Part shown: piece after piece, positions 1 to 64,000 of the stretch
Numbering within the stretch: the stretch's first letter is position 1
Layout: the number at the start of each line of letters is the position of its first letter
From: Pseudomonadota bacterium
Lineage (GTDB): Bacteria > Desulfobacterota > Binatia > Binatales > Binataceae
Direction: 5' to 3'
DNA length: 64,000 nt
NCBI GenBank assembly: GCA_021323945.1
Contig: JAJPKA010000002.1
Location: 186,001-250,000, forward strand
Program-made: the position numbers and the translations under genes
The notes under the pieces: model-generated
What the model was told of the DNA's origin: nothing
The model's database searches: none
The model's input: only the letters and a program-made list of their open reading frames with translations

Positions 1-279
1 AATGAGGGCCACGATCGATACGAGATCGATTACGCGCAGCTAGCAGCCTTTTTTGTCGAACCCGGGCAGGCAGCGTTTATCGAAAAGGGGGTGTGGCATT
101 ACGCCGTGGCGCTCGGCCACGAATGCGAATTCATCAACATTACCCGCAAAAACCCCGGGGAAGGCACTAGTCGCGTCGACGAGGAAATGGGCATGGACAA
201 GATCCCTTCGATGCGACCCTACGTTGAAGTGTTGGACTTCCGCCAACGCGATCATCGCGTAATCGAACTGGAACTTTGA
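1..279 (+). CDS. Ureidoglycolate lyase-like (AllA-type cupin) protein, 3' part
   Basis: The reading frame is open from the first base of the window to the TGA at 277-279, so only the last 92 residues are present. They contain FVEPGQAAFIEKGVWHYAVAL, wording typical of the ureidoglycolate lyase (AllA) cupin fold, where a PGQ turn is followed by a GxWH motif. In characterised members the enzyme releases glyoxylate from ureidoglycolate in purine/allantoin catabolism, but many homologues act on other acids. The N-terminal half lies outside the window. No other allantoin genes are seen nearby, so the exact substrate is uncertain. Confidence 0.6.
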   Translation, partial: NEGHDRYEIDYAQLAAFFVEPGQAAFIEKGVWHYAVALGHECEFINITRKNPGEGTSRVDEEMGMDKIPSMRPYVEVLDFRQRDHRVIELEL

Positions 280-581
280 TCACCCCGATCTGCTCGAGAT
301 CATCGCAGGTCCGCAGAAGCGCGACCCACCAGGACGCGCCTTCCGCACGACATGGTAGCGAGGCTAACGCGCCAGAAGCATTGGGCGATGTGGGCCCGCG
401 AAGTCTGTCAATCGCTTTGGCTGCTTCAGGATACGCCCCAGCGTGATTAACAGAACTACCAGCAGCACAACAACTTTGAGGTAGGAGCTGGCGGATGGTC
501 GCCGACGAGGTTTCCGGCCCAAGCTAGCCACAGGATAAGCTACTCAGCAACAGCTATTTGGCGGCTTGATGAGCATATTCT
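280..581. other. Intergenic, no gene seen
   Basis: About 300 bases lie between the AllA-like gene and the convergent flavoprotein gene. Only short, frame-incoherent reading frames were seen, and no RNA gene or clear terminator hairpin. Confidence 0.5.
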
Positions 582-1784
582 CTATAACGACCCATGCAAC
601 AAGAATCGCAATGCCGCGCGCGTGATGGACATCTCGTCGAGTCCCCTTGCGCCATTATACCAGTCCACTGCGATTCGTTGTAACCTGCTGCTGGACCTGG
701 CCAACCGAAAGTAAAACCTGTGATGAGGACCGTAAAAGCGTCTGGCCGCAAAAGCCAGGCGCTTGAGCTTGCGGCCGATCATGCCTTGGTGAAGCTTGAG
801 TCCATATGCGTCCAATGCTGTGTGATCGCCATCGAGGTAGCGAGCAATGGCTGCGCCAGCGAGCCTTCCGTGTTCCAGTGCGTATGAGATGCCTTCTCCC
901 ATTAGGGGATCCACGCCAGCTGCGTCGCCCGCTAGGATCACGCGTCCATGCGTATAACGATCGCTCGGGTCGTACCATCGAATCGGGAATGATTTAATCC
1001 TCAGCCGCACGCCGTGAACTCGCGAGGAATTGAGCTCCGGGAAAGCGACGTGGAGTTGCCTAAGCAGCTCCGACATCATCACCGCCCTGGCTCCGCCTGG
1101 ACTTTGGTCGTAGATGCCCAGGTTTAGATGCGGCTCGCCACTAATCAGACACGGAAATGACCAACAATACCCTCTGACACCGGCTGCGACACAGTTGAAG
1201 TTGAACCGGTAACCGTCTTTGAATCCCTCTGCCTGGCGGTCAGGTACAGGAAGTTCGACAATCAGGGCGCGACCGAGGTTGTGTTTTCCTTGGCCGAAAA
1301 CCGAGGTGCGCACTCGGCTTCCGCTACCGTCAGCACCAACGAGCACGCGACTCTCGAATGAGCCTTGTGTGGTTTCGACGCCGACCTTGTACTTGTCCGC
1401 TCGGACGGCTAGAACGCGGGTGTTATCGATTATTTCCAAACCCGCCGCCTGAGCGTGCTCCAGCAGCATTGCGTCGAACTCGTCGCGGCGGATGATGGTG
1501 CACAGAGGATCACTCGATGGCTCTAAATTGATTCCTCCTACCTCGGTGACCGCGCTTCCTGCAAAGACCCGCACGGCCGGCACCTGCACTGATACGCCAA
1601 GCGCGCGAAGGGTGGTGATTACGCGCGGAATCAAACCGCCGGCGCAGACTTTCGGCCGTGGGTGGCGCGCTCGCTCAATAGCCGCGACACAGCCGCTCAA
1701 CTGGGGCCGCAATTGAAGTAGGTGAAGCGCGGTTACCAATCCCGCCGGTCCTGCACCTGCAATAATGACGTCATACTTTTTCAC
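582..1784 (-). CDS. Geranylgeranyl reductase family FAD-dependent oxidoreductase
   Basis: A 400-residue flavoprotein. The N-terminus has the Rossmann dinucleotide motif GAGPAG (about residues 10-15). It is followed by a PRPKVCAGG segment, which is the family's characteristic substrate/FAD loop, and by the second FAD motif RVILAGDAAGVDPLMGEG near residue 280. This places it with geranylgeranyl reductases and related FixC-like enzymes, which saturate isoprenoid chains of archaeal-type lipids, quinones or chlorophyll side chains. The start is a GTG (1782-1784) with no good ribosome binding site, though the N-terminus aligns well with the fold. It stands alone with no isoprenoid genes beside it, so its substrate cannot be read from context. 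Confidence 0.8.
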   Translation of the reverse strand: MKKYDVIIAGAGPAGLVTALHLLQLRPQLSGCVAAIERARHPRPKVCAGGLIPRVITTLRALGVSVQVPAVRVFAGSAVTEVGGINLEPSSDPLCTIIRRDEFDAMLLEHAQAAGLEIIDNTRVLAVRADKYKVGVETTQGSFESRVLVGADGSGSRVRTSVFGQGKHNLGRALIVELPVPDRQAEGFKDGYRFNFNCVAAGVRGYCWSFPCLISGEPHLNLGIYDQSPGGARAVMMSELLRQLHVAFPELNSSRVHGVRLRIKSFPIRWYDPSDRYTHGRVILAGDAAGVDPLMGEGISYALEHGRLAGAAIARYLDGDHTALDAYGLKLHQGMIGRKLKRLAFAARRFYGPHHRFYFRLARSSSRLQRIAVDWYNGARGLDEMSITRAALRFLLHGSL

Positions 1785-1890
1785 GGCTGGTCGCCGCAGC
1801 GAGAATGGCGGGCTTTCGGGTCTGGAATAAGGCTGCGGGCGGGCCTATGCCTCAGCCCGCCGCACGAAATCTTTTGGATAGTTGCGTCCG

Positions 1891-3492
1891 TTAACCTTGC
1901 GGACTGATGACCGTGTATAGAGTTGCATTGCCGCGCTGAACAAGCAGCAGCGCCTGTGACTTGTCCTTTTGCGCCTGGCGCGCGATCGCTGCGAATTCGT
2001 CAGCGCTATTGACCTTCTTATGGTTAATCTCAAGGATTTGATCGCCTTGCTGCAGGTTGGCCTCAGCTGCAGGGGAGTCCGGTTTAACCCCTGTAATCAC
2101 GACGCCCTTGCTGCTGTGAAGCCCGAGCTGCTGGGCTAGCTCAGGGGTTAGATCGCGGACTTGTAGCCCCCAGCTCGCTCCTGCGGCACCAGGACTTTCA
2201 GCGCTGGCGACCTGTTGTTCTTTCAGTTGTGCTATGGTCGCCTCGAGTTTGACCTGCTTGCCATTGCGGATGACCTCTATCGGGACACGCTTTCCGATAG
2301 GAGTTGCTGCGACCATTTCCGGCAGTTCGTGCTCATCATGGACTGTTTCGCCGTTGAACTTGGTTATGATGTCGCCGCGTTCGATGCCGGCTTTTGCGGC
2401 GGGTCCGTCGCTCTCTACTCCAGCGACCAAGGCTCCGATCGGAACTGACAGCCCAAACGATTTAGCAAGGGCTGGTGTGACCTCCTGAATCTCCACGCCA
2501 AGCCACCCGCGGATTACCTTGCCGTGCTCTTTCAATTGTTCCATTACCGACTTCGCCAAATTGATCGGAATTGCGAAGCCGATTCCGTTGTTCGCGCCCG
2601 TACTGCTGTAGATAGCAGTGTTAATTGCAATCACTTGTCCGCTTGTATTGAATAGCGGGCCGCCGGAATTGCCGGGGTTGATTGAGGCGTCGGTTTGAAT
2701 GAAATCGTCGTAGTTGCCGCCCAGTGCCCGCCCCTTGGCGCTGATAATTCCCGAGGTCACCGAGAGATTGAAGCCGAACGGGCTTCCAATCGCCATTACC
2801 GGGTCGCCGACCTCAGCCTTCGAGGAATCGCCGAGCGACGCGTACGGCAGCTGCTGATTGGTATCAATCTTTATCAGCGCCAGATCAGTTTTTTGATCTT
2901 TGCCAACAACCTTGGCGGTGAACTCCCGCTTGTCGAGCAGCGTCACGTGAATTTCATCGGCATGTCCCACCACGTGGTCGTTCGTCAAAATGTAGCCGTC
3001 GGGCGAAACGATCACGCCGGAACCCAGCCCGTGCTCTTTGTAGTTGCGTGGAATTTGACCGAAGAAATGGCGAAACTGTTCGAACGGATCGCCACCGAAG
3101 GGGCCACCAGGTCCAAACGGATTCATGGGATTCTGTCCGCTTCCCGGACCTTGCCCTTCGTCATCGCCGTTGCCACTGTCCCCGGAAAATGGAAAACCGG
3201 ACTTTACCTCCTGGACCACTGCTACATTAACCACTGTCGGCATAACCCGCTTGACCAGTGGTGCCCACGAGGGGATGGCAACAGCAGGCTCGTTCGGTTC
3301 AGGTGCGTTTGGCGGGGCTGGCCGATGGGCTGGGTGGGCGTCGCTCTGCTGTGTTCGATTCGGCGAAGGCGGCTGGGACTTTGAAGCTTGCTCGCCCGAG
3401 CCCCAAGGAAATTGAAACGCACCAGCGTTGGCAAAAGCTATCGCTAAGCCCAACATCACGCCGCCGGCAATGGCAGCGATCGACTTGCCCAT
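1891..3492 (-). CDS. degP: Do/DegP (HtrA) family periplasmic serine protease
   Basis: A 533-residue envelope protease-chaperone that degrades misfolded proteins. The N-terminus carries a membrane or signal segment, then a Pro-rich linker and a Gly/Asn/Pro-rich stretch (about residues 104-145). The trypsin-like domain shows the full catalytic triad: His in LTNDHVVGH (near 173), Asp in KTDLALIKID (near 203) and Ser in NPGNSGGP (near 276). Two PDZ domains follow, the first with WLGVEIQEVTPALA and the second with WGLQVRDLTPELA. An AGGAGG-type ribosome binding site precedes the ATG. It is monocistronic as far as visible. The long Gly-rich insertion before the protease domain is longer than usual and could be the LA-loop region. 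Confidence 0.93.
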   Translation of the reverse strand: MGKSIAAIAGGVMLGLAIAFANAGAFQFPWGSGEQASKSQPPSPNRTQQSDAHPAHRPAPPNAPEPNEPAVAIPSWAPLVKRVMPTVVNVAVVQEVKSGFPFSGDSGNGDDEGQGPGSGQNPMNPFGPGGPFGGDPFEQFRHFFGQIPRNYKEHGLGSGVIVSPDGYILTNDHVVGHADEIHVTLLDKREFTAKVVGKDQKTDLALIKIDTNQQLPYASLGDSSKAEVGDPVMAIGSPFGFNLSVTSGIISAKGRALGGNYDDFIQTDASINPGNSGGPLFNTSGQVIAINTAIYSSTGANNGIGFAIPINLAKSVMEQLKEHGKVIRGWLGVEIQEVTPALAKSFGLSVPIGALVAGVESDGPAAKAGIERGDIITKFNGETVHDEHELPEMVAATPIGKRVPIEVIRNGKQVKLEATIAQLKEQQVASAESPGAAGASWGLQVRDLTPELAQQLGLHSSKGVVITGVKPDSPAAEANLQQGDQILEINHKKVNSADEFAAIARQAQKDKSQALLLVQRGNATLYTVISPQG

Positions 3493-4030
3493 GAATTCCT
3501 CCTGGAGATTACCGCCGGATCAATCCCAGCACCGGACCTTCTTGTTGTTTCAGACGACACCAGACGTACTGAAATTCAAATATGGCGTCACGTCCGTGCT
3601 CGTTTGCGGTGACCATAATCATGCGGAACACGCGTTTACTCTAAGACTACAACAAAACGAATCTGTCATGAACACTCTTCTGGCCGCCCCGGGTGATATC
3701 ATAACCAGTGGTCCGAGGCAGAAATACGCGCCGCCAGGTCCAATTGTCAGCCTTTTTTTCGCTCAGCAAAAGTACGTTTTTTCCTGTCGCCAGAGGAGGT
3801 CTGTACGAGCAACGAAGCAACCGACGTCGGAATAGGAATAGAAAAAGCCAGGAGAACGAAGAGCTCGGAAATGCGGATTACAAGTGACTGGGCCGAGGCC
3901 GCACAGCCGGAACGCCAACTGAGGTCGGCGGCGCTGCGGTTGCCGTTTCTTTTACGTTCTCTTGGGTTTGGATACCTGCCCGATACTTAGTCGTTCGCAG
4001 CCCTCCCCCCCGATAGAGTAGAATCAAGTT
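3493..4030. other. Intergenic between divergent genes, no gene supported
   Basis: About 540 bases separate the divergent degP-like and fatty-acid-hydroxylase genes, so both promoters should lie here. A 135-codon frame at 3428-3835 overlaps the start of the protease and has no protein-like composition. No RNA gene was recognised. Confidence 0.5.
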
Positions 4031-4585
4031 ATGGTCGAGAGTGTGGCCATATTTCTCTCAGGCATCCTCGTCTGGACTTTCCTTGAGTACGTTATTCACG
4101 GTTGGTTAAGCCATACATTCCGGACATTCGCTCAACCCCTGCATCAGGTGCATCACAAAGACCCGCGCGCAGTCTTTACCATCGGCGCTTGGGTGCCAAT
4201 AGCGCTCACTTGGATAGGTCTCTTCCTCGCATTCGGATCTGCGCCCGGCGTCATTCTGTTTAGCGGGATTGTGGTAGGATTCGCCGCTTACGAAGTTGTC
4301 CATTATCGGATTCATTTCCGGGTTCCCACCCGACCGATCGAACAGTACTTGCGCTCACGTCATTTGCTGCATCACGCGGCTTTGCAGAACCGATGCTTTG
4401 GCGTGACTTCCGCCTTGTGGGATCTGGCCTTCGGCACTGAAGCTCTAATGGAAGATCGTGGGCGAAACCAATCGATTGGTGCACAGCCTCCTCTCACTGG
4501 ACCCACGAACTTGTACAAGCTCAGGGATTACCTGCGACCGTTTGCCCGCAAGCGTGTTGTAGCAAGTTCTCAAAAATCGCAGTAG
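4031..4585 (+). CDS. Fatty acid hydroxylase / sterol desaturase family membrane protein
   Basis: A 184-residue protein with hydrophobic segments at about residues 1-25, 50-70 and 75-90. It also has the histidine clusters of the diiron fatty-acid hydroxylase superfamily: HGWLSH, HQVHH, HYRIHF and RHLLHH. These histidines bind a non-haem diiron centre in membrane hydroxylases acting on fatty acids, sterols or carotenoids. The protein is short for the family but contains the expected His set, so it looks complete. It is followed after 132 bp by the dodecin gene. The substrate cannot be inferred. Confidence 0.75.
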   Translation: MVESVAIFLSGILVWTFLEYVIHGWLSHTFRTFAQPLHQVHHKDPRAVFTIGAWVPIALTWIGLFLAFGSAPGVILFSGIVVGFAAYEVVHYRIHFRVPTRPIEQYLRSRHLLHHAALQNRCFGVTSALWDLAFGTEALMEDRGRNQSIGAQPPLTGPTNLYKLRDYLRPFARKRVVASSQKSQ

Positions 4586-4717
4586 GCTCATCGGCTGATG
4601 CCGCACTCGTAGCGAAGCGCGAAGACCATCACTGAGCGGAGAAAAGGTGATATCGCCCGACAAGATCTGAATTGAATTCAGTGTCAAGTGAGCATTTAGC
4701 CTCGGCCGGAGGAGACA

Positions 4718-4924
4718 ATGGCGGAGAAGACCTATCCAATTATCGAGGTCGTCGGTGTGTCAGAGGATAGCATCCACCAGGCGGTACGCAACGCACTCGC
4801 CCGGGCGGCCCAAACCATCCGAAACATCGATTGGTTTGAGGTCGGCGAGATCCGCGGCGCGGTCAGCCACGACGGTAAACCAACCTTCCAGGTCGCAGTC
4901 AAAATCGGCTTTAGGTACGAATAA
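4718..4924 (+). CDS. Dodecin family flavin-binding protein
   Basis: A 68-residue protein with the complete dodecin pattern: a conserved start KTYPIIEVVGVSEDSI, a helix with NALARAAQTIRNIDWFEV, then GEI.G.V..G....FQV.VKIGF. Dodecins form hollow 12-mers that store or buffer flavins (riboflavin, FMN). The ATG at 4718 has GGAGGA seven bases upstream. Neighbouring flavin-dependent enzymes make a flavin-buffer role plausible, but that link is inference. Confidence 0.93.
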   Translation: MAEKTYPIIEVVGVSEDSIHQAVRNALARAAQTIRNIDWFEVGEIRGAVSHDGKPTFQVAVKIGFRYE

Positions 4925-5090
4925 TTCTCTTCTTTCGCCGGGGAGCTCTGCAACTTCTTGCTCTTAGCAATCAGAGGGATTGCGAATTCAAGGTAAAGGT
5001 GAGGGCAAACGCGGCTGAGGCCTGGTCGGAACAGCGCGCCGCCAAATCTTGGGCAGATGACACGAGCCCGAGACGCTTGAGCCAGCTTGC

Positions 5091-5510
5091 CTAAGTGGCG
5101 CGACGGAACTTCGGCAGTGACACTTCCGGGGTGACGTCGTCAAAGACCACCTCAACCGGTAACCCAATCTTGAGTTCGCCCGGCGGCACATCGGTTACCC
5201 ATGTAACCATGCGGACCCCTTCGTCGAGCTCGACAATTACCGGACTGTAGGGTACTTGCTCAGCAAAATGAGGCATCATGGGCTGCATCACCGTTGTCCA
5301 CGAAAAAACCTTTCCCCTGCCTGACGAGAGTGCCCACTCCCATTCGAAGGAGCCACATTTAGCGCACATATCACGCGGAATATGCCGCCAGGTGCCACAT
5401 TTCGTACACCGCTGGAACCGCAACTCGTGCTGGCGGCAAAACCGATAGAACTCCGCCGATAAACCGCCGGTGCGTGGTAGCGGAAGCTTGTATGGTCTGC
5501 TCTCCGCCAT
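5091..5510 (-). CDS. Zn-ribbon OB-fold protein (DUF35 family)
   Basis: A 139-residue protein with an N-terminal rubredoxin-like zinc ribbon (CTKCGTW then CAKCGS, about residues 36-54) followed by an OB fold (GKVFSWTTV...). This is the DUF35/ACAC architecture. DUF35 proteins commonly sit next to thiolases and form a complex that channels acyl-CoA intermediates. Here it follows the thiolase gene directly, with three bases between the thiolase stop codon and this start. Its ribosome binding site GAGGAGGT overlaps the end of the thiolase gene, implying translational coupling. Confidence 0.88.
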   Translation of the reverse strand: MAESRPYKLPLPRTGGLSAEFYRFCRQHELRFQRCTKCGTWRHIPRDMCAKCGSFEWEWALSSGRGKVFSWTTVMQPMMPHFAEQVPYSPVIVELDEGVRMVTWVTDVPPGELKIGLPVEVVFDDVTPEVSLPKFRRAT

Positions 5511-5513
5511 TGA

Positions 5514-6701
5514 CTACCTCCTCAGAATGGCGAGCCCGCCGTCACCAAAATCGCCCCAACCGGTAACCAGGCCAACTTCAGCATCCCGGACCTGGCGCGG
5601 ACCACAATCATGACGCAGTTGACGGACGGCCTCGACGATGTGGTTGGTGCCCCAAACATGTGCTTCTGACAGCAGTCCGCCATGTGTGTTTAGGGGAAGC
5701 TCACCACCGAGCTCAATACGCCCCTCGCGCACAAAATCTTTCGCCTCACCACGCTTGCAGAAGCCCATCGCTTCGAGCTGCAACATCACGACGTAAGTGA
5801 AGCAGTCGTAGATTTCGGCGAAGTCAATGTCCTTGGGCGAGAGTCCTGCCATCGCGAATGCCTTAGGCGCGGCGAAAGTGAGCCCAATCACAAATGGATC
5901 AGGCCGCGCCGGAATATCATCGGCGGGGTAGGGATGGCCTTCTGCTACACCCGATATGTAGACTGGCGGTTTCGCAAGGTCGCGGGCGCGCTCAGCCGCG
6001 CTGACCACGACCGCACAAGCAGCGTCGGTCTCCAAGCAGCAATCGTACAGCCGAAAGGGATATGAAACCCAGCGCCCAGCCAGATAATCCTCCATCGTGA
6101 GGGGCCGCCCGCGCATCATCGCTTTGTCATTGAGTTGCGCGTGCCTGCGCTGCGCAACTGCTATCGCTCCCATCGATTCGAATGGCGTACCGTAAAGCTG
6201 CATATGCCGCGTTGCAAGCCATGCATAAAACTGGACCGGTACTGTTGCTCCATAGGGTAAATAGTATGCGCCGATCGTGTTGGCCAGGGGATTGGGCGGT
6301 GGTATTGGTCGCTCACCGGTTTCCGCCCTGGCCCCGCCCCCACGAACTGGATTTGACGAGTAACCGTTCCAACCACATGGAATCAGGACATGGTGCGCGA
6401 TCCCGTTGGCGACGGCGAGAGCTGCACTCTGGAGCGCGACCACAGGGCTGGCACCTCCCATGTGCACCGTCGTCGCGTAGCGTAGATCTGCTATTCCGAG
6501 GTTGGCGGCAAAATGCTCCGCCGTGGCGCCCAATGGCGGCCCGATAATGCCGTCGATCTCGTGGGGCTGCAAGCCCGCGTCGTTAAGCGCCGCCACGGAG
6601 GCTTCAAGCATCAGCCGCAGCTCCGTTTTACCCGAGCCTCGGCTGAAGGCTGATTCGCCTACTCCGACGATGCATGCCTTGTCTTTCAACGATTCCATCA
6701 T
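5514..6701 (-). CDS. Thiolase family protein (non-classical acetyl-CoA acetyltransferase / lipid-transfer type)
   Basis: A 395-residue protein with a thiolase fold: an early [15 protein letters not shown] segment, AVASLNDAGL-type core helices, and the C-terminal block [14 protein letters not shown], which carries the active-site His. The central cysteine region reads [16 protein letters not shown]. The family resembles SCP2/SCP-x-type thiolases that need a DUF35 partner, which is encoded immediately downstream. A likely role is the C-C cleaving or forming step of acyl-CoA degradation. The ATG pair at 6701/6698 is preceded by GGGGGAG. Substrate is unknown. Confidence 0.88.
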
Positions 6702-6834
6702 TTACTCCCCCGTCGCGACTAATCTTACCAAAGAATACTGTGAGCAGGTGAGTTGCGACTCCGTCGAGCGGCGTCCTGTCTGGTTGTTCGGCTTGTCAAT
6801 TCCTGGGGCCGGCTGACCGACTGTAAACTAACAG

Positions 6835-7776
6835 CTATTCCTCCAACGGCTCTTCGCGAATATCGAAGATCACCTTTTGCCAAGTCAACTCGATCCTCTC
6901 CGCGGTGCCTTGGACCATCAGCTCGAAAATGCCTTGGTTGAGTTCCTCGCGAGGACGCGACAATAGCCGCATAAACGCTTCTGCGGCCTCATTCGTCTCA
7001 AGCATCCGCGGCTGCCAGCGGCCGAACACCCGCGGATTGTTCGCGTACTCGTCGGTCATGCCGGTGCGTACGAAGGGCAGCAGAATGCAGGAGGCTGATA
7101 CCAGACTGGCATTTTGTCCCAGATTGACGGTTAGTACCTTCGGTAACTTTAAGACCGCCCAGTTACTTATCACATAGCCGGGAATCGACACGCCAGGATC
7201 GATTGCCTGGCGCGACGACACGTAGACAAGTTGCAGCGGCTCGCGATGATATACTGCTTCGCCTGCCCACAAATGCGTACTGGCCAGAAATCCGTCAATT
7301 TTGGTGTCCAGCACCAAACGTGATTCCTGCAAATTATCGATGAAATGTTGACGGACACGTGCCCGGCGCATAGCCAAGGGTTCATCGGGAAGCTCGCGGA
7401 GCGCGCGGCCGAAGGAATAACCTTTTTCAGTCAAGCCGGAGTTGCAGATCAGCAAATTGGGCGGCAGCCCACCCATCTGCTCGATCACGTAACTGCGCGT
7501 CGCCCACAAATCACCGAGATTAGTTACGTCTGCCTGGACCGGAAACGCATTGACGCCCGCGTTGCGCAAGGCCTTTACCAGGTCGAAACCATCAATATAG
7601 CTGGAATGAAAATGGACGCCCACAGCGGCGGCGCCATTTAGACCTGCCGCTAGAGCGAAGGCCTGCCCCAGTCCGCCGTCTTTGCCCGCGCCGGTTATCA
7701 GGACTCTGCGGCCCGCGACTCCTTTTTGGAGTTCGGGTGCGAAGCGAAAGCTCTCGAGTCTTGCCGTAAAGGCCAT
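6835..7776 (-). CDS. SDR-fold oxidoreductase with altered active site
   Basis: A 313-residue Rossmann protein. The nucleotide-binding loop VLITGAGKDGGLGQAF (about residues 25-40) resembles enoyl-reductase-like SDRs, and CNSG replaces the usual NNAG. The catalytic Ser is in VYVSSRQA, and Tyr follows at the correct 12-residue spacing in GYVISNW. The usual Lys of YxxxK is Asn here (codon AAC), so classical SDR chemistry is doubtful. The start has GGAGAAAG upstream. The gene lies directly upstream of the thiolase/DUF35 pair on the same strand, 133 bp away. It may bind an acyl-CoA intermediate without classical dehydrogenase activity. Confidence 0.75.
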   Translation of the reverse strand: MAFTARLESFRFAPELQKGVAGRRVLITGAGKDGGLGQAFALAAGLNGAAAVGVHFHSSYIDGFDLVKALRNAGVNAFPVQADVTNLGDLWATRSYVIEQMGGLPPNLLICNSGLTEKGYSFGRALRELPDEPLAMRRARVRQHFIDNLQESRLVLDTKIDGFLASTHLWAGEAVYHREPLQLVYVSSRQAIDPGVSIPGYVISNWAVLKLPKVLTVNLGQNASLVSASCILLPFVRTGMTDEYANNPRVFGRWQPRMLETNEAAEAFMRLLSRPREELNQGIFELMVQGTAERIELTWQKVIFDIREEPLEE

Positions 7777-7995
7777 CGGCTTTCTCCAAAGTTGGGGGTC
7801 TCTTTTCGAGGCCCCAGATTGATCATCGTCCTTGCGCTACCCCTTTTTAACCATGGATCGCAAGTCTCGGGAGTTCGAGCACCGCATGCGTCCTGGGTAA
7901 AACCTCGTCGCGACACAGGGAGCTGACCTCGGACTATTCTTTGGCTTTTCGGAATGGCCTCTTCATGCTACTCAATTGCCGGAGACAACTGCGAG

Positions 7996-8796
7996 ATGGC
8001 ATCTGGTAATGGTCATCAGGAATGGCGCGAGGAGACGATCCACGTTGATGATTTGGATCTAACCTTAATTAAGGGCGGCAGCGGCCGACCCCTCCTGGTC
8101 CTGCACGAGGAACTAGGCTGGCCGGGATGGTTAAAGTGGAATTCGACGCTGGCCCAAAGGCATCTCCTGCTGATCCCCCAGCACCCCGGGTTTGGTCGGA
8201 CACCGCGCTCTGAGTGGATAAGTAGTGTCCGCGATCTGGCAGGATTTTATGCCCGCTATCTGGCTGAGCAGAACCTCGCTCCCATCGATGCTATCGGCTT
8301 TTCACTGGGAGGATGGATCGCTGCGGAAATGGCGGCATGCAATCCTAGCCAATTTCGCAAGCTGGTGCTGGTCGCTCCGATGGGCATCCGACCACGGGAA
8401 GGAGTAATCTTGGATTTCTTCCAATTGATGGCTCCCAAGCATCTCTATGCCACCGTATATGATCCCGACGCGACGCCCGAATTCGACAATTTATACGGGG
8501 GTCAAGGCCCTGAACAGTTCGAAGGATGGGAGGAGGCCCGCGCCCAAACCGCGCGGCTGGCGTGGACGCCATTCATGCACAACCCCAGTTTGCCCCATCT
8601 GCTCGGGATTGCCTCAAATCTGTCAACTCTCCTTATCTGGGGCAAAGAGGATCGGGTCGTGCCACCGACAGTTGCCGCTCAATTCAAAGAGGTAATGAAA
8701 TCGGCACGACTCGTTACGTTCGATCGTTGTGGTCATCGCCCCGAGGTGGAACGAACGGTCGACTTTATCCGCGAAGTCGAGGCTTTCCTGGAATAA
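7996..8796 (+). CDS. Alpha/beta hydrolase
   Basis: About 266 residues from the ATG at 7996, which has GGAGA ten bases upstream; an upstream in-frame ATG at 7954 lacks one. The fold shows the nucleophile elbow GFSLGGW, the acid Asp in WGKEDRVVPP and the catalytic His in CGHRPEVE near the C-terminus, so the triad is complete. HEELGWPGWLKW near residue 40 supplies the oxyanion region. It opens a plus-strand run with the LLM oxidoreductase 94 bp downstream. It is probably an esterase or C-C bond hydrolase acting on ring-cleavage or ester intermediates; substrate is not readable. Confidence 0.87.
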   Translation: MASGNGHQEWREETIHVDDLDLTLIKGGSGRPLLVLHEELGWPGWLKWNSTLAQRHLLLIPQHPGFGRTPRSEWISSVRDLAGFYARYLAEQNLAPIDAIGFSLGGWIAAEMAACNPSQFRKLVLVAPMGIRPREGVILDFFQLMAPKHLYATVYDPDATPEFDNLYGGQGPEQFEGWEEARAQTARLAWTPFMHNPSLPHLLGIASNLSTLLIWGKEDRVVPPTVAAQFKEVMKSARLVTFDRCGHRPEVERTVDFIREVEAFLE

Positions 8797-8889
8797 CGGG
8801 GGCTGTTCGCGAGCGCCAATTGGAACCGAAAAATTAAAATCTCAAGCATTAGTCCGAGACTGCGGACTCGCAATTAAGGAGGCGGTGCT

Positions 8890-10290
8890 ATGCACCTTAT
8901 GTACTTCACCGAACGACCGTACCGATACGTTCCGAACGACGAAGTTATCAAGACGGGATTTTTCGGGATTGAAAACAGGCATTTCGACCCGGTCAAAGGT
9001 GGGCAGCTATTAAACGAGTACCTCGACGAAAAAGTCCTGGCGGAGGAACTCGGCTTCGACGGCGTGATGCTAAACGAGCACCACGATACGGCCTTCTGTA
9101 TGGGCTCGGTGATGGATGTCGAGGCGTCGATCCTCGCCCGGATCACCAAAAAAGTGAAAATCGTGCTGCTCGGCAACCCGTTGCCAATCGTTGGGAATCC
9201 CCTGCGGTTAGCCGAAGAACTCGGCATGATCGACATGATCTCAGGCGGGCGGCTGGTTGCAGGATGGGTTCGTGGTGGAGGTAGCGAGCAGTTTGCGTCC
9301 AACGCCAATCCCGCCTTTAACCGCGAATATTTCAACGAGGCCCACGAGGTTGTCATTCAGGCTTGGACCCGGCCAGGGCCGTTTCGCTACGAAGGTAAGC
9401 ATTTTCACTACCGCTTTATTGACCCTTGGTGCCTGCCCATTCAAAAGCCTCATCCGCCAATCTGGATTCCGGGTTTGTTAAGTCCCGAGACAGTAATGTG
9501 GTGCGCGCAACACCGTTATCCTTATATCGCTCTAGCGACTTTCCTCGAACCGACGGTTGAGTTGTGGGATATCTACCGTGATGCTGCAGCTGCGGAAGGG
9601 TACCAGGTCGGCCCTGAGAATTTCGGCTATCTGCAGAAAGTTTACGTGGCGGAAACCGATGAAAAGGCCCGCGAAATCGCAAAATGGGATATGTTCGGCG
9701 GCGCTGGCATCGGTTACAGCCTCTTTGGTCAACCGCAATGGATGTTTCCGCCTGGATACAATTCAAAAGAGGCCACGCGGAGAATAGCAAGGCAATTCAC
9801 TGACCCCCACGCCGACAAGAAGAGCCCGTGGGCCGGCCTAGCCGACGGAACAACCACCTCGAAGATTGCCGATGCCCAGGTCAAGACCCGCTCTGCGGTT
9901 TGGCAGGATTCTGGTCCAATCGATGTCGAAGCTACCAGAAAGCAGATTTTTGAAGCCTTCCCAGCCGTCGAACGCGCTATGCAGGTAATCTGCGGCACCC
10001 CCGATACGGTCATCCCTAAGTTGCGGACCGTGCTGGAAGTGCTCCGACCCGGCATCTTTGCCTTCTGGCAAAATGACGGCCCGATTTCAAAAGAAGATCG
10101 TCTCAACAACATCCGCCTAATCGCCAAGGAAGTCATGCCCGCGGTGCGGGAGATCGGCCGAGAACTCGGCCTTACCTCTCCTTTCGAGGTAAAGCCAGGA
10201 TCGCGGCCGCTTAAAGGTAATCGGCCGGAATCAGTGGGCTCGCTCGAACCATTGCAACGTCTCAATGGACAGACCACTGCCCACGCCTGA
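8890..10290 (+). CDS. LLM class flavin-dependent oxidoreductase (luciferase-like)
   Basis: A 466-residue TIM-barrel enzyme of the bacterial luciferase superfamily. Typical segments are LAEELGFDGVMLNEHHDT, the barrel strand KVKIVLLGNPLPIVGNP, the SGGRLVAGWVRGGGSEQF block and PIQKPHPPIWIPG. Such enzymes use FMNH2 or F420H2 to oxygenate or reduce aldehydes, alkanes, sulfonates or cyclic ketones. AAGGAGG lies seven bases before the ATG. The C-terminal 100 residues are a less conserved extension. It is one of three LLM genes in the window. Choice of cofactor and substrate is open. Confidence 0.9.
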   Translation: MHLMYFTERPYRYVPNDEVIKTGFFGIENRHFDPVKGGQLLNEYLDEKVLAEELGFDGVMLNEHHDTAFCMGSVMDVEASILARITKKVKIVLLGNPLPIVGNPLRLAEELGMIDMISGGRLVAGWVRGGGSEQFASNANPAFNREYFNEAHEVVIQAWTRPGPFRYEGKHFHYRFIDPWCLPIQKPHPPIWIPGLLSPETVMWCAQHRYPYIALATFLEPTVELWDIYRDAAAAEGYQVGPENFGYLQKVYVAETDEKAREIAKWDMFGGAGIGYSLFGQPQWMFPPGYNSKEATRRIARQFTDPHADKKSPWAGLADGTTTSKIADAQVKTRSAVWQDSGPIDVEATRKQIFEAFPAVERAMQVICGTPDTVIPKLRTVLEVLRPGIFAFWQNDGPISKEDRLNNIRLIAKEVMPAVREIGRELGLTSPFEVKPGSRPLKGNRPESVGSLEPLQRLNGQTTAHA

Positions 10291-10307
10291 AACCTGCTCC
10301 CAAGCCC

Positions 10308-10360
10308 GATAGCTGTTTGCGGGTAGAGCCTTCACTGCCGCTCTACCCGCGGCCGCTATC
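10308..10360. terminator. Bidirectional hairpin terminator between convergent genes
   Basis: A perfect 11-bp stem (10319-10329 GCGGGTAGAGC with 10340-10350) around a 10-nt loop is enclosed by an outer GATAGC/GCTATC pair (10308-10313, 10355-10360). It lies exactly between the convergent LLM and DUF1329 genes. The T-runs are poor, so it is called on stem strength and placement. Confidence 0.7.
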
Positions 10361-11681
10361 GCATTATCTCATTCAGACCGGGGGCGGTGGTGTATCGGAC
10401 CAGATCGTCGTACTCGCGCGGCGCTTCCTCGTTGGTGTAGATCGGATGCGCAGCATCAGGGTCAACAAAGAATGTGGCATGGGTGTTCTTCACGTCCCAG
10501 TACGACCAGACTAAGGCTCCACAGGAGTTGACCGGGCCGATTTGCGGCACATTACAGGTCTTTAAGAACAAGCCCATAAACTTCCAGGGCTGCATCTGAG
10601 CGTCGTAAAGATCCTCCCACAGAGGAGCAGCGAATTGACGGTCGATATAGAGGACTCGCTTGCCGTAACAGTAACCGGACGCATAAGCAGGTAACTTGCT
10701 TACACTGAGAACATCGACATCGCGCAGTTGCCATTTGCCCCAGGATGGCTTCGGCCAGCCGAGCGGCATATCGAAATCCTGCGGAAATCTTCCCTGCGGC
10801 AAGTTGATATCCACCAGGGAAAGCATTTTCTTTTCGCCAACCAGTTCTGCGGTGACCTGCGTCAGATTCGAATCAAATCCCTCGCGTAGTTCTTCCGGAG
10901 TCGCATCCGTATCGTGCGAAGGACTGCACCTTGCGAGGGTGGATATTGGCTGATAGCGGCGCAGCGCGGGAATGAACGCAAATTGATCGTCAGGCTTCGA
11001 GAGATCGGCGTAGGAAATGTACAGATTGGCGGCGTATCGCAGCTGTTCGGGTTCCAGCACCATCAACCACTGAGTGACGAATTTGCCCTCGGAGCCGGGA
11101 ATCGTCGCGGGAATGCCGGGGTCAGTATTGAATGCCAGCTGTCGCTCAACAATCTCGGCCGCGTTGCAGCTAATGCTGCCATAGTGATCGACCATACATC
11201 CGTCGGCATAGGAAATCACCGAGAGATGAGGCATGTAGCGATACCACAGATTTGCCAGAATCTTCCAGCCTTTATGCGGTTCCTGAGGGTTGGGGAATGG
11301 TATCCCGCCTTGGTAATTGTGCAAGGTCAACCCTCCATCCGGCAGCTCCTCTATTTGTACCTGGGCGGCGTATTTCTCCGTTGCCGCCAGGTAATTGTGT
11401 GGCAGCGGGTGAATAACCGTCGGTCCTACCTCCAATGAGACATCACTCGGCATCTTCCATCCGTATTTGCCTTCGAACAAAGCTTGCATCCCTTCGGGCA
11501 TAAACTGTTGATAGCGCTGCCAGTTCTGCATAGTGATGACAGTGCCAGGCGGGATCGGCTCAGCCGCTCTGTCTGGTACGACCTGTGACCCGCCGGCAGA
11601 GGCCTGGGCCAGAACTGATGTAGGTCCCACTAACACAAGCGGGACAACTATCCATCCAAGCAGAGCAATCATTCTACTCAT
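10356..11681 (-). CDS. DUF1329 domain exported protein
   Basis: A 441-residue protein with a signal peptide (about 25 residues, ending ...SVLAQA). The DUF1329 core includes GWKILANLWYRY, QLRYAANLYISYADLSKPD and the hallmark FAFIPALRRYQP. DUF1329 proteins are periplasmic or outer-membrane-associated, have a LolB-like lipid-binding fold, and are often encoded with RND transporters or hydrophobic-compound catabolic genes. Its place inside the LLM/thiolase region fits a role in handling lipophilic substrates at the envelope. It is convergent with the LLM gene, and the two share a hairpin. Confidence 0.85.
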   Translation of the reverse strand: MSRMIALLGWIVVPLVLVGPTSVLAQASAGGSQVVPDRAAEPIPPGTVITMQNWQRYQQFMPEGMQALFEGKYGWKMPSDVSLEVGPTVIHPLPHNYLAATEKYAAQVQIEELPDGGLTLHNYQGGIPFPNPQEPHKGWKILANLWYRYMPHLSVISYADGCMVDHYGSISCNAAEIVERQLAFNTDPGIPATIPGSEGKFVTQWLMVLEPEQLRYAANLYISYADLSKPDDQFAFIPALRRYQPISTLARCSPSHDTDATPEELREGFDSNLTQVTAELVGEKKMLSLVDINLPQGRFPQDFDMPLGWPKPSWGKWQLRDVDVLSVSKLPAYASGYCYGKRVLYIDRQFAAPLWEDLYDAQMQPWKFMGLFLKTCNVPQIGPVNSCGALVWSYWDVKNTHATFFVDPDAAHPIYTNEEAPREYDDLVRYTTAPGLNEIMR

Positions 11682-12074
11682 TCTTTACACCTGAGCAGCC
11701 GACTGGGCTGACGAGAACTCGCTCGGAGCCGCTGACCTCGCCAATAACACCGCTAAACCGGTTGTCGGAATCCATGGATGCGAGAACGGCTACAGAAAGA
11801 TCCAGGCTCGAAGCCCCAGCGGCCAGCTTCCCAAGTCGCATACTAGTGCTCCGTGATACGCAGCGTCAAACTCCAATTAACCATGTGGTGAACAGAAACC
11901 GCCCCTGGTTTTGAATCGGTACGCGAGCCTCGCTTGCTTGATGCCAGACTCTCAAGCATTGGCCGAGTGGGTGAAAATTTGATAGCAAACGAGCTGATTT
12001 AATGCGTTTCCATCTGACACAACATTGCAAGGCAGCGACACGCAAGTGACAGCGATGCGCGGAGGTGTTACCCG
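11682..12074. other. Intergenic between divergent genes
   Basis: About 390 bases upstream of both the DUF1329 gene and the second LLM gene. At 11951-11967 it contains CTCAAGCATTGGCCGAG, closely similar to a segment at 8841-8858 upstream of the first LLM gene. No reading frame or RNA gene is supported. Confidence 0.4.
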
Positions 12075-12923
12075 ATGAAATACGGCGTAGCTATCTTTCC
12101 AACGGATTATGCGATTCGGCCCGACGAATTGGCGCGTGAGGTCGAGCAACGCGGCTTCGAGTCGATCTTCTTTCCCGAACACACCCACATTCCAACCTCC
12201 CGTCGCTCACCCTTTCCGAGGGGCGGTGAGCTGCCGCGGGAGTACTATCACACGATCGATCCCTTCGTTGCGCTGACGATGGCAGCCGCCGCCACGCGGA
12301 AACTTAAGCTGGCGACAGGAATTTGCCTAGTTATCGAGCGCGATCCGATCGTCCTGGCCAAAGAAGTCGCCAGCGTCGACCTGGCGTCCAATGGCCGCTT
12401 CATCTTCGGTATTGGTGGCGGCTGGAACGCCGAGGAAATGGAAAATCATGGCACTAACTTCAAAACCCGTTGGAAGCGCCTGCGCGAAAGCATCGAGGCG
12501 ATGAAGGCTATCTGGGCGAACGAGGTCGCCTCGTACCAAGGTGAGCTGATTCGCTTCGAGCCATCGTGGTGCTGGCCGAAACCGGTTCAGAAGCCGCATC
12601 CGCCGATCCTGCTGGGCAGTCATGGGCCTCGTGCCTTCCAGCGAGTAGTACGATACTGCGACGGCTGGCTGCCCAATTGTGGGCGGGGCGGCGATCTGCC
12701 GGCTCAGGTCGCCGAATTGAGGCGATATGCCGAACAGGCCGGGCGCGATCCTCAAACCATTTCGGTTACCGCCTTTGCTGCGCCCCTCGACCCGCGCGCA
12801 ATCGAATCCTTCGAGAAAGTCGGCATAGAACGTTCGGTTTTTTTCCTGCCAGCTGAGGGCCGCGACAAGGTAATGCCTGTACTCGACCGCTGCGCCAAGC
12901 TGGCGGCCAGCTCAGTGGCATAA
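12075..12923 (+). CDS. LLM class F420-dependent oxidoreductase
   Basis: A 282-residue luciferase-like TIM barrel of the shorter type that commonly uses coenzyme F420. Landmarks are GFESIFFPEHTHIP, KLATGICLVIERDPIVLAKEVAS with the family's conserved loop, and GRFIFGIGGGWNAEEM. A strong GGAGGTG site precedes the ATG. It is followed after 84 bp by the CoA-transferase gene on the same strand. The reaction is probably a hydride transfer to an aldehyde, alcohol or enone; F420 use is inferred from family type. Confidence 0.9.
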   Translation: MKYGVAIFPTDYAIRPDELAREVEQRGFESIFFPEHTHIPTSRRSPFPRGGELPREYYHTIDPFVALTMAAAATRKLKLATGICLVIERDPIVLAKEVASVDLASNGRFIFGIGGGWNAEEMENHGTNFKTRWKRLRESIEAMKAIWANEVASYQGELIRFEPSWCWPKPVQKPHPPILLGSHGPRAFQRVVRYCDGWLPNCGRGGDLPAQVAELRRYAEQAGRDPQTISVTAFAAPLDPRAIESFEKVGIERSVFFLPAEGRDKVMPVLDRCAKLAASSVA

Positions 12924-13007
12924 GCGACTACCAAGGCGCGCCGACGGCAATCGGCCTGAAACATCCGCGTCTATGATTGCAGAGGCTCACGAGCAAGGAT
13001 TGACAGA

Positions 13008-14222
13008 ATGCTGCGGCATTTACTCGATGGCTACAGAGTACTCGACTTCACCCATTTCATAGCGGGTCCAACTGCTACTCGGCTGATGGCAGGGATGGGG
13101 GCCGAGGTGGTGAAGGTGGAACGCGCGCCCCACGGCGACCCTGCCCGAGCGATCGAATTCATCCGCGACAAGCGCAGTGCCTACTTTATCCAGCAGAATC
13201 GCGGGAAGCAGAGTCTCTGCCTCGACTTAAAGAAGCCGGCGGCGATCGAGTTGCTCAAGCGGCTAATCCCCCAATTCGACGTTCTGGTGGAAAACTTCGC
13301 GCCCGGCGTGATCGGCCAGATGGGCCTCGATTATCAGACGGTCAGCTCCCTCAATCCCCGTATCATCATGTGTTCAATTTCGGCATTGGGACAGACTGGA
13401 CCCCTGGCGCACGATCCGGGCTTCGACTTTATCGGTCAGGCCTATGCCGGTATCACCTCGCTGATTGGTGAGGAGGACGGGCCGCCCTATATGCCGATGG
13501 TTGCCATTGGTGATGTAAGCACCGGAGTCCATGCAATGGGCGCAATTGCCTGTGCGCTTTTGTATCGGGAAAAGACCGGCGAAGGGCAATACATCGATGT
13601 CTCGCTGCTCGACTCCTATTTCCACTGTCAGACTGTCGGGGTGGAGCTGTACAGTGCCAGCGGCGGCAAATTCGAAGTCAAACGCTCAGGCCTTCATCAT
13701 CCATTCTTTGCGCCGGCGGGAACCTTCAGGGGGCGCCGCTGGTATATCATTATCCTCGCCTGGCTCGATCAACATTGGCGCGGAGTATGCGAAGCGATGG
13801 GCAAGCCCGAGCTCCTCTCCGATCCACGTTTCGCCGACGTTAACAGCCGGGCGAGGCACCGTGATGAAATCATCCAGCTCATCGAGGAATGGCTGGCCTC
13901 GATGCCTGATGACCAGCGGTCAATTGACGCCCTACGCGCGCGTCACGTACCAGTCGCGCCCGTTCTCTCCGTCGCGGAAGCCATGCATCATCCGCACTTG
14001 GTTGAGCGCGGCACCGTTCGGACCATCACCGACAGACTGCTAGGCGAATTCCAAATTCCCGGATTTCCGCTACGCTTTTCCCGGTTCCCTGAGGAACTCG
14101 AACTCGAGGCGCCCCTTTTGGGTGAACACAACGAAGCCGTGCTAGCCAGATACCTCGGCTATTCGCGAGAAGAGGTCAACCGCCTCACCCAGGAAGGCGT
14201 TCTCTGCAGTGCCGGCTACTAG
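13008..14222 (+). CDS. CaiB/BaiF family (type III) CoA-transferase
   Basis: A 404-residue type III CoA-transferase. The N-terminus LLDGYRVLDFTHFIAGPTATRLMAGMGAEVVKVE is the family signature. The catalytic Asp region is AIGDVSTGVHAMGAIACALLYRE, and the C-terminal domain has PVAPVLSVAEAMHHPHL and APLLGEHN. It would activate a carboxylic acid by CoA exchange before beta-oxidation-like steps carried out by neighbouring genes. The C-terminal 160 residues are closely similar to the truncated gene at the right edge of the window (63519-64000), so two paralogues are present. Confidence 0.93.
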   Translation: MLRHLLDGYRVLDFTHFIAGPTATRLMAGMGAEVVKVERAPHGDPARAIEFIRDKRSAYFIQQNRGKQSLCLDLKKPAAIELLKRLIPQFDVLVENFAPGVIGQMGLDYQTVSSLNPRIIMCSISALGQTGPLAHDPGFDFIGQAYAGITSLIGEEDGPPYMPMVAIGDVSTGVHAMGAIACALLYREKTGEGQYIDVSLLDSYFHCQTVGVELYSASGGKFEVKRSGLHHPFFAPAGTFRGRRWYIIILAWLDQHWRGVCEAMGKPELLSDPRFADVNSRARHRDEIIQLIEEWLASMPDDQRSIDALRARHVPVAPVLSVAEAMHHPHLVERGTVRTITDRLLGEFQIPGFPLRFSRFPEELELEAPLLGEHNEAVLARYLGYSREEVNRLTQEGVLCSAGY

Positions 14223-14395
14223 TGCTGAGGCTCGGCTGCCTGCTGACCGAAAGCCCCGGTTCGCCTCGGTCGGAGTTAGTACCTGAGATTTGGCGCAGAG
14301 ATGCGGTCGATCAGACCGAAGCTCTCGGTCCGCGGCCAATCCTGCTTTTAGCCGCGCTCCTTGGCGGTTTTCCAATCGATATGGAGAGATAACTC

Positions 14396-15235
14396 ATGGC
14401 TTACGATGCGTACAGGCTAGTGACGGTAGAACAGCGGGGCCCAATCGCGTATGCGACCATCAACAACCCTCCGATCAATCTCATTACCCGTAACCTGCTG
14501 GACGAGCTGGTCCAACTTTCAAGGCAGCTGGAGGCGGATGACAGTCTATTGGTCATCGTGCTGAGAAGCGCAAACCCCGATTTCTTCATCGCTCATTTCG
14601 ATGTGGGCGCCATTCTCGAGTTTCCAACTGATAAGCCTGCGTCGCGCGAAGACTATGCCAACGCGTTCTATCACGATATGTGCGAGCGGTTTCGCCTGAT
14701 GGACAAAATCACCATCGCTCAAATCGAGGGCCGCATCGGCGGCGGAGGTTCCGAACTCGCGATGTCCTGCGATATGCGCTTCGGCGTGCGTGGCAAAACC
14801 GTAATCAACCAGATGGAGGTGCCGCTCGGGATTCTTCCCGGCGGGACCGGCACGCAACGGATGCCACGCCTGATTGGTCGCAATCGCGCCATGGAGGTTA
14901 TTGTAGGTGGCATTGACGTCGACGCTGCCCTCGCTGAGAGCTGGGGTTACCTTAACCGCGCCTTCGAGCCTGGTCAGATTGGCCCATACGTGGAATGGCT
15001 TGCACAACGAATCGCATCGTTTCCGCCCGAAGCGGTACGATTGGCCAAGCAAGCCATCAATTCTTATGAGAAACCTCTGGCAGAAGGGCTTCGCGACGAG
15101 AGCTATCTCTTCCAGCAGTTGCTACGCACTCAAAGTGCACGTCAGAGGATGCAACGTTTTCTGACAATTGGCGGCCAGACACGGGAGGGTGAGCTGAAGA
15201 TCCAGGAACTCAGCGCACGGCTCGGTTTGCAGTGA
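14396..15235 (+). CDS. Enoyl-CoA hydratase/isomerase family protein
   Basis: A 279-residue crotonase-fold protein. The oxyanion-hole segments are DFFIAHFDVG and GRIGGGGSELAMSCDMRFG. The two acidic residues typical of hydratases are recognisable in QMEVPLGILPGGTGTQRMPR and in GRNRAMEVIVGG. It would hydrate or isomerise an unsaturated acyl-CoA, next to a CoA-transferase and a thiolase. GGAGAG lies before the ATG. Crotonases include many other reactions, so the exact step is inferred. Confidence 0.88.
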   Translation: MAYDAYRLVTVEQRGPIAYATINNPPINLITRNLLDELVQLSRQLEADDSLLVIVLRSANPDFFIAHFDVGAILEFPTDKPASREDYANAFYHDMCERFRLMDKITIAQIEGRIGGGGSELAMSCDMRFGVRGKTVINQMEVPLGILPGGTGTQRMPRLIGRNRAMEVIVGGIDVDAALAESWGYLNRAFEPGQIGPYVEWLAQRIASFPPEAVRLAKQAINSYEKPLAEGLRDESYLFQQLLRTQSARQRMQRFLTIGGQTREGELKIQELSARLGLQ

Positions 15236-15327
15236 CTCAGCCAGCGCTTCAAATCGCCTTGCGCGTTTGACGGACGGCTGATGATTCGTCCTAATAGCCG
15301 ACGAAGCCAAACGTTGGAGGTAGGTCC

Positions 15328-15858
15328 ATGCCGCGAGTACCGTACGTCGAAAAAGAATCAGCACCACCCGAAATCAAGAAGCTTTACGAAGGGTTCGAGG
15401 CGCAATTTGGTATCCGCTCCGTGCCCAACGTAGCCAAAGCGCTGGCCAACAGCCCGGGGCTTGCTACCAGGGTGTTTCCGTTGGCCAACTACTTCATGAA
15501 TCAGTCACCGCTTGATAAGCGATTACGCGAACTTGCCGTCCTGATGTTGATGAAGCGATGTGAATGCGAGTATGGTTTTGTTCGTCACATCGAGATCGCC
15601 AAACGCGAAGGCATTAGCCAGGAACAGATCGACGAGATCGGTTCGTATCGCACGAGCTCGCGCTTCAGCGACAACGACAAACTCATCCTGCAATATGCCG
15701 AAGAGCTGACCACCAAGGCACAAGTGGACGATGATCTATTCCGAAAAGTGGAGGCGGTCGTTGGTAAAGATAAGATGGTCGATCTGACGGGCGCCATCGC
15801 TTTCTGGAACATGATGGCGCGTAATCTGAATGCGCTCCAGGTGGGACTGGAAGCCTAA
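15328..15858 (+). CDS. Carboxymuconolactone decarboxylase (AhpD-like) family protein
   Basis: A 176-residue all-helical protein with the AhpD/CMD pattern: LRELAVLMLMKRCECEYGFVRHIEIAKREG, with the conserved His and the Glu/Cys cluster, then GISQEQIDEI. Members decarboxylate carboxymuconolactone in aromatic catabolism or act as thiol peroxidase-like proteins. The cysteines here are C-E-C rather than the CxxC of AhpD, so redox activity is doubtful. A GGAGGT site is upstream. It ends the plus-strand catabolic run. Confidence 0.82.
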   Translation: MPRVPYVEKESAPPEIKKLYEGFEAQFGIRSVPNVAKALANSPGLATRVFPLANYFMNQSPLDKRLRELAVLMLMKRCECEYGFVRHIEIAKREGISQEQIDEIGSYRTSSRFSDNDKLILQYAEELTTKAQVDDDLFRKVEAVVGKDKMVDLTGAIAFWNMMARNLNALQVGLEA

Positions 15859-15870
15859 ACAGGGGGGGCC

Positions 15871-15925
15871 TTGAGAGGAACGAAGCGGACGGACGGCTTC
15901 GCCCGACGTCAGCTTCGTTCCTCAG
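15871..15925 (+). terminator. Strong hairpin after the catabolic run
   Basis: A perfect 12-bp inverted repeat, GAGGAACGAAGC (15875-15886) and its complement (15912-15923), encloses a 25-nt loop 17 bases after the stop codon of the preceding gene. There is no T-run, so it may be a 3'-end stabiliser or attenuator rather than an intrinsic terminator. Confidence 0.5.
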
Positions 15926-16078
15926 CGGTGCTGCGGCGCAGTTTGCTGAGCAGTTAGCAGAGCCACTTTGCGCCTGGAGTTGGCTCCGTGAACCCGCGCC
16001 AAATCGCCTTTGGTAGCCGCGAACGGTCTCGTTCAAAAGTTGCATCCTGGTGTTTTTTCCGGCTGGCTAGACACTCCT

Positions 16079-16100
16079 AGTTTGTTTAGAATAACAAACT
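16079..16100. promoter_or_regulatory. AT-rich palindrome, candidate operator
   Basis: AGTTTGTT, six bases, then AACAAACT forms a perfect 8-bp inverted repeat, 43 bp upstream of the large ATPase gene. It is followed by a TATATAAA-like element, all in an AT-rich island within G+C-rich DNA. This is typical of a repressor or activator half-site pair; the regulator is not identified. Confidence 0.4.
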
Positions 16101-16143
16101 GTTAGTTATATAAAACCCGAAACGTGGACAAGAAGGCTCTGTC

Positions 16144-19100
16144 GTGAGACCCCGATCCCAGGGCCAGGCCATGCCTCCCGGCCCGACCGCGGAAGTGCCT
16201 CTCATAGGGCGTGCGGCGGAACTGTCTGTGTTGAAGACCGCTGCCGACTCGGTCAAGAACGGACGCTTCTCCGCCGTGCTGGTCTCGGGCGAGGTCGGCA
16301 TCGGTAAAAGCCGACTCGCCGATGAAGCGTGCGAATATGCCCGCGGCATCGGCTTCGAGATCATTACCGGGCTCTGCTGCAAGGCCCAAAGCGAGGTTTC
16401 CTATGCCCTTTTTGTCGAAGCCTTCCGCCGTCTCGGGTCCTATTTCTGCCTAAACGGTAGAAAGGGCCGGGGTGGGACGGGACGGTTTTCGACATCGGTT
16501 GCGGCGGTGAACCGATTGCGAATTAATGCTTCGCTTGCGCAGGCTCGACCAGTGGATAGCGAGCGAGCCCAGGCAGATCTGTTCGAAGAAGTGAGGCGCT
16601 CGTTGACTGCATGCGGCGAGCGTCGTCCGCTGATGCTTCTTCTGGAGGACATTCAGTGGGCCGATTCGGGCTCACTCTCCCTGTTAGCCTACCTCGTGCG
16701 CGTGCTGGTGCGAGCCCGTGTGTTTATCCTGGCGACCTGCGGCCCACGCGAGAATCCCGCGGAAGTGAACGGCGCTCTCACTGAATGTGTTCGCTATCGG
16801 TGCTGTCGGCGGTTGCGTCTCAAAGGGCTTGCCGAGCCCGAAATTGTAAAGTTCGCCGAGCAGCTGCTGGGTGCCGAAATGGCCGACCAGGCAGCGCGTC
16901 TTGGTCCTGAGCTGACGCGGCTGACCAATGGCAACCCGCGGTTCGTCGAACGAATTATCCGTCATCTGCGGGAACAAACTCGGCTGTCCAAGAGTAGTGG
17001 CCACGCCAAGGTCGAGCTGCAATGGGAGGCCAGGTTTGCCGCCGACGACGAACTGCGAGAGGTTGTGGATACGCACCTACGAGGATTGTCCCCGCGTTGC
17101 CATGAGGTCCTTAGAGCCGCGGCGATTCTGGGTGACGAGTTTGAATTCGACGTATTGGCAAGAATGGTGCAATTTGGCGCAAGTGAGCTCGCCGAAGCAC
17201 TGGACGAAGCGACCCGCACGGGAATTCTGACCTTGGGGGGTGACGAAGGTGCCGACTACGCTTTCGCTCACGCCCTGGTGCGTCAGAGCCTTTACGAACG
17301 CCATAACCACCCCGCAAGACGTGCCCGCCATGCACAAGCGGCGAGGGCCATCGAGGCCATACATTGCGTTGACCTCGCCCCGTATGTCCAACAACTTGCG
17401 ATTCACTACACCCGCGCGGCAGCCAAGGGTGACCTGGCCAAAGCCGTAGCCTATTCCACGAGCGCCGGTCAAATGGCATATGAGGCGGGAGCCTATGCGG
17501 ATGCGATTAAGCACTGGCGGAGCGCCTTGAAAATCGCAAACGGCAGCGATCGCAAACTACGTGCGGAGTTGGCCGAGCGCCTCGGTGAAGCCAGTGTTCG
17601 TGCGGCGACGCCGGCGGAAGCCGCGCGTTACCTGCAAGCCTCTTTAAAACTTTATAAGGAGCTTGGTCAGCCGGCGGATGTCGCTCGGGTCCAAGCTCAT
17701 CTTTTCACCCTACTTTCGCTGTGTCGCGTCGGGCAGTCGATTTCGCTGCTCACCATGAGTCCAATGGCAGCGCGCGGCGTGACTGGCGAGGCGCTTGCCG
17801 AGACGCCATTGGTCGTTTGTGAAAATCCCAGTGCTGAAGCCGAATCCGAGATCGGTGCCGCGATCGCCGCGCATGCTCGATTTTGCACCGATAAAGGTCT
17901 GGCATCGTCAAAGCGGGCGATGGAGCTTGCGCAGAATTTCGAAGATCCCAGCCTGTGGTGCCAGGCTGCCGCCCTCAACGGTCACTTTTTGTTAGCGGCA
18001 GGAAAGGTGCGCCAGGGCATGGCGCTAATGGAGCAAGCTGCCGACCGCGCTCTGAGCACTGGGGATGCCAAGCCGCGACTGGCCACCGCATGGCTGCTGG
18101 GTTTTTCCCACCTCCTTTTGTGGGATCCTGGTGCCGCCGAAAATGCTATCGAGACGGCCCTGATCCCGGCCAATTCTCAGCAGGTTGATTTCCTGCGGCA
18201 AATTCTGCTGGCACATCTGGGCATTGCGCGTGCCTTTTCCGGACGATTGGACCCGGCGCGATCAGTTTTGAGCAGCGCGGCCCATCGTTTTCTCGAGGCT
18301 AATCTGAGGTTTCTGGAGGGCGAATGGGCGGAGGCTGAGACGCTGCTAAAGCAGCAGCTCGAACGCGCCCACCCCGCAGAAAGTACGCAGCAACACTGGA
18401 TTGCCAGCTTTTGGCTCGCTCGCCTTAAACGGATCGGTGGGGACTACGATTCCGCGCTGGAACTCTTGAAGCGAACTCCCTTGATCGCTCGATCACTGCT
18501 GCGTGTCCCTGAGGAGATCGCAACTCGTTCTGAGCTGGTTCTGCTGCGGCTGGCCCGCGGGGAGATCGCAGATGCTCGATCCGAGGTCCGGAAATGTCGC
18601 TCTCTGCTGAAGCCGTCAGAAGACTGGCGCGGGCTCTCTGGTTTTGTCGCGCGTGCCGAAGCAGCGTTGCTTACTGAAGAAGGCCATCTGGAAACAGCGC
18701 AGGAATTATGGCGGGAGGCGGAAAGAGTCTTTTCCTATTACCTCTTGCCATGGGAAGTCGCCGAAACGCTGGTCACTTGTGGCAGCCTGTTGTTACGGCA
18801 CGGCAGGCGGGACGAAGGAGCCGCCAAGCTTGGCGCGGCTATCGAGATATGTCGCAACCTGAAGCTCGGAAACCGGTGGGAGGAACGGATTCAGAAGCTG
18901 CGCGACCAGCCAGGCGGCGAGCCTCTCTCCGATTTTGCCGGCTCGATATCGCCCGCTTTCGTAAGCAGCTTAGAGAAGCCACTGCAGGCGGTGCCTGCCT
19001 CGTCCGGAATGAGCCACCCGGCTTCCGCTCATGATCTGGCGCTGTTGGCTACACTAATACACGACGCGATCGCGCACCTGATGAATGCGATCGACAAAGC

Positions 19101-19323
19101 GTCCAAAATGCGAGTTCCGATTGAACGTATTGCGGCAGCCACCGAACGGCTGAGCCGAATAGACACCCCAATCGATCGTCTTGTCCGGGCCGTGGAATTG
19201 GCCATTCCAGGGTCGCTCACGGCCGGTTCGCCTCGCGCTCGGCAGCACGCGCGACCCAGTCACCACAAGCTTAATCGCAGTCATGATCCCGGCCGTCCGC
19301 TCGGACCCACAAAGCTCTGCTGA
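16144..19323 (+). CDS. Large AAA-ATPase/TPR signalling protein (MalT/COG3899-like)
   Basis: A 1059-residue protein starting with GTG. The N-terminal third is a STAND-type ATPase: PLIGRAAELSVLK, Walker A SGEVGIGKSRL (about residues 49-59) and Walker B LMLLLEDIQWADS (about residues 163-175). It is followed by a winged-helix-like segment and a long array of TPR-type helices (about residues 400-930). The C-terminal 100 residues have the segment IERIAAATERLSRID and basic Arg/His-rich ends. No LuxR-type DNA-binding helix-turn-helix was found at either end, unlike MalT-type regulators. It probably acts as a signal-integrating scaffold, with a palindrome in front of its gene. The ligand and output are unknown. 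Confidence 0.75.
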   Translation: MRPRSQGQAMPPGPTAEVPLIGRAAELSVLKTAADSVKNGRFSAVLVSGEVGIGKSRLADEACEYARGIGFEIITGLCCKAQSEVSYALFVEAFRRLGSYFCLNGRKGRGGTGRFSTSVAAVNRLRINASLAQARPVDSERAQADLFEEVRRSLTACGERRPLMLLLEDIQWADSGSLSLLAYLVRVLVRARVFILATCGPRENPAEVNGALTECVRYRCCRRLRLKGLAEPEIVKFAEQLLGAEMADQAARLGPELTRLTNGNPRFVERIIRHLREQTRLSKSSGHAKVELQWEARFAADDELREVVDTHLRGLSPRCHEVLRAAAILGDEFEFDVLARMVQFGASELAEALDEATRTGILTLGGDEGADYAFAHALVRQSLYERHNHPARRARHAQAARAIEAIHCVDLAPYVQQLAIHYTRAAAKGDLAKAVAYSTSAGQMAYEAGAYADAIKHWRSALKIANGSDRKLRAELAERLGEASVRAATPAEAARYLQASLKLYKELGQPADVARVQAHLFTLLSLCRVGQSISLLTMSPMAARGVTGEALAETPLVVCENPSAEAESEIGAAIAAHARFCTDKGLASSKRAMELAQNFEDPSLWCQAAALNGHFLLAAGKVRQGMALMEQAADRALSTGDAKPRLATAWLLGFSHLLLWDPGAAENAIETALIPANSQQVDFLRQILLAHLGIARAFSGRLDPARSVLSSAAHRFLEANLRFLEGEWAEAETLLKQQLERAHPAESTQQHWIASFWLARLKRIGGDYDSALELLKRTPLIARSLLRVPEEIATRSELVLLRLARGEIADARSEVRKCRSLLKPSEDWRGLSGFVARAEAALLTEEGHLETAQELWREAERVFSYYLLPWEVAETLVTCGSLLLRHGRRDEGAAKLGAAIEICRNLKLGNRWEERIQKLRDQPGGEPLSDFAGSISPAFVSSLEKPLQAVPASSGMSHPASAHDLALLATLIHDAIAHLMNAIDKASKMRVPIERIAAATERLSRIDTPIDRLVRAVELAIPGSLTAGSPRARQHARPSHHKLNRSHDPGRPLGPTKLC

Positions 19324-19434
19324 GCGCCACGAAAAGCAGCTTTTGCGGTTCGACCTGGTCGCTCTTGCGAGGACTCAGACTTGTCAGGACTTGTTCAATG
19401 GCTGGGTTACGCACAGCGCCGCCAAAGCGCTAGG

Positions 19435-20115
19435 CTATCCATCGGTGCCGGTCCTCGGTCCTTGTTCGATGGTCGACGCGTTGCGCACCGAACAGGAGCT
19501 CACGACACTGTGTGCGGCTGATGGACTGGAAAACCTTACGACGGAGTGGCCGCGACGTGTCTCAAAACCGTCGCGCGATGCGAGTTCAACCTGGCGGCGC
19601 AAATCATTGCCCTCCAGCAGCATCGCTTGCATATAGACCTTGTCGCCGGTCACGGTCTCCGCGAACGGCAATTCGAATGGCGGTCCCACTCGTTTGAAGA
19701 CCTTGTAGAACTGCGAGATGTCGCGAGGAATCACCAGCGGATAGATGAGAAGCGCCTGCGCCTGTAGCAGTCCCAGCAGAATCATTGACCCTTTCCGCAA
19801 TGCTAGTGCTGCCTCGTGCGTGCGGGCCCAGAGCTGACCAGCTTCGTAGACACCGTCGGGCGCCAGATGACTTAGGTTAGGCACCGGAAAACTTTGACTG
19901 AACTCGTTAAGACAATGGAGGCTGAAGCCGCCGAGCAACCGGTCCGGTTCGGCTTCATCGAAGATGCCGTAGAGCCGGGCGAAGGTGAGTTGAATTTCGC
20001 TCACCCGCGAACGCGCGGTTTCTCGAAACTTGCCGCCTCGAGCGGCTCGCGCCTCCAGCATCCCCGCCCTGTATGTATTCCGTTCGCTGTCGCTTTCAAG
20101 CAGACGCAGTTCCAT
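19435..20115 (-). CDS. Hypothetical protein, possible GNAT-like acyltransferase
   Basis: A 226-residue protein from the ATG at 20115, which has AAAGGAG six bases upstream; a longer frame to 20211 lacks a site. The pattern resembles the autoinducer-synthase/N-acyl amino acid synthase branch of the GNAT fold. It has an early R-rich segment (RNTYRAGMLEARA), an acidic turn (FDEAEPDRLLGG), a beta strand VYEAGQLWAR, a helix with LLGLLQAQALL and a late FYKVFKRVGPP strand-turn. The C-terminal 30 residues are Ser-rich and unrelated. It converges on the large ATPase gene, 111 bp from its stop. The fold is tentative and no catalytic residue can be assigned. Confidence 0.4.
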   Translation of the reverse strand: MELRLLESDSERNTYRAGMLEARAARGGKFRETARSRVSEIQLTFARLYGIFDEAEPDRLLGGFSLHCLNEFSQSFPVPNLSHLAPDGVYEAGQLWARTHEAALALRKGSMILLGLLQAQALLIYPLVIPRDISQFYKVFKRVGPPFELPFAETVTGDKVYMQAMLLEGNDLRRQVELASRDGFETRRGHSVVRFSSPSAAHSVVSSCSVRNASTIEQGPRTGTDG

Positions 20116-20845
20116 CGCGCTCTCCTTTGGTGGCCGGCTCCCGCAGCCGGAATCGAGGATTGGCAGTTCTTTGGCGGATGGAAGTCTACGACTTTTGGCG
20201 TACAAGGTCAACGACTTTTGACGTAACTTGTCGACCGACCACCAGCGTCTTCATCATCGGCTTCTGCAATCACTTGCCGCGCAGTAAGAAAGTGTGATGC
20301 AGATTGCGCTTCTCTCTCGGCCACAAGCTCATACGACGGCACGCTCTCTCTGCTGGAAATGTGGCGATGCTCCCAGCTGTGCTGACTGTGCAACGGAATT
20401 GCGAGGGCGAGGTTTGGGATGATGAGCCTGGGCAACGTCCTTTGCAGGTCGCGCTTTGCTCAAATCTTTTGGCTGGTTCAGTAACCGCCGATCGACTCAA
20501 GCCACGCTCGGCCGAGCTGATAAGGCATTTTCATTGGTGCCGACAGTTCAACCGGTCATCGAGGAGCCACGGAAAGTGTTCAGTAGAGCGACCAGATGAA
20601 GCTCTGTTTTGGGCTATCGTCCGAACCGACCCAGACAGCTGCCCGGCTCTGACCGCTGCGCTACAGTGACCCAGCCTGATGCTTTCGCAGCACGACGAGA
20701 GCCGTGCTGACGCTGGCTCGGGGCACGTTCGCTACACGAGATGCTGAATAGCACCCCGCACAGCGCCCCTGGCTGCCCAGAACTGATGATGTTTTTCAGC
20801 CTTGTTGGGAGACTTGTGAAGGGGAGGGCGGGGCGGTTTTACCTT
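20116..20845. other. Gene-free region with tandem operator-like repeats
   Basis: About 730 bases without a credible gene. Short reading frames on both strands lack protein-like composition. The left end carries two direct copies of ACGACTTTTG(G/A)CGTA, 73 bp from the acyltransferase-like start. The remainder holds nothing recognised. Confidence 0.45.
20188..20225 (-). promoter_or_regulatory. Two direct 15-bp repeats upstream of the acyltransferase-like gene
   Basis: ACGACTTTTGGCGTA (20188-20202) and ACGACTTTTGACGTA (20211-20225) are 14/15 identical and spaced by 23 bp, about two helical turns. They lie 73-110 bp in front of the start at 20115. This resembles tandem activator sites placed upstream of a promoter. 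Confidence 0.4.
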
Positions 20846-21142
20846 CTATCTCGGCAGTTCGCTCATAGTCTTGAAGAAATCTTCGATCTCACAGGCCGGC
20901 AGCGTCTGAACGTGCACATCGCCGGTCGAAACAGCGCAACCTGCCAGCTTCAACGCCGCGACTTCGTTGGGGCAATCCCAGATTCCCACATAATCATACT
21001 GACCGAAGCATGCCACGACGCTGAGGGGCTTGCAGCCTAATGATTCCCCGAACTTCCTGACCGCTTCGTAGGTTGATGAGGCGTCCCGGATCTTCGCAGC
21101 CCCCTGGGGGGTCATCTTTACAAGGTGAACGTAAAGCGACAT
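20846..21142 (-). CDS. GYD domain protein
   Basis: A 98-residue protein from the ATG at 21142, which has AGGAGG upstream; the longer frame to 21205 has none. The family's motif appears as FGQYDYVGIWDCPNEVAALKLAG, preceded by MTPQGAAKIRDASSTYEAVRKFGESLG. This is the small GYD alpha/beta-barrel-like family of unknown function, often dimeric and dispersed near oxidoreductases. It is alone here, with 359 bp before the ECF sigma gene. Confidence 0.88.
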   Translation of the reverse strand: MSLYVHLVKMTPQGAAKIRDASSTYEAVRKFGESLGCKPLSVVACFGQYDYVGIWDCPNEVAALKLAGCAVSTGDVHVQTLPACEIEDFFKTMSELPR

Positions 21143-21501
21143 TGGAGCACCTCCTGCTCGGTCGCCCCGCCCTCCGGAGCTTTTGTCACCAGGGGAGATG
21201 GTCACCCCCGAAAAGCGGTCTTGTCAAATCGCCATTGGTCAGCGCCAATGCGGGGTTCAACCGAGCGCCTTGCTGGATGAAGAAACTCCGCGTTCTGGGC
21301 TCCCTGACAGCCAATTCGTCATAATGACTTGCCAGCCAGTAGCAACGGTGACAGAAGCACGATTGTTGTTCTGGTGAACCACGAGCGTCGGTACTAAACG
21401 ATGAGCTCCGGGGCCAAATAACCGGAAATGGGTCAAACTGAATGCATCCTACCAACGGCGTTAATCTGATAAGTTGTCGCCTGCGTATTTGGGATTAGGA
21501 A
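21143..21501. other. Intergenic, divergent promoter region
   Basis: About 360 bases between the divergent GYD and sigma-factor genes. No gene or RNA was recognised. An autoregulated ECF promoter is expected close to 21501 but no confident -35/-10 pair could be assigned. Confidence 0.4.
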
Positions 21502-22062
21502 GTGTCCGGACCTGAACTAGAGGGGGCTTCCGATCGGGACCTTGTTGCTGCTGTCGCCGAAGGCAGTATCGAGGCCTTGCGCGAACTCAGTTCCCGCTAC
21601 GGCAGAATGTTGACCGCCTTGGCCATGCGTTTTCTGGGCAGTGAATCTGATGCTGAAGAAGTTGCGAGCGATGTTCTGTGGCAGGTTTGGCGCGAAGCCC
21701 GGCTGTTTGATGCAAGTCGTGGATCAGTCATGGCCTGGCTGGTAATGCTGGGGCGCAGTCGCTCGATTGACCGACTGCGCGCCATCAAAGCGCGTTCAGC
21801 CTCTGCCGAACCTCAAATACCGGTTTGCCCTGCTGCTGATCCGGCGTCTGAAGTTGATCGCGCTGAGCGCGCTCGCATGGTTCGAGCAGCACTGATGAAC
21901 ATTGATGCCCAGGAGCGAATGGCACTGGAACTCGCCTATTTCTCCGACTTGTCTCACAGCGAGATAGCGAAGAAGCTTGGCATTCCGCTCGGAACCGCCA
22001 AGACCCGAATCCGTAGCGCGATGATAAAGCTGCGTGAGGCGCTGCTGAAAACGGAGAAGTAA
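21502..22062 (+). CDS. ECF RNA polymerase sigma factor (SigK-like)
   Basis: A 186-residue sigma-70 family factor of the extracytoplasmic function group. Region 2 is visible as LGSESDAEEVASDVLWQVW with the RSRSIDRLR end. Region 4 is the helix-turn-helix LAYFSDLSHSEIAKKLGIPLGTAKTR. It lacks region 3, as ECF factors do. It starts with GTG (21502) after an AGGA. The anti-sigma gene follows 14 bp later, so the two form a co-transcribed pair. It is likely held inactive by the membrane anti-sigma and released by an envelope signal. Confidence 0.93.
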   Translation: MSGPELEGASDRDLVAAVAEGSIEALRELSSRYGRMLTALAMRFLGSESDAEEVASDVLWQVWREARLFDASRGSVMAWLVMLGRSRSIDRLRAIKARSASAEPQIPVCPAADPASEVDRAERARMVRAALMNIDAQERMALELAYFSDLSHSEIAKKLGIPLGTAKTRIRSAMIKLREALLKTEK

Positions 22063-22076
22063 GCGCCAGGCGGGTG

Positions 22077-22946
22077 ATGGAGCACCAGGAAATCAAAGAC
22101 CTGCTCGCGTTGGCCGCGCTCGACCGACTAGAGGGCGAGGAAGCACGCGCTTTGAGCCACCATCTCGCAGCCGGGTGTGACGAGTGCGAGGCGGAGTTGC
22201 GCGAATTTCGCGAGGTTGCCGCCTCACTTGCCCTAGCTCTCGAGCCCGCGGGCTCACCTGTGCGCATTTTGAACCGCCTCGATGAGCGACTCGCCGCTTC
22301 GGCGGAATCTTCCCCATGGTCTCGCCCAATCCGCCGCGGGCAAGAGCTGGTGCCAGTCGCAAGTTCTCAGCTGATCAGGTGGCGCGCGGCCACCGCAATC
22401 GCCACAGCCGCGTTAATCGCGGCAAGCGCCTTTGCCATCCTGAGCATCAATCGAGCAGCACACCTACAGGCCCAATTCGAGCGACAGATGGCTACGCGTG
22501 ACGCTCAGTTGCGAGAGTTGCACACGAGGTTGGCATCCTCGCGCGGTGAGATCATCACGCTGGAGCGTGTTTTGCGTGATAAGGCACGTCTCGACCAGAT
22601 TTTGATGGCCCCGGATTTGCGCCTCACGCGCCTTGAACCGCTGAAGCCGGCCCCCCGGGGCGCTGGCTTGGTAGCTGTGAGCAACGTCAATCACACAGCA
22701 TTGCTACAGGTGTCCGGGCTGCCTCCCACCCCTAGTGACAAGACCTACGAACTGTGGTGGATCACTCGCGAGAGCGGACCGATAAAAGCAGGACTGTTTC
22801 AAGTCGAAGGACCTGGGACGGTAATTGCCCAAGCTGAGCCGCCACCCGCTGGCCAGCACGCGCTGCTAAGTGCCGTCACGCTTGAGCCCGCAGGTGGGAG
22901 CAACTCACCAACTGGCGCCATGTACCTCAAAGGTGTCGCCGGCTAG
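22077..22946 (+). CDS. Anti-sigma factor, RskA type (membrane)
   Basis: About 289 residues. The N-terminal zinc-finger-like anti-sigma segment contains LLALAALDRLEGEEARALSHHLAAGCDECEAEL. A single transmembrane helix follows at about residues 105-127 (ATAIATAALIAASAFAIL). The C-terminal extracytoplasmic part has RskA hallmarks such as VSGLPPTPSDKTYELWWI and AGLFQVEG. It is the partner of the preceding sigma factor. The start may be GTG 22074 or ATG 22077, the two codons being adjacent. A secreted protein gene follows 96 bp downstream and may belong to the regulon. Confidence 0.9.
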   Translation: MEHQEIKDLLALAALDRLEGEEARALSHHLAAGCDECEAELREFREVAASLALALEPAGSPVRILNRLDERLAASAESSPWSRPIRRGQELVPVASSQLIRWRAATAIATAALIAASAFAILSINRAAHLQAQFERQMATRDAQLRELHTRLASSRGEIITLERVLRDKARLDQILMAPDLRLTRLEPLKPAPRGAGLVAVSNVNHTALLQVSGLPPTPSDKTYELWWITRESGPIKAGLFQVEGPGTVIAQAEPPPAGQHALLSAVTLEPAGGSNSPTGAMYLKGVAG

Positions 22947-23042
22947 CCACCTCTGGAAAGTGCCGATTACGTCAATCGGCAAATCCGATCGCTGCCCCTA
23001 AACGTATAGGTGAATAAAACCACGAGCCTTAGGGAGGAGCTC

Positions 23043-23891
23043 ATGAAGAGCCAGCGCGGTCGTCTGCTATGGAGATGGTTGTTTGCTTTCGCTTGTATTG
23101 CGGGGTCAGCGCTCAGATTGGATGCTGCACCACTAGCTCCAAATCAAACCATGGGGTTCGGTAATAACCGATTACTAACGTTCACCTATCAGCAGAATTT
23201 CGATTGCGTCGATCAGCCCGGAGATGACCTCAACTTCAATGGTATTTTGGCGCAATCTGACCCAGCGGAGTTTCAAACCCCGATTTGTCAGGCTGCATTT
23301 GAACCTACGGTCGACCCGCCGGGCCGAAAAATTACCAGGAATACTGCTCACTTATATGTTCTGGTCCCGATGTTCTCGCTCGACAACGATCAAAATCCGT
23401 CCGACGCCATCGCATGTCCTGAGGGGGTGCGATCGACAACCATTTGCGGGGCAGCCCTAGGAAAGGTTCTAATCAGCCTCTTTGGCGCTTTGCCCGAGGC
23501 CTTCAAGACAACCCCTCTGGTTTTCACGCAGTGTCCGGATCCTGGCACACCGCCCGGTACCTGCACCATGCACTCTTCGACAGTCGACCTGGGTCCTGCT
23601 CTGGTCGCACTAAAAAAACTTCCGCCGCCACCCACGAACGTTTTTGTTCCAACTCCCAACCATAGCCATGTCGTCGACAACAATCGCGTGAACTCCGGCG
23701 CGATCTGGTGGGAAGTCCGGCCGGTTCTCGTCACGAATCCAAGTGACTGGCCACCGCAAGATGGCAGCAGCGGCATAACCTCGGTCGAGAAGATGGACGA
23801 CGCCGAGAAGGCAGGAGACGCAATCGAGGTCCCGTCTAATTTTTTCCTGTTCTTCAGCTCTCACGTAATGAGTCCCATGAAAATGGATTGA
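23043..23891 (+). CDS. Secreted hypothetical protein downstream of the RskA pair
   Basis: A 282-residue protein from the ATG at 23043, which has GGGAGGAG upstream; the longer frame to 23010 does not. It begins with a basic, hydrophobic signal peptide (LLWRWLFAFACIAGSALRLDAA), followed by a Cys-containing region with repeated small Cys pairs (FDCVDQ, TPICQ, AIACPEG, TICGA, TQCPDPG). This suggests a disulphide-bonded exported protein. I do not recognise a family. Its position behind the sigma/anti-sigma pair suggests it is a target or sensor of that envelope stress system. Confidence 0.6.
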   Translation: MKSQRGRLLWRWLFAFACIAGSALRLDAAPLAPNQTMGFGNNRLLTFTYQQNFDCVDQPGDDLNFNGILAQSDPAEFQTPICQAAFEPTVDPPGRKITRNTAHLYVLVPMFSLDNDQNPSDAIACPEGVRSTTICGAALGKVLISLFGALPEAFKTTPLVFTQCPDPGTPPGTCTMHSSTVDLGPALVALKKLPPPPTNVFVPTPNHSHVVDNNRVNSGAIWWEVRPVLVTNPSDWPPQDGSSGITSVEKMDDAEKAGDAIEVPSNFFLFFSSHVMSPMKMD

Positions 23892-23904
23892 ACTGTCGGT
23901 TCTC

Positions 23905-23933
23905 GTGAGGTTGGTAACTCACATCCTTTTTCT
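23905..23933 (+). terminator. Weak hairpin plus T-run after the secreted protein gene
   Basis: GTGAG pairs with CTCAC across a short interior and is followed by CCTTTTTC, 14-42 bases after the stop codon at 23891. It is a modest intrinsic terminator candidate. Confidence 0.4.
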
Positions 23934-23938
23934 AGCCG

Positions 23939-23986
23939 AGGGGGCACGCTTGCGCGAGATGCAGCCTGCTCGTGCAAGCGTCCCTC
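23939..23986. repeat. Long inverted repeat, stable hairpin
   Basis: The left arm at 23939-23958 pairs with 23969-23986 over 13 contiguous base pairs (one G-T) plus 5 more beyond a 2-nt bulge, around a 10-nt loop. It is probably a transcription end structure or part of a small RNA. Confidence 0.55.
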
Positions 23987-24962
23987 CGAGTGGGAAGTAT
24001 GAGTCGCTCAGATGATATGTGCCGAGTCACCGCACGATCCTCTGGCGTGGCCGTGCAGAGCGAAAAGCGGCCAGGCAGTGAAAGGCACAAAGCGCGAGCA
24101 AGCAAACACAGCTCCACCTCTCTGGTCCGGTTGTCATCCTGGCTTAGACGGTCATTCTTTTCTAGCCTGCCATAACTCGGCAGAAGGCTTGTGCTCAGAA
24201 TGAAGCTGACAGCGCAGAACACCCGACGCCAGACATGGTTCCGAGGACTGCTCCCGCAGGCGTCGACATCGGTTCAGACTGCGCGGACCGCTGCCCGAAC
24301 CGTACTCTAATGAACCGCGCGCTAGCGGCCGATTGCGGACTCATCCGGCACGAAGACCTAATCGTTCTGCTGCTTGTCAGGGTCTTCGTTGAACACTGTC
24401 AGGTGGGTCGTGTGGCGAGACTCTCGGGCGTCATTCTTTGGACCCGGTGCGTAAACCATGCGTCGCCGCCTGAGGATAATCGTGCCGCACGGCGGGATCG
24501 GTGTTCCATCCGACCTGCGCGCAGATCCATACCATGGAGTTCAGGCTGCGTCGCTGAACCGATCCTATGTGCAGCTTACCCCGGGACGATTGAACGGTTG
24601 CGCATAAAGATCGGGGCCCGCGCCAGATAATGGTCGGCTGGAATTTTATAGCCCGTAGCTGGTCCGGCCCCTTTTAAGAAAGCCGTCGGGAAGGGAACGC
24701 GCTTGCGAACCGAAATACCCGCGTCGAGTTAGACTCAGTTGTGCTCGTAGATAAAGCAGACGGCAAACCCGCGGCATTTCTTCTCGCCTTTTTTAGCCCC
24801 TCGCCCTTCAAACGCATCTAAAGCCTGAAATACACGTACCTTCTGCGGAAGTTCTTCTGCGGAAGTCGTACCCGGGCTGTCAAAAGAGCCATCTTTCTTC
24901 TGGTAGAAGCTGCCCGATTGTGACTACTATGAAGCGGCGGAATCAAATCCTGAGGTAAGGCC

Positions 24963-26129
24963 TTGGCACAAACCATTGAAGGCGAATGCGAAGCGCGATT
25001 CGCCCGCGTCAGACAAGCCTTTGTCGAAAACTTCGAGAGACGCGGCGAAGTGGGGGCGGCCGTAGCAGTAACAGTTGGTGGGCGCCCGGTCGTTGATTTA
25101 TGGGGCGGACACATGGACGGTTCACGCACCCGCCTTTGGCAACGTGATACAATCGTCAACGTCTGGTCCACTACCAAGGGCCTTTGCGCCTTGTGTGCCC
25201 ATCGCCTGGCCGACCAGGGGAAGCTGGATTTCGAGGCCCCGGTCGCGAAGTATTGGCCGGAATTTGGGGTCGCTGGTAAGGAAAGCATGCCGGTCAAGTT
25301 CCTGCTGAGTCATAAAGCCGGACTTGCCGCGATTCGGACACCGCTCAAGCTCGAAGATCAATTCAATTGGAATAAAGTCACCAATGAGCTGGCGCGCCAG
25401 GAGCCATGGTGGCAACCGGGCACCAGGCACGGTTACCACGCAATCACCTTCGGCTGGTTGGTGGGCGAGGTTGTCCGCCGGATAAGTGGCAGGAGTCTTG
25501 GCACTTACTTTCGCGACGAAATCGCCACGCCGCTTGATGCCGACGCTTACATAGGATTTGGTCCCGAGCTCGACCCGCGCGTAGCTGAGATCCTGCCAGC
25601 CCCTGCGCCCAAGCCAGGCGAACCGAACATTTTGATGGACTTGCTAAAGGACCCGGAGTCGGTAAGCGCCAAGGCGATTAACAATCCGCCCAATGCGATA
25701 GCGACGGAGACGGTTAATTCACGCCCTTGGCGAGCTGCTGAGATCCCCGGTGCTAATGGCCACAGCACTGCACGAGCGCTCGCGCGGATTTACGGCGTGC
25801 TGGCTTGCGGCGGCGAACTCCATGGTGTGAGGCTGATCTCCTCCGGTAATCTCCCGCGATGCTATGCAGAGCAGTCAAAAGGAATGGATGAGGTGCTCAA
25901 AATTCCCACTCGCTTCAGTCTCGGTTTCATGCTCTCGCAGCCGGGCGCCGAATTCGGACCGAATCCGCGCTCCTTTGGACATCCCGGCGCAGGCGGTTCA
26001 CTCGGATTTGCCGACCTCGACGCAAAGATCGGCTTCGGCTATGTCATGAATCAAATGGGTGACTCGGCAACTTCGCTGATTGATCCGCGATGCGCAGCGT
26101 TGATCAATGCAGTGTATGCATCGCTGTGA
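24963..26129 (+). CDS. Serine hydrolase, beta-lactamase/EstB family
   Basis: A 388-residue serine hydrolase of the class C beta-lactamase-like fold. The SxxK motif is seen in VWSTTKGLCAL (about residues 68-78), the tyrosine motif in RHGYHAITFGWLVGE, and the third motif in FGHPGAGGSLGFAD near the C-terminus. No signal peptide is visible, so it is likely cytoplasmic and acts as an esterase (EstB-like) rather than a beta-lactamase. The start is TTG 24963 after a GAGG. The tandem-cupin gene follows 163 bp downstream. Confidence 0.88.
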   Translation: MAQTIEGECEARFARVRQAFVENFERRGEVGAAVAVTVGGRPVVDLWGGHMDGSRTRLWQRDTIVNVWSTTKGLCALCAHRLADQGKLDFEAPVAKYWPEFGVAGKESMPVKFLLSHKAGLAAIRTPLKLEDQFNWNKVTNELARQEPWWQPGTRHGYHAITFGWLVGEVVRRISGRSLGTYFRDEIATPLDADAYIGFGPELDPRVAEILPAPAPKPGEPNILMDLLKDPESVSAKAINNPPNAIATETVNSRPWRAAEIPGANGHSTARALARIYGVLACGGELHGVRLISSGNLPRCYAEQSKGMDEVLKIPTRFSLGFMLSQPGAEFGPNPRSFGHPGAGGSLGFADLDAKIGFGYVMNQMGDSATSLIDPRCAALINAVYASL

Positions 26130-26292
26130 CCTCAAGAGTACGGGCTGTGGTAATTTCAGCCGATGGGTTTTCTCCGGGCGAGAAAATTTCGAGCGCTATG
26201 CGCAACGGCACTCCTCACCAACGCTCGCGGTGGCCGCGGCGACGATTTACTCTGCAGAGACAGGTACGACAGAGCGGAAGGAATAGTGACGA

Positions 26293-27192
26293 ATGGCAGC
26301 TACAGCACTGACCCCGGAATCGACACGCGGAGCAGAAATGTATTTCGACTCGTTGGGCGCAGCACTGGTGCGGACCAACGAGCTCGATTGGATCGGAGAT
26401 GGTATCAATGGCGGCATCAAGATGCTGCGCATAAGCAGCGAGACCGGATGGTTCGCCGCGCTTATCAAAGGGCGTGCCGGCCAAGTCAATCCGCCGCACA
26501 CGCATATCGGACCGGCGTGCTTTTATGTGATCGAAGGGGGCTTTGACTATCGTGGCGGCTCAGCTCGGGCCGGAGACTGGGTCTGGGAGCCGGCAGGTGC
26601 CGTGCATCCCGCGACCAGTCATCCGGTGGATACTATCTACCTTGCGAACGTGTTCGGACCGGTCCTCCTACATGACAAAGATGGCAAAGAGCCGGCGGTC
26701 CTTGACTGGCGCTCGTCGCAAGCGATGGTCGATCGGGCAAAAAATCCCAACGGCGCCCGAATAAAACGGCCGCAAGGTTACTTCGATCCACTCAATGCGG
26801 CGCTCGTGCGGACTAACGAGCTTGAATGGATTGATGACGGGATCGGAAACCAAATCAAGATCCTGCGCATCAACAAAGAAACCGGTTACTTCCACATCCT
26901 AATAAAGGCTCCCGCCGGACAGGTAAACCCGCCTCATACTCACCTGGGACCGGCCGATTTTTACGTGTTGGAAGGGGGCTTCGACTACCGTGGCGGCTCG
27001 GCCCGTGCCGGTGATTGGGTTTACGAGCCTACGGGTGCGGTCCATGACGCGACAACCCATCCGATGGACACGCTTTACATTGCCAACGTATATGGACCAG
27101 TTGCTTTTCATAAGCCTGACGGTAGCATCGCCAGTATTCTCGACTGGCGCTCTCTACAGGCTTTGGCGGACCGAACCGCATCTACTCGTTAG
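26293..27192 (+). CDS. Tandem-duplicated cupin protein
   Basis: A 299-residue protein made of two homologous cupin halves, at about residues 16-145 and 160-290. Each half contains the matching blocks AALVRTNEL(D/E)WI, GQVNPPHTH(I/L)GPA, EGGFDYRGGSARAGDWV and a late HP(V/M)DT segment. The HxH and later Glu/His ligands are present in both halves, so both could bind metal. Members of this two-domain group include 2,4'-dihydroxyacetophenone dioxygenase-like and ChrR-like cupins. The strong similarity of the halves at the DNA level suggests a fairly recent duplication. The LLM gene follows 50 bp later. Confidence 0.82.
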   Translation: MAATALTPESTRGAEMYFDSLGAALVRTNELDWIGDGINGGIKMLRISSETGWFAALIKGRAGQVNPPHTHIGPACFYVIEGGFDYRGGSARAGDWVWEPAGAVHPATSHPVDTIYLANVFGPVLLHDKDGKEPAVLDWRSSQAMVDRAKNPNGARIKRPQGYFDPLNAALVRTNELEWIDDGIGNQIKILRINKETGYFHILIKAPAGQVNPPHTHLGPADFYVLEGGFDYRGGSARAGDWVYEPTGAVHDATTHPMDTLYIANVYGPVAFHKPDGSIASILDWRSLQALADRTASTR

Positions 27193-27242
27193 CCAATGAG
27201 CCGCAGAAGCGTTGAACGAACTGGCTTAGGGGAGCAGCTGAA

Positions 27243-28121
27243 GTGGATATCGGATATTTTGGAATAGGGATCGGCGCGCTTACTTCATCGGAATGGCTTA
27301 GGCCGGTGGCGATGGCGGCCGAGCGACTCGGTTTTGCCAGCATCTGGGCGCCGGAGCACGTTGTCCTCTTGGAGAGATACAGCTCAAAGTACCCGTATTC
27401 GACCGGTGAGTTTCCGATGCCGACTGATACGCCATTCGCGGATCCCTTTACGACACTGGCGTTTGTGGCTGCGTGTACGAGCAAAATCAAACTTGCGACG
27501 GGCATTTGTCTGGTGCCAGAACACAACCCGCTGGTGCTTGCCAAGACCGTGGCCAGCCTCGACCGTCTGAGCGGCGGCAGATTTATTCTGGGTGTGGGGA
27601 TCGGTTGGCTCGCAGAAGAGTTTCAGGCTTTGGGAATCAGCTTCGAGCGCCGAGCTCAGCGCACTCGCGAGTATATCGATGTGATGCGCAAGCTCTGGGT
27701 CGAGCCCAAAAGCTCGCATCATGGGGAATTTGTAAGCTTCCCGGAGGTGCAGAGCTTCCCTAAGCCTCACAACCGCACAGTGCCGGTGTGGTTCGGCGGC
27801 GAGACACCGCCAGCGCTAAGACGGGTTGGCGAGTACGGCGACGGCTGGATTGGATTTAATTTGTTGCCGGATGAGGCCGGCGCAAAGATCAAACGCATCG
27901 AAGAGATTTTGAAGGCCAACGGCCGCAAACGTTCCGACGTGCATCTCGCGGTATCGCCTTATACCAAACCCATCACCCGAGATGACCTTAAGCGCTATCG
28001 CGACGTTGGCGCCGACCAGGTCGTACTCCTGTCCTGGCGCCCTGCACCATCCGTAAACGATATGGTGCAGCGGATGGAGGAGATGGCGCGAGAGTTCGTC
28101 GAGCCGGCCGCCAAATTGTAA
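27243..28121 (+). CDS. LLM class F420-dependent oxidoreductase
   Basis: A 292-residue luciferase-like protein, the third in the window and closest in type to the one at 12075. Shared marks are FASIWAPEHVVLL, KIKLATGICLVPEHNPLVLAKTVASLDRLSGGRF, and ILGVGIGWLAEEFQALG. The GTG start has GGGGAG upstream. It follows the cupin closely and probably shares its transcript. F420 use is inferred from the family; the substrate is unknown. Confidence 0.9.
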   Translation: MDIGYFGIGIGALTSSEWLRPVAMAAERLGFASIWAPEHVVLLERYSSKYPYSTGEFPMPTDTPFADPFTTLAFVAACTSKIKLATGICLVPEHNPLVLAKTVASLDRLSGGRFILGVGIGWLAEEFQALGISFERRAQRTREYIDVMRKLWVEPKSSHHGEFVSFPEVQSFPKPHNRTVPVWFGGETPPALRRVGEYGDGWIGFNLLPDEAGAKIKRIEEILKANGRKRSDVHLAVSPYTKPITRDDLKRYRDVGADQVVLLSWRPAPSVNDMVQRMEEMAREFVEPAAKL

Positions 28122-28232
28122 ATGCCCTGAGAGCCCGTTACTGTCGCCTCGCTCGGCTCGTCGTAAACCTTGCGGTTTGGCAATGACCTCGCCGAGGGGC
28201 GAGCCGGCCGATAGGAGCTCAGAGCTCACGCG

Positions 28233-28832
28233 ATGGGGCGCGGGCGGGTACTAGTGGCAAGGAGTAGCGACCCGATAGCAAAGTTTCTTCGCTGGCTGGA
28301 CGATGCTCGCCAGCAGCCCAACCATGAGGCGATGGCCTTGGCTACTGCCGACCCTGAGGCGCGGCCCTCGGTCCGTTTTGTCCTGCTCAAGGGATTTGAT
28401 GCCCGAGGATTCGTGTTCTTTACCGATAGCCGTAGTCGTAAAGGGAGGGAGCTCCGCGCCAATCCCCGGGCCGCGCTCGCCTTCTATTGGCAGGCCATAG
28501 GACGGCAGGTGCGAGTCGAGGGTAGAATTGAAGAAGTAACCCCAGAAGAAGCTGACATGTATTGGTCGAGCAGACCAAGACAAAGCCAGATTGCTGCCTG
28601 CGCCTCAACCCAGAGCGCCCGCTTGCGCTCACGGAATTTCCTCCTGGCGCGAGTAAAGAAACTAGCCGCCCAGCGGCGCGGTCAAAGCATCCCGAGGCCG
28701 CGTGAATGGCTCGGGTTTCGGCTTCGTCCAGACGCCATCGAGTTCTGGACCCATCGCGAGCATCGGCTGCACGAGCGCGAGATCTATACCCTGACCGGTA
28801 AGCGATGGCGACGTAGTTTTCTCCAGCCCTAA
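28233..28832 (+). CDS. pdxH: Pyridoxamine 5'-phosphate oxidase
   Basis: A 199-residue FMN-dependent enzyme of vitamin B6 metabolism that oxidises PNP/PMP to pyridoxal 5'-phosphate. The FMN-binding parts RPSVRFVLLKGFDARGFVFFTD and SRKGRELRANPRAALAFYW are clear. The C-terminal block WLGFRLRPDAIEFWTHREHRLHERE corresponds to the PLP-site signature normally reading RLHDR. Length is slightly below the usual 210-230 because the N-terminus is short. There is no strong ribosome binding site before the ATG. Confidence 0.9.
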   Translation: MGRGRVLVARSSDPIAKFLRWLDDARQQPNHEAMALATADPEARPSVRFVLLKGFDARGFVFFTDSRSRKGRELRANPRAALAFYWQAIGRQVRVEGRIEEVTPEEADMYWSSRPRQSQIAACASTQSARLRSRNFLLARVKKLAAQRRGQSIPRPREWLGFRLRPDAIEFWTHREHRLHEREIYTLTGKRWRRSFLQP

Positions 28833-29288
28833 TGGTCGTTACAACTTGCCCAAACAGTCCTCAAGCCTGGGGTGAAGCTGTTCGCGGCCCCGACGATTCT
28901 TTCGGTCGAGGCTTATTGGACAGACCCGAGTCGCTTAACTTAAAAAGTCCGAGACCTCTTGCATCTGCAGCAAGGTAATCTTTGTCGCCCTCCGCGGCAG
29001 CTCAGACGCGCATAAACCCCGCGCCAACGAAGACGGCAAGGCCCGTAGTCAGATAGCTGACTCGCAGTCCACTGTAATGGGCCATACCGGTGACCTCGAA
29101 TCGATTCTCAGAGCGTCGCCTGGAAAGCGCGCGCGCAGTTCGAACCGAATAAGCTTGTGAGAATCAATAATACTGGAACCGGCAAGCTTATGGCTCGGAA
29201 TTGATTGTTCTGAAACTGGCTGCCAGACCCTAATGTGGCTGCGCTTGCGTAAATAGAATCGGCGTCGGGCGGAAAGTCTGCCTCAAAC
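28833..29288. other. Intergenic, no gene seen
   Basis: About 456 bases between the convergent pdxH and VOC genes. No protein-like frame and no confident RNA were seen. Confidence 0.45.
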
Positions 29289-29741
29289 TCACTTGTCGTC
29301 TCTTCGGAACCATTCCGCGGCACGGGCCAATGTCGGATAACCCGAACCTAGCTGGATGAGGACGCCGTGACTCGAGCGGGGAGATATAAAGCCCTCGTAA
29401 GAATCCGGTCCGAATTCACGTTCGCCCACGATTTTGATGCCTTGTTCTTTGAGCTGCGCTATCCGGACCCTGGAGTCGGGAACGTCGAGTGTAAGATGAT
29501 GTACTCCTTCACCATGCTTTTGCAAAAACGCTCGCAAAAATGAGTCTTCCCCCAAGGGCTCCAACAACTCGAGGGTAAATCCGTCGAGATCGAGTTCCAC
29601 AATTCTGTAGCCGGCCTCAGCATTCGCGTGTTCATACAAAAAACGAGCGCCGAGGACACCTTCATAAAACTTGCGGGCCTCGGCGATACTGTTTACCGCG
29701 ATTCCAATGTGGTCGAGTTTGCCAATTGCTCCTCCGGTCAT
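29289..29741 (-). CDS. VOC family protein, methylmalonyl-CoA epimerase-like
   Basis: A 150-residue vicinal-oxygen-chelate protein with two paired beta-alpha-beta-beta-beta units. The first begins KLDHIGIAVNSIAEARKFYEGVLGA and the second GVHHLTLDVPDSRVRIAQLK. The metal-binding positions (His in DHIGI, Glu in LDGFTLELLEP, His in HHLTL) are present. This arrangement matches methylmalonyl-CoA epimerase, which converts (S)- to (R)-methylmalonyl-CoA, but lactoylglutathione-lyase-like proteins are similar. It lies just downstream of the GST gene on the same strand (64 bp). Confidence 0.78.
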   Translation of the reverse strand: MTGGAIGKLDHIGIAVNSIAEARKFYEGVLGARFLYEHANAEAGYRIVELDLDGFTLELLEPLGEDSFLRAFLQKHGEGVHHLTLDVPDSRVRIAQLKEQGIKIVGEREFGPDSYEGFISPRSSHGVLIQLGSGYPTLARAAEWFRRDDK

Positions 29742-29805
29742 CCTTTCACCATCTCATCTGTGCGCTCTTTCACGTTACTGCCCCGACCCAGCAATTGGCG
29801 TCCTC

Positions 29806-30417
29806 CTACTCTTCAGGCCAGCTGGCACTGAAACTGGGACGAGCTTTCACGCGCTGCCACCAGGCCTTGAGATTGGGAAAATCGTCTGGAATAGAAAAGC
29901 CGCTCCTTTCGAAATTGGCCAGCGGCGGTATAAAGGAGATGTCGCCTAGACTGAATTCATCGGCGAAGTATTCTCTCCCTTCCAGTTCACGCTCGAGATA
30001 AGCGAAATGCTGACGTGCCTCGCGTTCACCTTCCGCGATTTTGCCGCGGTGCTGCTCACTGGGTGGCTTGCGCATCTCCCGGAAGATCTTGAACAAGGAT
30101 GGCATCAGGTAGGCGTCCGCGTAATCTTCGAAAGCTCTGGCCCGTGCACGCTTGGCCGGATCGCGCGGTAGAAGCGGAGGCACCGGATGGGTATCCTCAA
30201 GGTATTCGTTGATGATAGTTGAGTCGTGGACGATGACCCGACCATCGATTAACGCTGGAACTTTGCCCACTGGATTGATCGCGAGGTATTCAGGTTTCTT
30301 GTGCTCACCCGAAGGCAAATCGAGCCACGTGGTTTCCCATTGGAGCCCTTTTTCCAAAAGGGCAATGCGCGTCTTGCGCGCGTAGGGTCAAGGTTTATAG
30401 TCGAAGAGTCTTAGCAT
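29806..30417 (-). CDS. Glutathione S-transferase with in-frame TGA at the catalytic position (candidate selenoprotein)
   Basis: If TGA at 30388-30390 is read through, the ATG at 30417 gives a 203-residue GST starting MLRLFDYKP-U-PYARKTRIALLEKG. A GAGGA site lies just upstream of that ATG. The N-terminal thioredoxin-like domain continues with NPVGKVPALID and HDSTIINEYLED, and the helical C-terminal domain has SLGDISFIPPLANFERSGF. In this motif the residue before PY(A)RK is the Ser or Cys that activates glutathione, so TGA falls exactly on the catalytic codon (codon 10). Without readthrough only a TTG start at 30357 remains, which would delete the active site. Selenocysteine is the favoured reading; a pseudogene by nonsense mutation is the alternative. 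Confidence 0.6.
30345..30363 (-). promoter_or_regulatory. Candidate bacterial SECIS hairpin in the GST reading frame
   Basis: Read on the minus strand, GCCCTTTT, loop GGA, AAAAGGGC forms a perfect 8-bp stem with a 3-nt loop whose first base is G. The loop begins after 32 nt from the TGA at 30388-30390. These features fit what I recall of bacterial SECIS elements. A second, smaller stem (GCGCG / CGCGC, 30367-30381) lies between it and the TGA. Confidence 0.45.
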
Positions 30418-30484
30418 ACTAATCCTCAGAGGTTGACGCTCCACTGTCGATCGTTCGGCCGACAGCGGTTATTGCAAAACTCTA
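30418..30484. promoter_or_regulatory. Divergent promoter interval
   Basis: Only 67 bases separate the GST start (minus strand) from the hypothetical gene at 30485 (plus strand). Both genes must therefore start transcription here or inside one another. No clear -35/-10 pair could be assigned. Confidence 0.35.
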
Positions 30485-31036
30485 ATGAGCGCGATGTCAG
30501 ATCGTCAAGCGTCATCATCGGTCCGTGGTGCGCTCCCAGGCGGCCAGGCGGCAAAAAAAGCGAAACCCGGCGAGCCGTGGGAGATGCCGCCAATCATCAA
30601 GGTTTATGAGGCTTTTGGCGCGGTAGCCGACGGGCGTGTCCAGCTTCAGGACGACTGTCATGCGACCGTTATTTCGTCGGATTTCACAAGGACCTACCAG
30701 GTCGAGAATTCCACCGATTGTCGCTCGATTTCCTCCAACGACAATGCCTCATATTGGCAGGGCTACCTCGGCTATCCCGCAATAGCGATGATGCTCAAGC
30801 GGGGGCTGCTTCAGGCCCGCGAGGATGTGATCCAAGCGCTCGGCAAAATACCCTGGAAGAAATTGAACCGCCGGTTTCGCGGCGATTATGGTCGAACAAT
30901 CGCTGAAGTAATGCGGACCGTCGAGGAAACAACCGGGGTTGATCACCGAGTCATCGAGGCCGAAGCGAACGCCATATTGCAAGCACTTAAGAATCTTGCG
31001 CCCGTGCGCGGTGCCCGCCGCATACAGGTTCCTTAG
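30485..31036 (+). CDS. Hypothetical protein
   Basis: A 183-residue protein that I do not assign to a family. It has a basic, Ala/Gly-rich N-terminus, a central segment with WEMPPIIKVYEAFGAVADGRVQL and an unusually Ser/Asn-rich run (CRSISSNDNASYWQGYLGYPA). A helical C-terminal part follows (RTIAEVMRTVEETTGVDHRVIEAEA). No signal peptide or membrane segment is seen. It is divergent from the GST gene. The ATG has no clear ribosome binding site, and its end is tail-to-tail with the lipoprotein gene at 31033, overlapping by 4 bases. Confidence 0.6.
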   Translation: MSAMSDRQASSSVRGALPGGQAAKKAKPGEPWEMPPIIKVYEAFGAVADGRVQLQDDCHATVISSDFTRTYQVENSTDCRSISSNDNASYWQGYLGYPAIAMMLKRGLLQAREDVIQALGKIPWKKLNRRFRGDYGRTIAEVMRTVEETTGVDHRVIEAEANAILQALKNLAPVRGARRIQVP

Positions 31037-31572
31037 TAGGAGCGGTGAGCCTGCCACGACCCCTGCTCAATCAGCCCCCCGCCTTGGTAGCAGGTGTAGC
31101 CGCCGTTGATCATCTGATCTGTGTTGAAACCGGTATAAATACAGCTCGTGCCGTCAGGCATCATGACGCGAATACTAAGCCGTGGTCCATTGACCTCGGC
31201 CTCAATTACTTTGCCGGTATAGTTAGCATCGTAGCAGTCCATGTTGCCGTAGGCGCACGAGTAACGGCCTGTAAACCCACCACCGGGGGCCTCCAGTAGG
31301 GTTATGGTTACCTTCTGTTCGGCGTTGCAACGGCTTGGAAGATGGACAAAGGTGGCACATGTTGCCAGCGTCGTTCCCTGCCAGACACCGGAAACGTTCT
31401 TGGCATCGGCGCCACCGGAGTTTTGAGGTGTCGCCACCGTGACGGCCGATTGGCCGTCTGACGCACGCGGATACGTTTCGGAACTGCTACAACCGTATGC
31501 CAACACGAGAACCAACAGCCCGCTAGTTAGAAGAGTTTGTCGTGTACTGAAATATGATGGTCGGAATTGCAT
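31033..31572 (-). CDS. Secreted lipoprotein, first of two paralogues
   Basis: A 179-residue predicted lipoprotein. The signal peptide ends LVLVLAYGCSS, a lipobox with Cys at about residue 28. The mature part has NVSGVWQGTTLATC, then GGGFTGRYSCAYGNMDCYDANYTG and a C-terminal EQGSWQAHRSY. It shares the GVWQG, YxCAYGNxxC and E-Q-G segments with the neighbour at 31651, so the two are paralogues. Conserved paired cysteines suggest an extracytoplasmic beta-sandwich. Function unknown. Confidence 0.7.
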   Translation of the reverse strand: MQFRPSYFSTRQTLLTSGLLVLVLAYGCSSSETYPRASDGQSAVTVATPQNSGGADAKNVSGVWQGTTLATCATFVHLPSRCNAEQKVTITLLEAPGGGFTGRYSCAYGNMDCYDANYTGKVIEAEVNGPRLSIRVMMPDGTSCIYTGFNTDQMINGGYTCYQGGGLIEQGSWQAHRSY

Positions 31573-31650
31573 TAAATCCTTTAAAACACTGGACAGGTTG
31601 GTAGCTAGGCTCTGCGTCGTTACACCTAATGCCTACGGGAGGCGGAAAAC

Positions 31651-32130
31651 TTAGTAGCTACGCTCGACAAGGAAACCACCCTGTTCCATAGGTCCTCCCC
31701 AATGACACTGGTAGCGGCCTCGCAGGATGCCGTTTTCCGGAATCCCTGTAAAGCGGCACATCGAGCCGTCCTCGAGCATTACGACAATTCGTAGCAGTCT
31801 TGCAGTCATCTGCCCGTTTCTAATAACGCCGGTTTCGGCCAGATCGCGACAATTCTCATTGCCATAGGCACATCGGTAAGAGCCGCTGATCTGGACTCCG
31901 TTCTGAAACATTACCAACGTAATTCGCTGCATAGCCCCGCAGCGTCCGGGATTGGTCGTAGTAATTATGGGGCAATCGGCAAAGCTTCTGCCTTGCCACA
32001 CGCCAGTGACGTTACTCGCGAATGGCATCGTTGATCTACCAGGACCCGGTCCCGTCGCAATCTGTGTGCATGAGTGGGCGAGAGAAAGCAGCAGGACAAG
32101 AGGGAGTCGGCGCAAAAAGCATGCACGCAT
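31651..32130 (-). CDS. Secreted lipoprotein, second of two paralogues
   Basis: A 159-residue predicted lipoprotein from the ATG at 32130, which has AGGGAG upstream; the longer frame to 32163 does not. The lipobox is LLLSLAHSC. It has the same block order as the protein at 31033: NVTGVWQGRSFADC, ISGSYRCAYGNENC, then a final EQGGFLVERSY. The two are tandem on the same strand 78 bp apart and probably derive from duplication. The family is not recognised. Confidence 0.7.
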   Translation of the reverse strand: MRACFLRRLPLVLLLSLAHSCTQIATGPGPGRSTMPFASNVTGVWQGRSFADCPIITTTNPGRCGAMQRITLVMFQNGVQISGSYRCAYGNENCRDLAETGVIRNGQMTARLLRIVVMLEDGSMCRFTGIPENGILRGRYQCHWGGPMEQGGFLVERSY

Positions 32131-32332
32131 CGGAATAATCTCCCTATGAAGCGTTGCTTCCAATTGAAACTAAAAGGGCCTTACTCGCAAGCAGCAAAAT
32201 TGGATTGTCAAAACTCGGGGCCTGGTCGATTAGCTGTTAGTTAATAGGCGTACTCAGACGGTTGAAGCCGGTTCAGGTCGGAACCTAGCGATTTTGGGAA
32301 TCTTCGAGGTACTGGAGTTTATAACGCCTGCA

Positions 32333-32362
32333 TTGACCGGGAGGGAAAGTGGCGGATAAAAT
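32333..32362 (+). promoter_or_regulatory. Promoter of the initiator tRNA
   Basis: TTGACC (32333-32338), a 17-nt spacer and ATAAAA (32356-32361) lie immediately upstream of the tRNA, placing the start of transcription close to base 32368. Near-consensus sigma-70 type. Confidence 0.55.
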
Positions 32363-32367
32363 ATCGG

Positions 32368-32441
32368 CGCGGGGTGGAGCAGTCTGGTAGCTCGCCGGGC
32401 TCATAACCCGGAGGTCGAGGGTTCAAATCCTTCCCCCGCAA
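32368..32441 (+). tRNA. tRNA-fMet(CAT), initiator
   Basis: A full cloverleaf. The anticodon CAT lies at 32402-32404 in loop CTCATAA, with the three G-C pairs (GGG/CCC) in the anticodon stem that identify the initiator. The acceptor stem CGCGGGG/CCCCGCA has the unpaired C1-A72 also typical of initiator tRNA. The T loop is GTTCAAATCC. The CCA end is not encoded. Confidence 0.96.
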
Positions 32442-32534
32442 ATCCTCCTGCAGCGGGGCACATCCGTTTGACAAGGGGTCGCGTTCTTGCTAGCCGCGGC
32501 CGACCATTTGTCTCACCCTAAGGCGCTTCTTAAA

Positions 32535-32570
32535 GGTCGCTCGACCAATGGCCGAGCGACCGCTTTGGGT
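32535..32570. terminator. Hairpin terminator between tRNA-fMet and CobQ
   Basis: GGTCGCTCG (32535-32543) and CGAGCGACC (32553-32561) form a perfect 9-bp stem with a 9-nt loop, followed by GCTTTGGGTTT. It lies between the tRNA and the convergent cobQ gene, so it may serve both. Confidence 0.65.
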
Positions 32571-32597
32571 TTGACCAGTGAGCTCCCGCTGACCAAA

Positions 32598-34064
32598 TCA
32601 TGGCGCGACGGACAGCCCGGCGAACCGGCTTAATGCCTGAACATCGATCGCGGTTTCTAGCACACCCGCAATCTCATCGAGGGCCGCGTCGACGACGCGG
32701 TCGTGGTCCAGACCAGAGCCGACCAGACCGAATCCGCGAAGGAAGGCTGCTCGAGCTTCGCCCTGATGGAAAAGCCCGTGAATGTAGCCGCCCATTACCC
32801 GCCCATCCGCAGAGACCGCGCCGTGGGGTCCCTCGTCGTCAAGCCGAAGGAAGGGGCGCAGAAGACCGGGACCGCTGGTGACCCCGACATGCATCTCGTA
32901 ACCCTCAAAGCGCGCGCCTGCAAGTTCGCCGCTCACGCGCCTGAGCACCTTGCTTGAGCTGAGTACAGTCTCGACGTCCAGCAGGCCGAGGCCGGGTGCC
33001 TCATCCGGCCTGCCTTCGATGCCGTAAGGGTCGGCCACGCGCCGTCCCAGCATCTGATAGCCGCCACAAAGTCCCAGGACTCGACCACCCCGTCGGATAT
33101 GAGCAAAGAGGTCAATATCCCAGCCCTGTTCACGCAGAAACGCCAGATCGGCAAGTGTTGCCTTTGAGCCGGGAAGAACTATCAGGCCGGCGTTAGGCGG
33201 CAGCGGCGACCCGGGCGGAATGAAGCGTACCTCGACGCCCGCCTCGCGGCGCAGCGGATCCAGGTCGTCGAAATTGGCGATTCTGGGCAGCATAGGGACC
33301 GCGATCAGAAGTTGCGATGGCGCGTTACTGCTCACACTATGCGCTAAAATCACCGCGTCCTCGGCCGGTAACCGGGCGGCTGCGGCAAGCCATGGTACCA
33401 AACCCAGGTCACGCCAGCCTGTGTACTGAGCTATGGCGCGACGACCGGCATCGAACAGTCGCGGATCGCCGCGAAACTTATTGACAATAAAGCCTCGTAT
33501 CATCGCGGCGTCAGCTGGCGACAGCACAACTTTGGCTCCCACCAACGCCGCGATTACGTGGCCGCGATCGATGTCGCCCACCATCACCACAGGGACACCC
33601 GCAACCCGCGCAAAACCCATGTTGGCAATGTCGCCGTCGCGCAGGTTGATCTCCGCCGGGCTGCCCGCACCTTCCACCAGCACGAGATCGCATTCGGACG
33701 CCAAGGTGCGGTAGCTCTGCAGTACGATGTCGAGGAGGGCCGCTTTGCTCCGCTGATACTCGCCTGCTCTCAAGGTTCCCGACATCCTGCCCTGAATCAC
33801 CACTTGAGCACCAACGTCGGTCTGGGGCTTCAGCAGCACAGGGTTCATATGCACGCTGGGCTGTACCCGGCAAGCAAACGCCTGAAGCGCTTGAGCTCGG
33901 CCGATCTCGCCTCCCTCAGCCGTAACCGCCGCGTTATTGGACATGTTCTGAGGCTTGAAGGGACGAACGGCCAAGCCGCGGTTACTGAACAAACGGCAAA
34001 GTCCCGCTGTCAACACCGACTTGCCGACATCCGAGCCGCAGCCCTGGAGCATCAAGGCAGACAT
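32598..34064 (-). CDS. cobQ: Cobyric acid synthase
   Basis: About 488 residues from the ATG at 34064, which has AGAGGG upstream; the longer frame to 34109 has no site. The N-terminal dethiobiotin-synthetase-like domain has the P-loop [18 protein letters not shown] and [12 protein letters not shown]. The C-terminal glutaminase domain has [12 protein letters not shown] (nucleophile Cys) and GGYIHGLF (His). It amidates four side chains of adenosylcobyrinate a,c-diamide in cobalamin synthesis. No other cobalamin gene lies beside it in this window, so it is an isolated member of the pathway here. Confidence 0.95.
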
Positions 34065-34155
34065 TCCAAACCCTCTGGCGCCGGAAAGCGGCCTCAAACC
34101 GCTCATCATCAGCTCAACTGAGCAAGACTAAACGTTGGCCGCGCAGATCAGGCAC

Positions 34156-35136
34156 TTACCGATCCCATGTTGTGACATCACTTACAGCCACATCGCGCAG
34201 CAGTTCGACCATGGGTGAGCGGGTCAGAATAATCGAAGCAAAATGACCGACGGGGTCGATGGTAAGGCAAATGCTATAATCGTGGTAGGAATAAAACGCG
34301 TGAGTTCCGAACCAATATCCTCCTTGCGGCGCTGCAATTTGCTGTTTCAAACCAATGCTTAAGATCGAGCCGGTTTGGTTGCGGTAAAGGGTGTAGGTCA
34401 CCACTTTGCCATCCGGCGCCCGCTCCACGCGCCCTCCGACCAGCTTGTACCCCGCCAGCGCGAAATCGCAGAACTCGGGCGACATTTGCATCTTCTCGTA
34501 GGACATGGAAATATCGGGCAATTCCGCCGACACATGACGCACCGGATTAGTGTCCTCAACCCAGGCAAAGTAAGCGCCATCATTGCGGCTGAATGCTTCG
34601 GGGGGCACATTAGGCGCAAACTCCTGTGATAAGCCGTTAAAGCGCTCGATTGCGAAGTCGAAGGCAGGTATCGACTTCTGAGATTCGCCGATAGTCAATC
34701 CCGGCATGCTTCTGAAATAGAGCCGTGACAGTACAGTGGCGCCACTGAGCAGAACCATGAGCAGCCCGATGGGGGCTACATACTGTGCATATTGGAGCTG
34801 GCGCGACAACCATACGCGAGCCGAGGAGCGCAAGGCCGCAGGGCTCAGAGGGTGCCTGGAACTGCCTACCCGCACGGCAGAATATCCGGTAGAGCGCTGC
34901 GGGCGTTCGGAGGCTTCACCCAGTAAGGCTCGAATCCGTAGCCGCACGTCGGCTGGAGTTTTAACGAGCCCGGCGTAACGCCGGACCTGCGCCTTTAACA
35001 CCTGTTCTTCGATCAGACGCGCTCGGCATGAGGTGCATCCCCGTAGATGCTGCTCGACTGAATGCCGCTCGTCAGGCGCGAGCTGTCCGTCGGCATGGGC
35101 GGTCAGGTACTGTTCCAGGTACTCGTTGCAATTCAT
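34156..35136 (-). CDS. Anti-sigma factor with zinc-finger (zf-HC2) domain
   Basis: A 326-residue protein. The N-terminal zinc-finger anti-sigma domain has NEYLEQYLTAHADGQLAPDERHSVEQHLRGCTSCRARL, the HxxxCxxC metal site. A transmembrane helix follows at about residue 125 (GLLMVLLSGATVL). The C-terminal periplasmic domain is of unknown family. The sigma factor gene lies upstream on the same strand (35303-35893, 166 bp away), so the pair is sigma then anti-sigma, as expected. It probably releases its sigma factor in response to an envelope or oxidative signal. Confidence 0.87.
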   Translation of the reverse strand: MNCNEYLEQYLTAHADGQLAPDERHSVEQHLRGCTSCRARLIEEQVLKAQVRRYAGLVKTPADVRLRIRALLGEASERPQRSTGYSAVRVGSSRHPLSPAALRSSARVWLSRQLQYAQYVAPIGLLMVLLSGATVLSRLYFRSMPGLTIGESQKSIPAFDFAIERFNGLSQEFAPNVPPEAFSRNDGAYFAWVEDTNPVRHVSAELPDISMSYEKMQMSPEFCDFALAGYKLVGGRVERAPDGKVVTYTLYRNQTGSILSIGLKQQIAAPQGGYWFGTHAFYSYHDYSICLTIDPVGHFASIILTRSPMVELLRDVAVSDVTTWDR

Positions 35137-35302
35137 CGAATAAATCTCAATCCATGCGCTTCACACTGGAGCCGCTGCGCGAACGCCATCGATCATCATC
35201 GAATGATTGCGTCGGCCACGCTGATGACCGGTAGTGAGCAGATCAGACCACATGGCCATCGATGCTCTTTAGCCATCTCCCTATGTGCGCTGATCCTCCC
35301 TG

Positions 35303-35893
35303 TCAAGTACCTGTTTTTCGGTGCGCATAAACGATGTCGCGCAAACTGGCTCGCAGCAGCGATCGCGCCCGAGATACTCTCGACTTCACGGTTCCTAGCG
35401 GAATCTTTAAAACTTTGGCCACTTCCGGATAGCTTAGTTCCTGAACGTCGACCAGTAGCATGGGTTCGCGGAACTCAAGCGGCAGGGCATTAATCGCGGC
35501 CTTGAGGTGGCGCCCAATCCAACGCTGGGCCACGAGCTCCTCGGGATTGTCGGCTTTGGAGTCAATGCTAGCTTGTGCGCCGGGTTCGTCGCTGAAGGTT
35601 ACCGGACTGATGGAACTACGATGCAACAGGTTTCTAAAGTTGTTGTAGAGGATCGTAAGCAGCCACGCCCGGCAGTTGCTGTCGGGAGCAAATCGGTCAA
35701 AAAACCGGTAAGCGCGAAGGATAGTGTCCTGCAACAAATCCTTGGCATCGTCCGGATTGCCCGCCAAGCGCAACGCCGCCGTATAGACAGCGTCCAAATG
35801 AGGCAGTGCCATCAGCTCGAATTGCTGACGCACGCTCGTCGGGTCGGTTCGTCTGGGCCCCATGACGCAGCGAGCAAGCATAGCACCAGTCAA
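35303..35893 (-). CDS. ECF sigma factor
   Basis: A 196-residue ECF sigma factor with region 2 (LAGNPDDAKDLLQDTILRAYRFFDRF, AWLLTILYNNFRN) and region 4 helix-turn-helix (LQELSYPEVAKVLKIPLGTVKSR-type text: VDVQELSYPEVAKVLKIPLG). It starts with TTG 35893 with GGGGAT upstream, or at a later ATG at 35881 or 35863. It is followed by the zinc-finger anti-sigma gene. It is distinct from the first ECF factor in the window. Confidence 0.93.
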   Translation of the reverse strand: MTGAMLARCVMGPRRTDPTSVRQQFELMALPHLDAVYTAALRLAGNPDDAKDLLQDTILRAYRFFDRFAPDSNCRAWLLTILYNNFRNLLHRSSISPVTFSDEPGAQASIDSKADNPEELVAQRWIGRHLKAAINALPLEFREPMLLVDVQELSYPEVAKVLKIPLGTVKSRVSRARSLLRASLRDIVYAHRKTGT

Positions 35894-36583
35894 GCCGGAT
35901 CCCCAAGACTGATGGATTGACCTCCTTCGACGTTGTTTTTGAGGATTCAGTTTCGGCGAAACCGGCTGATTTCCGCAATGCCAGCAGCGCGCCGCAGACC
36001 GAAGACGCGCCGATTGGTGACCTGCTATATCGTCTAATAGCCGTCAGCTGACCGCGTTGGCTCCTCCCGCAGCTCGCGAACCGTTGATTAAAGCATACGG
36101 TCTCGACGCGATTATAACTCGCGATAAGCCACCCTTGCCGCGTGACGGCCTCGACTCATATGCCAGGATGAGCTTCTGAGGTCTCGATGACGAACTCAGC
36201 GAGGAACACCTCTGGGTTTGTCTCGTCTTCGGAAGCGTGTATTTGCACGATCGGACGACCGGCTGCTTAAATCCACCTCGGGAACGGTCAATTGCTCATA
36301 TCGATGGGCAACTTCCAGAGGACCTGCAGTCTGTCGATCTGCGCGCAGGCATTCCATTAGCGCTGTGGCCTTTTCTCGCGAACTTTGTCCGCCTTAAGCG
36401 AGCTTCTCCCAAGGTGTTCACGATCCTATCTACCCAACAAGCAGGCAATAAGATCAAAGCGTCCCTGCCGCAATCGCAGACGATCGAAGAACGCCAACCC
36501 AATCTGATCATCCCGGCCGTCTTGCGGGTTTCGTCCGCCAGCCGCGATGCGCTACAAGCCAATTAAACCAGGAGGATAATCTA
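35894..36583. other. Intergenic between divergent genes
   Basis: About 690 bases between the divergent sigma-factor and SDR genes. The frame at 36237-36566 has no credible start signal or family, and I treat it as non-coding. Both promoters should lie here. Confidence 0.4.
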
Positions 36584-37354
36584 ATGAGGCTCGAAAACAA
36601 GGTTGCGATCATAACCGGTGCGGGTCGCGGCATGGGTCATGCCGAGGCAGTGAGATTTGCCAAGGAAGGAGCTCAGGTGGTCGTCGCCGAGATCGACGAG
36701 ACCAGCGCCAAACAGACTTTCGAGGAAATAGGGGGCCACGGCCTTTTGGTGCTAACTGACATGGCCAGGGTCTCAGATATCAACGCCCTGGTGGAGCGGA
36801 CCATGGCCGCTTTTGGCAGAATCGACATCCTAATCAACAACGCCGGCGTAACCCGGAGTCTGGGCTTTTTCGAAGTGACCGAGGCGGACTGGGACTGGAT
36901 GTATTCAATAAATGCCCGCGGCCTCTTCTTCTGCATGCAGCGCGTAGCACGCGAGATGGCTAAGCAGAAGTCCGGCAAAATCATCAACATTGCCTCCATT
37001 GCGGGTAAGGGTTTTCGCGGCACTTCCAATATTGCCTACGCCGGCACGAAGGGCGCGGTAATCGCGATGACGCGTATAGCGGCGCACCAACTGGCGCGCT
37101 ACAACATCAACGTTAATGCCATCTGTCCGGGGGCGACTCGCACTCACCTCTATGAAACCATCCAACAGGAGATACTGGCGAAAAGCGGACTTAGTCGCGA
37201 GGAAGCCGAACGGCGGATGGAGGCATCGATCCCATTGGGGCGCGCCAATTCGCCCGACGACATCGCCAACATGGCCTGTTTTCTTGCCTCCGACGAAGCG
37301 AACAACATCACCGGTCAGTCGATCAATGTCGACGGGGGGCTGGTTTGGGATTAA
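36584..37354 (+). CDS. SDR family oxidoreductase (FabG-like)
   Basis: A 256-residue classical SDR. It has the coenzyme loop ITGAGRGMGHAEA, the NNAGV block (INNAGVTRSL), the catalytic Ser in IINIASIAG, and the intact YAGTK motif with Tyr and Lys. The GQSINVDGG C-terminal signature is present. The ATG follows CCAGGAGGATAAT. It likely oxidises or reduces a beta-hydroxy/keto acyl group or an alcohol. It is convergent with the hydroxyacid dehydrogenase gene. Confidence 0.9.
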   Translation: MRLENKVAIITGAGRGMGHAEAVRFAKEGAQVVVAEIDETSAKQTFEEIGGHGLLVLTDMARVSDINALVERTMAAFGRIDILINNAGVTRSLGFFEVTEADWDWMYSINARGLFFCMQRVAREMAKQKSGKIINIASIAGKGFRGTSNIAYAGTKGAVIAMTRIAAHQLARYNINVNAICPGATRTHLYETIQQEILAKSGLSREEAERRMEASIPLGRANSPDDIANMACFLASDEANNITGQSINVDGGLVWD

Positions 37355-37452
37355 GCGGCACCGCGCCGGTTGAGAAGATGCTTGGCTTCCGCCTCTGATA
37401 CTCGCGCTGTATCTCCCTGAATCAATCCGCCGCGCTCGGGCCGCAAACATGT

Positions 37453-38457
37453 TCAGTAACCCGCAGACCGGTCAACCACATTGAACAAGGGTTGGCCGGT
37501 CCGAAAGCGCCGCAGATTGGCGGCGAAGAGCTCGCAACAAAGGGCGTTGTAGTTCTTGAAACCACCCGACACATGTGGCGTGAGAATCACGTTCTCGAGA
37601 TCCCATAGCTCGCTCTCGGCCTCGAGTGGTTCATGCTCAAATACGTCTAGACCGGCTCCGCCGATTCGTTTTTCGCGCAACGCCTGGACCAGTGCGCTCT
37701 GGTCAATCACTTCGCCTCGCCCCACATTGACGATATAGGCGCTGGGCCGCATCGCTGCGATCTGCTTTGACCCAATAAAGGCCCGGGTGTCTGGCGTTAG
37801 CGGTAGAGTCACCGCTACATAATCAGATTCACGCAAAAGCTGTTCACGCTGATCGGGCCCGTACCAAAAACGCGGGATGCTCCCATCCGGGTCGCCCACG
37901 CCCGGTGGACTCCATCCCCAGTCTCGGCGTTCGTTGGGATTGCGCTTGAGCGCCAGCACATCCATTCCAAGCGCATCTGCGAGCCGGGCGGTTTCGCGAC
38001 CGATGGAGCCATAGCCGATCACGCCGAGTGTTTTGCCGCGCATGGGTTCGATATCCATCAAACCTGTGCGCTTCCATTCGTGGCGCAGCTGGGCGCGTAT
38101 CGTCATTGGAAACGCGTGTGCCCACGCCAGCATCGAGGCAATCGTATATTCGGCGATAGTGGCCGCGGCTACGCCGCTCGCGGTGGTTATCGTGATAGCC
38201 TGATGTTCGCCGAGCTTGCCTCTCAGGACATGATCAGCACCGGCGCTGATGAGTTGAATCCATTTCAACTGCGGCGAACGGGTTATGATTGCGTCCGGCA
38301 CGCGCAACGCGAACAGCACGTCACAGCCCTCTTGCGAGGCCTCGACCACTTCGGCCAGCGAGCGGCAACGCCGGTCGACTAGCTCCGCGTCTCCAGCGGC
38401 CTGTTCAATAACTCGTCGCTGTTCAGCTGTGAGGCCAATCGTCGAAAGAATCCTCAT
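37453..38457 (-). CDS. D-2-hydroxyacid dehydrogenase
   Basis: About 334 residues from ATG 38457, which has GAGGG ten bases upstream; a longer frame to 38499 has no site. The substrate domain is followed by the NAD domain with GVIGYGSIGRETARLADALGM and the Asp-family downstream block NVGRGEVIDQSALVQAL. The catalytic Arg region precedes LISAGADHV, and the late His is in ILTPHVSGG. It reduces 2-keto acids to 2-hydroxy acids with NAD(P)H. The substrate is uncertain. Confidence 0.9.
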   Translation of the reverse strand: MRILSTIGLTAEQRRVIEQAAGDAELVDRRCRSLAEVVEASQEGCDVLFALRVPDAIITRSPQLKWIQLISAGADHVLRGKLGEHQAITITTASGVAAATIAEYTIASMLAWAHAFPMTIRAQLRHEWKRTGLMDIEPMRGKTLGVIGYGSIGRETARLADALGMDVLALKRNPNERRDWGWSPPGVGDPDGSIPRFWYGPDQREQLLRESDYVAVTLPLTPDTRAFIGSKQIAAMRPSAYIVNVGRGEVIDQSALVQALREKRIGGAGLDVFEHEPLEAESELWDLENVILTPHVSGGFKNYNALCCELFAANLRRFRTGQPLFNVVDRSAGY

Positions 38458-38603
38458 CGCAAGATATCCCTCGCGCGCCCTTGATGAAGAATGTTTCAAT
38501 CTCCGTGTTCATTCTTTCTCGCATGTCGATCCGGCGTCCTCAAGTTTTGTCCGTGAACGTCGTTGAATTTTTAAGGAATTCCTTAACGCGGTAAGATTAG
38601 GCG

Positions 38604-39371
38604 ATGATCCGTCGGCCAAGAACCTCGGTATCGGTAATAGTCGGGATTTGTGCGGCGTTCATCCTCGAGCCCCTGCCACTGCTAGCGCAGGTGAATGATC
38701 GGAACCCACAAATCCAACCGTATGGCCTCAGTGCTCCTGCTCGTCCGAGCCCTAGTGAAACGAGTTCAGATTCAGCACTTGAAATCACTCCGCGAACGGC
38801 AACATCGCAGCCGCCCACGACGAGTTCGCCGAATGAGCAGGAAAGCAATTCGGGTGAACTGGGCAATTCTATCGAGCCCGAGCTTCCGCCATTGCCCACC
38901 AGTGGCCCGCCTGCCTCGATGCTGTCCGCTGCTCGCGTTTCCTCACGACCGCTGCCTTATCTGGGTTTGACTGTGCAGCGCATCTTATCGCACTCGAAGC
39001 CTGGACGTAGTATCGAAGGACTCGAGATTGTCAGTGTTGACCATAATAGTCCAGCCGAGAAGGCTGGACTGAAAGGTCGAGTTCCGATGACCAGCATTGG
39101 CGCGAGTGCCGCCACCGCAGGGGCGTTGATGGCACCGCTGGACATCGCATTGATGCCACTCTTGAAAAAAACGGGCCAACTGGGCGGCAGTGGGGACCTG
39201 ATCGTTGCGGTTGATGATCGTCGTGTCACCAGTGAAACGGATTTGCAAACCGCTCTCGCGAACGCACAACCCGGTGATACGATCTATTTGACGCTGGTTC
39301 GTATGGACGCGGCGGGAAGCCGCAAAATCTTGAAGGTTCCGGTGAAGCTGGGCAAGTCGGTGGCGAACTAG
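38604..39371 (+). CDS. Secreted PDZ domain protein
   Basis: A 255-residue exported protein: signal peptide (VSVIVGICAAFILEPLPLLAQ), then a Pro/Ser/Thr-rich linker of about 90 residues, then a PDZ domain with LGLTVQRIL, NSPAEKAGLKGR, GDLIVAVDDRRVTSETDLQTAL and PGDTIYLTLVR. There is no protease domain, so it is likely a periplasmic scaffold or a regulator of a DegP-type protease. It is divergent from the dehydrogenase gene. The MoxR ATPase gene follows 81 bp later. Confidence 0.78.
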   Translation: MIRRPRTSVSVIVGICAAFILEPLPLLAQVNDRNPQIQPYGLSAPARPSPSETSSDSALEITPRTATSQPPTTSSPNEQESNSGELGNSIEPELPPLPTSGPPASMLSAARVSSRPLPYLGLTVQRILSHSKPGRSIEGLEIVSVDHNSPAEKAGLKGRVPMTSIGASAATAGALMAPLDIALMPLLKKTGQLGGSGDLIVAVDDRRVTSETDLQTALANAQPGDTIYLTLVRMDAAGSRKILKVPVKLGKSVAN

Positions 39372-39452
39372 GATTGAAGCCAGAGAGCCGCGATCGAACA
39401 ATTCCGCGTCAAGCAACGCAATCTGATAGAATCGCTAAGCGGGGTTTCGTCC

Positions 39453-40580
39453 GTGCTATCCGAGTCGTTGAGTAAACTCGCAGCGATCCGCGAGGAGCTG
39501 AATCATCTTTTCCTCGAGCGTGCTGAACTAATCGATGGAGCCCTATGTGCCCTGTTAGCAAGCAGTCATGTGCTTGTGATCGGTCCGCCGGGCACGGCCA
39601 AGTCGATGTTGGCCGACGAATTGTGCCGTCGAGTCGAAGGTGCCAACTATTTTCAGTGGCTGCTAACAAAGTTCAGCACCCCGGAAGAGATTTTTGGCGC
39701 CGTAAGCCTCAAAAGCCTGGAACAGGATGACTATCGACGCGTCACCACTCATAAACTGCCGGAGGCGCACATCGCCTTCCTTGACGAGATCTTCAAAGCA
39801 AACTCTTCCATACTCAACGCGCTGTTGACGCTGATTAACGAGCGAATTTTCCACAATGGGCGCGAGCGCGTAGAGGTGCCTTTGATTACGTTATTTGGGG
39901 CTTCCAACGAATTGCCCGATGAGGAAGAGCTTACTGCGCTGTTTGACCGTTTCATGCTCCGCTTTGTGGTGGACTACCTCAGCGAAGAGTTTCGTTTCCT
40001 CAAAATGCTGGAGGGTATAACGCCACCGAGGCGCACGATTTTGAGCTTTAGTCAACTGGAGGAACTCCGAGAATATGCTGCGACAGTTAAGGTCAGTGGT
40101 GGCATTCTCCGAGCAATTGCCGAACTTCGCCGCAATCTGGCAGCGCAGCAGATAATCGCATCTGATCGCCGCTGGCGTAACTCACTGGCGATCCTGCGGG
40201 CTCACGCGGTAGTGCTCGGCCGCACGGCGGTGAGCGAAGATGACCTGGCATTCTTGGAACATATGCTGTGGAAGGATCCCGAAGAGCTACCCAAGGTCCG
40301 CGAGGCGATACGTCATTTGGTCAAAGGCTTCGAGGATGAGGCGCGCGAACTGCTGATTCAGGGTCAGGAGCTGCGTGAGTATGCCGAGCGAAACTGGGAA
40401 AGTGAGGAGCTCCGCAAGCGCGCGGTTATCGAAGCCCACACTAAGCTCGCGAATATCTTGCTCAAGTTCGACAGTCTCTTGCGCCAGGCTTCCGAGAGCG
40501 GCCGGGAGACAGGCGTAATTGAGACCATGCGGTCGAAGGTAAAGGAAATTCAGCAGTCGATGCTGCGTCAGTCGTTATAA
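39453..40580 (+). CDS. MoxR/RavA family AAA+ ATPase
   Basis: A 375-residue AAA+ ATPase from the GTG at 39453. Walker A GPPGTAKSMLADEL (about residues 46-59), Walker B AHIAFLDEIFKANSS and a sensor 1 region GASNELPDEEEL are clear. RavA-like C-terminal helices follow. MoxR proteins usually act as chaperones with von Willebrand factor A partners, but no VWA gene is adjacent. RecO follows 5 bp downstream, so the genes may be co-transcribed. Confidence 0.87.
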   Translation: MLSESLSKLAAIREELNHLFLERAELIDGALCALLASSHVLVIGPPGTAKSMLADELCRRVEGANYFQWLLTKFSTPEEIFGAVSLKSLEQDDYRRVTTHKLPEAHIAFLDEIFKANSSILNALLTLINERIFHNGRERVEVPLITLFGASNELPDEEELTALFDRFMLRFVVDYLSEEFRFLKMLEGITPPRRTILSFSQLEELREYAATVKVSGGILRAIAELRRNLAAQQIIASDRRWRNSLAILRAHAVVLGRTAVSEDDLAFLEHMLWKDPEELPKVREAIRHLVKGFEDEARELLIQGQELREYAERNWESEELRKRAVIEAHTKLANILLKFDSLLRQASESGRETGVIETMRSKVKEIQQSMLRQSL

Positions 40581-40585
40581 CGTCA

Positions 40586-41338
40586 TTGCCCGCTGAAGAA
40601 TCAACTCAGGCGATAGTGCTGAGGGCCCGCGATTACGCTGAGGCCGATCGTGTCGTTACTTTATTGACGCGTGATTTCGGCAAACTTAACGGGATTGCCA
40701 AGGGGGTCAAGGTCTCGAGGCGTCGGTTCGAGCGCAAACTCGAACCGTTCACTCAGGCGTTGATCTCTTTCAAACGCCGGCCACATGGTGAACTCGTGTT
40801 TATCACGCGGGCGGAACGAGTCGAGGACGCGCCGGGCGAATTTGACGACCTGCGAAAGATTGCACTTGGAAGCTACATGCTCGAGCTCGCGGATGCACTT
40901 ACGACCGAGGAGGCTGAGGCAATAGCAGCCTACCAAGTATTGACCGGCGCGCTCGCTACACTAAGCCGCGCAATGCCAAGTCGAGCGCTGCGGCAGGGCT
41001 TTGAGTTACACATGCTGCAAGCAACCGGTTTCGGCCTCGATTTTGGCCATTGCCGGTTGTGTGGCAAAGTAATCGAACCTGAAGCAGGGGTCGTCTATTT
41101 TGTCGCTTCTCGCGGCGGAGCGGTTTGTTCAGGCTGCCGAGCACAAGCCGTTGAAAGTGCGGTAGCCATACGGCCCACAAGCATCGCAGCACTCGCCCGG
41201 CTGAACGTGGCGCCGCTGGCGGAGTCAACCAGGCTGCCCGACGGCGGGGCTGAGGGCACTTTGGCAATAACGCGATTTCTGATGACGATTCTCGATCGCA
41301 AGTTGCGGTCAGCTGATTTTTTAAACTCATTGATGTGA
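40586..41338 (+). CDS. recO: DNA repair protein RecO
   Basis: A 250-residue RecO with the N-terminal OB fold (AIVLRARDYAEADRVVTLLTRDFGKLNGIAKG), a helical domain and the zinc motif C-x2-C...C-x2-C (CRLCGK and CSGCR). It acts in RecF-pathway homologous recombination, loading RecA with RecR. The start is TTG 40586. The neighbouring MoxR gene is close upstream. Confidence 0.95.
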   Translation: MPAEESTQAIVLRARDYAEADRVVTLLTRDFGKLNGIAKGVKVSRRRFERKLEPFTQALISFKRRPHGELVFITRAERVEDAPGEFDDLRKIALGSYMLELADALTTEEAEAIAAYQVLTGALATLSRAMPSRALRQGFELHMLQATGFGLDFGHCRLCGKVIEPEAGVVYFVASRGGAVCSGCRAQAVESAVAIRPTSIAALARLNVAPLAESTRLPDGGAEGTLAITRFLMTILDRKLRSADFLNSLM

Positions 41339-41414
41339 CCGAGTGCGATTTTTCGAGACGAACGCGCCGTTAAAACTAAAGGGTCCTGGGCGACAATCGC
41401 GGAGCGCCTGACGA

Positions 41415-41981
41415 ATGTTGTTTCATCGAGCTTTTATGAGATGTTCGTCTGTCGTACTGATTATGCTTCTGGCGGCCGCCGAGTTCGGATGTTCTGTGCA
41501 GGTTCCACTAACACAAACTGTTGCGCCTTCTGATCCGATCATGGAACACCCGTTGCCTTTTAAGGGTCGCCTCGTGAGCGGCAATGCTAACCAATTGCCG
41601 CCAGCAATTGCCATGTCGTTATCGCCAAATTCGCCCATTGCGTTTTCTTACCGTGAAGAGTTGACACATAGCGAATACCACATTCCGCTGGCGGTCACGG
41701 CGTTGGATCCGGTTACGTATCTAGGGGCACCGCTGGGTGATTACGGGGTAACGGCCTTCGCTTCACTTTCGATCTTTCGGGGCGATCGGGTGCTGGGTGA
41801 TTACACTGCCAAGGCATTCGTGTCCAAAGCTTATACCCTGTACTCGGAACCAACGCACAAACAACTGGAGGATGAAGCCCGGCGTAACGTGCGTCAAAAG
41901 ATCGAAGAGAAACTGTATCGTGACCAGGAGCGCTTGGTAAAAGCGGTTGCGAGCACCGACGGTGCTCCTCATTCACCGTGA
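41415..41981 (+). CDS. Hypothetical lipoprotein, DUF-type outer-membrane component
   Basis: A 188-residue predicted lipoprotein with lipobox MLLAAAEFGCS (Cys near residue 26). The mature part is small and beta-rich (NQLPPAIAMSLSPN, VTAFASLSIFRGDRVLGDYTAKAF) with a long charged coiled-coil-like C-terminus (EDEARRNVRQKIEEKLYRDQERL). The family is not recognised. It overlaps the following gene by 4 bases (GTGA), so the two are translationally coupled. Confidence 0.65.
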   Translation: MLFHRAFMRCSSVVLIMLLAAAEFGCSVQVPLTQTVAPSDPIMEHPLPFKGRLVSGNANQLPPAIAMSLSPNSPIAFSYREELTHSEYHIPLAVTALDPVTYLGAPLGDYGVTAFASLSIFRGDRVLGDYTAKAFVSKAYTLYSEPTHKQLEDEARRNVRQKIEEKLYRDQERLVKAVASTDGAPHSP

Positions 41982-42412
41982 ATCACTGGGTTAAAATTGC
42001 GACCTTGCCGCTCATTGCCGCACTCGGCTCGAGCTGTGCCGTGACGGGCGGTTCCTTCAAAAAGGTCAACGTTCCACCAGGTGAGACCGTTATCTACGTC
42101 TACAGACCATATCATTATGCCGCCTCATTGCTACGGCCACCTGTTACCTGTGGCGAAGAGATGACACGCCTCGGGCCCGGCGGGTATCACGTTTTTCTGG
42201 TGCCTGCCGGCGAAAAGACCCAATGTAGTGTCCAGTGGACAGAAAACTTGGACCAGGTGGAAATTGATGGGGCAAGACGCGTCTACTACGTTCGCGAAGA
42301 ATTTGGATGGGGCCTGCTCAGCGGCCATCCGCGGCTGAATCCGGTAGATGCGGACCAGGCTAAGAGCGAGATCGAGCAATGTTGTAAACAGCAACCCGAA
42401 CCACCTGGCTGA
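41978..42412 (+). CDS. Lipoprotein resembling DUF2846 proteins
   Basis: A 144-residue predicted lipoprotein from the GTG at 41978. Its signal peptide ends LPLIAALGSSC, and the mature domain begins VPPGETVIYVYRPYHYAASLL and contains GGYHVFLVPAGEK. This is the pattern of the DUF2846 family of small envelope proteins of unknown role. It is co-translated with the preceding lipoprotein (ATG/GTG overlap). No function is claimed. Confidence 0.7.
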   Translation: MNHWVKIATLPLIAALGSSCAVTGGSFKKVNVPPGETVIYVYRPYHYAASLLRPPVTCGEEMTRLGPGGYHVFLVPAGEKTQCSVQWTENLDQVEIDGARRVYYVREEFGWGLLSGHPRLNPVDADQAKSEIEQCCKQQPEPPG

Positions 42413-42523
42413 CATCAGCACCGGCCGCGCCGGTTAGCCCCAACGCTGCGCCCGTCTTCCGGCTTAAGCGACGCGCACAAGGGTAATTTCCCGGACGCCT
42501 CTTAGAGTAAAAGGAGGAAAATT

Positions 42524-43651
42524 ATGGGAACGTTTCCGATCATGGATGCTGATGCGCATATGTGCGAACCGCCAAATCTGTGGGTCGAGCGGATCGATAG
42601 GCGCTTCAGGGAGCGAGCCCCCCGGATCGTCAAGGACCTAAACGGACGTAAAGGCGCCTTTTTTGTCTGCGAGGGATTGCCGCCCTTTCCTGTCTCCGGC
42701 GCCTTCGCCGCGGGGCAGACCTTTGACAAAAAGTTTCTAGAATCGGGGCTCGAAAACGCACCGGCTGGCGGATGGGACCCGGCAGCGCGGCTGAAAGACA
42801 TGGACCGGGATGGCGTCGTTGCCCAGGTCCTCTACACCACCGTGGGCTTCACGCTTTTCGGCATCCACGACGCGGAATTCCAAGAAGCTTGTTTCCGAGT
42901 TTATAACGATTGGCTGGCCGAATTCTGCAAGTACGAACCGCGCCGCCTGGCTGGCCTTGGGTTAATCTCACTGTATGATGTGGACCGCGGCACACGTGAA
43001 CTGGAGCGATGCAGAAAAATGGGCCTTCGAGGCGGCATGATCTGGGCCACACCGCCGGAAGGTGAGCATTACGGCGATCGCAAGTATGACCGATTCTGGG
43101 CCGCCGCGCAGGCGCTCGACATGCCACTTTCTCTCCACATTTTAACCGGAGCACGTCGCAGCGGACGCATTGGAGCCGCTCCCGATGCTGCTCACATGTA
43201 CGTTCTGGTCACCACACGCCCACAGGAGGTCCAGACCTCACTGATGGAATTCATCTTCTATGGCGTGCTCGAACGTTTTGCCGGGCTTAAGTTGGTTTCG
43301 GCCGAGAATGATATTTCGTGGGTGCCACCTGTCTTTGAACGTGCCGATCGCTACTACTACGCCTATCAAAAAGCCTACGAAATCTCCCTGCCGATGAAGC
43401 CCAGCGACTATTTTCGACGCCAGGTTTTCGCCACGTTTATCGAAGATCCCCTCGGCTTGAAAGTCTACCGATTCATCGGTGCGGACAACTTCCTGTGGTC
43501 GACGGACTACCCGCACCGTGCGGCGACTTGGCCCCGTTCACAGGAAGTCCTGGCCCGTGATTTCGCCGAGGTTCCCGAGGCCGATAAGTTGAAAATAGCC
43601 CGTGACAATATGGCGAAGCTCTACGGCTTCGAGATTCCGCCGCTTCCGTAA
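42524..43651 (+). CDS. Amidohydrolase family protein
   Basis: A 375-residue TIM-barrel metal-dependent hydrolase (amidohydrolase 2 type). The DxHxHE-like N-terminal motif is DADAHMCEP. Later blocks are GMIWATPPEGEHYGDRKYDRFWAAAQALDMPLSLHI, FAGLKLVSAENDISWV and FLWSTDYPH. These enzymes hydrolyse or decarboxylate ring and lactone substrates (for example aminocarboxymuconate semialdehyde decarboxylase relatives). An AAAAGGAGGA site lies right before the ATG. Not closely linked to other genes. Confidence 0.87.
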   Translation: MGTFPIMDADAHMCEPPNLWVERIDRRFRERAPRIVKDLNGRKGAFFVCEGLPPFPVSGAFAAGQTFDKKFLESGLENAPAGGWDPAARLKDMDRDGVVAQVLYTTVGFTLFGIHDAEFQEACFRVYNDWLAEFCKYEPRRLAGLGLISLYDVDRGTRELERCRKMGLRGGMIWATPPEGEHYGDRKYDRFWAAAQALDMPLSLHILTGARRSGRIGAAPDAAHMYVLVTTRPQEVQTSLMEFIFYGVLERFAGLKLVSAENDISWVPPVFERADRYYYAYQKAYEISLPMKPSDYFRRQVFATFIEDPLGLKVYRFIGADNFLWSTDYPHRAATWPRSQEVLARDFAEVPEADKLKIARDNMAKLYGFEIPPLP

Positions 43652-43668
43652 ACATGCAATTCGATCAA

Positions 43669-43707
43669 GGGCCGGGCGAGAGTGCCACTCGGGCCGGCCC
43701 AGGTTTT
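43669..43707 (+). terminator. Terminator after the amidohydrolase gene
   Basis: GGGCCGGGCGAG (43669-43680) pairs with CTCGGGCCGGCCC (43688-43700) over an interrupted 11-bp stem and is followed by AGGTTTTA. It lies between convergent genes, and the neighbour's stop codon falls in its tail. Confidence 0.65.
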
Positions 43708-44566
43708 ACCAATTGTAGATGATTCCCACCCCGAGCGAGGCTTGATTAGCGGCTAATGCCGGACCCGCTTCACTCATTGAGAAGATCCGCCATCGACTTG
43801 GTTGCTCGTCGTGGCGCTTGTGCAACCAGATGAACAGCTCAGTCGTCGCCACACCCAGTAAACCTGCTCCCACTACGTCGGAAAACCAATGCGCATCATG
43901 GCCCATGCGCCCAAATCCGTCTAGCAGCGCAAGCGAGTAAATCGGTCCTGCGACGTACCATTCATTGTGAAAGTACTCACTGACGCCTGCGGCAAGTGCA
44001 AACATCGGCGTCACATCGCCTGAGGTAAAGGATTGCCCGCCATGGAAAAAGGCGTCCACATCGTGCGCGTCCTGGCGCGGTCGCAGGCGACCGAACGCAA
44101 CTTTTATCGCCACGTTAAGCAAGGTCGCAATTCCTGCGCCTTCACCGGCGGTAAGGGCATAATGACGTGCTCTTGCATCGTCCTGCCAAAGACCATAGCC
44201 GTACAGGAGTGCCGTGCTCGCGCTGACGCTCGCATAGCTTATGTTCTGCAGGAGGTCAGCGTCACTGCTGCTCATACTTCTCAAATGGCTCCGTATCGTG
44301 GGGTCAAGGGCGTAAGAACCAGCCCATAAGGCCCCTGCTCCTGCCAAAACCAAGTAGAATCTGTGTGAGCGAAAGGGACTGTCGGGAGAAGCTGCATACA
44401 AAGGGGACGTCGCGATATCCTCGGCGTCGAGTAGCGCGTTATTGGTGAGATATTTGAAGTCGGATACCAAATCTCCGCCTATATCCGCGGCGCTGGCCGG
44501 CGGTGCGAAAATCGCTATCACCAGAATTAACGAAAGATAGGAAATCGTGTGTTTGTTGGGCATCAC
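43706..44566 (-). CDS. PAP2 family phosphatase-like protein with altered motif
   Basis: A 286-residue exported protein with a signal segment (LSLILVIAIFAPPASA). Phosphatase signatures are KVAFGRLRPRQD (motif 1), SFTSGDVTPMF (motif 2) and FGRMGHDAHWFSD (motif 3, RxxxxxHxxxD). Motif 2 normally reads PSGH; here it is SGD with Asp in place of His (codon GAT). The putative nucleophile His of motif 3 is retained. This may alter or abolish acid-phosphatase activity. It is convergent with the amidohydrolase gene. Confidence 0.75.
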   Translation of the reverse strand: MMPNKHTISYLSLILVIAIFAPPASAADIGGDLVSDFKYLTNNALLDAEDIATSPLYAASPDSPFRSHRFYLVLAGAGALWAGSYALDPTIRSHLRSMSSSDADLLQNISYASVSASTALLYGYGLWQDDARARHYALTAGEGAGIATLLNVAIKVAFGRLRPRQDAHDVDAFFHGGQSFTSGDVTPMFALAAGVSEYFHNEWYVAGPIYSLALLDGFGRMGHDAHWFSDVVGAGLLGVATTELFIWLHKRHDEQPSRWRIFSMSEAGPALAANQASLGVGIIYNW

Positions 44567-44728
44567 ACGCTCCTAGGCCGGAGAAACGGGCTAATCCGAA
44601 TGGAGAAGGGTCTCAGAGTGGGTGATAGACTAACCCAGCGCCCGGCGCCTTATTCGTGAAACTCAGCCAACTCCACCACCGAAGGCAGTCTCTGATCAAG
44701 AGAAAGGCGACCTCTTTCTATCCCGGCA

Positions 44729-46975
44729 TCATTTGGCATTGAGCACTGCGGTCGCTTGGTCCAATCGGTCACTATAGCGATCTATCGCCTCAGCCGTGAT
44801 CCGTGCGTACCGATTGGCGTCGTTCCAACGATGGTCTTCAATCGCTTCGCGTACGCCAGGTAGAGTTTTAGCGTCGTAGCCCGTGAACGCACCGGGCGCG
44901 TAAATCAGATTTTTATACCAGGGACGGCCCGGCAAACCGATCTCCGGTGCAAGGGTCTGATCAATCGTCAGCATCAAAGACTGCAATCGTTCGAGCTTTG
45001 GTGCGGGTAGGTCCGAACCCTTTTTAGCTAGCGCCTGATCGTAAGCCGTCGCGCTACGGTGGAGGCGATCGACCGCGTTTTCCAATGCGGCGAACTCGAG
45101 ATGTGGAACCCGGCCCAAGGGACTCGGTAAGCCACTGGACTTGGTCGGGTCTGCAGCCAATTGAAAGGCGCGATCCTGCAGCAGCCCGGACTGGGTCTCA
45201 GCCCTATCCCGCTCCTCGTCGGCGAGCTTTTCAACCTGCTCTAGGTAGTCCTCTACGGCATCGGCAAAATCGCTGGCGCGCTGGACTGGAAGGTCCTGGT
45301 CGGCCACTTGCAAGACGAGATGCCCGGCGGTCTTGGCCAGCAGTGCGTCGTACACAAAGCCGGGATCGACGAAGCGACTATGATGCTCGAACGTGTCGTA
45401 ACGTGAATGATAAACGCCGCGACTGTCTCCCTCTTCGCCAAAGGATACGTCGATCGCAGGTACTCCCAAGTGGTCAATGAAGCTGGAAAAATCCGACCCT
45501 GATCCGAGTGGCTCAATGGGGAAATCGCGTTCAGGATCGGCAGCGACCTTCGCTCCTTCTTTGATATGCTCGCTGGCATCGGGTTCGAACGCGGCGACGC
45601 GAATATGTGCGCGCAGCCGCTGCGCGATGGGTACCCCGGTTTCCGGATCGATCACCTTAGCCGCGACCTGGTTCACAAGATGCTGGAAGTCGTGACTACC
45701 TGCCACCTGCAGGAAGCCGCGCCCGTTGCTGTCAGAGTTGAGGTAAAGGACGGCTTTTTTTCTGAGGTCGGCAGCGTGTGCTTCGGTCCATTCGGTTGAA
45801 CCGAGTAGCATGGGTTCTTCGGCATCCCAACTGGCATAAATAATTGTCCGCTTTGGCCGCCATCCCCCTTTAAGGAGGGTGCCGATAGCTTTAGCCTCTG
45901 CCAGAAGCGCCACTTGGCCTGACAATGGATCACTTGCACCAAAGACCCAAGCATCGTGATGATTGCCACGCACGACCCATTGCTCAGGCCAGGTCGAGCC
46001 CCTGATGACTCCAATCACATCGTCGATCTCTCTGAGGCTCCAGTCGGATTTGACTTTGAGATGACCTAGAGCGGGGCCTGGACCCACGTGATAGGTAATC
46101 GGCAACGAGCCGCGCCAAGATTGCGGTGCCACAGGGCCGCCCAGCGCGGCCAGAAAGACCTGTGCATCTGCATACGAAATTGGCAAAGTCGGAATCTTTA
46201 AAATGGTCGGCGCGGCTGAAAACTTTAGCCGTCTGGCGTTCCTGGTAGCCGGAATTCCCGGAGTAAGCGGATCACCGGGATAGAGTGAAATGTCCGATAC
46301 CGAGCCTCGTTGGAGGCCACGAGGTGGGCGCATCGGTCCGGCCGGGTAGGTTCGATCGACAGCATAGCCGTCGTTGTTGGGATCCGAATAAATGACGCAA
46401 CCCACCGCACCGTGCTGATAAGCGAGCTTAGGCTTCAGTCCGCGCCAGCCGCCTCCATAGCGAGCTATAACGATTGCTCCCTTAACGCTCACGCCCAATC
46501 GCTGCAGCGTTTTATAATCGTCCTTCATTCCGTAATTCACATAAACGAGCGGCGCCGTAACATCTCCGTCCCCTTGATATGCGACGTACGCTGGCAGTGC
46601 CGGTTCAGTTGCCGTCGCGCTGGTATCTCCTGGGATTGGCGGCTCCTGCAGGGTCGCTTTGAAGGGTTTTGTGCCCGCCAGCTCGAAGCTCTCGCTCAGT
46701 GGGGTGGGATAGAGTACCCAGTAACGTTCGATCCGCGCATCCCAGCCCCACTGCTTGAACCAACTCAGGATCTGGTTTGCGTTGACCCGGTCGTGCGGAG
46801 AACCCACATGATTCGGTTCGCTGGCGAGCAACTTCATCCAGTCGCGCAACTCGCTTGGATGGATCATGGTGTCAAATTTGTGTTCCACCTCGGTCTCGCG
46901 CAAAGCATTTGTCGCAGCGCCGGTTGCGGTGGTCCAAAGCAGCCCGAACGCTGTTAACAGCACTAGGAGTCGCAT
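44729..46975 (-). CDS. M28 family zinc metallopeptidase (glutamate carboxypeptidase II/transferrin-receptor-like)
   Basis: A 748-residue exported peptidase with a signal peptide (LLVLLTAFGLLWTTATGAAT). The order is an N-terminal region, a protease-associated insertion (about residues 150-270: GDVTAPLVYVNYGMKDDYKTLQRLG), the M28 catalytic domain and a helical dimerisation domain at the C-terminus. The zinc ligands are visible in VRGNHHDAWVFGASDPLSG and YASWDAEEPMLLGSTEW, with HSRYDTFEHH later. It probably acts as an extracytoplasmic carboxypeptidase on peptides. The long C-terminal helix (about residues 570-748) is like the folate hydrolase/TfR type. Confidence 0.88.
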   Translation of the reverse strand: MRLLVLLTAFGLLWTTATGAATNALRETEVEHKFDTMIHPSELRDWMKLLASEPNHVGSPHDRVNANQILSWFKQWGWDARIERYWVLYPTPLSESFELAGTKPFKATLQEPPIPGDTSATATEPALPAYVAYQGDGDVTAPLVYVNYGMKDDYKTLQRLGVSVKGAIVIARYGGGWRGLKPKLAYQHGAVGCVIYSDPNNDGYAVDRTYPAGPMRPPRGLQRGSVSDISLYPGDPLTPGIPATRNARRLKFSAAPTILKIPTLPISYADAQVFLAALGGPVAPQSWRGSLPITYHVGPGPALGHLKVKSDWSLREIDDVIGVIRGSTWPEQWVVRGNHHDAWVFGASDPLSGQVALLAEAKAIGTLLKGGWRPKRTIIYASWDAEEPMLLGSTEWTEAHAADLRKKAVLYLNSDSNGRGFLQVAGSHDFQHLVNQVAAKVIDPETGVPIAQRLRAHIRVAAFEPDASEHIKEGAKVAADPERDFPIEPLGSGSDFSSFIDHLGVPAIDVSFGEEGDSRGVYHSRYDTFEHHSRFVDPGFVYDALLAKTAGHLVLQVADQDLPVQRASDFADAVEDYLEQVEKLADEERDRAETQSGLLQDRAFQLAADPTKSSGLPSPLGRVPHLEFAALENAVDRLHRSATAYDQALAKKGSDLPAPKLERLQSLMLTIDQTLAPEIGLPGRPWYKNLIYAPGAFTGYDAKTLPGVREAIEDHRWNDANRYARITAEAIDRYSDRLDQATAVLNAK

Positions 46976-47084
46976 CGATTCACCGTTACGTTACCCGCGT
47001 TACCGCCGATTATGGACAGCAGCGAATTCAGACACTAGAGACGAGGGCCGGCTAATCCCTGCTCATATGTATGAACATTGATAA

Positions 47085-48173
47085 TTAATCAGCAGACCGG
47101 ATTGAGCGGGCAATATAAACCAGGTCCTTCAGACTGACCGGTTCCGCGTCGAGATCGTTTGCTAGTAACACCGGAATGTTCGCCGCCAACTCGCGCAAGT
47201 TCCGGACAGAAATGGCTTCTCTCGCCTTCAGCGCACTGTAATCCCGGAAATTGCGTTCCAGCTTACGTTTAAGGGAGGCCGGGAGCTTGGCGCTACGGAG
47301 CTGCTCGAAGCTGGGGAGAGGATCCGTCATGCGATTAATGAGCAATGCATCCGGCCAGAGTCCAAGTCGACTCAATGACGAAGCAAACTCGCGGGTTTGC
47401 TCAACGCGCTGCGGCTCGGCGCTGCTGATTAGCAACAAGGCGGACGCTGGATCACGAACCACTGCCTCGAACTGACCAGCGCGTTCGGCAAAACCCTCAT
47501 ACATGCCATCAAAGATGCGCACGAACGATTGCACGTCATCCAACAGGTTAAGCCCGGTCAGGTGGTCGAACGCTCTGATTACCGCCCGAGCCGCAACGTC
47601 TAAGATTGCGAGGCGCCGGCCGATCGTTCTGGAGGCGCCCAGCAGCGTTAGAGCTCGAGAGGAGAGCAGCTCCACCATCCGCCGAGGTGCATCGAGAAAG
47701 TTGATGGCTTCATGTGCCGGCGGCGTATCTACCACTATCAGGTCTGAGCCCGCCTGACGCCAGAGATCGAGCAACTGTTCAGCCGCCATGTAGTCCGCAA
47801 CCCCAGCCAGTGCCGTTGAGAGTCCCTGGTAAATGCGATTGTCGAGGATGGCCTTGCGCACTGTTGGTGACGGCGCGTACCGGTGAACCAGGCGGTCGAA
47901 CATGCGTTTGGGGTCCAGCCGAAAGGCGCGCAGCCGCCCGACTGGAAGCGGCATCACACCGTTCAGGGGAATCTCTTGTGGTTCCGCCGGCCGATTGGGT
48001 ACGCCGAGCGCGTCGAGCAAACGCGGAGCCGGATCAATCGTCATCACGTCAACGGTGCGTCCGGCCAATGCAGCTTCCAGGGCTAGTGCCGCGGCAATGG
48101 TGGTTTTGCCTACACCGCCGGTGCCGAGACAGATGATTAAGCGCTTATTGGTGAGTTCGAAGCGGACGGCCAT
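47085..48173 (-). CDS. ArsA-family ATPase (Get3-like), second of a pair
   Basis: A 362-residue ATPase with the deviant P-loop CLGTGGVGKTTIAAALALEAALAG and the DPAxxLxDxxG-type switch (MTIDPAPRLLDALG). A further ADP-contact motif is DLIVVDTPPAHEAINFLDAP. ArsA/Get3 proteins are signal-recognition-type ATPases for arsenite export or tail-anchored protein targeting. Together with the upstream gene at 48208 (34 bp away) it forms a pair, a common arrangement of two related half-molecules. No arsenic-resistance membrane gene is close, so the cargo is unknown. Confidence 0.85.
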   Translation of the reverse strand: MAVRFELTNKRLIICLGTGGVGKTTIAAALALEAALAGRTVDVMTIDPAPRLLDALGVPNRPAEPQEIPLNGVMPLPVGRLRAFRLDPKRMFDRLVHRYAPSPTVRKAILDNRIYQGLSTALAGVADYMAAEQLLDLWRQAGSDLIVVDTPPAHEAINFLDAPRRMVELLSSRALTLLGASRTIGRRLAILDVAARAVIRAFDHLTGLNLLDDVQSFVRIFDGMYEGFAERAGQFEAVVRDPASALLLISSAEPQRVEQTREFASSLSRLGLWPDALLINRMTDPLPSFEQLRSAKLPASLKRKLERNFRDYSALKAREAISVRNLRELAANIPVLLANDLDAEPVSLKDLVYIARSIRSAD

Positions 48174-48207
48174 AGCTCAAGCGCAAGCACGTCGCCCCTC
48201 GCTATTT

Positions 48208-49083
48208 TTATCCTGGGAGCTCAGCGAACGCAGTGGCTAGAATCTCGATTTGCGTCCGGCCGAATTCCGCAGTGTAGAGCATTGGCAACTCAATCAATTT
48301 GATACCGGCCCGCTTAAACTGCTGGCGGGCATGAGCCGCCATCTCGGAGATTGCCTTGCGCTTTAGCGCCAGCTGCCAATGCCCTTGTACCGAGCGAAGG
48401 CTCGCGCAATCATTCGCCTGCAGCAGCGGTGTGGGCACCGCGTTAAGAATCGCCGCCACCACACCTGTCTGTCGCCTCTGAACCAGGCAGTCAATCGTTT
48501 CAAATGCCTCATGGATGGCGAACCGCTCGGGTCGAGCCGTGAGCCAAAGGCCAAAACGGCGCGGATCATTGAGAAAGTCTTCAATCTGCCGAGCCAGGGC
48601 ATTGAGCGTGCCAAACGGCGCGAGCTGGCGTAATCGGAGTGGGACCGACAGCAGTTCCACGGCTGTTCCGCTTGCTGGACCGTCGACAACCACGAACGTA
48701 CCTTGCGACTCGGCTTCCTCGGCAAGCTGACGTAATCGCTCCAACATTAGGAAAGCTTCAAGCCCGGGCAAAGCAGCGCTCACGTACCCGAAGGTGTGGC
48801 TACGCAACAGGCGGCGCGCGATTGTTTTGATTGGCACAATCCGTTCGATAAAGCTCGCGAGCTCGTCTTGCGAGGTAAACGAGCGCACCTCGAGATTTTC
48901 GATCGTCGTCCCCTCGTACCTCGGTGCCGGCTCAAGCTCCAGCAGGCGGGCCGCGCTAGCACGCTGGTCGAGATCCACCAACACTGTTTTGGTCCGCTTC
49001 GAGAGCGCTAGCGCCAGCGCGGCAGCGGCGGTGCTCTTGCCGGCACCGCCTTTGCCGGTTACCAGGGAGAGGTGCGGCTCCAT
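48208..49083 (-). CDS. ArsA-family ATPase, first of a pair
   Basis: A 291-residue ATPase with P-loop LVTGKGGAGKSTAAAALALALSKRTKTVLVDLDQRASAARLLELEP and the DGPASGTAVELLSVP segment. It is the upstream partner of the ArsA-like gene at 47085. The switch reads DLDQRASAARLLE rather than the DPAxxLxD form of the second gene. The two probably form a heterodimer, as Get3/ArsA dimers do. The upstream gene (DUF4911) is divergent, 44 bp away. Confidence 0.82.
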   Translation of the reverse strand: MEPHLSLVTGKGGAGKSTAAAALALALSKRTKTVLVDLDQRASAARLLELEPAPRYEGTTIENLEVRSFTSQDELASFIERIVPIKTIARRLLRSHTFGYVSAALPGLEAFLMLERLRQLAEEAESQGTFVVVDGPASGTAVELLSVPLRLRQLAPFGTLNALARQIEDFLNDPRRFGLWLTARPERFAIHEAFETIDCLVQRRQTGVVAAILNAVPTPLLQANDCASLRSVQGHWQLALKRKAISEMAAHARQQFKRAGIKLIELPMLYTAEFGRTQIEILATAFAELPG

Positions 49084-49127
49084 GCTAGTATGATCGCTGC
49101 CAGAATACGCTGGCTCCTAATTCTGAA

Positions 49128-49358
49128 ATGTGTGCGATAGAGCGAATGCAGACGATAACGCTTACCATGCCGCCAGAGCGGATTGCGCTGTTTAAGGCAA
49201 TTGTGGAGTCATACGACAACCTGGCCACCCTGCGTACCGATGATCCGCAGCAGCACCATCTCAAGTTGTATTTTTCGCCCGAGTTGCTGTCGGAAATCGA
49301 GGCTTTGCTAGACTCTCTGCATCCCGATTTTGTCATTAGTCGCATTGCAACAGATTAG
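49128..49358 (+). CDS. DUF4911-type small protein
   Basis: A 76-residue protein with an RRM-like alternation, MPPERIALFKAIVESYDNLATLRTDDP, then HHLKLYFSPELLSEIEALLDSLHPDFVI. This resembles DUF4911, a small family common in Deltaproteobacteria-like genomes. The start may be ATG 49128 or ATG 49146; neither has a strong ribosome binding site. It is divergent from the ArsA pair. Confidence 0.6.
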   Translation: MCAIERMQTITLTMPPERIALFKAIVESYDNLATLRTDDPQQHHLKLYFSPELLSEIEALLDSLHPDFVISRIATD

Positions 49359-49474
49359 ACCGGCGGTGTTGGCGGCCGGAAAACATCAAACTTCCAACCT
49401 CCGGGCATTTACCGGCTTACGGTTGGACGCCCTGGCTCCCTTTACTGTTCAGTAGCCGTAGCTCGCTTTATCGT

Positions 49475-50290
49475 TCATTCACGCCCAGGCATTGCATCCG
49501 GCGCCATTGCAGGAGCCGCGGCCAGACGCCGAGCTACGATGATGAATGCGCTGTGTGCTACCATGCGATGGACCGGCCGGACACTCATTCCCTTGGCCTG
49601 CCAGTTGCGCAACATCACTTCAAAGCTCTCGACCTCGCCAAAGTCGTTGCGCTGTTGCAGAGCTTCCACGGTTTCCTTGAGTTGCAGTGCAGTCGGTACA
49701 TAGGCTGCGAAGACACCGCCGGGGCGCAAGGCCCTGGCGATTACGTCCAGCGCGCGTGCTGGCTCCGGTACATCGATGAAAACGGTGTCTACGCCGACTT
49801 CGTCGAATCCATTGTAAAGGTCTCGCACCTTCAGTTCCCATTGGGGTGCCGGGCCGAAGAAGTCCTCGACGTTGCGGCGTGCTCGGGCCGCAAAGTCCTC
49901 ACGCACCTCATAAGAAATAACGCGACCTTGAGGTCCGACGGCGCGCAGCAATGCGATCGTAAGCGCACCGGCTCCCACCCCGCCTTCAATTACCGTCGCA
50001 CCTGCGCGCACGTCGCCCCATACCAGGAGAGGCCCAGTGTCCTTCGGATAAATCACTTGAGCGGCGCGCGGCAAATGAGGTACGAGGTCGGCGTAAGTCG
50101 GTCTTAAGACCAAAAATGTTTCGCCTGAACTAAGTTTGACACGCGAGCCTTCCTCCAATCCGAACAGCTCCTCGCTTCGTATCTCGCCTCGAATAATTAT
50201 CTTTTGGCCCCGACGAAGCAGCTTGAGATAACGACGAGCCTTGCGGTCGATAAAGAGGACGGCATCATGCTCTGTCAGCGGGCGACTCAA
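49475..50290 (-). CDS. trmI: tRNA (adenine58-N1)-methyltransferase TrmI
   Basis: A 271-residue SAM-dependent methyltransferase. N-terminal small domain (LLRRGQKIIIRGEIRSEELFGL), then the SAM domain with VIEGGVGAGALTIALLRAVGPQGRVISYEVREDFAARARRNVEDF, VDTVFIDVPEPARALDVIARALRPGGVFAAYVP. These match TrmI/m1A58-type enzymes (GCD14 family) that methylate A58 in the tRNA T loop. The N-terminal start is ATG 50290. Well conserved and complete. Confidence 0.92.
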   Translation of the reverse strand: MSRPLTEHDAVLFIDRKARRYLKLLRRGQKIIIRGEIRSEELFGLEEGSRVKLSSGETFLVLRPTYADLVPHLPRAAQVIYPKDTGPLLVWGDVRAGATVIEGGVGAGALTIALLRAVGPQGRVISYEVREDFAARARRNVEDFFGPAPQWELKVRDLYNGFDEVGVDTVFIDVPEPARALDVIARALRPGGVFAAYVPTALQLKETVEALQQRNDFGEVESFEVMLRNWQAKGMSVRPVHRMVAHSAFIIVARRLAAAPAMAPDAMPGRE

Positions 50291-50574
50291 ACCGAATCAA
50301 GCCTTAGACGGCTTGCGCGTCAGGCGCAAGACCTGGCGCATTAGCGAGTTGACCCGGCTAACGCTTGACTGAAGGTTGGCCTCGCGCTTAGGCTGAAGTT
50401 GAACCCGGCAATTGCGATTCATCCGATGCGTGCATCAGGCTGAACGGCGGCCGGGTTATTTTTTGCAAAGCATCTTATCAAATCGCGGGTTGACCGGGAG
50501 CTGTCGGCGGCCCCGGTGGCGATCGCTCTCGATTAACTGTTAAGTTTCAAAAGGGGTCTGGGGCAGAGGAAAAC

Positions 50575-50745
50575 ATGGCTGAAAAAAAAGCGAGGACGGC
50601 GGAAAAGGGCCAGGTTCAGCAGCACCGACACATCTGTCCGAGCTGTGGTGCTGAGAGCAAAGTTACTCTCTTTACGGGCTATGGTCGGCGCGGATTCTTT
50701 CTTGTATGCGAAAAAAATTGCGGCTTCATAGGCCGTCTGAGGTGA
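50575..50745 (+). CDS. Small zinc-ribbon-like protein (56 aa)
   Basis: An ATG at 50575 with an AGAGGA site upstream opens a 56-residue frame too short for standard ORF lists. It has two cysteine pairs, CPSC (residues 21-24) and CEKNC (residues 45-49), with a basic N-terminus (MAEKKARTAEKGQVQQHRH) and FTGYGRRGFF between them. The pattern looks like a minimal zinc-binding protein. A second Cys-containing gene begins 15 bp downstream, so the two may be a pair. Confidence 0.55.
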   Translation: MAEKKARTAEKGQVQQHRHICPSCGAESKVTLFTGYGRRGFFLVCEKNCGFIGRLR

Positions 50746-50760
50746 GGGAGCTGCAGTCCG

Positions 50761-51099
50761 ATGGCGAAAGTCCGCAAGTCCAAATCCCCCAAACGTGATC
50801 TGTATGGGTTCGCCGAAACGAGCGAAACGAATGACGAAGATGCTGACCTGCCTAAGGACGAAGCTGGCCGTCGCAAAATCAAACGCCAATACCAGGAACT
50901 ACTCGGTATTCGCATCGAAAAGCTCAAGGGCCGGATTCTGAATCGAGAACGAATCAACAAGACAATTGAGGGAATCTATTTCATTTGTGCGCGCTGCACG
51001 AAAGTCTGTCATTCGCTCGATGAAGGCCTGCAGGAAGACCCCAATAATGTGAACAACATGTGCGCGAAGTGCGCCAAGGGTCGCACGGCGGCGGCCTGA
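50761..51099 (+). CDS. Hypothetical Cys-motif protein
   Basis: A 112-residue protein with a basic, charged N-terminus (MAKVRKSKSPKRDLYGFAET), an amphipathic middle (GRRKIKRQYQELLGIRIEKLKGRI) and two CxxC motifs (ICARCTKVC and CAKCAKG). This suggests a zinc-binding nucleic-acid or ribosome-associated protein, but I do not recognise the family. GGGAG lies before the ATG. It follows the 56-residue protein by 15 bp. Confidence 0.6.
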   Translation: MAKVRKSKSPKRDLYGFAETSETNDEDADLPKDEAGRRKIKRQYQELLGIRIEKLKGRILNRERINKTIEGIYFICARCTKVCHSLDEGLQEDPNNVNNMCAKCAKGRTAAA

Positions 51100-51262
51100 T
51101 TCGAGGTGGCATCGGTGACCGACGGGTCTTTTTGGATGCTTTCTTTTAGATTCGCTTCTCGCTAATTTCGTAGCCAACTCGGCGCTGCTGAAAGTCAGGT
51201 TACGCGCACCTCGAGCCCAGTCGGCGAACCCGGGGGTACGGGCCTGACGCGAGGAGCAATCG

Positions 51263-52201
51263 ATGTCTCTACAGCTGATCCCGCCTGACATCAACGTCGA
51301 CTTCGTCGGCAAGCGATATTTCTTTGTTGCGCTTTCGACCCTGATCAACCTCGCCGCTATCGTTCTCTTGCTTACCGTAGGTCTTAATTACGGTGTGGAT
51401 TTTGCCGGTGGCAGCGTCGTTCAAATAAAGTTTGATAAGCCGACCACTGGTGATCAGATTAGAAAAGCTCTCGCCGGGTTGGGATTAGGTGAAATAGCGG
51501 TTCAGGATTTCGGCACCAAAAGTCAAAACCAATTTCTCATCCGATTTGAAAAGGTCAGAAATATCGGCAGTATTGGCACCCGAATCGAAGGTGCTCTTAA
51601 CGACGCTTACGGTTCAACCAATCAGGCTCATGTTCTGCGAGTGGAAACTGTCGGTGCGAAGGTCGGTCATGATCTACGCGTTGACGGATTCCTTGCGGTC
51701 GCCGTCGCAACCGTGTTTATGGGGGTCTATATCGCCTGGCAATTCGCACGGATCAGCTGGAGCTTCGGCGCGGGTGCAGTGATCGCTCTCATCCACGACG
51801 TGCTGGTTGTTAGCGGCGCGCTTGTACTTTCGCGCTTCGAATTTGACTTGACTACACTGGCGGCACTCCTGACTGTTATCGGCTATTCAGTTCATGACAC
51901 GATTATCGTCTCAGACCGAATTCGTGAAGACGCCGCCAAGAGGCGGCGTGAACCGCTTGAATCCATTATGAACCGTGCGATCAACGAGACCTTGTCCCGA
52001 ACTATTCTGACCTCCGGTACGGCGTTGACGGTACTCGTCGCACTGTTGGCCTTGGGTGGGCCCATCCTGCGCCCCGCGGCGTTCACGCTTTTCGTCGGCA
52101 TAATTACCGGCACTTATTCTTCGATTTACATTGCCGCGCCGGTTGTGCTCTTTTGGGAACGGGGGCAGCGCATCAAGGGTGCCGCAGCTCGAGCTGCTTA
52201 A
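51263..52201 (+). CDS. secF: Protein translocase subunit SecF
   Basis: A 312-residue RND-type membrane protein with the family's N-terminal segment (PPDINVDFVGKRYFFVALSTLINL), the VDFAGGSVVQIKF motif, and the later membrane block SFGAGAVIALIHDVLVVSGALVLSRFEFDLTTLAALLTVIGYSVHDTIIVSDRIRED. Six transmembrane segments are expected. It drives late steps of Sec export with SecD. No secD or yajC is adjacent upstream as usual, so SecD must lie elsewhere. A GAGGAG site lies upstream of ATG 51263. Confidence 0.93.
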   Translation: MSLQLIPPDINVDFVGKRYFFVALSTLINLAAIVLLLTVGLNYGVDFAGGSVVQIKFDKPTTGDQIRKALAGLGLGEIAVQDFGTKSQNQFLIRFEKVRNIGSIGTRIEGALNDAYGSTNQAHVLRVETVGAKVGHDLRVDGFLAVAVATVFMGVYIAWQFARISWSFGAGAVIALIHDVLVVSGALVLSRFEFDLTTLAALLTVIGYSVHDTIIVSDRIREDAAKRRREPLESIMNRAINETLSRTILTSGTALTVLVALLALGGPILRPAAFTLFVGIITGTYSSIYIAAPVVLFWERGQRIKGAAARAA

Positions 52202-52231
52202 CTGCCTACCTTCTATCATAGTCTATTCACC

Positions 52232-52525
52232 ATGCCCGTAGAGATTGCTACTAACCGCGGCGTATATCGCCTTGTTTTGGCAACACCGCTCGAATATCAG
52301 GAAACTGACGTCCTCCTGACGCTCGCCATGGAACGCGCAGACGGTGTCGAGCGGTTTGTCACCAGATGCAGAGTACCTGTGACCCTGATCGAACGTGGGG
52401 CTACCGAGGATTTGGTCTTGGACCAGCTTAAAGATCGCTTCGCAAAAGACTTCGAGGCCATCCGCGAGGCGTCGCTCAAGGCTATTCGCAGCGAGCAGCG
52501 CCTCCACGAATTTGTTCTCGCCTAA
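52232..52525 (+). CDS. Hypothetical 97-aa protein after SecF
   Basis: A 97-residue protein with a beta-rich N-terminus (VYRLVLATPLEYQETDVLLTLAMERADG) and an acidic, helical C-terminus (DQLKDRFAKDFEAIREASLKAIRS). No signal peptide, no membrane segment and no recognised family. It is on the same strand as secF, 30 bp downstream. A weak ribosome binding site precedes the ATG. Confidence 0.55.
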   Translation: MPVEIATNRGVYRLVLATPLEYQETDVLLTLAMERADGVERFVTRCRVPVTLIERGATEDLVLDQLKDRFAKDFEAIREASLKAIRSEQRLHEFVLA

Positions 52526-52989
52526 GTAACGTCTGAGCATTCCTGAGCACCGATAGGGGTCATCTCCCAGTCCTATCCTGTATTCGAGACCCGAGATCGG
52601 CCGATAAGCCGCGCTGCATGAGTGCGCTCCGTTTGGGTCTCGCTTGAGAGTCAACGGCTGGTCGTCGAGGAGGTTTGTCGATAGTTCGTGCTTTTTGTGC
52701 CAGCGGCGCTCGCGTGGCCATACGATTCTCCCGCATACAAGCGCCTGCCTGCATCCGACGAGATCTCCGTTGAAAGTCTGATAATCAATCGGCCGGTTTC
52801 ACAATCTTTAAGGTCACTGTTGGGGAAATGATCCCGGGTGGTGCCGTGTCCAGAGAAATAAAACGCGCCAGTCGATTTAGCTTTAGGCTCGATACTGTTA
52901 TTCTATCGACGAGCGATCATTGTTCTAAGAGAGAGGTTTCTCGCGCCGCTATCGCGCACTGGATAGCCGGCGCAAATGGGGCGTGAGCT
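52526..52989. other. Intergenic upstream of ftsY
   Basis: About 460 bases without a gene. Small inverted repeats are present but nothing matching the 4.5S SRP RNA, whose partner FtsY is encoded next, was recognised. Confidence 0.4.
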
Positions 52990-54411
52990 GTGTCTATACT
53001 TGTCTCGCTGTCGCATCTGTTTAAGTTTCCCATTCCCGGCCTGCCAGTCACCGCCTTGCTCATGCAAGTCCCATTGATTGCCCTGGCTACTGTCGTGGAA
53101 TGGAATCAGCGAAAAAGACGTCCTGTCGCACCGCGCGGAGCACCCGCGTTGCGTTCTCCAGCTGATCATCAGCGAGGTCACGCCGAGCGCCCTGCAACGG
53201 TATCAGCCGCGACCGCCGAGCCTTCCGACCAGCACTCCGGAGCCGCACAGCAACCGGATATCGGCGCCAAGCGACCAGAAGCATTTGAGTCGCCGCAGTC
53301 GGAGCCGGCAAAAGCCGGTGCGGTCCGCGATCAGCTTCCTCAAGATGGTGGGGGCGCCAGGGTGCCATTATCTCCGTCCGAAGGCCGCGAGAGCGGGCAA
53401 GCCGAGAGTCAACGGGCGGCCCTCGAAAAAGCCGAGAGGGAGCCTCGCGACCAAGCGCTGACGGGAGCACCACGACGGCAGCCAATCCCCATCGGGCTGG
53501 GCCTTCGTAAGACCAGGGAAAGCTTCCTTGCCCGGATTCGCGCCGCGATAACCGGGAGCGCCCAACTCGATCAGATTTATGAAGGTCTCGAGGAAGCGTT
53601 GATCGGCGCGGACGTCGGAGTCGAGACCAGTGTCAAGCTGGTCGAAGCGGTAAGGTCAACACTCAAAAACGACGTCCGAGCTGACGTAATTCGCGAGACG
53701 CTGAAGCGTGAAATTGCACAACTGCTACTGTCGGTCGAGAGGCCGCTCCAAGACGGCTCCCCCTTGGTAATCATGCTGGCAGGCGTGAATGGTGTGGGTA
53801 AAACCACCACGGTTGCTAAGCTTGCCGCCCTGCTCAAGGCCCAACGCGGATCTGTGATCGTTGCCGCCTCTGACACGTTTCGCGCCGCCGCAATCGAGCA
53901 GCTGCAGATTTGGTGCGATCGAGTTGGCGTCGAGCTCATAAAGCAAAAGCCGGGCTCGGACCCGGCGGCAGTGGCCTTCGATGCGGCGAAGGCGGCCAAC
54001 GCGCGCAAAGCCGCAGCAGTTATCATCGATACTGCCGGCAGACTACAGACCAAGGTCAATTTGATGGAGGAGCTTAAGAAAATCGCACGGGTTGTAGGCC
54101 GCGAGATCCCTGGAGCACCACATGAAAGTTGGCTGGTTCTTGACGCCACCACTGGCCAGAACGCCTTGAGCCAGGCAACGGTTTTTAATGACGCCGTGAA
54201 ACTCTCAGGGGTCGTTCTAGCCAAGCTCGACAGCACGGCCAAGGGCGGCGTTGTCATAGCCATCGCCGACCGACTTAAGTTACCGGTGCGCTATGTAGGA
54301 CTAGGCGAAGAGCTCGAGGACCTTCGCCCATTTGATGCCAATGAGTTTGTCGAGGCGCTCTTTTCGGAGACCGAGGATAGTCAAGCGGCTAATCGGAGCC
54401 ACGCAGCTTGA
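52990..54411 (+). CDS. ftsY: Signal recognition particle receptor FtsY
   Basis: A 473-residue SRP receptor GTPase. It has an N-terminal hydrophobic segment (about residues 15-37) followed by a long acidic/Ala/Pro-rich A domain of about 130 residues. The NG domain has LARIRAAI, the P-loop AGVNGVGKTTTVAKLA, AASDTFRAAAIEQL, IDTAGRLQT and the late DSTAKGGVVIAIADRL. It docks ribosome-SRP complexes at the membrane. The start is GTG 52990. It is followed by the coiled-coil and ZapA genes. Confidence 0.95.
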   Translation: MSILVSLSHLFKFPIPGLPVTALLMQVPLIALATVVEWNQRKRRPVAPRGAPALRSPADHQRGHAERPATVSAATAEPSDQHSGAAQQPDIGAKRPEAFESPQSEPAKAGAVRDQLPQDGGGARVPLSPSEGRESGQAESQRAALEKAEREPRDQALTGAPRRQPIPIGLGLRKTRESFLARIRAAITGSAQLDQIYEGLEEALIGADVGVETSVKLVEAVRSTLKNDVRADVIRETLKREIAQLLLSVERPLQDGSPLVIMLAGVNGVGKTTTVAKLAALLKAQRGSVIVAASDTFRAAAIEQLQIWCDRVGVELIKQKPGSDPAAVAFDAAKAANARKAAAVIIDTAGRLQTKVNLMEELKKIARVVGREIPGAPHESWLVLDATTGQNALSQATVFNDAVKLSGVVLAKLDSTAKGGVVIAIADRLKLPVRYVGLGEELEDLRPFDANEFVEALFSETEDSQAANRSHAA

Positions 54412-54460
54412 CTCCCCGGCTGACTGAAAATTAATGTGAAGGTGGAACTTTAGAACGACT

Positions 54461-54691
54461 ATGGAGCACGAAGACGTCCTGAGGCAATTGGACGAGCGAA
54501 TCCAGGCTTCATTGAACCGAATCCAGCAGTTACAGAGGGAAAACGAGCAATTGGCCCAGCGTTTGGCAGAAAGTGAAAAGCGATTCAACGAAGCGAGCAG
54601 CAGACTGCGAGAGCACGAAGAGGCTCGCAACCAAATTAAACTCCGGATCGAAAGTATACTTTCCCGCTTCGACGGCTTGGATTTAGGCTAA
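54461..54691 (+). CDS. Small coiled-coil protein (ZapB-like)
   Basis: A 76-residue protein, nearly all a coiled coil (LRQLDERIQASLNRIQQLQRENEQLAQRL, then SEKRFNEASSRLREHEEARNQIK). Its place between ftsY and zapA, and its length, resemble ZapB-type cell-division coiled coils. The start is ATG 54461. It precedes zapA by 2 bases, so the two are co-translated. Confidence 0.7.
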   Translation: MEHEDVLRQLDERIQASLNRIQQLQRENEQLAQRLAESEKRFNEASSRLREHEEARNQIKLRIESILSRFDGLDLG

Positions 54692-54693
54692 GG

Positions 54694-54963
54694 GTGAAAG
54701 GCGTCAACGTCGAGATTATGGGCCAGCAATTGACGGTTGCCAGCGATGGCGGCGACGAGTGGGCGCGTACGCTGGCCGCGGCAGTTGACGAAAAAATTAG
54801 GGCGATTCGCGCCAGCAGCCAGACCGTGAATTTAATCAATATCGCTATTCTTGCCGCGCTCAACTTCGCGGAGGAGCTGGAACGCCTACGGCGAGAGCAT
54901 GCTGAACTGTTAAATCATCTCAAGATATTGAGTCATCGGCTGTCGGAAGCAATTGAAGGCTGA
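54694..54963 (+). CDS. zapA: Cell division protein ZapA
   Basis: An 89-residue protein with the ZapA pattern: KGVNVEIMGQQLTVASDGGDEWARTLAAAVDEKIRAI, then QTVNLINIAILAALNFAEELERLRREHAEL. It stabilises FtsZ polymers at the division septum. It starts at GTG 54694 directly after the coiled-coil gene. It is followed by a 236-base interval and then the 5-formyltetrahydrofolate cyclo-ligase gene, an arrangement common in proteobacteria. Confidence 0.93.
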   Translation: MKGVNVEIMGQQLTVASDGGDEWARTLAAAVDEKIRAIRASSQTVNLINIAILAALNFAEELERLRREHAELLNHLKILSHRLSEAIEG

Positions 54964-55199
54964 AGCGATGGTGCTTGCGGCTGCTGGGGCGTGAACAATT
55001 TCCAGATTAATTCGGTGGCGGGGCTTGTGGGGGCAAAAGTCAAGGTGCGTCAATGGCGCTCGCGAAGCCAAACGGACTCGTACGGCAAGATCGCGTATTC
55101 CAGCGATCGGAGCCGTTCCGTTGGTCGGGATTTTCAATCAAAAAAGTGAAAGTAGCTGTTCTCGCTCATTAACACGCGTGCGCGGGACCATCTTATGGT
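54964..55199 (+). ncRNA. Possible 6S-type RNA in the zapA / 5-FCL gap
   Basis: The zapA to 5-FCL interval is the classical position of 6S RNA (ssrS). It contains a nested stem between about 55068 and 55124 (CCAA/TTGG, ACGG/CCGT, CGGC/GCCG and GATCGC/GCGATC around the loop GTATTCCA). I did not find the conserved 6S bubble sequence, so this rests on position and folding only. Confidence 0.3.
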
Positions 55200-55844
55200 G
55201 TGGCCGAAGATTTAGACCCCCTCCCGTCACTGCCCAGTTGCGTGGCGGACGAAAAGAAATATCTTCGCAAGGTCCTCGGCGAATGCCGGAGTAACCTACC
55301 CGACGATTATGTCGCGGCGCTTTCGCGAAAAATACAATTTCGAGTCCTGAGTTCCAGTTTTTATCGAGCTGCTCCGACCCTTGTTCTGTATGCCGCCACG
55401 GACAACGAAGTTCGCACTGACCTGCTGATCAAGCACGCGCTAGCGTCTGATCGGCGCCTTTTCCTGCCAAGAATTCGTCAGAACAGCCGCGAACTGAGTT
55501 TTGTCCGTCTTCGAGATTGCGCGGAATTAGCCCCGGGAAGTTTCGGCATACTCGAACCGACCGGGACAGAACTTTTGCCACCAGCTGATTTTGGGCAGGC
55601 GTTATTTGTTGTACCGGGAGTGGCTTTCAGTCCCACTGGCCAGAGGCTTGGCCGCGGTGGGGGTTACTACGATCGGACGCTGGCCGCGGTGGGGCGGCAA
55701 ACACTCACGGCCGGTCTAGCTTATTCCTTCCAAATGCTGGACCGGCTTCCACAGTCGTCGTGTGATCGACGACTTAAAGTGATTTTTACCGAATCCGCGA
55801 CGCACGCTGGAGCGGCGCTCGACAGCCCGATCGTCGCCGTTTGA
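55200..55844 (+). CDS. 5-formyltetrahydrofolate cyclo-ligase
   Basis: A 214-residue enzyme from the GTG at 55200. It has the family's substrate/ATP motif VPGVAFSPTGQRLGRGGGYYDRTL and the helix with KKYLRKVLGECRSNLPDDYVAALSRKI, preceded by APTLVLYAATDNEVRTDLL. It converts 5-formyl-THF to 5,10-methenyl-THF, returning folate to the one-carbon pool. It precedes the RNase Y gene, an order repeated in many proteobacteria-like genomes. Confidence 0.92.
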   Translation: MAEDLDPLPSLPSCVADEKKYLRKVLGECRSNLPDDYVAALSRKIQFRVLSSSFYRAAPTLVLYAATDNEVRTDLLIKHALASDRRLFLPRIRQNSRELSFVRLRDCAELAPGSFGILEPTGTELLPPADFGQALFVVPGVAFSPTGQRLGRGGGYYDRTLAAVGRQTLTAGLAYSFQMLDRLPQSSCDRRLKVIFTESATHAGAALDSPIVAV

Positions 55845-55887
55845 CCGGCCTTGCTCGTGCTCGTCCGGATCAAGGAGGTGCTAGCAG

Positions 55888-57450
55888 GTGTTGATGCTAA
55901 TTGGAGCGATGCTATCAGGCATTGCCTTAGCCAGCGTAATTTTCTTCGTGTGGCTTCAGGTGCGGTCGCGCGACCAGCGCCTAAGTCCCTCGGTCCAAAA
56001 AGAGGCTGAGCGAATCATCGAAGAAGCTAGGAACAGGAGCGAACTGCTGACCAAGGAGGCCGAACTAAAAGCCAAAGATTTGCTGGTCGAGGCGCGAGCC
56101 GCCGCTGAACGGGAGTTGCGCGATAGTCGGCGGGAACTCACCGCACTTGAGACCAAATTGCAAAATCGCGAGGAAACACTCGAGAAACGCCTGGAAACGT
56201 TCGAACGCCGCGAAGCCGAACTGAATCGGCGCGATCAAGCTCTGCGCAACCGCGAAAAAGCCCTCAACGACAAAGAATCCGAGCGCCAGGCGTTGATAGA
56301 TGAGGCGCGTGCACGGCTCGAAGCGGTGGCCGGCCTGACCCGGGAGGAGGCCAAGCGTACGCTGATGGAGGAAATGATCGGCCAAGCGCGCCAGGAGGCT
56401 GCTCGTCATATCCGAATCGTCGAGGAAGAGGCTCGCGAGGAAGCCGACCGTCGCGCCAAACGCATCATTTCAATCGCGATTGAACGGCTGGCAGGAGAAT
56501 TTGTCGCCGAACGTACAGTCTCCGTATTGGCGCTCCCCAGCGACGAAATGAAAGGGCGCATCATTGGCCGCGAGGGACGCAACATCCGCGCAATCGAAGC
56601 CGCCACGGGCGTCGATATTATCATCGACGATACCCCCGAAGCCGTCGTGATCTCGTGCCACAATCCTATTCGCCGAGAAATCGCCCGCGTTTCTCTCGAA
56701 CGGCTGATCTCCGACGGGCGAATCCATCCGGGGCGAATCGAGGAGGTGGTGCGCAAGGCCGAACAGGAGGTTGAGGAATCGATCAAGGAAGCCGGACAAC
56801 GCGCACTCATCGAAGTTGGTGTCCATGGCGTCCATCCCGAATTGTCGAAATTGCTCGGCATGCTCAAATACCGATACAGCTATGCACAGAACGTTCTGAT
56901 GCATTCGATCGAAGCGGCGTTTATCTGCGGCGCGATGGCCGCGGAATTGGGGCTGAACGAAAAGCAGGCGCGACGCGCTGCACTCTTGCACGATATCGGC
57001 AAAGCGCTCACCCACGAGGTCGAGGGGTCCCATGCCCTGATCGGCGCCGAACTAGCGCGCAAATACGGCGAGTCTGCCAAGATCGTTAACGCCATTGCGG
57101 CTCACCATGAAGAGGTGAAAGCCGAGACCATTCTGGCGCCGCTGGTCGACGCAGCCGATGCGCTCTCGGGCGCGCGGCCGGGTGCGCGGCGCGAAGTGCT
57201 CGAAAGCTATGTGAAGCGGCTCGAGGATCTCGAATCCATTGCCCGATCGTTCAAGGGCGTGGATAAGTGTTTTGCGGTGCAGGCCGGGCGCGAGATGCGG
57301 GTGATTGTCGAACCTACCGAGGTTTCCGACGAAGAAGCAACCATGCTGGCGCGTGAAGTGGCCCGCAAAATCGAAAATGACATGACCTATCCGGGTCAAA
57401 TTCGAGTCACGGTCATCCGTGAGACTCGCGCAACCGAGCTAGCCCGCTAG
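55888..57450 (+). CDS. rny: Ribonuclease Y
   Basis: A 520-residue membrane-anchored endoribonuclease. It has an N-terminal transmembrane segment (LMLIGAMLSGIALASVIFFVWL), a long coiled coil (about residues 35-180), a KH domain (MKGRIIGREGRNIRAIEAATGVDIIIDDTP) and an HD domain (HSIEAAFICGAMAAELGLNEKQARRAALLHDIGKALTHE). It initiates mRNA decay. The start is GTG 55888 after AAGGAGGTG. It lies 43 bp downstream of 5-FCL. Confidence 0.96.
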   Translation: MLMLIGAMLSGIALASVIFFVWLQVRSRDQRLSPSVQKEAERIIEEARNRSELLTKEAELKAKDLLVEARAAAERELRDSRRELTALETKLQNREETLEKRLETFERREAELNRRDQALRNREKALNDKESERQALIDEARARLEAVAGLTREEAKRTLMEEMIGQARQEAARHIRIVEEEAREEADRRAKRIISIAIERLAGEFVAERTVSVLALPSDEMKGRIIGREGRNIRAIEAATGVDIIIDDTPEAVVISCHNPIRREIARVSLERLISDGRIHPGRIEEVVRKAEQEVEESIKEAGQRALIEVGVHGVHPELSKLLGMLKYRYSYAQNVLMHSIEAAFICGAMAAELGLNEKQARRAALLHDIGKALTHEVEGSHALIGAELARKYGESAKIVNAIAAHHEEVKAETILAPLVDAADALSGARPGARREVLESYVKRLEDLESIARSFKGVDKCFAVQAGREMRVIVEPTEVSDEEATMLAREVARKIENDMTYPGQIRVTVIRETRATELAR

Positions 57451-57497
57451 GCAGGCTCAGGTCGGCAGCTTGATCCAGTGCTGCCAGCCTGAGCTGC
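57450..57497 (+). terminator. Hairpin after RNase Y gene
   Basis: GCTCAGG..GGCAG (57455-57468) pairs with CTGCC..CCTGAGC (57481-57494), 7 + 5 bp with a small internal loop, plus GGC/GCC outside. It starts directly after the stop codon. No T-run. Confidence 0.5.
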
Positions 57498-57579
57498 CGG
57501 CGCATGCGACTTTCGGCCATTTCGCCCCGCGTCGGTTCTGCTTTACCCGCTGCTAATCATCGCGGTACAATTTCGCCCC

Positions 57580-58137
57580 GTGCCGACTACACGCGAACTA
57601 CTCGAAGCTACGATTGCTCTCGAGAAGCAGAGTATGGCGTTGTACGCGCGGTTCGCCAAGATCTTCTCCGCCGACCCTACTCTGCACGAATTCTGGTTCA
57701 ATATGGCGCGAGACGAGGCGCGCCACGTTGGCGCACTGGACTTGGTTTCAACCGTTCTGGAAATCGAAGGTGTCCTCGACAAGCCCAGTCCGATCGCTAT
57801 GAGGGCAGAGGATGTCGAGCGGCTACGGTCCCTGTTGGCCCGCTGTCTGAGCCAACCTGCCGAAACTTTGAGGCTTGAGCGCGCACTGGCGATTGCTCTT
57901 GAAGTCGAAGAGACCGAACTCGAAGATATGGTTGGCGACCTGCTGCAGGCGCTGAAGCAAAATGACGAGTACGAGCGCTGCCAACGCCTGCTGGTTCACG
58001 ATCTGGGCGAACTTAGTTACATGATAGAGCAGCATTGTCACGATCCTGCGCTGCTGCAGCGCTGTGATGAACTCGTCAACCATCATGCCGAGATACTCAG
58101 ACATTGTGCCGCGCCCCAGCTTACGAAGCCCCAGTAG
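57580..58137 (+). CDS. Ferritin-like diiron-type protein
   Basis: A 185-residue helical protein with rubrerythrin/ferritin-like features: ALEKQSMALYARFAKIF, then FWFNMARDEARHVGALD, the ExxH helix, and later ALEVEETELEDMVGD and HDLGELSYMIEQH. These are consistent with a ferritin-like four-helix bundle and diiron site, but not all ligands are certain. It starts at GTG 57580. It stands alone between RNase Y and a tRNA pair. Confidence 0.65.
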   Translation: MPTTRELLEATIALEKQSMALYARFAKIFSADPTLHEFWFNMARDEARHVGALDLVSTVLEIEGVLDKPSPIAMRAEDVERLRSLLARCLSQPAETLRLERALAIALEVEETELEDMVGDLLQALKQNDEYERCQRLLVHDLGELSYMIEQHCHDPALLQRCDELVNHHAEILRHCAAPQLTKPQ

Positions 58138-58298
58138 CCTCGCAGCATTGCTTCATTCTTGCCGAGGCACTCGCCATGCGAAGTGATCAGGCAACATTTG
58201 GCTCTTTTGCCAGGACGCGTCCATCGACTACCTGCGTAACCACGTTTAAGTCAGGCGCCTAAGCGTCGCTAAACCTCTCGGCTCCGACCCTTAGGGGG

Positions 58299-58327
58299 TT
58301 GGAAGGAGCCCCCACGAACAGTATAAA
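58299..58327 (+). promoter_or_regulatory. Promoter of the tRNA-Gln/tRNA-Glu unit
   Basis: TTGGAA (58299-58304), a 17-nt spacer and TATAAA (58322-58327) lie 14 bases before the tRNA-Gln, giving a fair sigma-70-type promoter for the two tRNAs. Confidence 0.5.
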
Positions 58328-58340
58328 CTTAAGAGAGCGC

Positions 58341-58413
58341 TGAGGAGTCGGCTAATTGGCAAGCCACCTGACTCTGGATCAGGCGATTGGAGGTTCGAGT
58401 CCTCCCTCCTCAG
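58341..58413 (+). tRNA. tRNA-Gln(CTG)
   Basis: A cloverleaf with acceptor TGAGGAG/CTCCTCA. The anticodon stem CCTGA/TCAGG holds loop CTCTGGA, giving anticodon CTG (58374-58376). The T loop is TTCGAGT. The CCA end is not encoded. It is followed 21 bases later by tRNA-Glu. Confidence 0.95.
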
Positions 58414-58434
58414 CCCTGACCTGGTTGTCGAACA

Positions 58435-58509
58435 GGTCCCATCGTCTAGTGGTTAGGACACCGGCCTCTCACGTCGGGAACGGGGGTTCGAATCCCCCTG
58501 GGATCACCA
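58435..58509 (+). tRNA. tRNA-Glu(CTC)
   Basis: A cloverleaf with acceptor GGTCCCA/TGGGATC (one G-T pair). The anticodon loop CTCTCAC gives CTC (58468-58470). The T arm is GGGGG TTCGAAT CCCCC. The 3' end reads A-CCA, so CCA is encoded. Confidence 0.95.
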
Positions 58510-58755
58510 TTCAACAGCCAATTGCGTGAAAAGCTGATAAACCTGCGACTGGCCCGGCTTCTTTACCGGTGGATACTAAAGCTTTGCCTCGTGGATATGG
58601 ACAGGCGAGCCTCTGCCGCCGGTGACCGAGACCTCCCGGCCCACGATCTGGATAAATCCAACCGCGTGACCGCATTCGCTTTGCAGCGCACGCGCGCTTC
58701 GGGCCATAATTCATCTTCGATTAGTTGCCAAATTCGGCAGCCCTGAAGATTGTCG

Positions 58756-59139
58756 ATGAACGCAAGGCTGGTCATGATGTACTGCCGGGGTTCACTACTG
58801 CATCGATCGTTCGGCTTTCACCAGTGGTGCAGACAACGAGGTTTGATCAGGCTGCTCCTCTTGCCCGCCCTGACCATTGCCTTCTGTGCGCTCGATGCAA
58901 TGGCCCAGCAGGCCTGGCCGGGTGGCGAGGCTCTACCAGAGATGCTGCCACCGACCACGCTGGTGACCCGGTTGCCTGCCGAGTCACAGACGCCGCCTGC
59001 GCATGAGAAGCAGGACACGTCACCGCAGTCTACCTACCAGAAACCATCGATAATCTGGCATCTGGTGGATGGCCGATGGCGTTGGCATTGCGTGGCCCAT
59101 TGCTCCAGATACAAGCTTCTGACGAACCCGCGGGAGTAA
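58756..59139 (+). CDS. Hypothetical secreted protein
   Basis: About 127 residues from ATG 58756 (a TTG at 58750 or ATG 58774 are alternatives). The N-terminus has a basic segment followed by a hydrophobic signal (LIRLLLLPALTIAFCALDAMAQ) and then a Pro-rich mature part ending WHLVDGRWRWHCVAHC. Not recognised. It may be an exported small protein; composition is compatible with coding. Confidence 0.45.
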   Translation: MNARLVMMYCRGSLLHRSFGFHQWCRQRGLIRLLLLPALTIAFCALDAMAQQAWPGGEALPEMLPPTTLVTRLPAESQTPPAHEKQDTSPQSTYQKPSIIWHLVDGRWRWHCVAHCSRYKLLTNPRE

Positions 59140-59473
59140 GCAGACGTCACTGGTTGTGCGCGCGATTCTGGCCTACTCGTGTTCAAGTCCGCTCCGGCAA
59201 AACGGATGCATCAATCTAAAAAGGTCCGGTGTTTCGCAACCGTTGCCTGCGAAGGTTCCCAAACGTTTGGTGTATCGTCAGTCGCGGCTTGCCACGCCCG
59301 GTGCTCACTGAAGCGGTAGTTAATCCTGACATTGTGTGATAAACGGTTGGCCCGCCTATGTGGTTGCGAGCCGACGGCGCGATGGCTGTGCATGCTTGAC
59401 CGTCTTCCGTCATCACTCGACATACAGTTGCGATGATGCTCACAATTTGTTAATGAAGAGGCAGGGGGTAGCT
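59140..59473. other. Intergenic, no gene seen
   Basis: About 330 bases between the secreted protein and the HTH gene without a supported gene or RNA. Confidence 0.4.
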
Positions 59474-59722
59474 ATGGAACTGTATGATAACAAAGCCGAG
59501 CGTGCGCGAATTTTGACTCTCGAGAACGTCGCTCAGTACCTGCGAGTGCACCCGTCGACGATTTATCGTCTGCTTAAGAAGCGGCAGCTTCCAGCGTTCA
59601 AGGTTGGGCGTGACTGGCGATTTAATCTCGAATCAATTGATCGCTGGCGGGCGGATGCCGAACGAAGCCGGGGGCCAGTGGGTCTCGCGAACGAAAACGG
59701 CAAAGGGGAGATAGCTTCCTGA
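59474..59722 (+). CDS. Helix-turn-helix (excisionase/MerR-like) DNA-binding protein
   Basis: An 82-residue protein from the ATG at 59474, which has a GGGGG site upstream; the longer frame to 59336 has none. It is a winged helix of the excisionase (Xis/AlpA-like) family: ILTLENVAQYLRVHPSTIYRLLKKRQLPAFKVGRDWRFNLESIDRW. Such proteins are often small transcription factors or mobile-element accessory factors. No integrase or other mobile gene is nearby, so it is likely a chromosomal regulator. Confidence 0.85.
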   Translation: MELYDNKAERARILTLENVAQYLRVHPSTIYRLLKKRQLPAFKVGRDWRFNLESIDRWRADAERSRGPVGLANENGKGEIAS

Positions 59723-59874
59723 GCGGCCGGCGGCGCAGCCGGGAATCGTCGCGGGCGTTAAGCTTGAAGAGGCCACTCAGCCGCCACGAAGCCCGGCGCG
59801 CCCAGTGAGCTTGGGCAAGATGCCCGCCAAGGGAGACTCTTTCACGCAAGGTCGAAACGCGATAATCAGGATCC

Positions 59875-60441
59875 ATGATCCTGAAGGTCGCACGTCTAGG
59901 CCATCCCGCAGTTCGTACTGCTGCCAGCGCGGTTGACCCTGCGATAATCCGCTCGCCCGAGTTTCAGCGTCTGCTCGACGACATGGTCGAGACGATGCGT
60001 GAGTACAACGGCGTTGGGCTGGCGGCGCCACAAGTACATTTGTCGCTTCAGGTCGCGGTGTTGGAAATGTCGCATCATCCGCGCTATCCGAACATGCCTG
60101 AGATTCCGCTCACCTACCTGATTAATCCTCAAGTGACAATCTTAGAGCATGCCACCATCGATGACTGGGAAGGGTGTCTCAGCATTCCCGATATGCGGGG
60201 TTTGGTCCCGCGCTTCAAACAACTACGTGTAACCGCGCTCGGTCGGCACGGGGAGGAACTGGATTTCGTTGCCAACGACTTCCACGCGCGCGTGATACAG
60301 CACGAAGTTGACCATCTTAAAGGCGAGGTTTACCTGGATCGAATGCCGAATCTACGTTCCCTCAGCCATTTGGCCGAATGGCAAAGGTTCGTGCTTGAGA
60401 CGCCTCAAAAACAACCGCAACGCGCCGGCGAATCGGGATAA
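59875..60441 (+). CDS. def: Peptide deformylase
   Basis: A 188-residue zinc/iron metallopeptidase that removes the formyl group from nascent proteins. Motif 1 is GVGLAAPQV, motif 2 EGCLSIPDM with the metal Cys, motif 3 QHEVDHLKG with the two metal His residues. ATG 59875 has AGGATCC upstream. It stands alone; the usual partner fmt is not adjacent. Confidence 0.95.
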   Translation: MILKVARLGHPAVRTAASAVDPAIIRSPEFQRLLDDMVETMREYNGVGLAAPQVHLSLQVAVLEMSHHPRYPNMPEIPLTYLINPQVTILEHATIDDWEGCLSIPDMRGLVPRFKQLRVTALGRHGEELDFVANDFHARVIQHEVDHLKGEVYLDRMPNLRSLSHLAEWQRFVLETPQKQPQRAGESG

Positions 60442-60536
60442 CTTCCTGCACCAGAATCGTACGCGACTCTTGTGCTGAGTTGAGAGCACGAGACCCCCGT
60501 TTTAGCTGAGTCGCATTGGTGGCTGTTAAGAGGAGA

Positions 60537-60842
60537 TCACTTGGGCGGGTAGGGAAGGGCGCTCGAAGGCAATGGTGGAACCTTGCCCGTTAGGCGCGCT
60601 TTTGCCAGCAACTTCGCGAGCTCCTGATTCGCCGAAGACAAACGTTCTTCCTCGGCTTGAGTCTTGGCGAGATTCTCTTTCAATTGTGCGTTCTCAGATT
60701 GTAGCGTACTGATTTGCTGCTGGAGCGCCAGGCTCTTTCTTTGTTCTTCCGCCACGGCCGCCTTGGTGCGCGAATAAAGCCTCAGACCAGTAACGGCCGC
60801 ACCGATCGCGACGACCAGGGCGACCACCAGCGCTATGCGCAC
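60537..60842 (-). CDS. Small membrane-anchored coiled-coil protein
   Basis: A 101-residue protein with an N-terminal transmembrane segment (IALVVALVVAIGAAVTGL) and a coiled-coil (EEQRKSLALQQQISTLQSENAQLKENLAKTQAEEERL), ending in a Pro-rich tail. It starts at GTG 60842 with AAGGGG upstream. It resembles small division- or envelope-related membrane proteins; the family is not assigned. Confidence 0.55.
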   Translation of the reverse strand: MRIALVVALVVAIGAAVTGLRLYSRTKAAVAEEQRKSLALQQQISTLQSENAQLKENLAKTQAEEERLSSANQELAKLLAKARLTGKVPPLPSSALPYPPK

Positions 60843-61015
60843 TGCCCACCCCTTGCTGTTTTTATAGCGTCCGCTCCTTGCATGAGCTCCGCCATAATCG
60901 CATTGTGTAGCATCGCGTCAGCACGTGGCGCAACGGTCTGGCCAGACGGCTCCAATTCATCTGAAAGCTACGAATTAGCGCCCGCTGATTGCTATAGTTT
61001 ATCCAGGCAATTCAG

Positions 61016-61105
61016 GGAGGGGTGGCCGAGCGGTTGAAGGCACCGGTCTTGAAAACCGGCAGCGGCTTACGTCGCTCGTGGGTTCGAATCCCACCCCCTC
61101 CGCCA
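61016..61105 (+). tRNA. tRNA-Ser(TGA)
   Basis: Class II tRNA with acceptor GGAGGGG/CCCCTCC. The anticodon stem CCGGT/ACCGG holds loop CTTGAAA, giving anticodon TGA (61050-61052). A long variable arm (AGCGGCTTACGTCGCT) and T loop TTCGAAT are present. CCA is encoded (61103-61105). Confidence 0.96.
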
Positions 61106-61305
61106 CTTGAAGACGATTCGACCCGAGACCCGGCCAGTCTCCACCTTCGTTGATGTTAGCGATTCAACGATGAATGGCGCCAAATGGATGGGTTGGACAT
61201 TGCGGAGCGCGTTTGTTGAACTCTCGTTTATGTTATCCAGGACCCATATCTTAAACGCAGCAGTCGGTTGATTCGCTGATGCGGCACATTCATCCTCGAT
61301 GGTAG

Positions 61306-62769
61306 ATGAAGGTTTCGACTGACAGTCAATCGCACGGCATCCATTCGCTTTCTGAGCTTCCTTCTCGCCGGGCGACCCCGAAGATCAGATTTTCGGCTGC
61401 GCGCGAAGCGCCAGGGCCACGCGGAATCATGAGCGGTTCGTCCCTGATGTACGATCCGCTGAGGTTTCTCGAAAAAGTGTCTCGTGCTTATGGCGACCTT
61501 GTGCGCCTCAATATAATGAACCTGCGAATTTGCCTGGTAGCGCATCCCGACGGCATCAAACACGTTCTGCAGGATAATCATCGCAATTACCAGAAGTCGT
61601 TTGACTACAAAATCCTTGCACGCCTCTTGGGCCAGGGGCTGGTGACCAGCGAGGGTGCGTTATGGCTTGGGCAACGGAGATTGATCCAGCCGATGTTCCA
61701 TCGTCAAAAGGTGGCGGAATTCGGCACTATCATGGCGGAATGTACAACGGCGATGCTCGACTCATGGCGTGGATGGGCGGAGCGAGGAGCGGCCTTCGAC
61801 GTTATGCCGGAGATGATGCGCCTGACCCTGCGAGTTGTCGGCCGGGCATTACTCTCGATGGACTTGACCGCGCAGGCCGACGCCATTGGCCGCAATATGA
61901 CGATCGCCAACGAACGATTCGGCAGTATGGGAATGCTGGCATTTGCACCATGGCTTCCGACACCCGGCAACCTACGTTTTCGTATCGCAGCCCGTAACCT
62001 GCGAAAAATTGTTCTCGGCATCATCGCTCAACGCCGGAGAGAAGGCCGCGATTACGGGGATCTGTTGTCGATGCTGCTCGAGGCTCGTGACGAAAGCGGC
62101 GAAGGCATGAGCGATGAACAATTGCGCGATGAGGTTCTGACTCTGATTCTCGCAGGACATGAAACAACGGCGACCGCGCTTTCCTGGACCTGGTATTTAC
62201 TTTCACAGAACCCGGAGGCCGAACATAAGTTGCATCGCGAAGTTGATGAAGTTCTGGGCGGACGCGAGCCCTCGATTTCCGACTTGCCGAATCTCAAGTA
62301 CACAGCGATGGTAATCGATGAGGCTATGCGCTTATATCCGCCGGTGTGGGCTATTGGACGGGCTGCCGTTGGCCACGACGAGGTGATGGGTTACCGCATA
62401 CGAAAAGGGACCAACCTGCTGCTGAGCCAATGGCTCGTTCACCGGCACCCTAGTTTCTGGGATGAACCTGACCGGTTTAAGCCTGAGCGTTTCGCCGAAG
62501 GAGGTGATTCCAAGCGGCCGCGTTACGCCTTCTTTCCATTTGGCGGTGGACCTCGTTTGTGCATCGGCAACCTGTTCGCGCTGACCGAAGCCCAAATTGT
62601 GCTCGCGACGGTCGCACAAAAATACCGCTTACGAGTAGTTGCCGGTCACCCAGTTGAGCCGCAACCGTTGGTCACTTTGCGGCCGCGTTACGGTATCAAA
62701 GTGACTCTGGAGCCGCGAACCAGGATAGGCGGTTCTCATTTTAATGCCAGCTGGTACAGCCGGCATTAA
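61306..62769 (+). CDS. Cytochrome P450
   Basis: A 487-residue P450 monooxygenase. The I-helix oxygen-binding motif [12 protein letters not shown], ExxR ([11 protein letters not shown]) and the haem-ligand loop [10 protein letters not shown] with Cys near residue 419 are all clear. It lacks a transmembrane anchor, so it is a soluble bacterial P450. A ferredoxin/reductase partner is not encoded nearby. It probably hydroxylates a hydrophobic substrate; the neighbouring lipid-catabolic theme makes a fatty-acid or sterol-like role plausible but unproved. Confidence 0.93.
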
Positions 62770-62801
62770 GGCTCCTCGGCGGTGTCGATCAAATCAGAAA
62801 C

Positions 62802-63251
62802 CTATGCAGGAGCGGCAGCCTTGGGCACCTTCGCACGGTTTTTAGCATGACGCGTGCGGGGCGTGATTTTGAGTCGTATGCGGGACGCCGAGCAGGCGCG
62901 GCGCTCGGCAGAGACCGCGTGTTTCCACTCGATGATGCGGCGGCGTAGCAAATCGGCATTGATCCCCAGAGCGTCACACACGGTAACGAAACTAAAGCCA
63001 CCGGAGTTCGTCTGGTCAGCGAGAATCCAACGCTCTGCATCGACAAACAAGCGCCGAGGACGGCTTGATTTTGACAGCGCCCCCTTCTGATAAACGTTCA
63101 GTGCGTCGGTAAGTAAGGCAAGCATCAGTCGCTGTTCGCCCGATAATCCGTAGCCACTCGAAATGTCACAGTATTGGCAGGGAAGGATAAAGTCCGACTC
63201 GGTTCCAGAGGTAACCGGTGCGCGTGAAACGGCGCAAAGTCTAGAACTCAT
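62802..63251 (-). CDS. Hypothetical protein with HTH-like C-terminal region
   Basis: A 149-residue protein starting after GGGGGACAT. Its middle carries SGEQRLMLALLTDALNVYQKG, then RRLFVDAERWILAD, GGFSFVTVCDALGINADLLRRRIIEWK. This block recurs in hypothetical proteins of Deltaproteobacteria-like genomes and resembles an HTH-type or helical regulatory domain. The C-terminus is basic. Function unknown. Confidence 0.55.
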   Translation of the reverse strand: MSSRLCAVSRAPVTSGTESDFILPCQYCDISSGYGLSGEQRLMLALLTDALNVYQKGALSKSSRPRRLFVDAERWILADQTNSGGFSFVTVCDALGINADLLRRRIIEWKHAVSAERRACSASRIRLKITPRTRHAKNRAKVPKAAAPA

Positions 63252-63518
63252 ATGTCCCCCAGTGAGGCCAACCTGACGCGTCGCTATCCGGCACGGTCAG
63301 GCCGAACTTAAAACAATCGGCAATAGGAATTGGTTCCCTTCCAGATCGAAAGGGCCAGCTGTGCATTAGCGTCGCGGTCAAGCCTCCCGCGAGGAGTGAC
63401 CCGCTCGAAAACACGTCTCTCTAAGCAGGTCTCTCACGGGCCGGACCTCGGCGGGTCGCTAGGATCGTGTCCGAAGATGGTCGGCCACTGGCAGACTAAC
63501 GGCGGTAGTTCTCCAAAA

Positions 63519-64000
63519 TCACCGGGGTTCGCTGTGCAACACACCCTCCCGTTCGAGACGACTTATGCGCTCGGAATCATAACCGAGGTAGTCACGCAGT
63601 ATCTTCGTATTATGTTCGCCGAGGAGGGGTGCCTCCAGTTCAAGCCGTTTTGGAAAGGCGGAAAAGCGCAAGGGAAAACCTGGTATCTCAAAATCGCCCA
63701 GCAGCCGGTCATGAACTTTCTGAACCGTCTCTCGCTCCCGGAGATGGGGGTGATTCATTGCTTGTTCGACACTCAGAATTGGAGCCGAAGGAATGCGGGC
63801 TTGCCGCAGGATCTCCACTGCGGTCTGATTATTTGGTAGCTGATTTAACCAACTCTCGATGATCTCGATTACTTGGGGTCTGTTCCGCAGCCGGGATGCA
63901 TTGTCGGCGAAGCGAGGATCCGTACCCAGTTCAGGCTTTCCGATAATCTCACAGAATTTGATCCAGTGGTGGTCGAGCCAGGCAAAGACGAACAGATAGC
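63519..64000 (-). CDS. CaiB/BaiF CoA-transferase, 3' part cut by the window edge
   Basis: The reading frame continues to the end of the window. The visible 160 residues include YLFVFAWLDHHWIKFCEIIGKPELGTDPRFAD, PSAPILSVEQAMNHPHLRE and LEAPLLGEHNTKILRDYLGYD, matching the C-terminal part of type III CoA-transferases. Many of these residues match the complete gene at 13008-14222. The N-terminal part and catalytic Asp lie outside the window. Confidence 0.88.
   Translation of the reverse strand, partial: YLFVFAWLDHHWIKFCEIIGKPELGTDPRFADNASRLRNRPQVIEIIESWLNQLPNNQTAVEILRQARIPSAPILSVEQAMNHPHLRERETVQKVHDRLLGDFEIPGFPLRFSAFPKRLELEAPLLGEHNTKILRDYLGYDSERISRLEREGVLHSEPR

Follow-up and report, generated by a model that had tools for sequence, protein, structure and literature searches.

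Does the in-frame TGA at codon 10 of a glutathione S-transferase (GST) gene encode selenocysteine (Sec), or does it interrupt the gene? The locus that raises this question lies on the minus strand of the window, the whole stretch of 64,000 nucleotides of DNA that was analysed, which belongs to a genome of 3.74 Mb (22 contigs, 95.5% complete) from an uncultured bacterial lineage whose phylum we take to be Binatota and whose habitat is presumably soil. A first-pass annotation of the bare sequence had proposed that the GST is a selenoprotein, and a TGA shared by all 12 orthologues, a conserved hairpin and the presence of Sec machinery genes all support that proposal as a prediction. The window gene is very probably a real selenoprotein gene. 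The predicted gene and the elements at its 5′ end are as follows.

29806–30417, minus strand: Sec-GST gene, 203 amino acids with the TGA read as Sec and a TAG stop, assigned from domain matches and orthologues.

30388–30390, minus strand: in-frame TGA, codon 10, at the catalytic Cys/Ser position directly 5′ of helix 1.

30423–30427, minus strand: ribosome-binding site GAGGA, 5 bases ahead of the ATG.

The start codon reported by the first-pass annotation, an ATG at 30417 behind a GAGGA site, was borne out base for base (ATG at 30417–30415, GAGGA at 30427–30423), and the frame closes with TAG at 29808–29806. The annotation had also described a GST N-terminus, then the TGA, then a complete GST downstream in the same frame. 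Profile searches of the 203-amino-acid product agree, matching GST_N_2, GST_N_3, GST_N and GST_C, with both the N-terminal domain (PF13409, 77.5 bits, cut-off 25) and the C-terminal domain (PF00043, 47.7 bits, cut-off 20.7) above the curated cut-offs of the superfamily and the GST_N_2 match beginning at residue 10. An AlphaFold2 model of the protein (mean pLDDT 81.1) matches 665 PDB chains at E ≤ 0.001 with TM-scores up to 0.83, and the best 50 of these 665 are GSTs or GST-type proteins such as Ure2p, SspA and LigF, pointing to a GST fold. In this model residue 10 lies between strand 1 (residues 2–7) and helix 1 (residues 14–22).

We searched for orthologues in 57 genomes and, at E ≤ 1e-60, in 148 genomes of the class. 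The Sec-GST was found in 12 of the 57, all bearing the family code of the window's genome, and these comprise the window's own gene and 11 orthologues that are 68–88% identical to its protein (the locus L063 reaches 88% over residues 1–202). The wider search returned the same 12 Sec-GSTs and no TGA-free member. Each of the 12 has exactly one TGA, at codon 10, in one conserved frame, and none has Ser there, which answers the comparison of TGA with Ser or Cys codons that had been proposed as a check. Since the same TGA occurs in 12 genomes of different species, a read error is implausible. The homologues that rank next, at roughly 47% identity or less, are TGA-free; in 18 of them (L013–L030) the Sec position holds Cys (14) or Ser (4), so the earlier reading that the TGA falls on the catalytic Ser or Cys residue was correct. 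Five of the 12 orthologues (in G024, G011, G018, G004 and G028) have a TGA after the aligned end of the protein, so TGA seems to serve as a stop in these genomes as well.

A search for the Sec machinery, also suggested beforehand, found every component in the window's genome, with scores above the cut-offs throughout: selA (572 bits), selB (360 bits), selD (379 bits) and tRNA-Sec (74 bits). The selD gene has one in-frame TGA of its own, in the motif KAAG-U-AGKL, which we take to be the catalytic Cys/Sec position of SelD. tRNA-Sec was counted only at 66 bits or more; the gathering score was rejected as a test, as matches of about 50 bits pass it, including the window's tRNA-Ser at 61016. Among the 12 carriers of the Sec-GST, selB was found in all, selA in 11 (not in G010) and tRNA-Sec at 66 bits or more in 10 (not in G001 or G011). 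Because selB occurs in 119 of the 148 genomes of the class, its co-occurrence with the Sec-GST is weak evidence. One genome, G012, has two tRNA-Sec genes of equal score 4 kb apart (G012:C298:6544-6635 and 10728-10819) and two selB genes (G012:C358 and C181).

It is highly improbable that the TGA is translated as some other amino acid or by plain readthrough, with the hairpin described below acting as a readthrough or regulatory element. The apparent use of TGA as a stop in five orthologues, the Cys and Ser of the TGA-free homologues at its position and the presence of the Sec machinery genes all argue against it. We also consider it very unlikely that translation starts past the TGA, at TTG 30357, to give a shortened protein of 183 amino acids, although a mechanical list of open reading frames contains precisely that frame. 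Codons 2–9, 5′ of the TGA, evolve as coding sequence in the 12 orthologues (pN/pS 0.13), and all 12 begin with ATG, with a purine-rich stretch ahead of it in the 11 others as in the window. According to the structural model, the short form would also be missing strand 1, the greater part of helix 1 and the catalytic residue.

On the 3′ side of the TGA, which we read as a Sec codon, two hairpins are predicted.

30345–30363, minus strand: SECIS-type hairpin with an 8-bp stem and the loop GGA, the loop lying 32 nt past the TGA.

30367–30381, minus strand: second small GC-rich hairpin of 5 bp, 3′ of the TGA and 5′ of the SECIS, in codons where synonymous change is reduced.

The first-pass annotation had described a perfect 8-bp stem with loop GGA, spaced 24 nt (stem) and 32 nt (loop) from the TGA, and all of this was confirmed: the stem strand GCCCTTTT (30363–30356) and its partner AAAAGGGC (30352–30345) enclose the loop GGA (30355–30353). 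Its claim that the hairpin fits bacterial SECIS geometry also holds under the bSECIS model, as its criteria are printed in the excerpt of PMC13188914 consulted (loop of 3–9 nt, stem of 4–16 bp, G in the first two loop bases, 16–37 nt from the UGA, −7.5 kcal/mol or lower). RNA folding gave −10.1 kcal/mol in a 31-nt stretch and −8.9 kcal/mol for the bare hairpin. By itself, this energy is only mildly unusual and not rare. Dinucleotide shuffles gave z = −1.02 (31 nt), −2.19 (61 nt) and −1.06 (108 nt), and 63 of 1000 random synonymous recodings of the window's gene reached the energy of the hairpin; across the orthologue genomes, 3 to 147 of 1000 recodings reached that of their own hairpin. In addition, 5 of 39 control rows of Cys/Ser GSTs (two of which, L058 and L094, are the same gene) hold a hairpin of −7.5 kcal/mol or better at an allowed place, and the bare hairpin of the G017 orthologue lies right at −7.5. 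Energy was therefore rejected as sole proof of a SECIS.

The conservation of the hairpin is more telling. Codons 20–24 read CTT TTG GAA AAA GGG in all 12 orthologues, and elsewhere in these genes Leu, Glu, Lys and Gly are mostly written with other codons. Among pairs of codons for the same residue, 67 of 574 (11.7%) differ in codons 18–26, which contain the hairpin, against 187 of 420 in codons 1–9 and 214 of 402 in codons 27–35. All stretches of codons 1–74 outside codons 18–26 differ in 40–53% of such pairs, apart from codons 11–17, which can fold into the smaller hairpin closer to the TGA and are intermediate (87 of 387, 22.5%). The small hairpin at 30367–30381 could be part of a compound SECIS. 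Every one of the 12 orthologues has standard pairing at all eight positions of the stem, and a ninth pair forms in only three; as the stem hardly varies, no covariation can be counted in this family. The proposed check of hairpin conservation among orthologues thus came out in its favour at synonymous sites in all 12, and this codon pattern indicates that the hairpin of the window's family is under selection. With the TGA and the invariant hairpin codons each present in 12 of 12, the hairpin stands far above chance. An Rfam scan of the window returned tRNAs only and a permissive scan (E ≤ 10) of 30290–30430 no match, which is evidence neither for nor against a SECIS.

It is extremely improbable that a nonsense mutation or an assembly error has broken an ordinary Cys/Ser GST. 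Although such a change in a single genome would give the same picture, and comparable hairpins arise by chance in the control rows just cited, the TGA is shared by 12 genomes of different species with the frame open on both sides, and codons 27–74 on its 3′ side are under purifying selection (pN/pS 0.11) in genes with invariant hairpin codons. We regard the window gene, with high confidence, as a predicted selenoprotein of the GST superfamily.

A second, more distant set of TGA-bearing GSTs was represented in the search of 57 genomes by six genes at 34–40% identity. Querying the 148 genomes with one of these six gave 44 matches at E ≤ 1e-40, spread over 35 genomes. A single TGA occurs in 42 of these matches, and every one of the 35 genomes except G463 has at least one TGA-bearing match, 34 genomes in all. 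We determined where the TGA lies in 36 loci representing 33 genes (three of them appear twice) in 32 genomes, namely 30 of the 34 with TGA-bearing matches plus G044 and G050. In each of the 33 genes the TGA falls on the same residue as in the window's family, and in each the hairpin, with a loop of GGA or GGC, is 13 nt nearer the TGA (loop at +20 versus +33). Among 31 distinct sequences, pairs 1 and 3–8 are always standard, pair 2 is standard in 28 and a ninth pair forms in three; compensatory changes on both sides occur at pairs 2, 5 and 8 in one, two and three sequences, respectively. Same-residue codon pairs differ in 353 of 2956 cases in codons 4–10 past the TGA, which form this stem, and in 1486 of 2888 cases in codons 11–20 past the TGA, which overlap the place of the stem in the window's family. 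This shift of the codon constraint along with the hairpin is the strongest individual argument that the hairpins of both sets act as SECIS elements.

We did not find selB in six of the 34 second-set genomes (G035, G492, G509, G513, G521 and G522). Five of these are 81–96% complete and lie in 210–790 contigs. In the sixth, G035, which is rated 100% complete, selA, selB and a strong tRNA-Sec match were all not found, and selB is present in three genomes of the same genus code (G518, G519 and G520). Incomplete assembly or a recent loss of the Sec trait may explain these cases. The TGA-bearing GST of G035 (L052/L102/L129, G035:C85:29563-30120) has an intact SECIS-type hairpin. Separately, within genus code g15, selA, selB and a strong tRNA-Sec match were not found in G026 and G032, and G015 and G034 have selB; the Sec trait may have been lost within this genus.

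Whether the two sets acquired Sec independently was examined with trees in which the TGA residue was masked and seven close second-set rows were left out. In the best tree the 12 orthologues group together (97/98 support), separate from the second set. With 83 rows, the AU test rejects a single Sec clade only weakly (p = 0.035). On a quick tree of 73 rows, from which 10 further rows had been dropped (two of them divergent TGA rows, eight with long branches), such a clade is no longer rejected (p = 0.167). Sec may have been adopted twice, or once with a SECIS that moved.

If the gene is decoded as we propose, SelB carrying Sec-tRNA-Sec would bind the hairpin past the TGA and the ribosome would insert Sec as residue 10, placing it at the catalytic Cys/Ser site of GSTs, directly before helix 1 and facing the thiol of glutathione. 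The GST residue at this position contacts the glutathione thiol. The selenolate would most likely react with peroxide or disulfide substrates and be recycled by glutathione, so that chemistry of the peroxidase or thiol-transferase type seems more likely than plain conjugation. Engineered GSTs in which Sec replaces the active-site Ser are described, in the available portion of PMC9944854, as approaching natural peroxidases in their glutathione peroxidase activity. From the thiol-contact site and this engineered activity we infer, by analogy, that the window's Sec-GST may be a glutathione-dependent peroxidase or thiol-transferase. Candidate genes for glutathione synthesis occur in the window's genome (gshA-type, PF04107, 209 bits; gshB-type, PF02955, 234 bits). 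These matches are unspecific and suggestive only, because the two families also match in 5 and 9 of 14 control genomes, which are presumably without glutathione.

Among the genes around the Sec-GST is the following.

29289–29741, minus strand: gene of the VOC/glyoxalase superfamily, directly downstream of the Sec-GST.

Its product scores 92.5 bits against methylmalonyl-CoA epimerase, below the cut-off of 114.95. A relative of this VOC gene adjoins the Sec-GST in 10 of the 12 genomes, the window's included, lying downstream on the same strand in nine and convergently in one (G013); none was found in G007 in the 0.9 kb up to the contig end, or in G017 within 3 kb downstream. We rejected the idea that Sec-GSTs in general have a VOC neighbour, as none of the 33 second-set loci had one at E ≤ 1e-5 in the flanks examined. 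On the other side of the gene, a divergent open reading frame of 183 amino acids (30485–31036, plus strand) has no Pfam or NCBIfam match, and relatives of it (53–59%) stand beside the Sec-GST in 4 of the 11 other carriers. Beyond it, two tandem genes for related small proteins (31033–31572 and 31651–32163, minus strand; 39% identity over 124 residues) have lipoprotein-like N-termini. The protein of 31033–31572 has no Pfam match, and relatives of it occur near the Sec-GST in G001, G007 and G013.

Taking both sets together, we suggest tentatively, at somewhat short of even odds, that within one bacterial class Sec was taken up two or more times at one and the same active-site residue of GSTs, each time with a new SECIS made from different codons (loop 32 or 19 nt past the TGA; GGA or GGC). 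Such enzymes would be a natural counterpart of the laboratory seleno-GST peroxidases, with the window's family paired with a VOC-family enzyme in one glutathione-dependent pathway.

The Sec-GST family itself is not new but already known as a published prediction. Going by the parts of the sources consulted, it was predicted from the Sargasso Sea in 2005 (4 sequences, COG0625; Table 1 of PMC1088965) and from Global Ocean Sampling in 2008 (12 sequences; PMC2398784), and it appears as a GST-like protein (PF13409) in a 2026 review (PMC13188914) and in the lists of PMC9312934, with MEK9676863.1 and PPR62222.1 among the example accessions. In the same portion of the 2026 review, the functions of such proteins are called largely uncharacterized. 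Terms for GST were not found in the text of PMC1794560, and in literature on Binatota and selenocysteine the word was found only in a reference title. Sec-GSTs of Binatota, the two SECIS placements and the VOC neighbour were likewise not found in the literature searched, most subscription journals being outside that search. To this prediction our analysis adds numerous complete genes in a new phylum, two placements of the SECIS and a VOC-family gene conserved as neighbour. Since 2005, Sec-GSTs have consisted of table lines and a few sequences, with no biochemistry of a natural one in the literature searched, and a large set of complete, conserved genes with SECIS and context makes the role of Sec in a GST testable. 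The two placements also provide a case for how SECIS elements arise or move within coding sequence.

By family description, the window gene shares with the published family (COG0625/PF13409) a GST domain, a single Sec and a bacterial SECIS, and like the marine Sec-GSTs it belongs to PF13409 with no UxxC-type motif listed. The marine reports concern metagenomes, whereas the window's family consists of complete genes with their context in genomes of another phylum, a comparison made from descriptions only. Cys-type GSTs of the same genomes (e.g. G000:C1:191909-192499, 39% identity) belong to the same family and have the same active-site position, but with a Cys codon where the Sec-GST has TGA. 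A further comparison is with the engineered seleno-GSTs described in the available parts of PMC9944854 and PMC10778597 (rat theta, human zeta, a Ser9 variant and a GST with the E. coli fdhF SECIS). Like the window's protein as predicted, these have Sec in a GST, and those of PMC9944854 have it at the active-site Ser, but they were made in the laboratory, whereas the window's Sec-GST is apparently natural.
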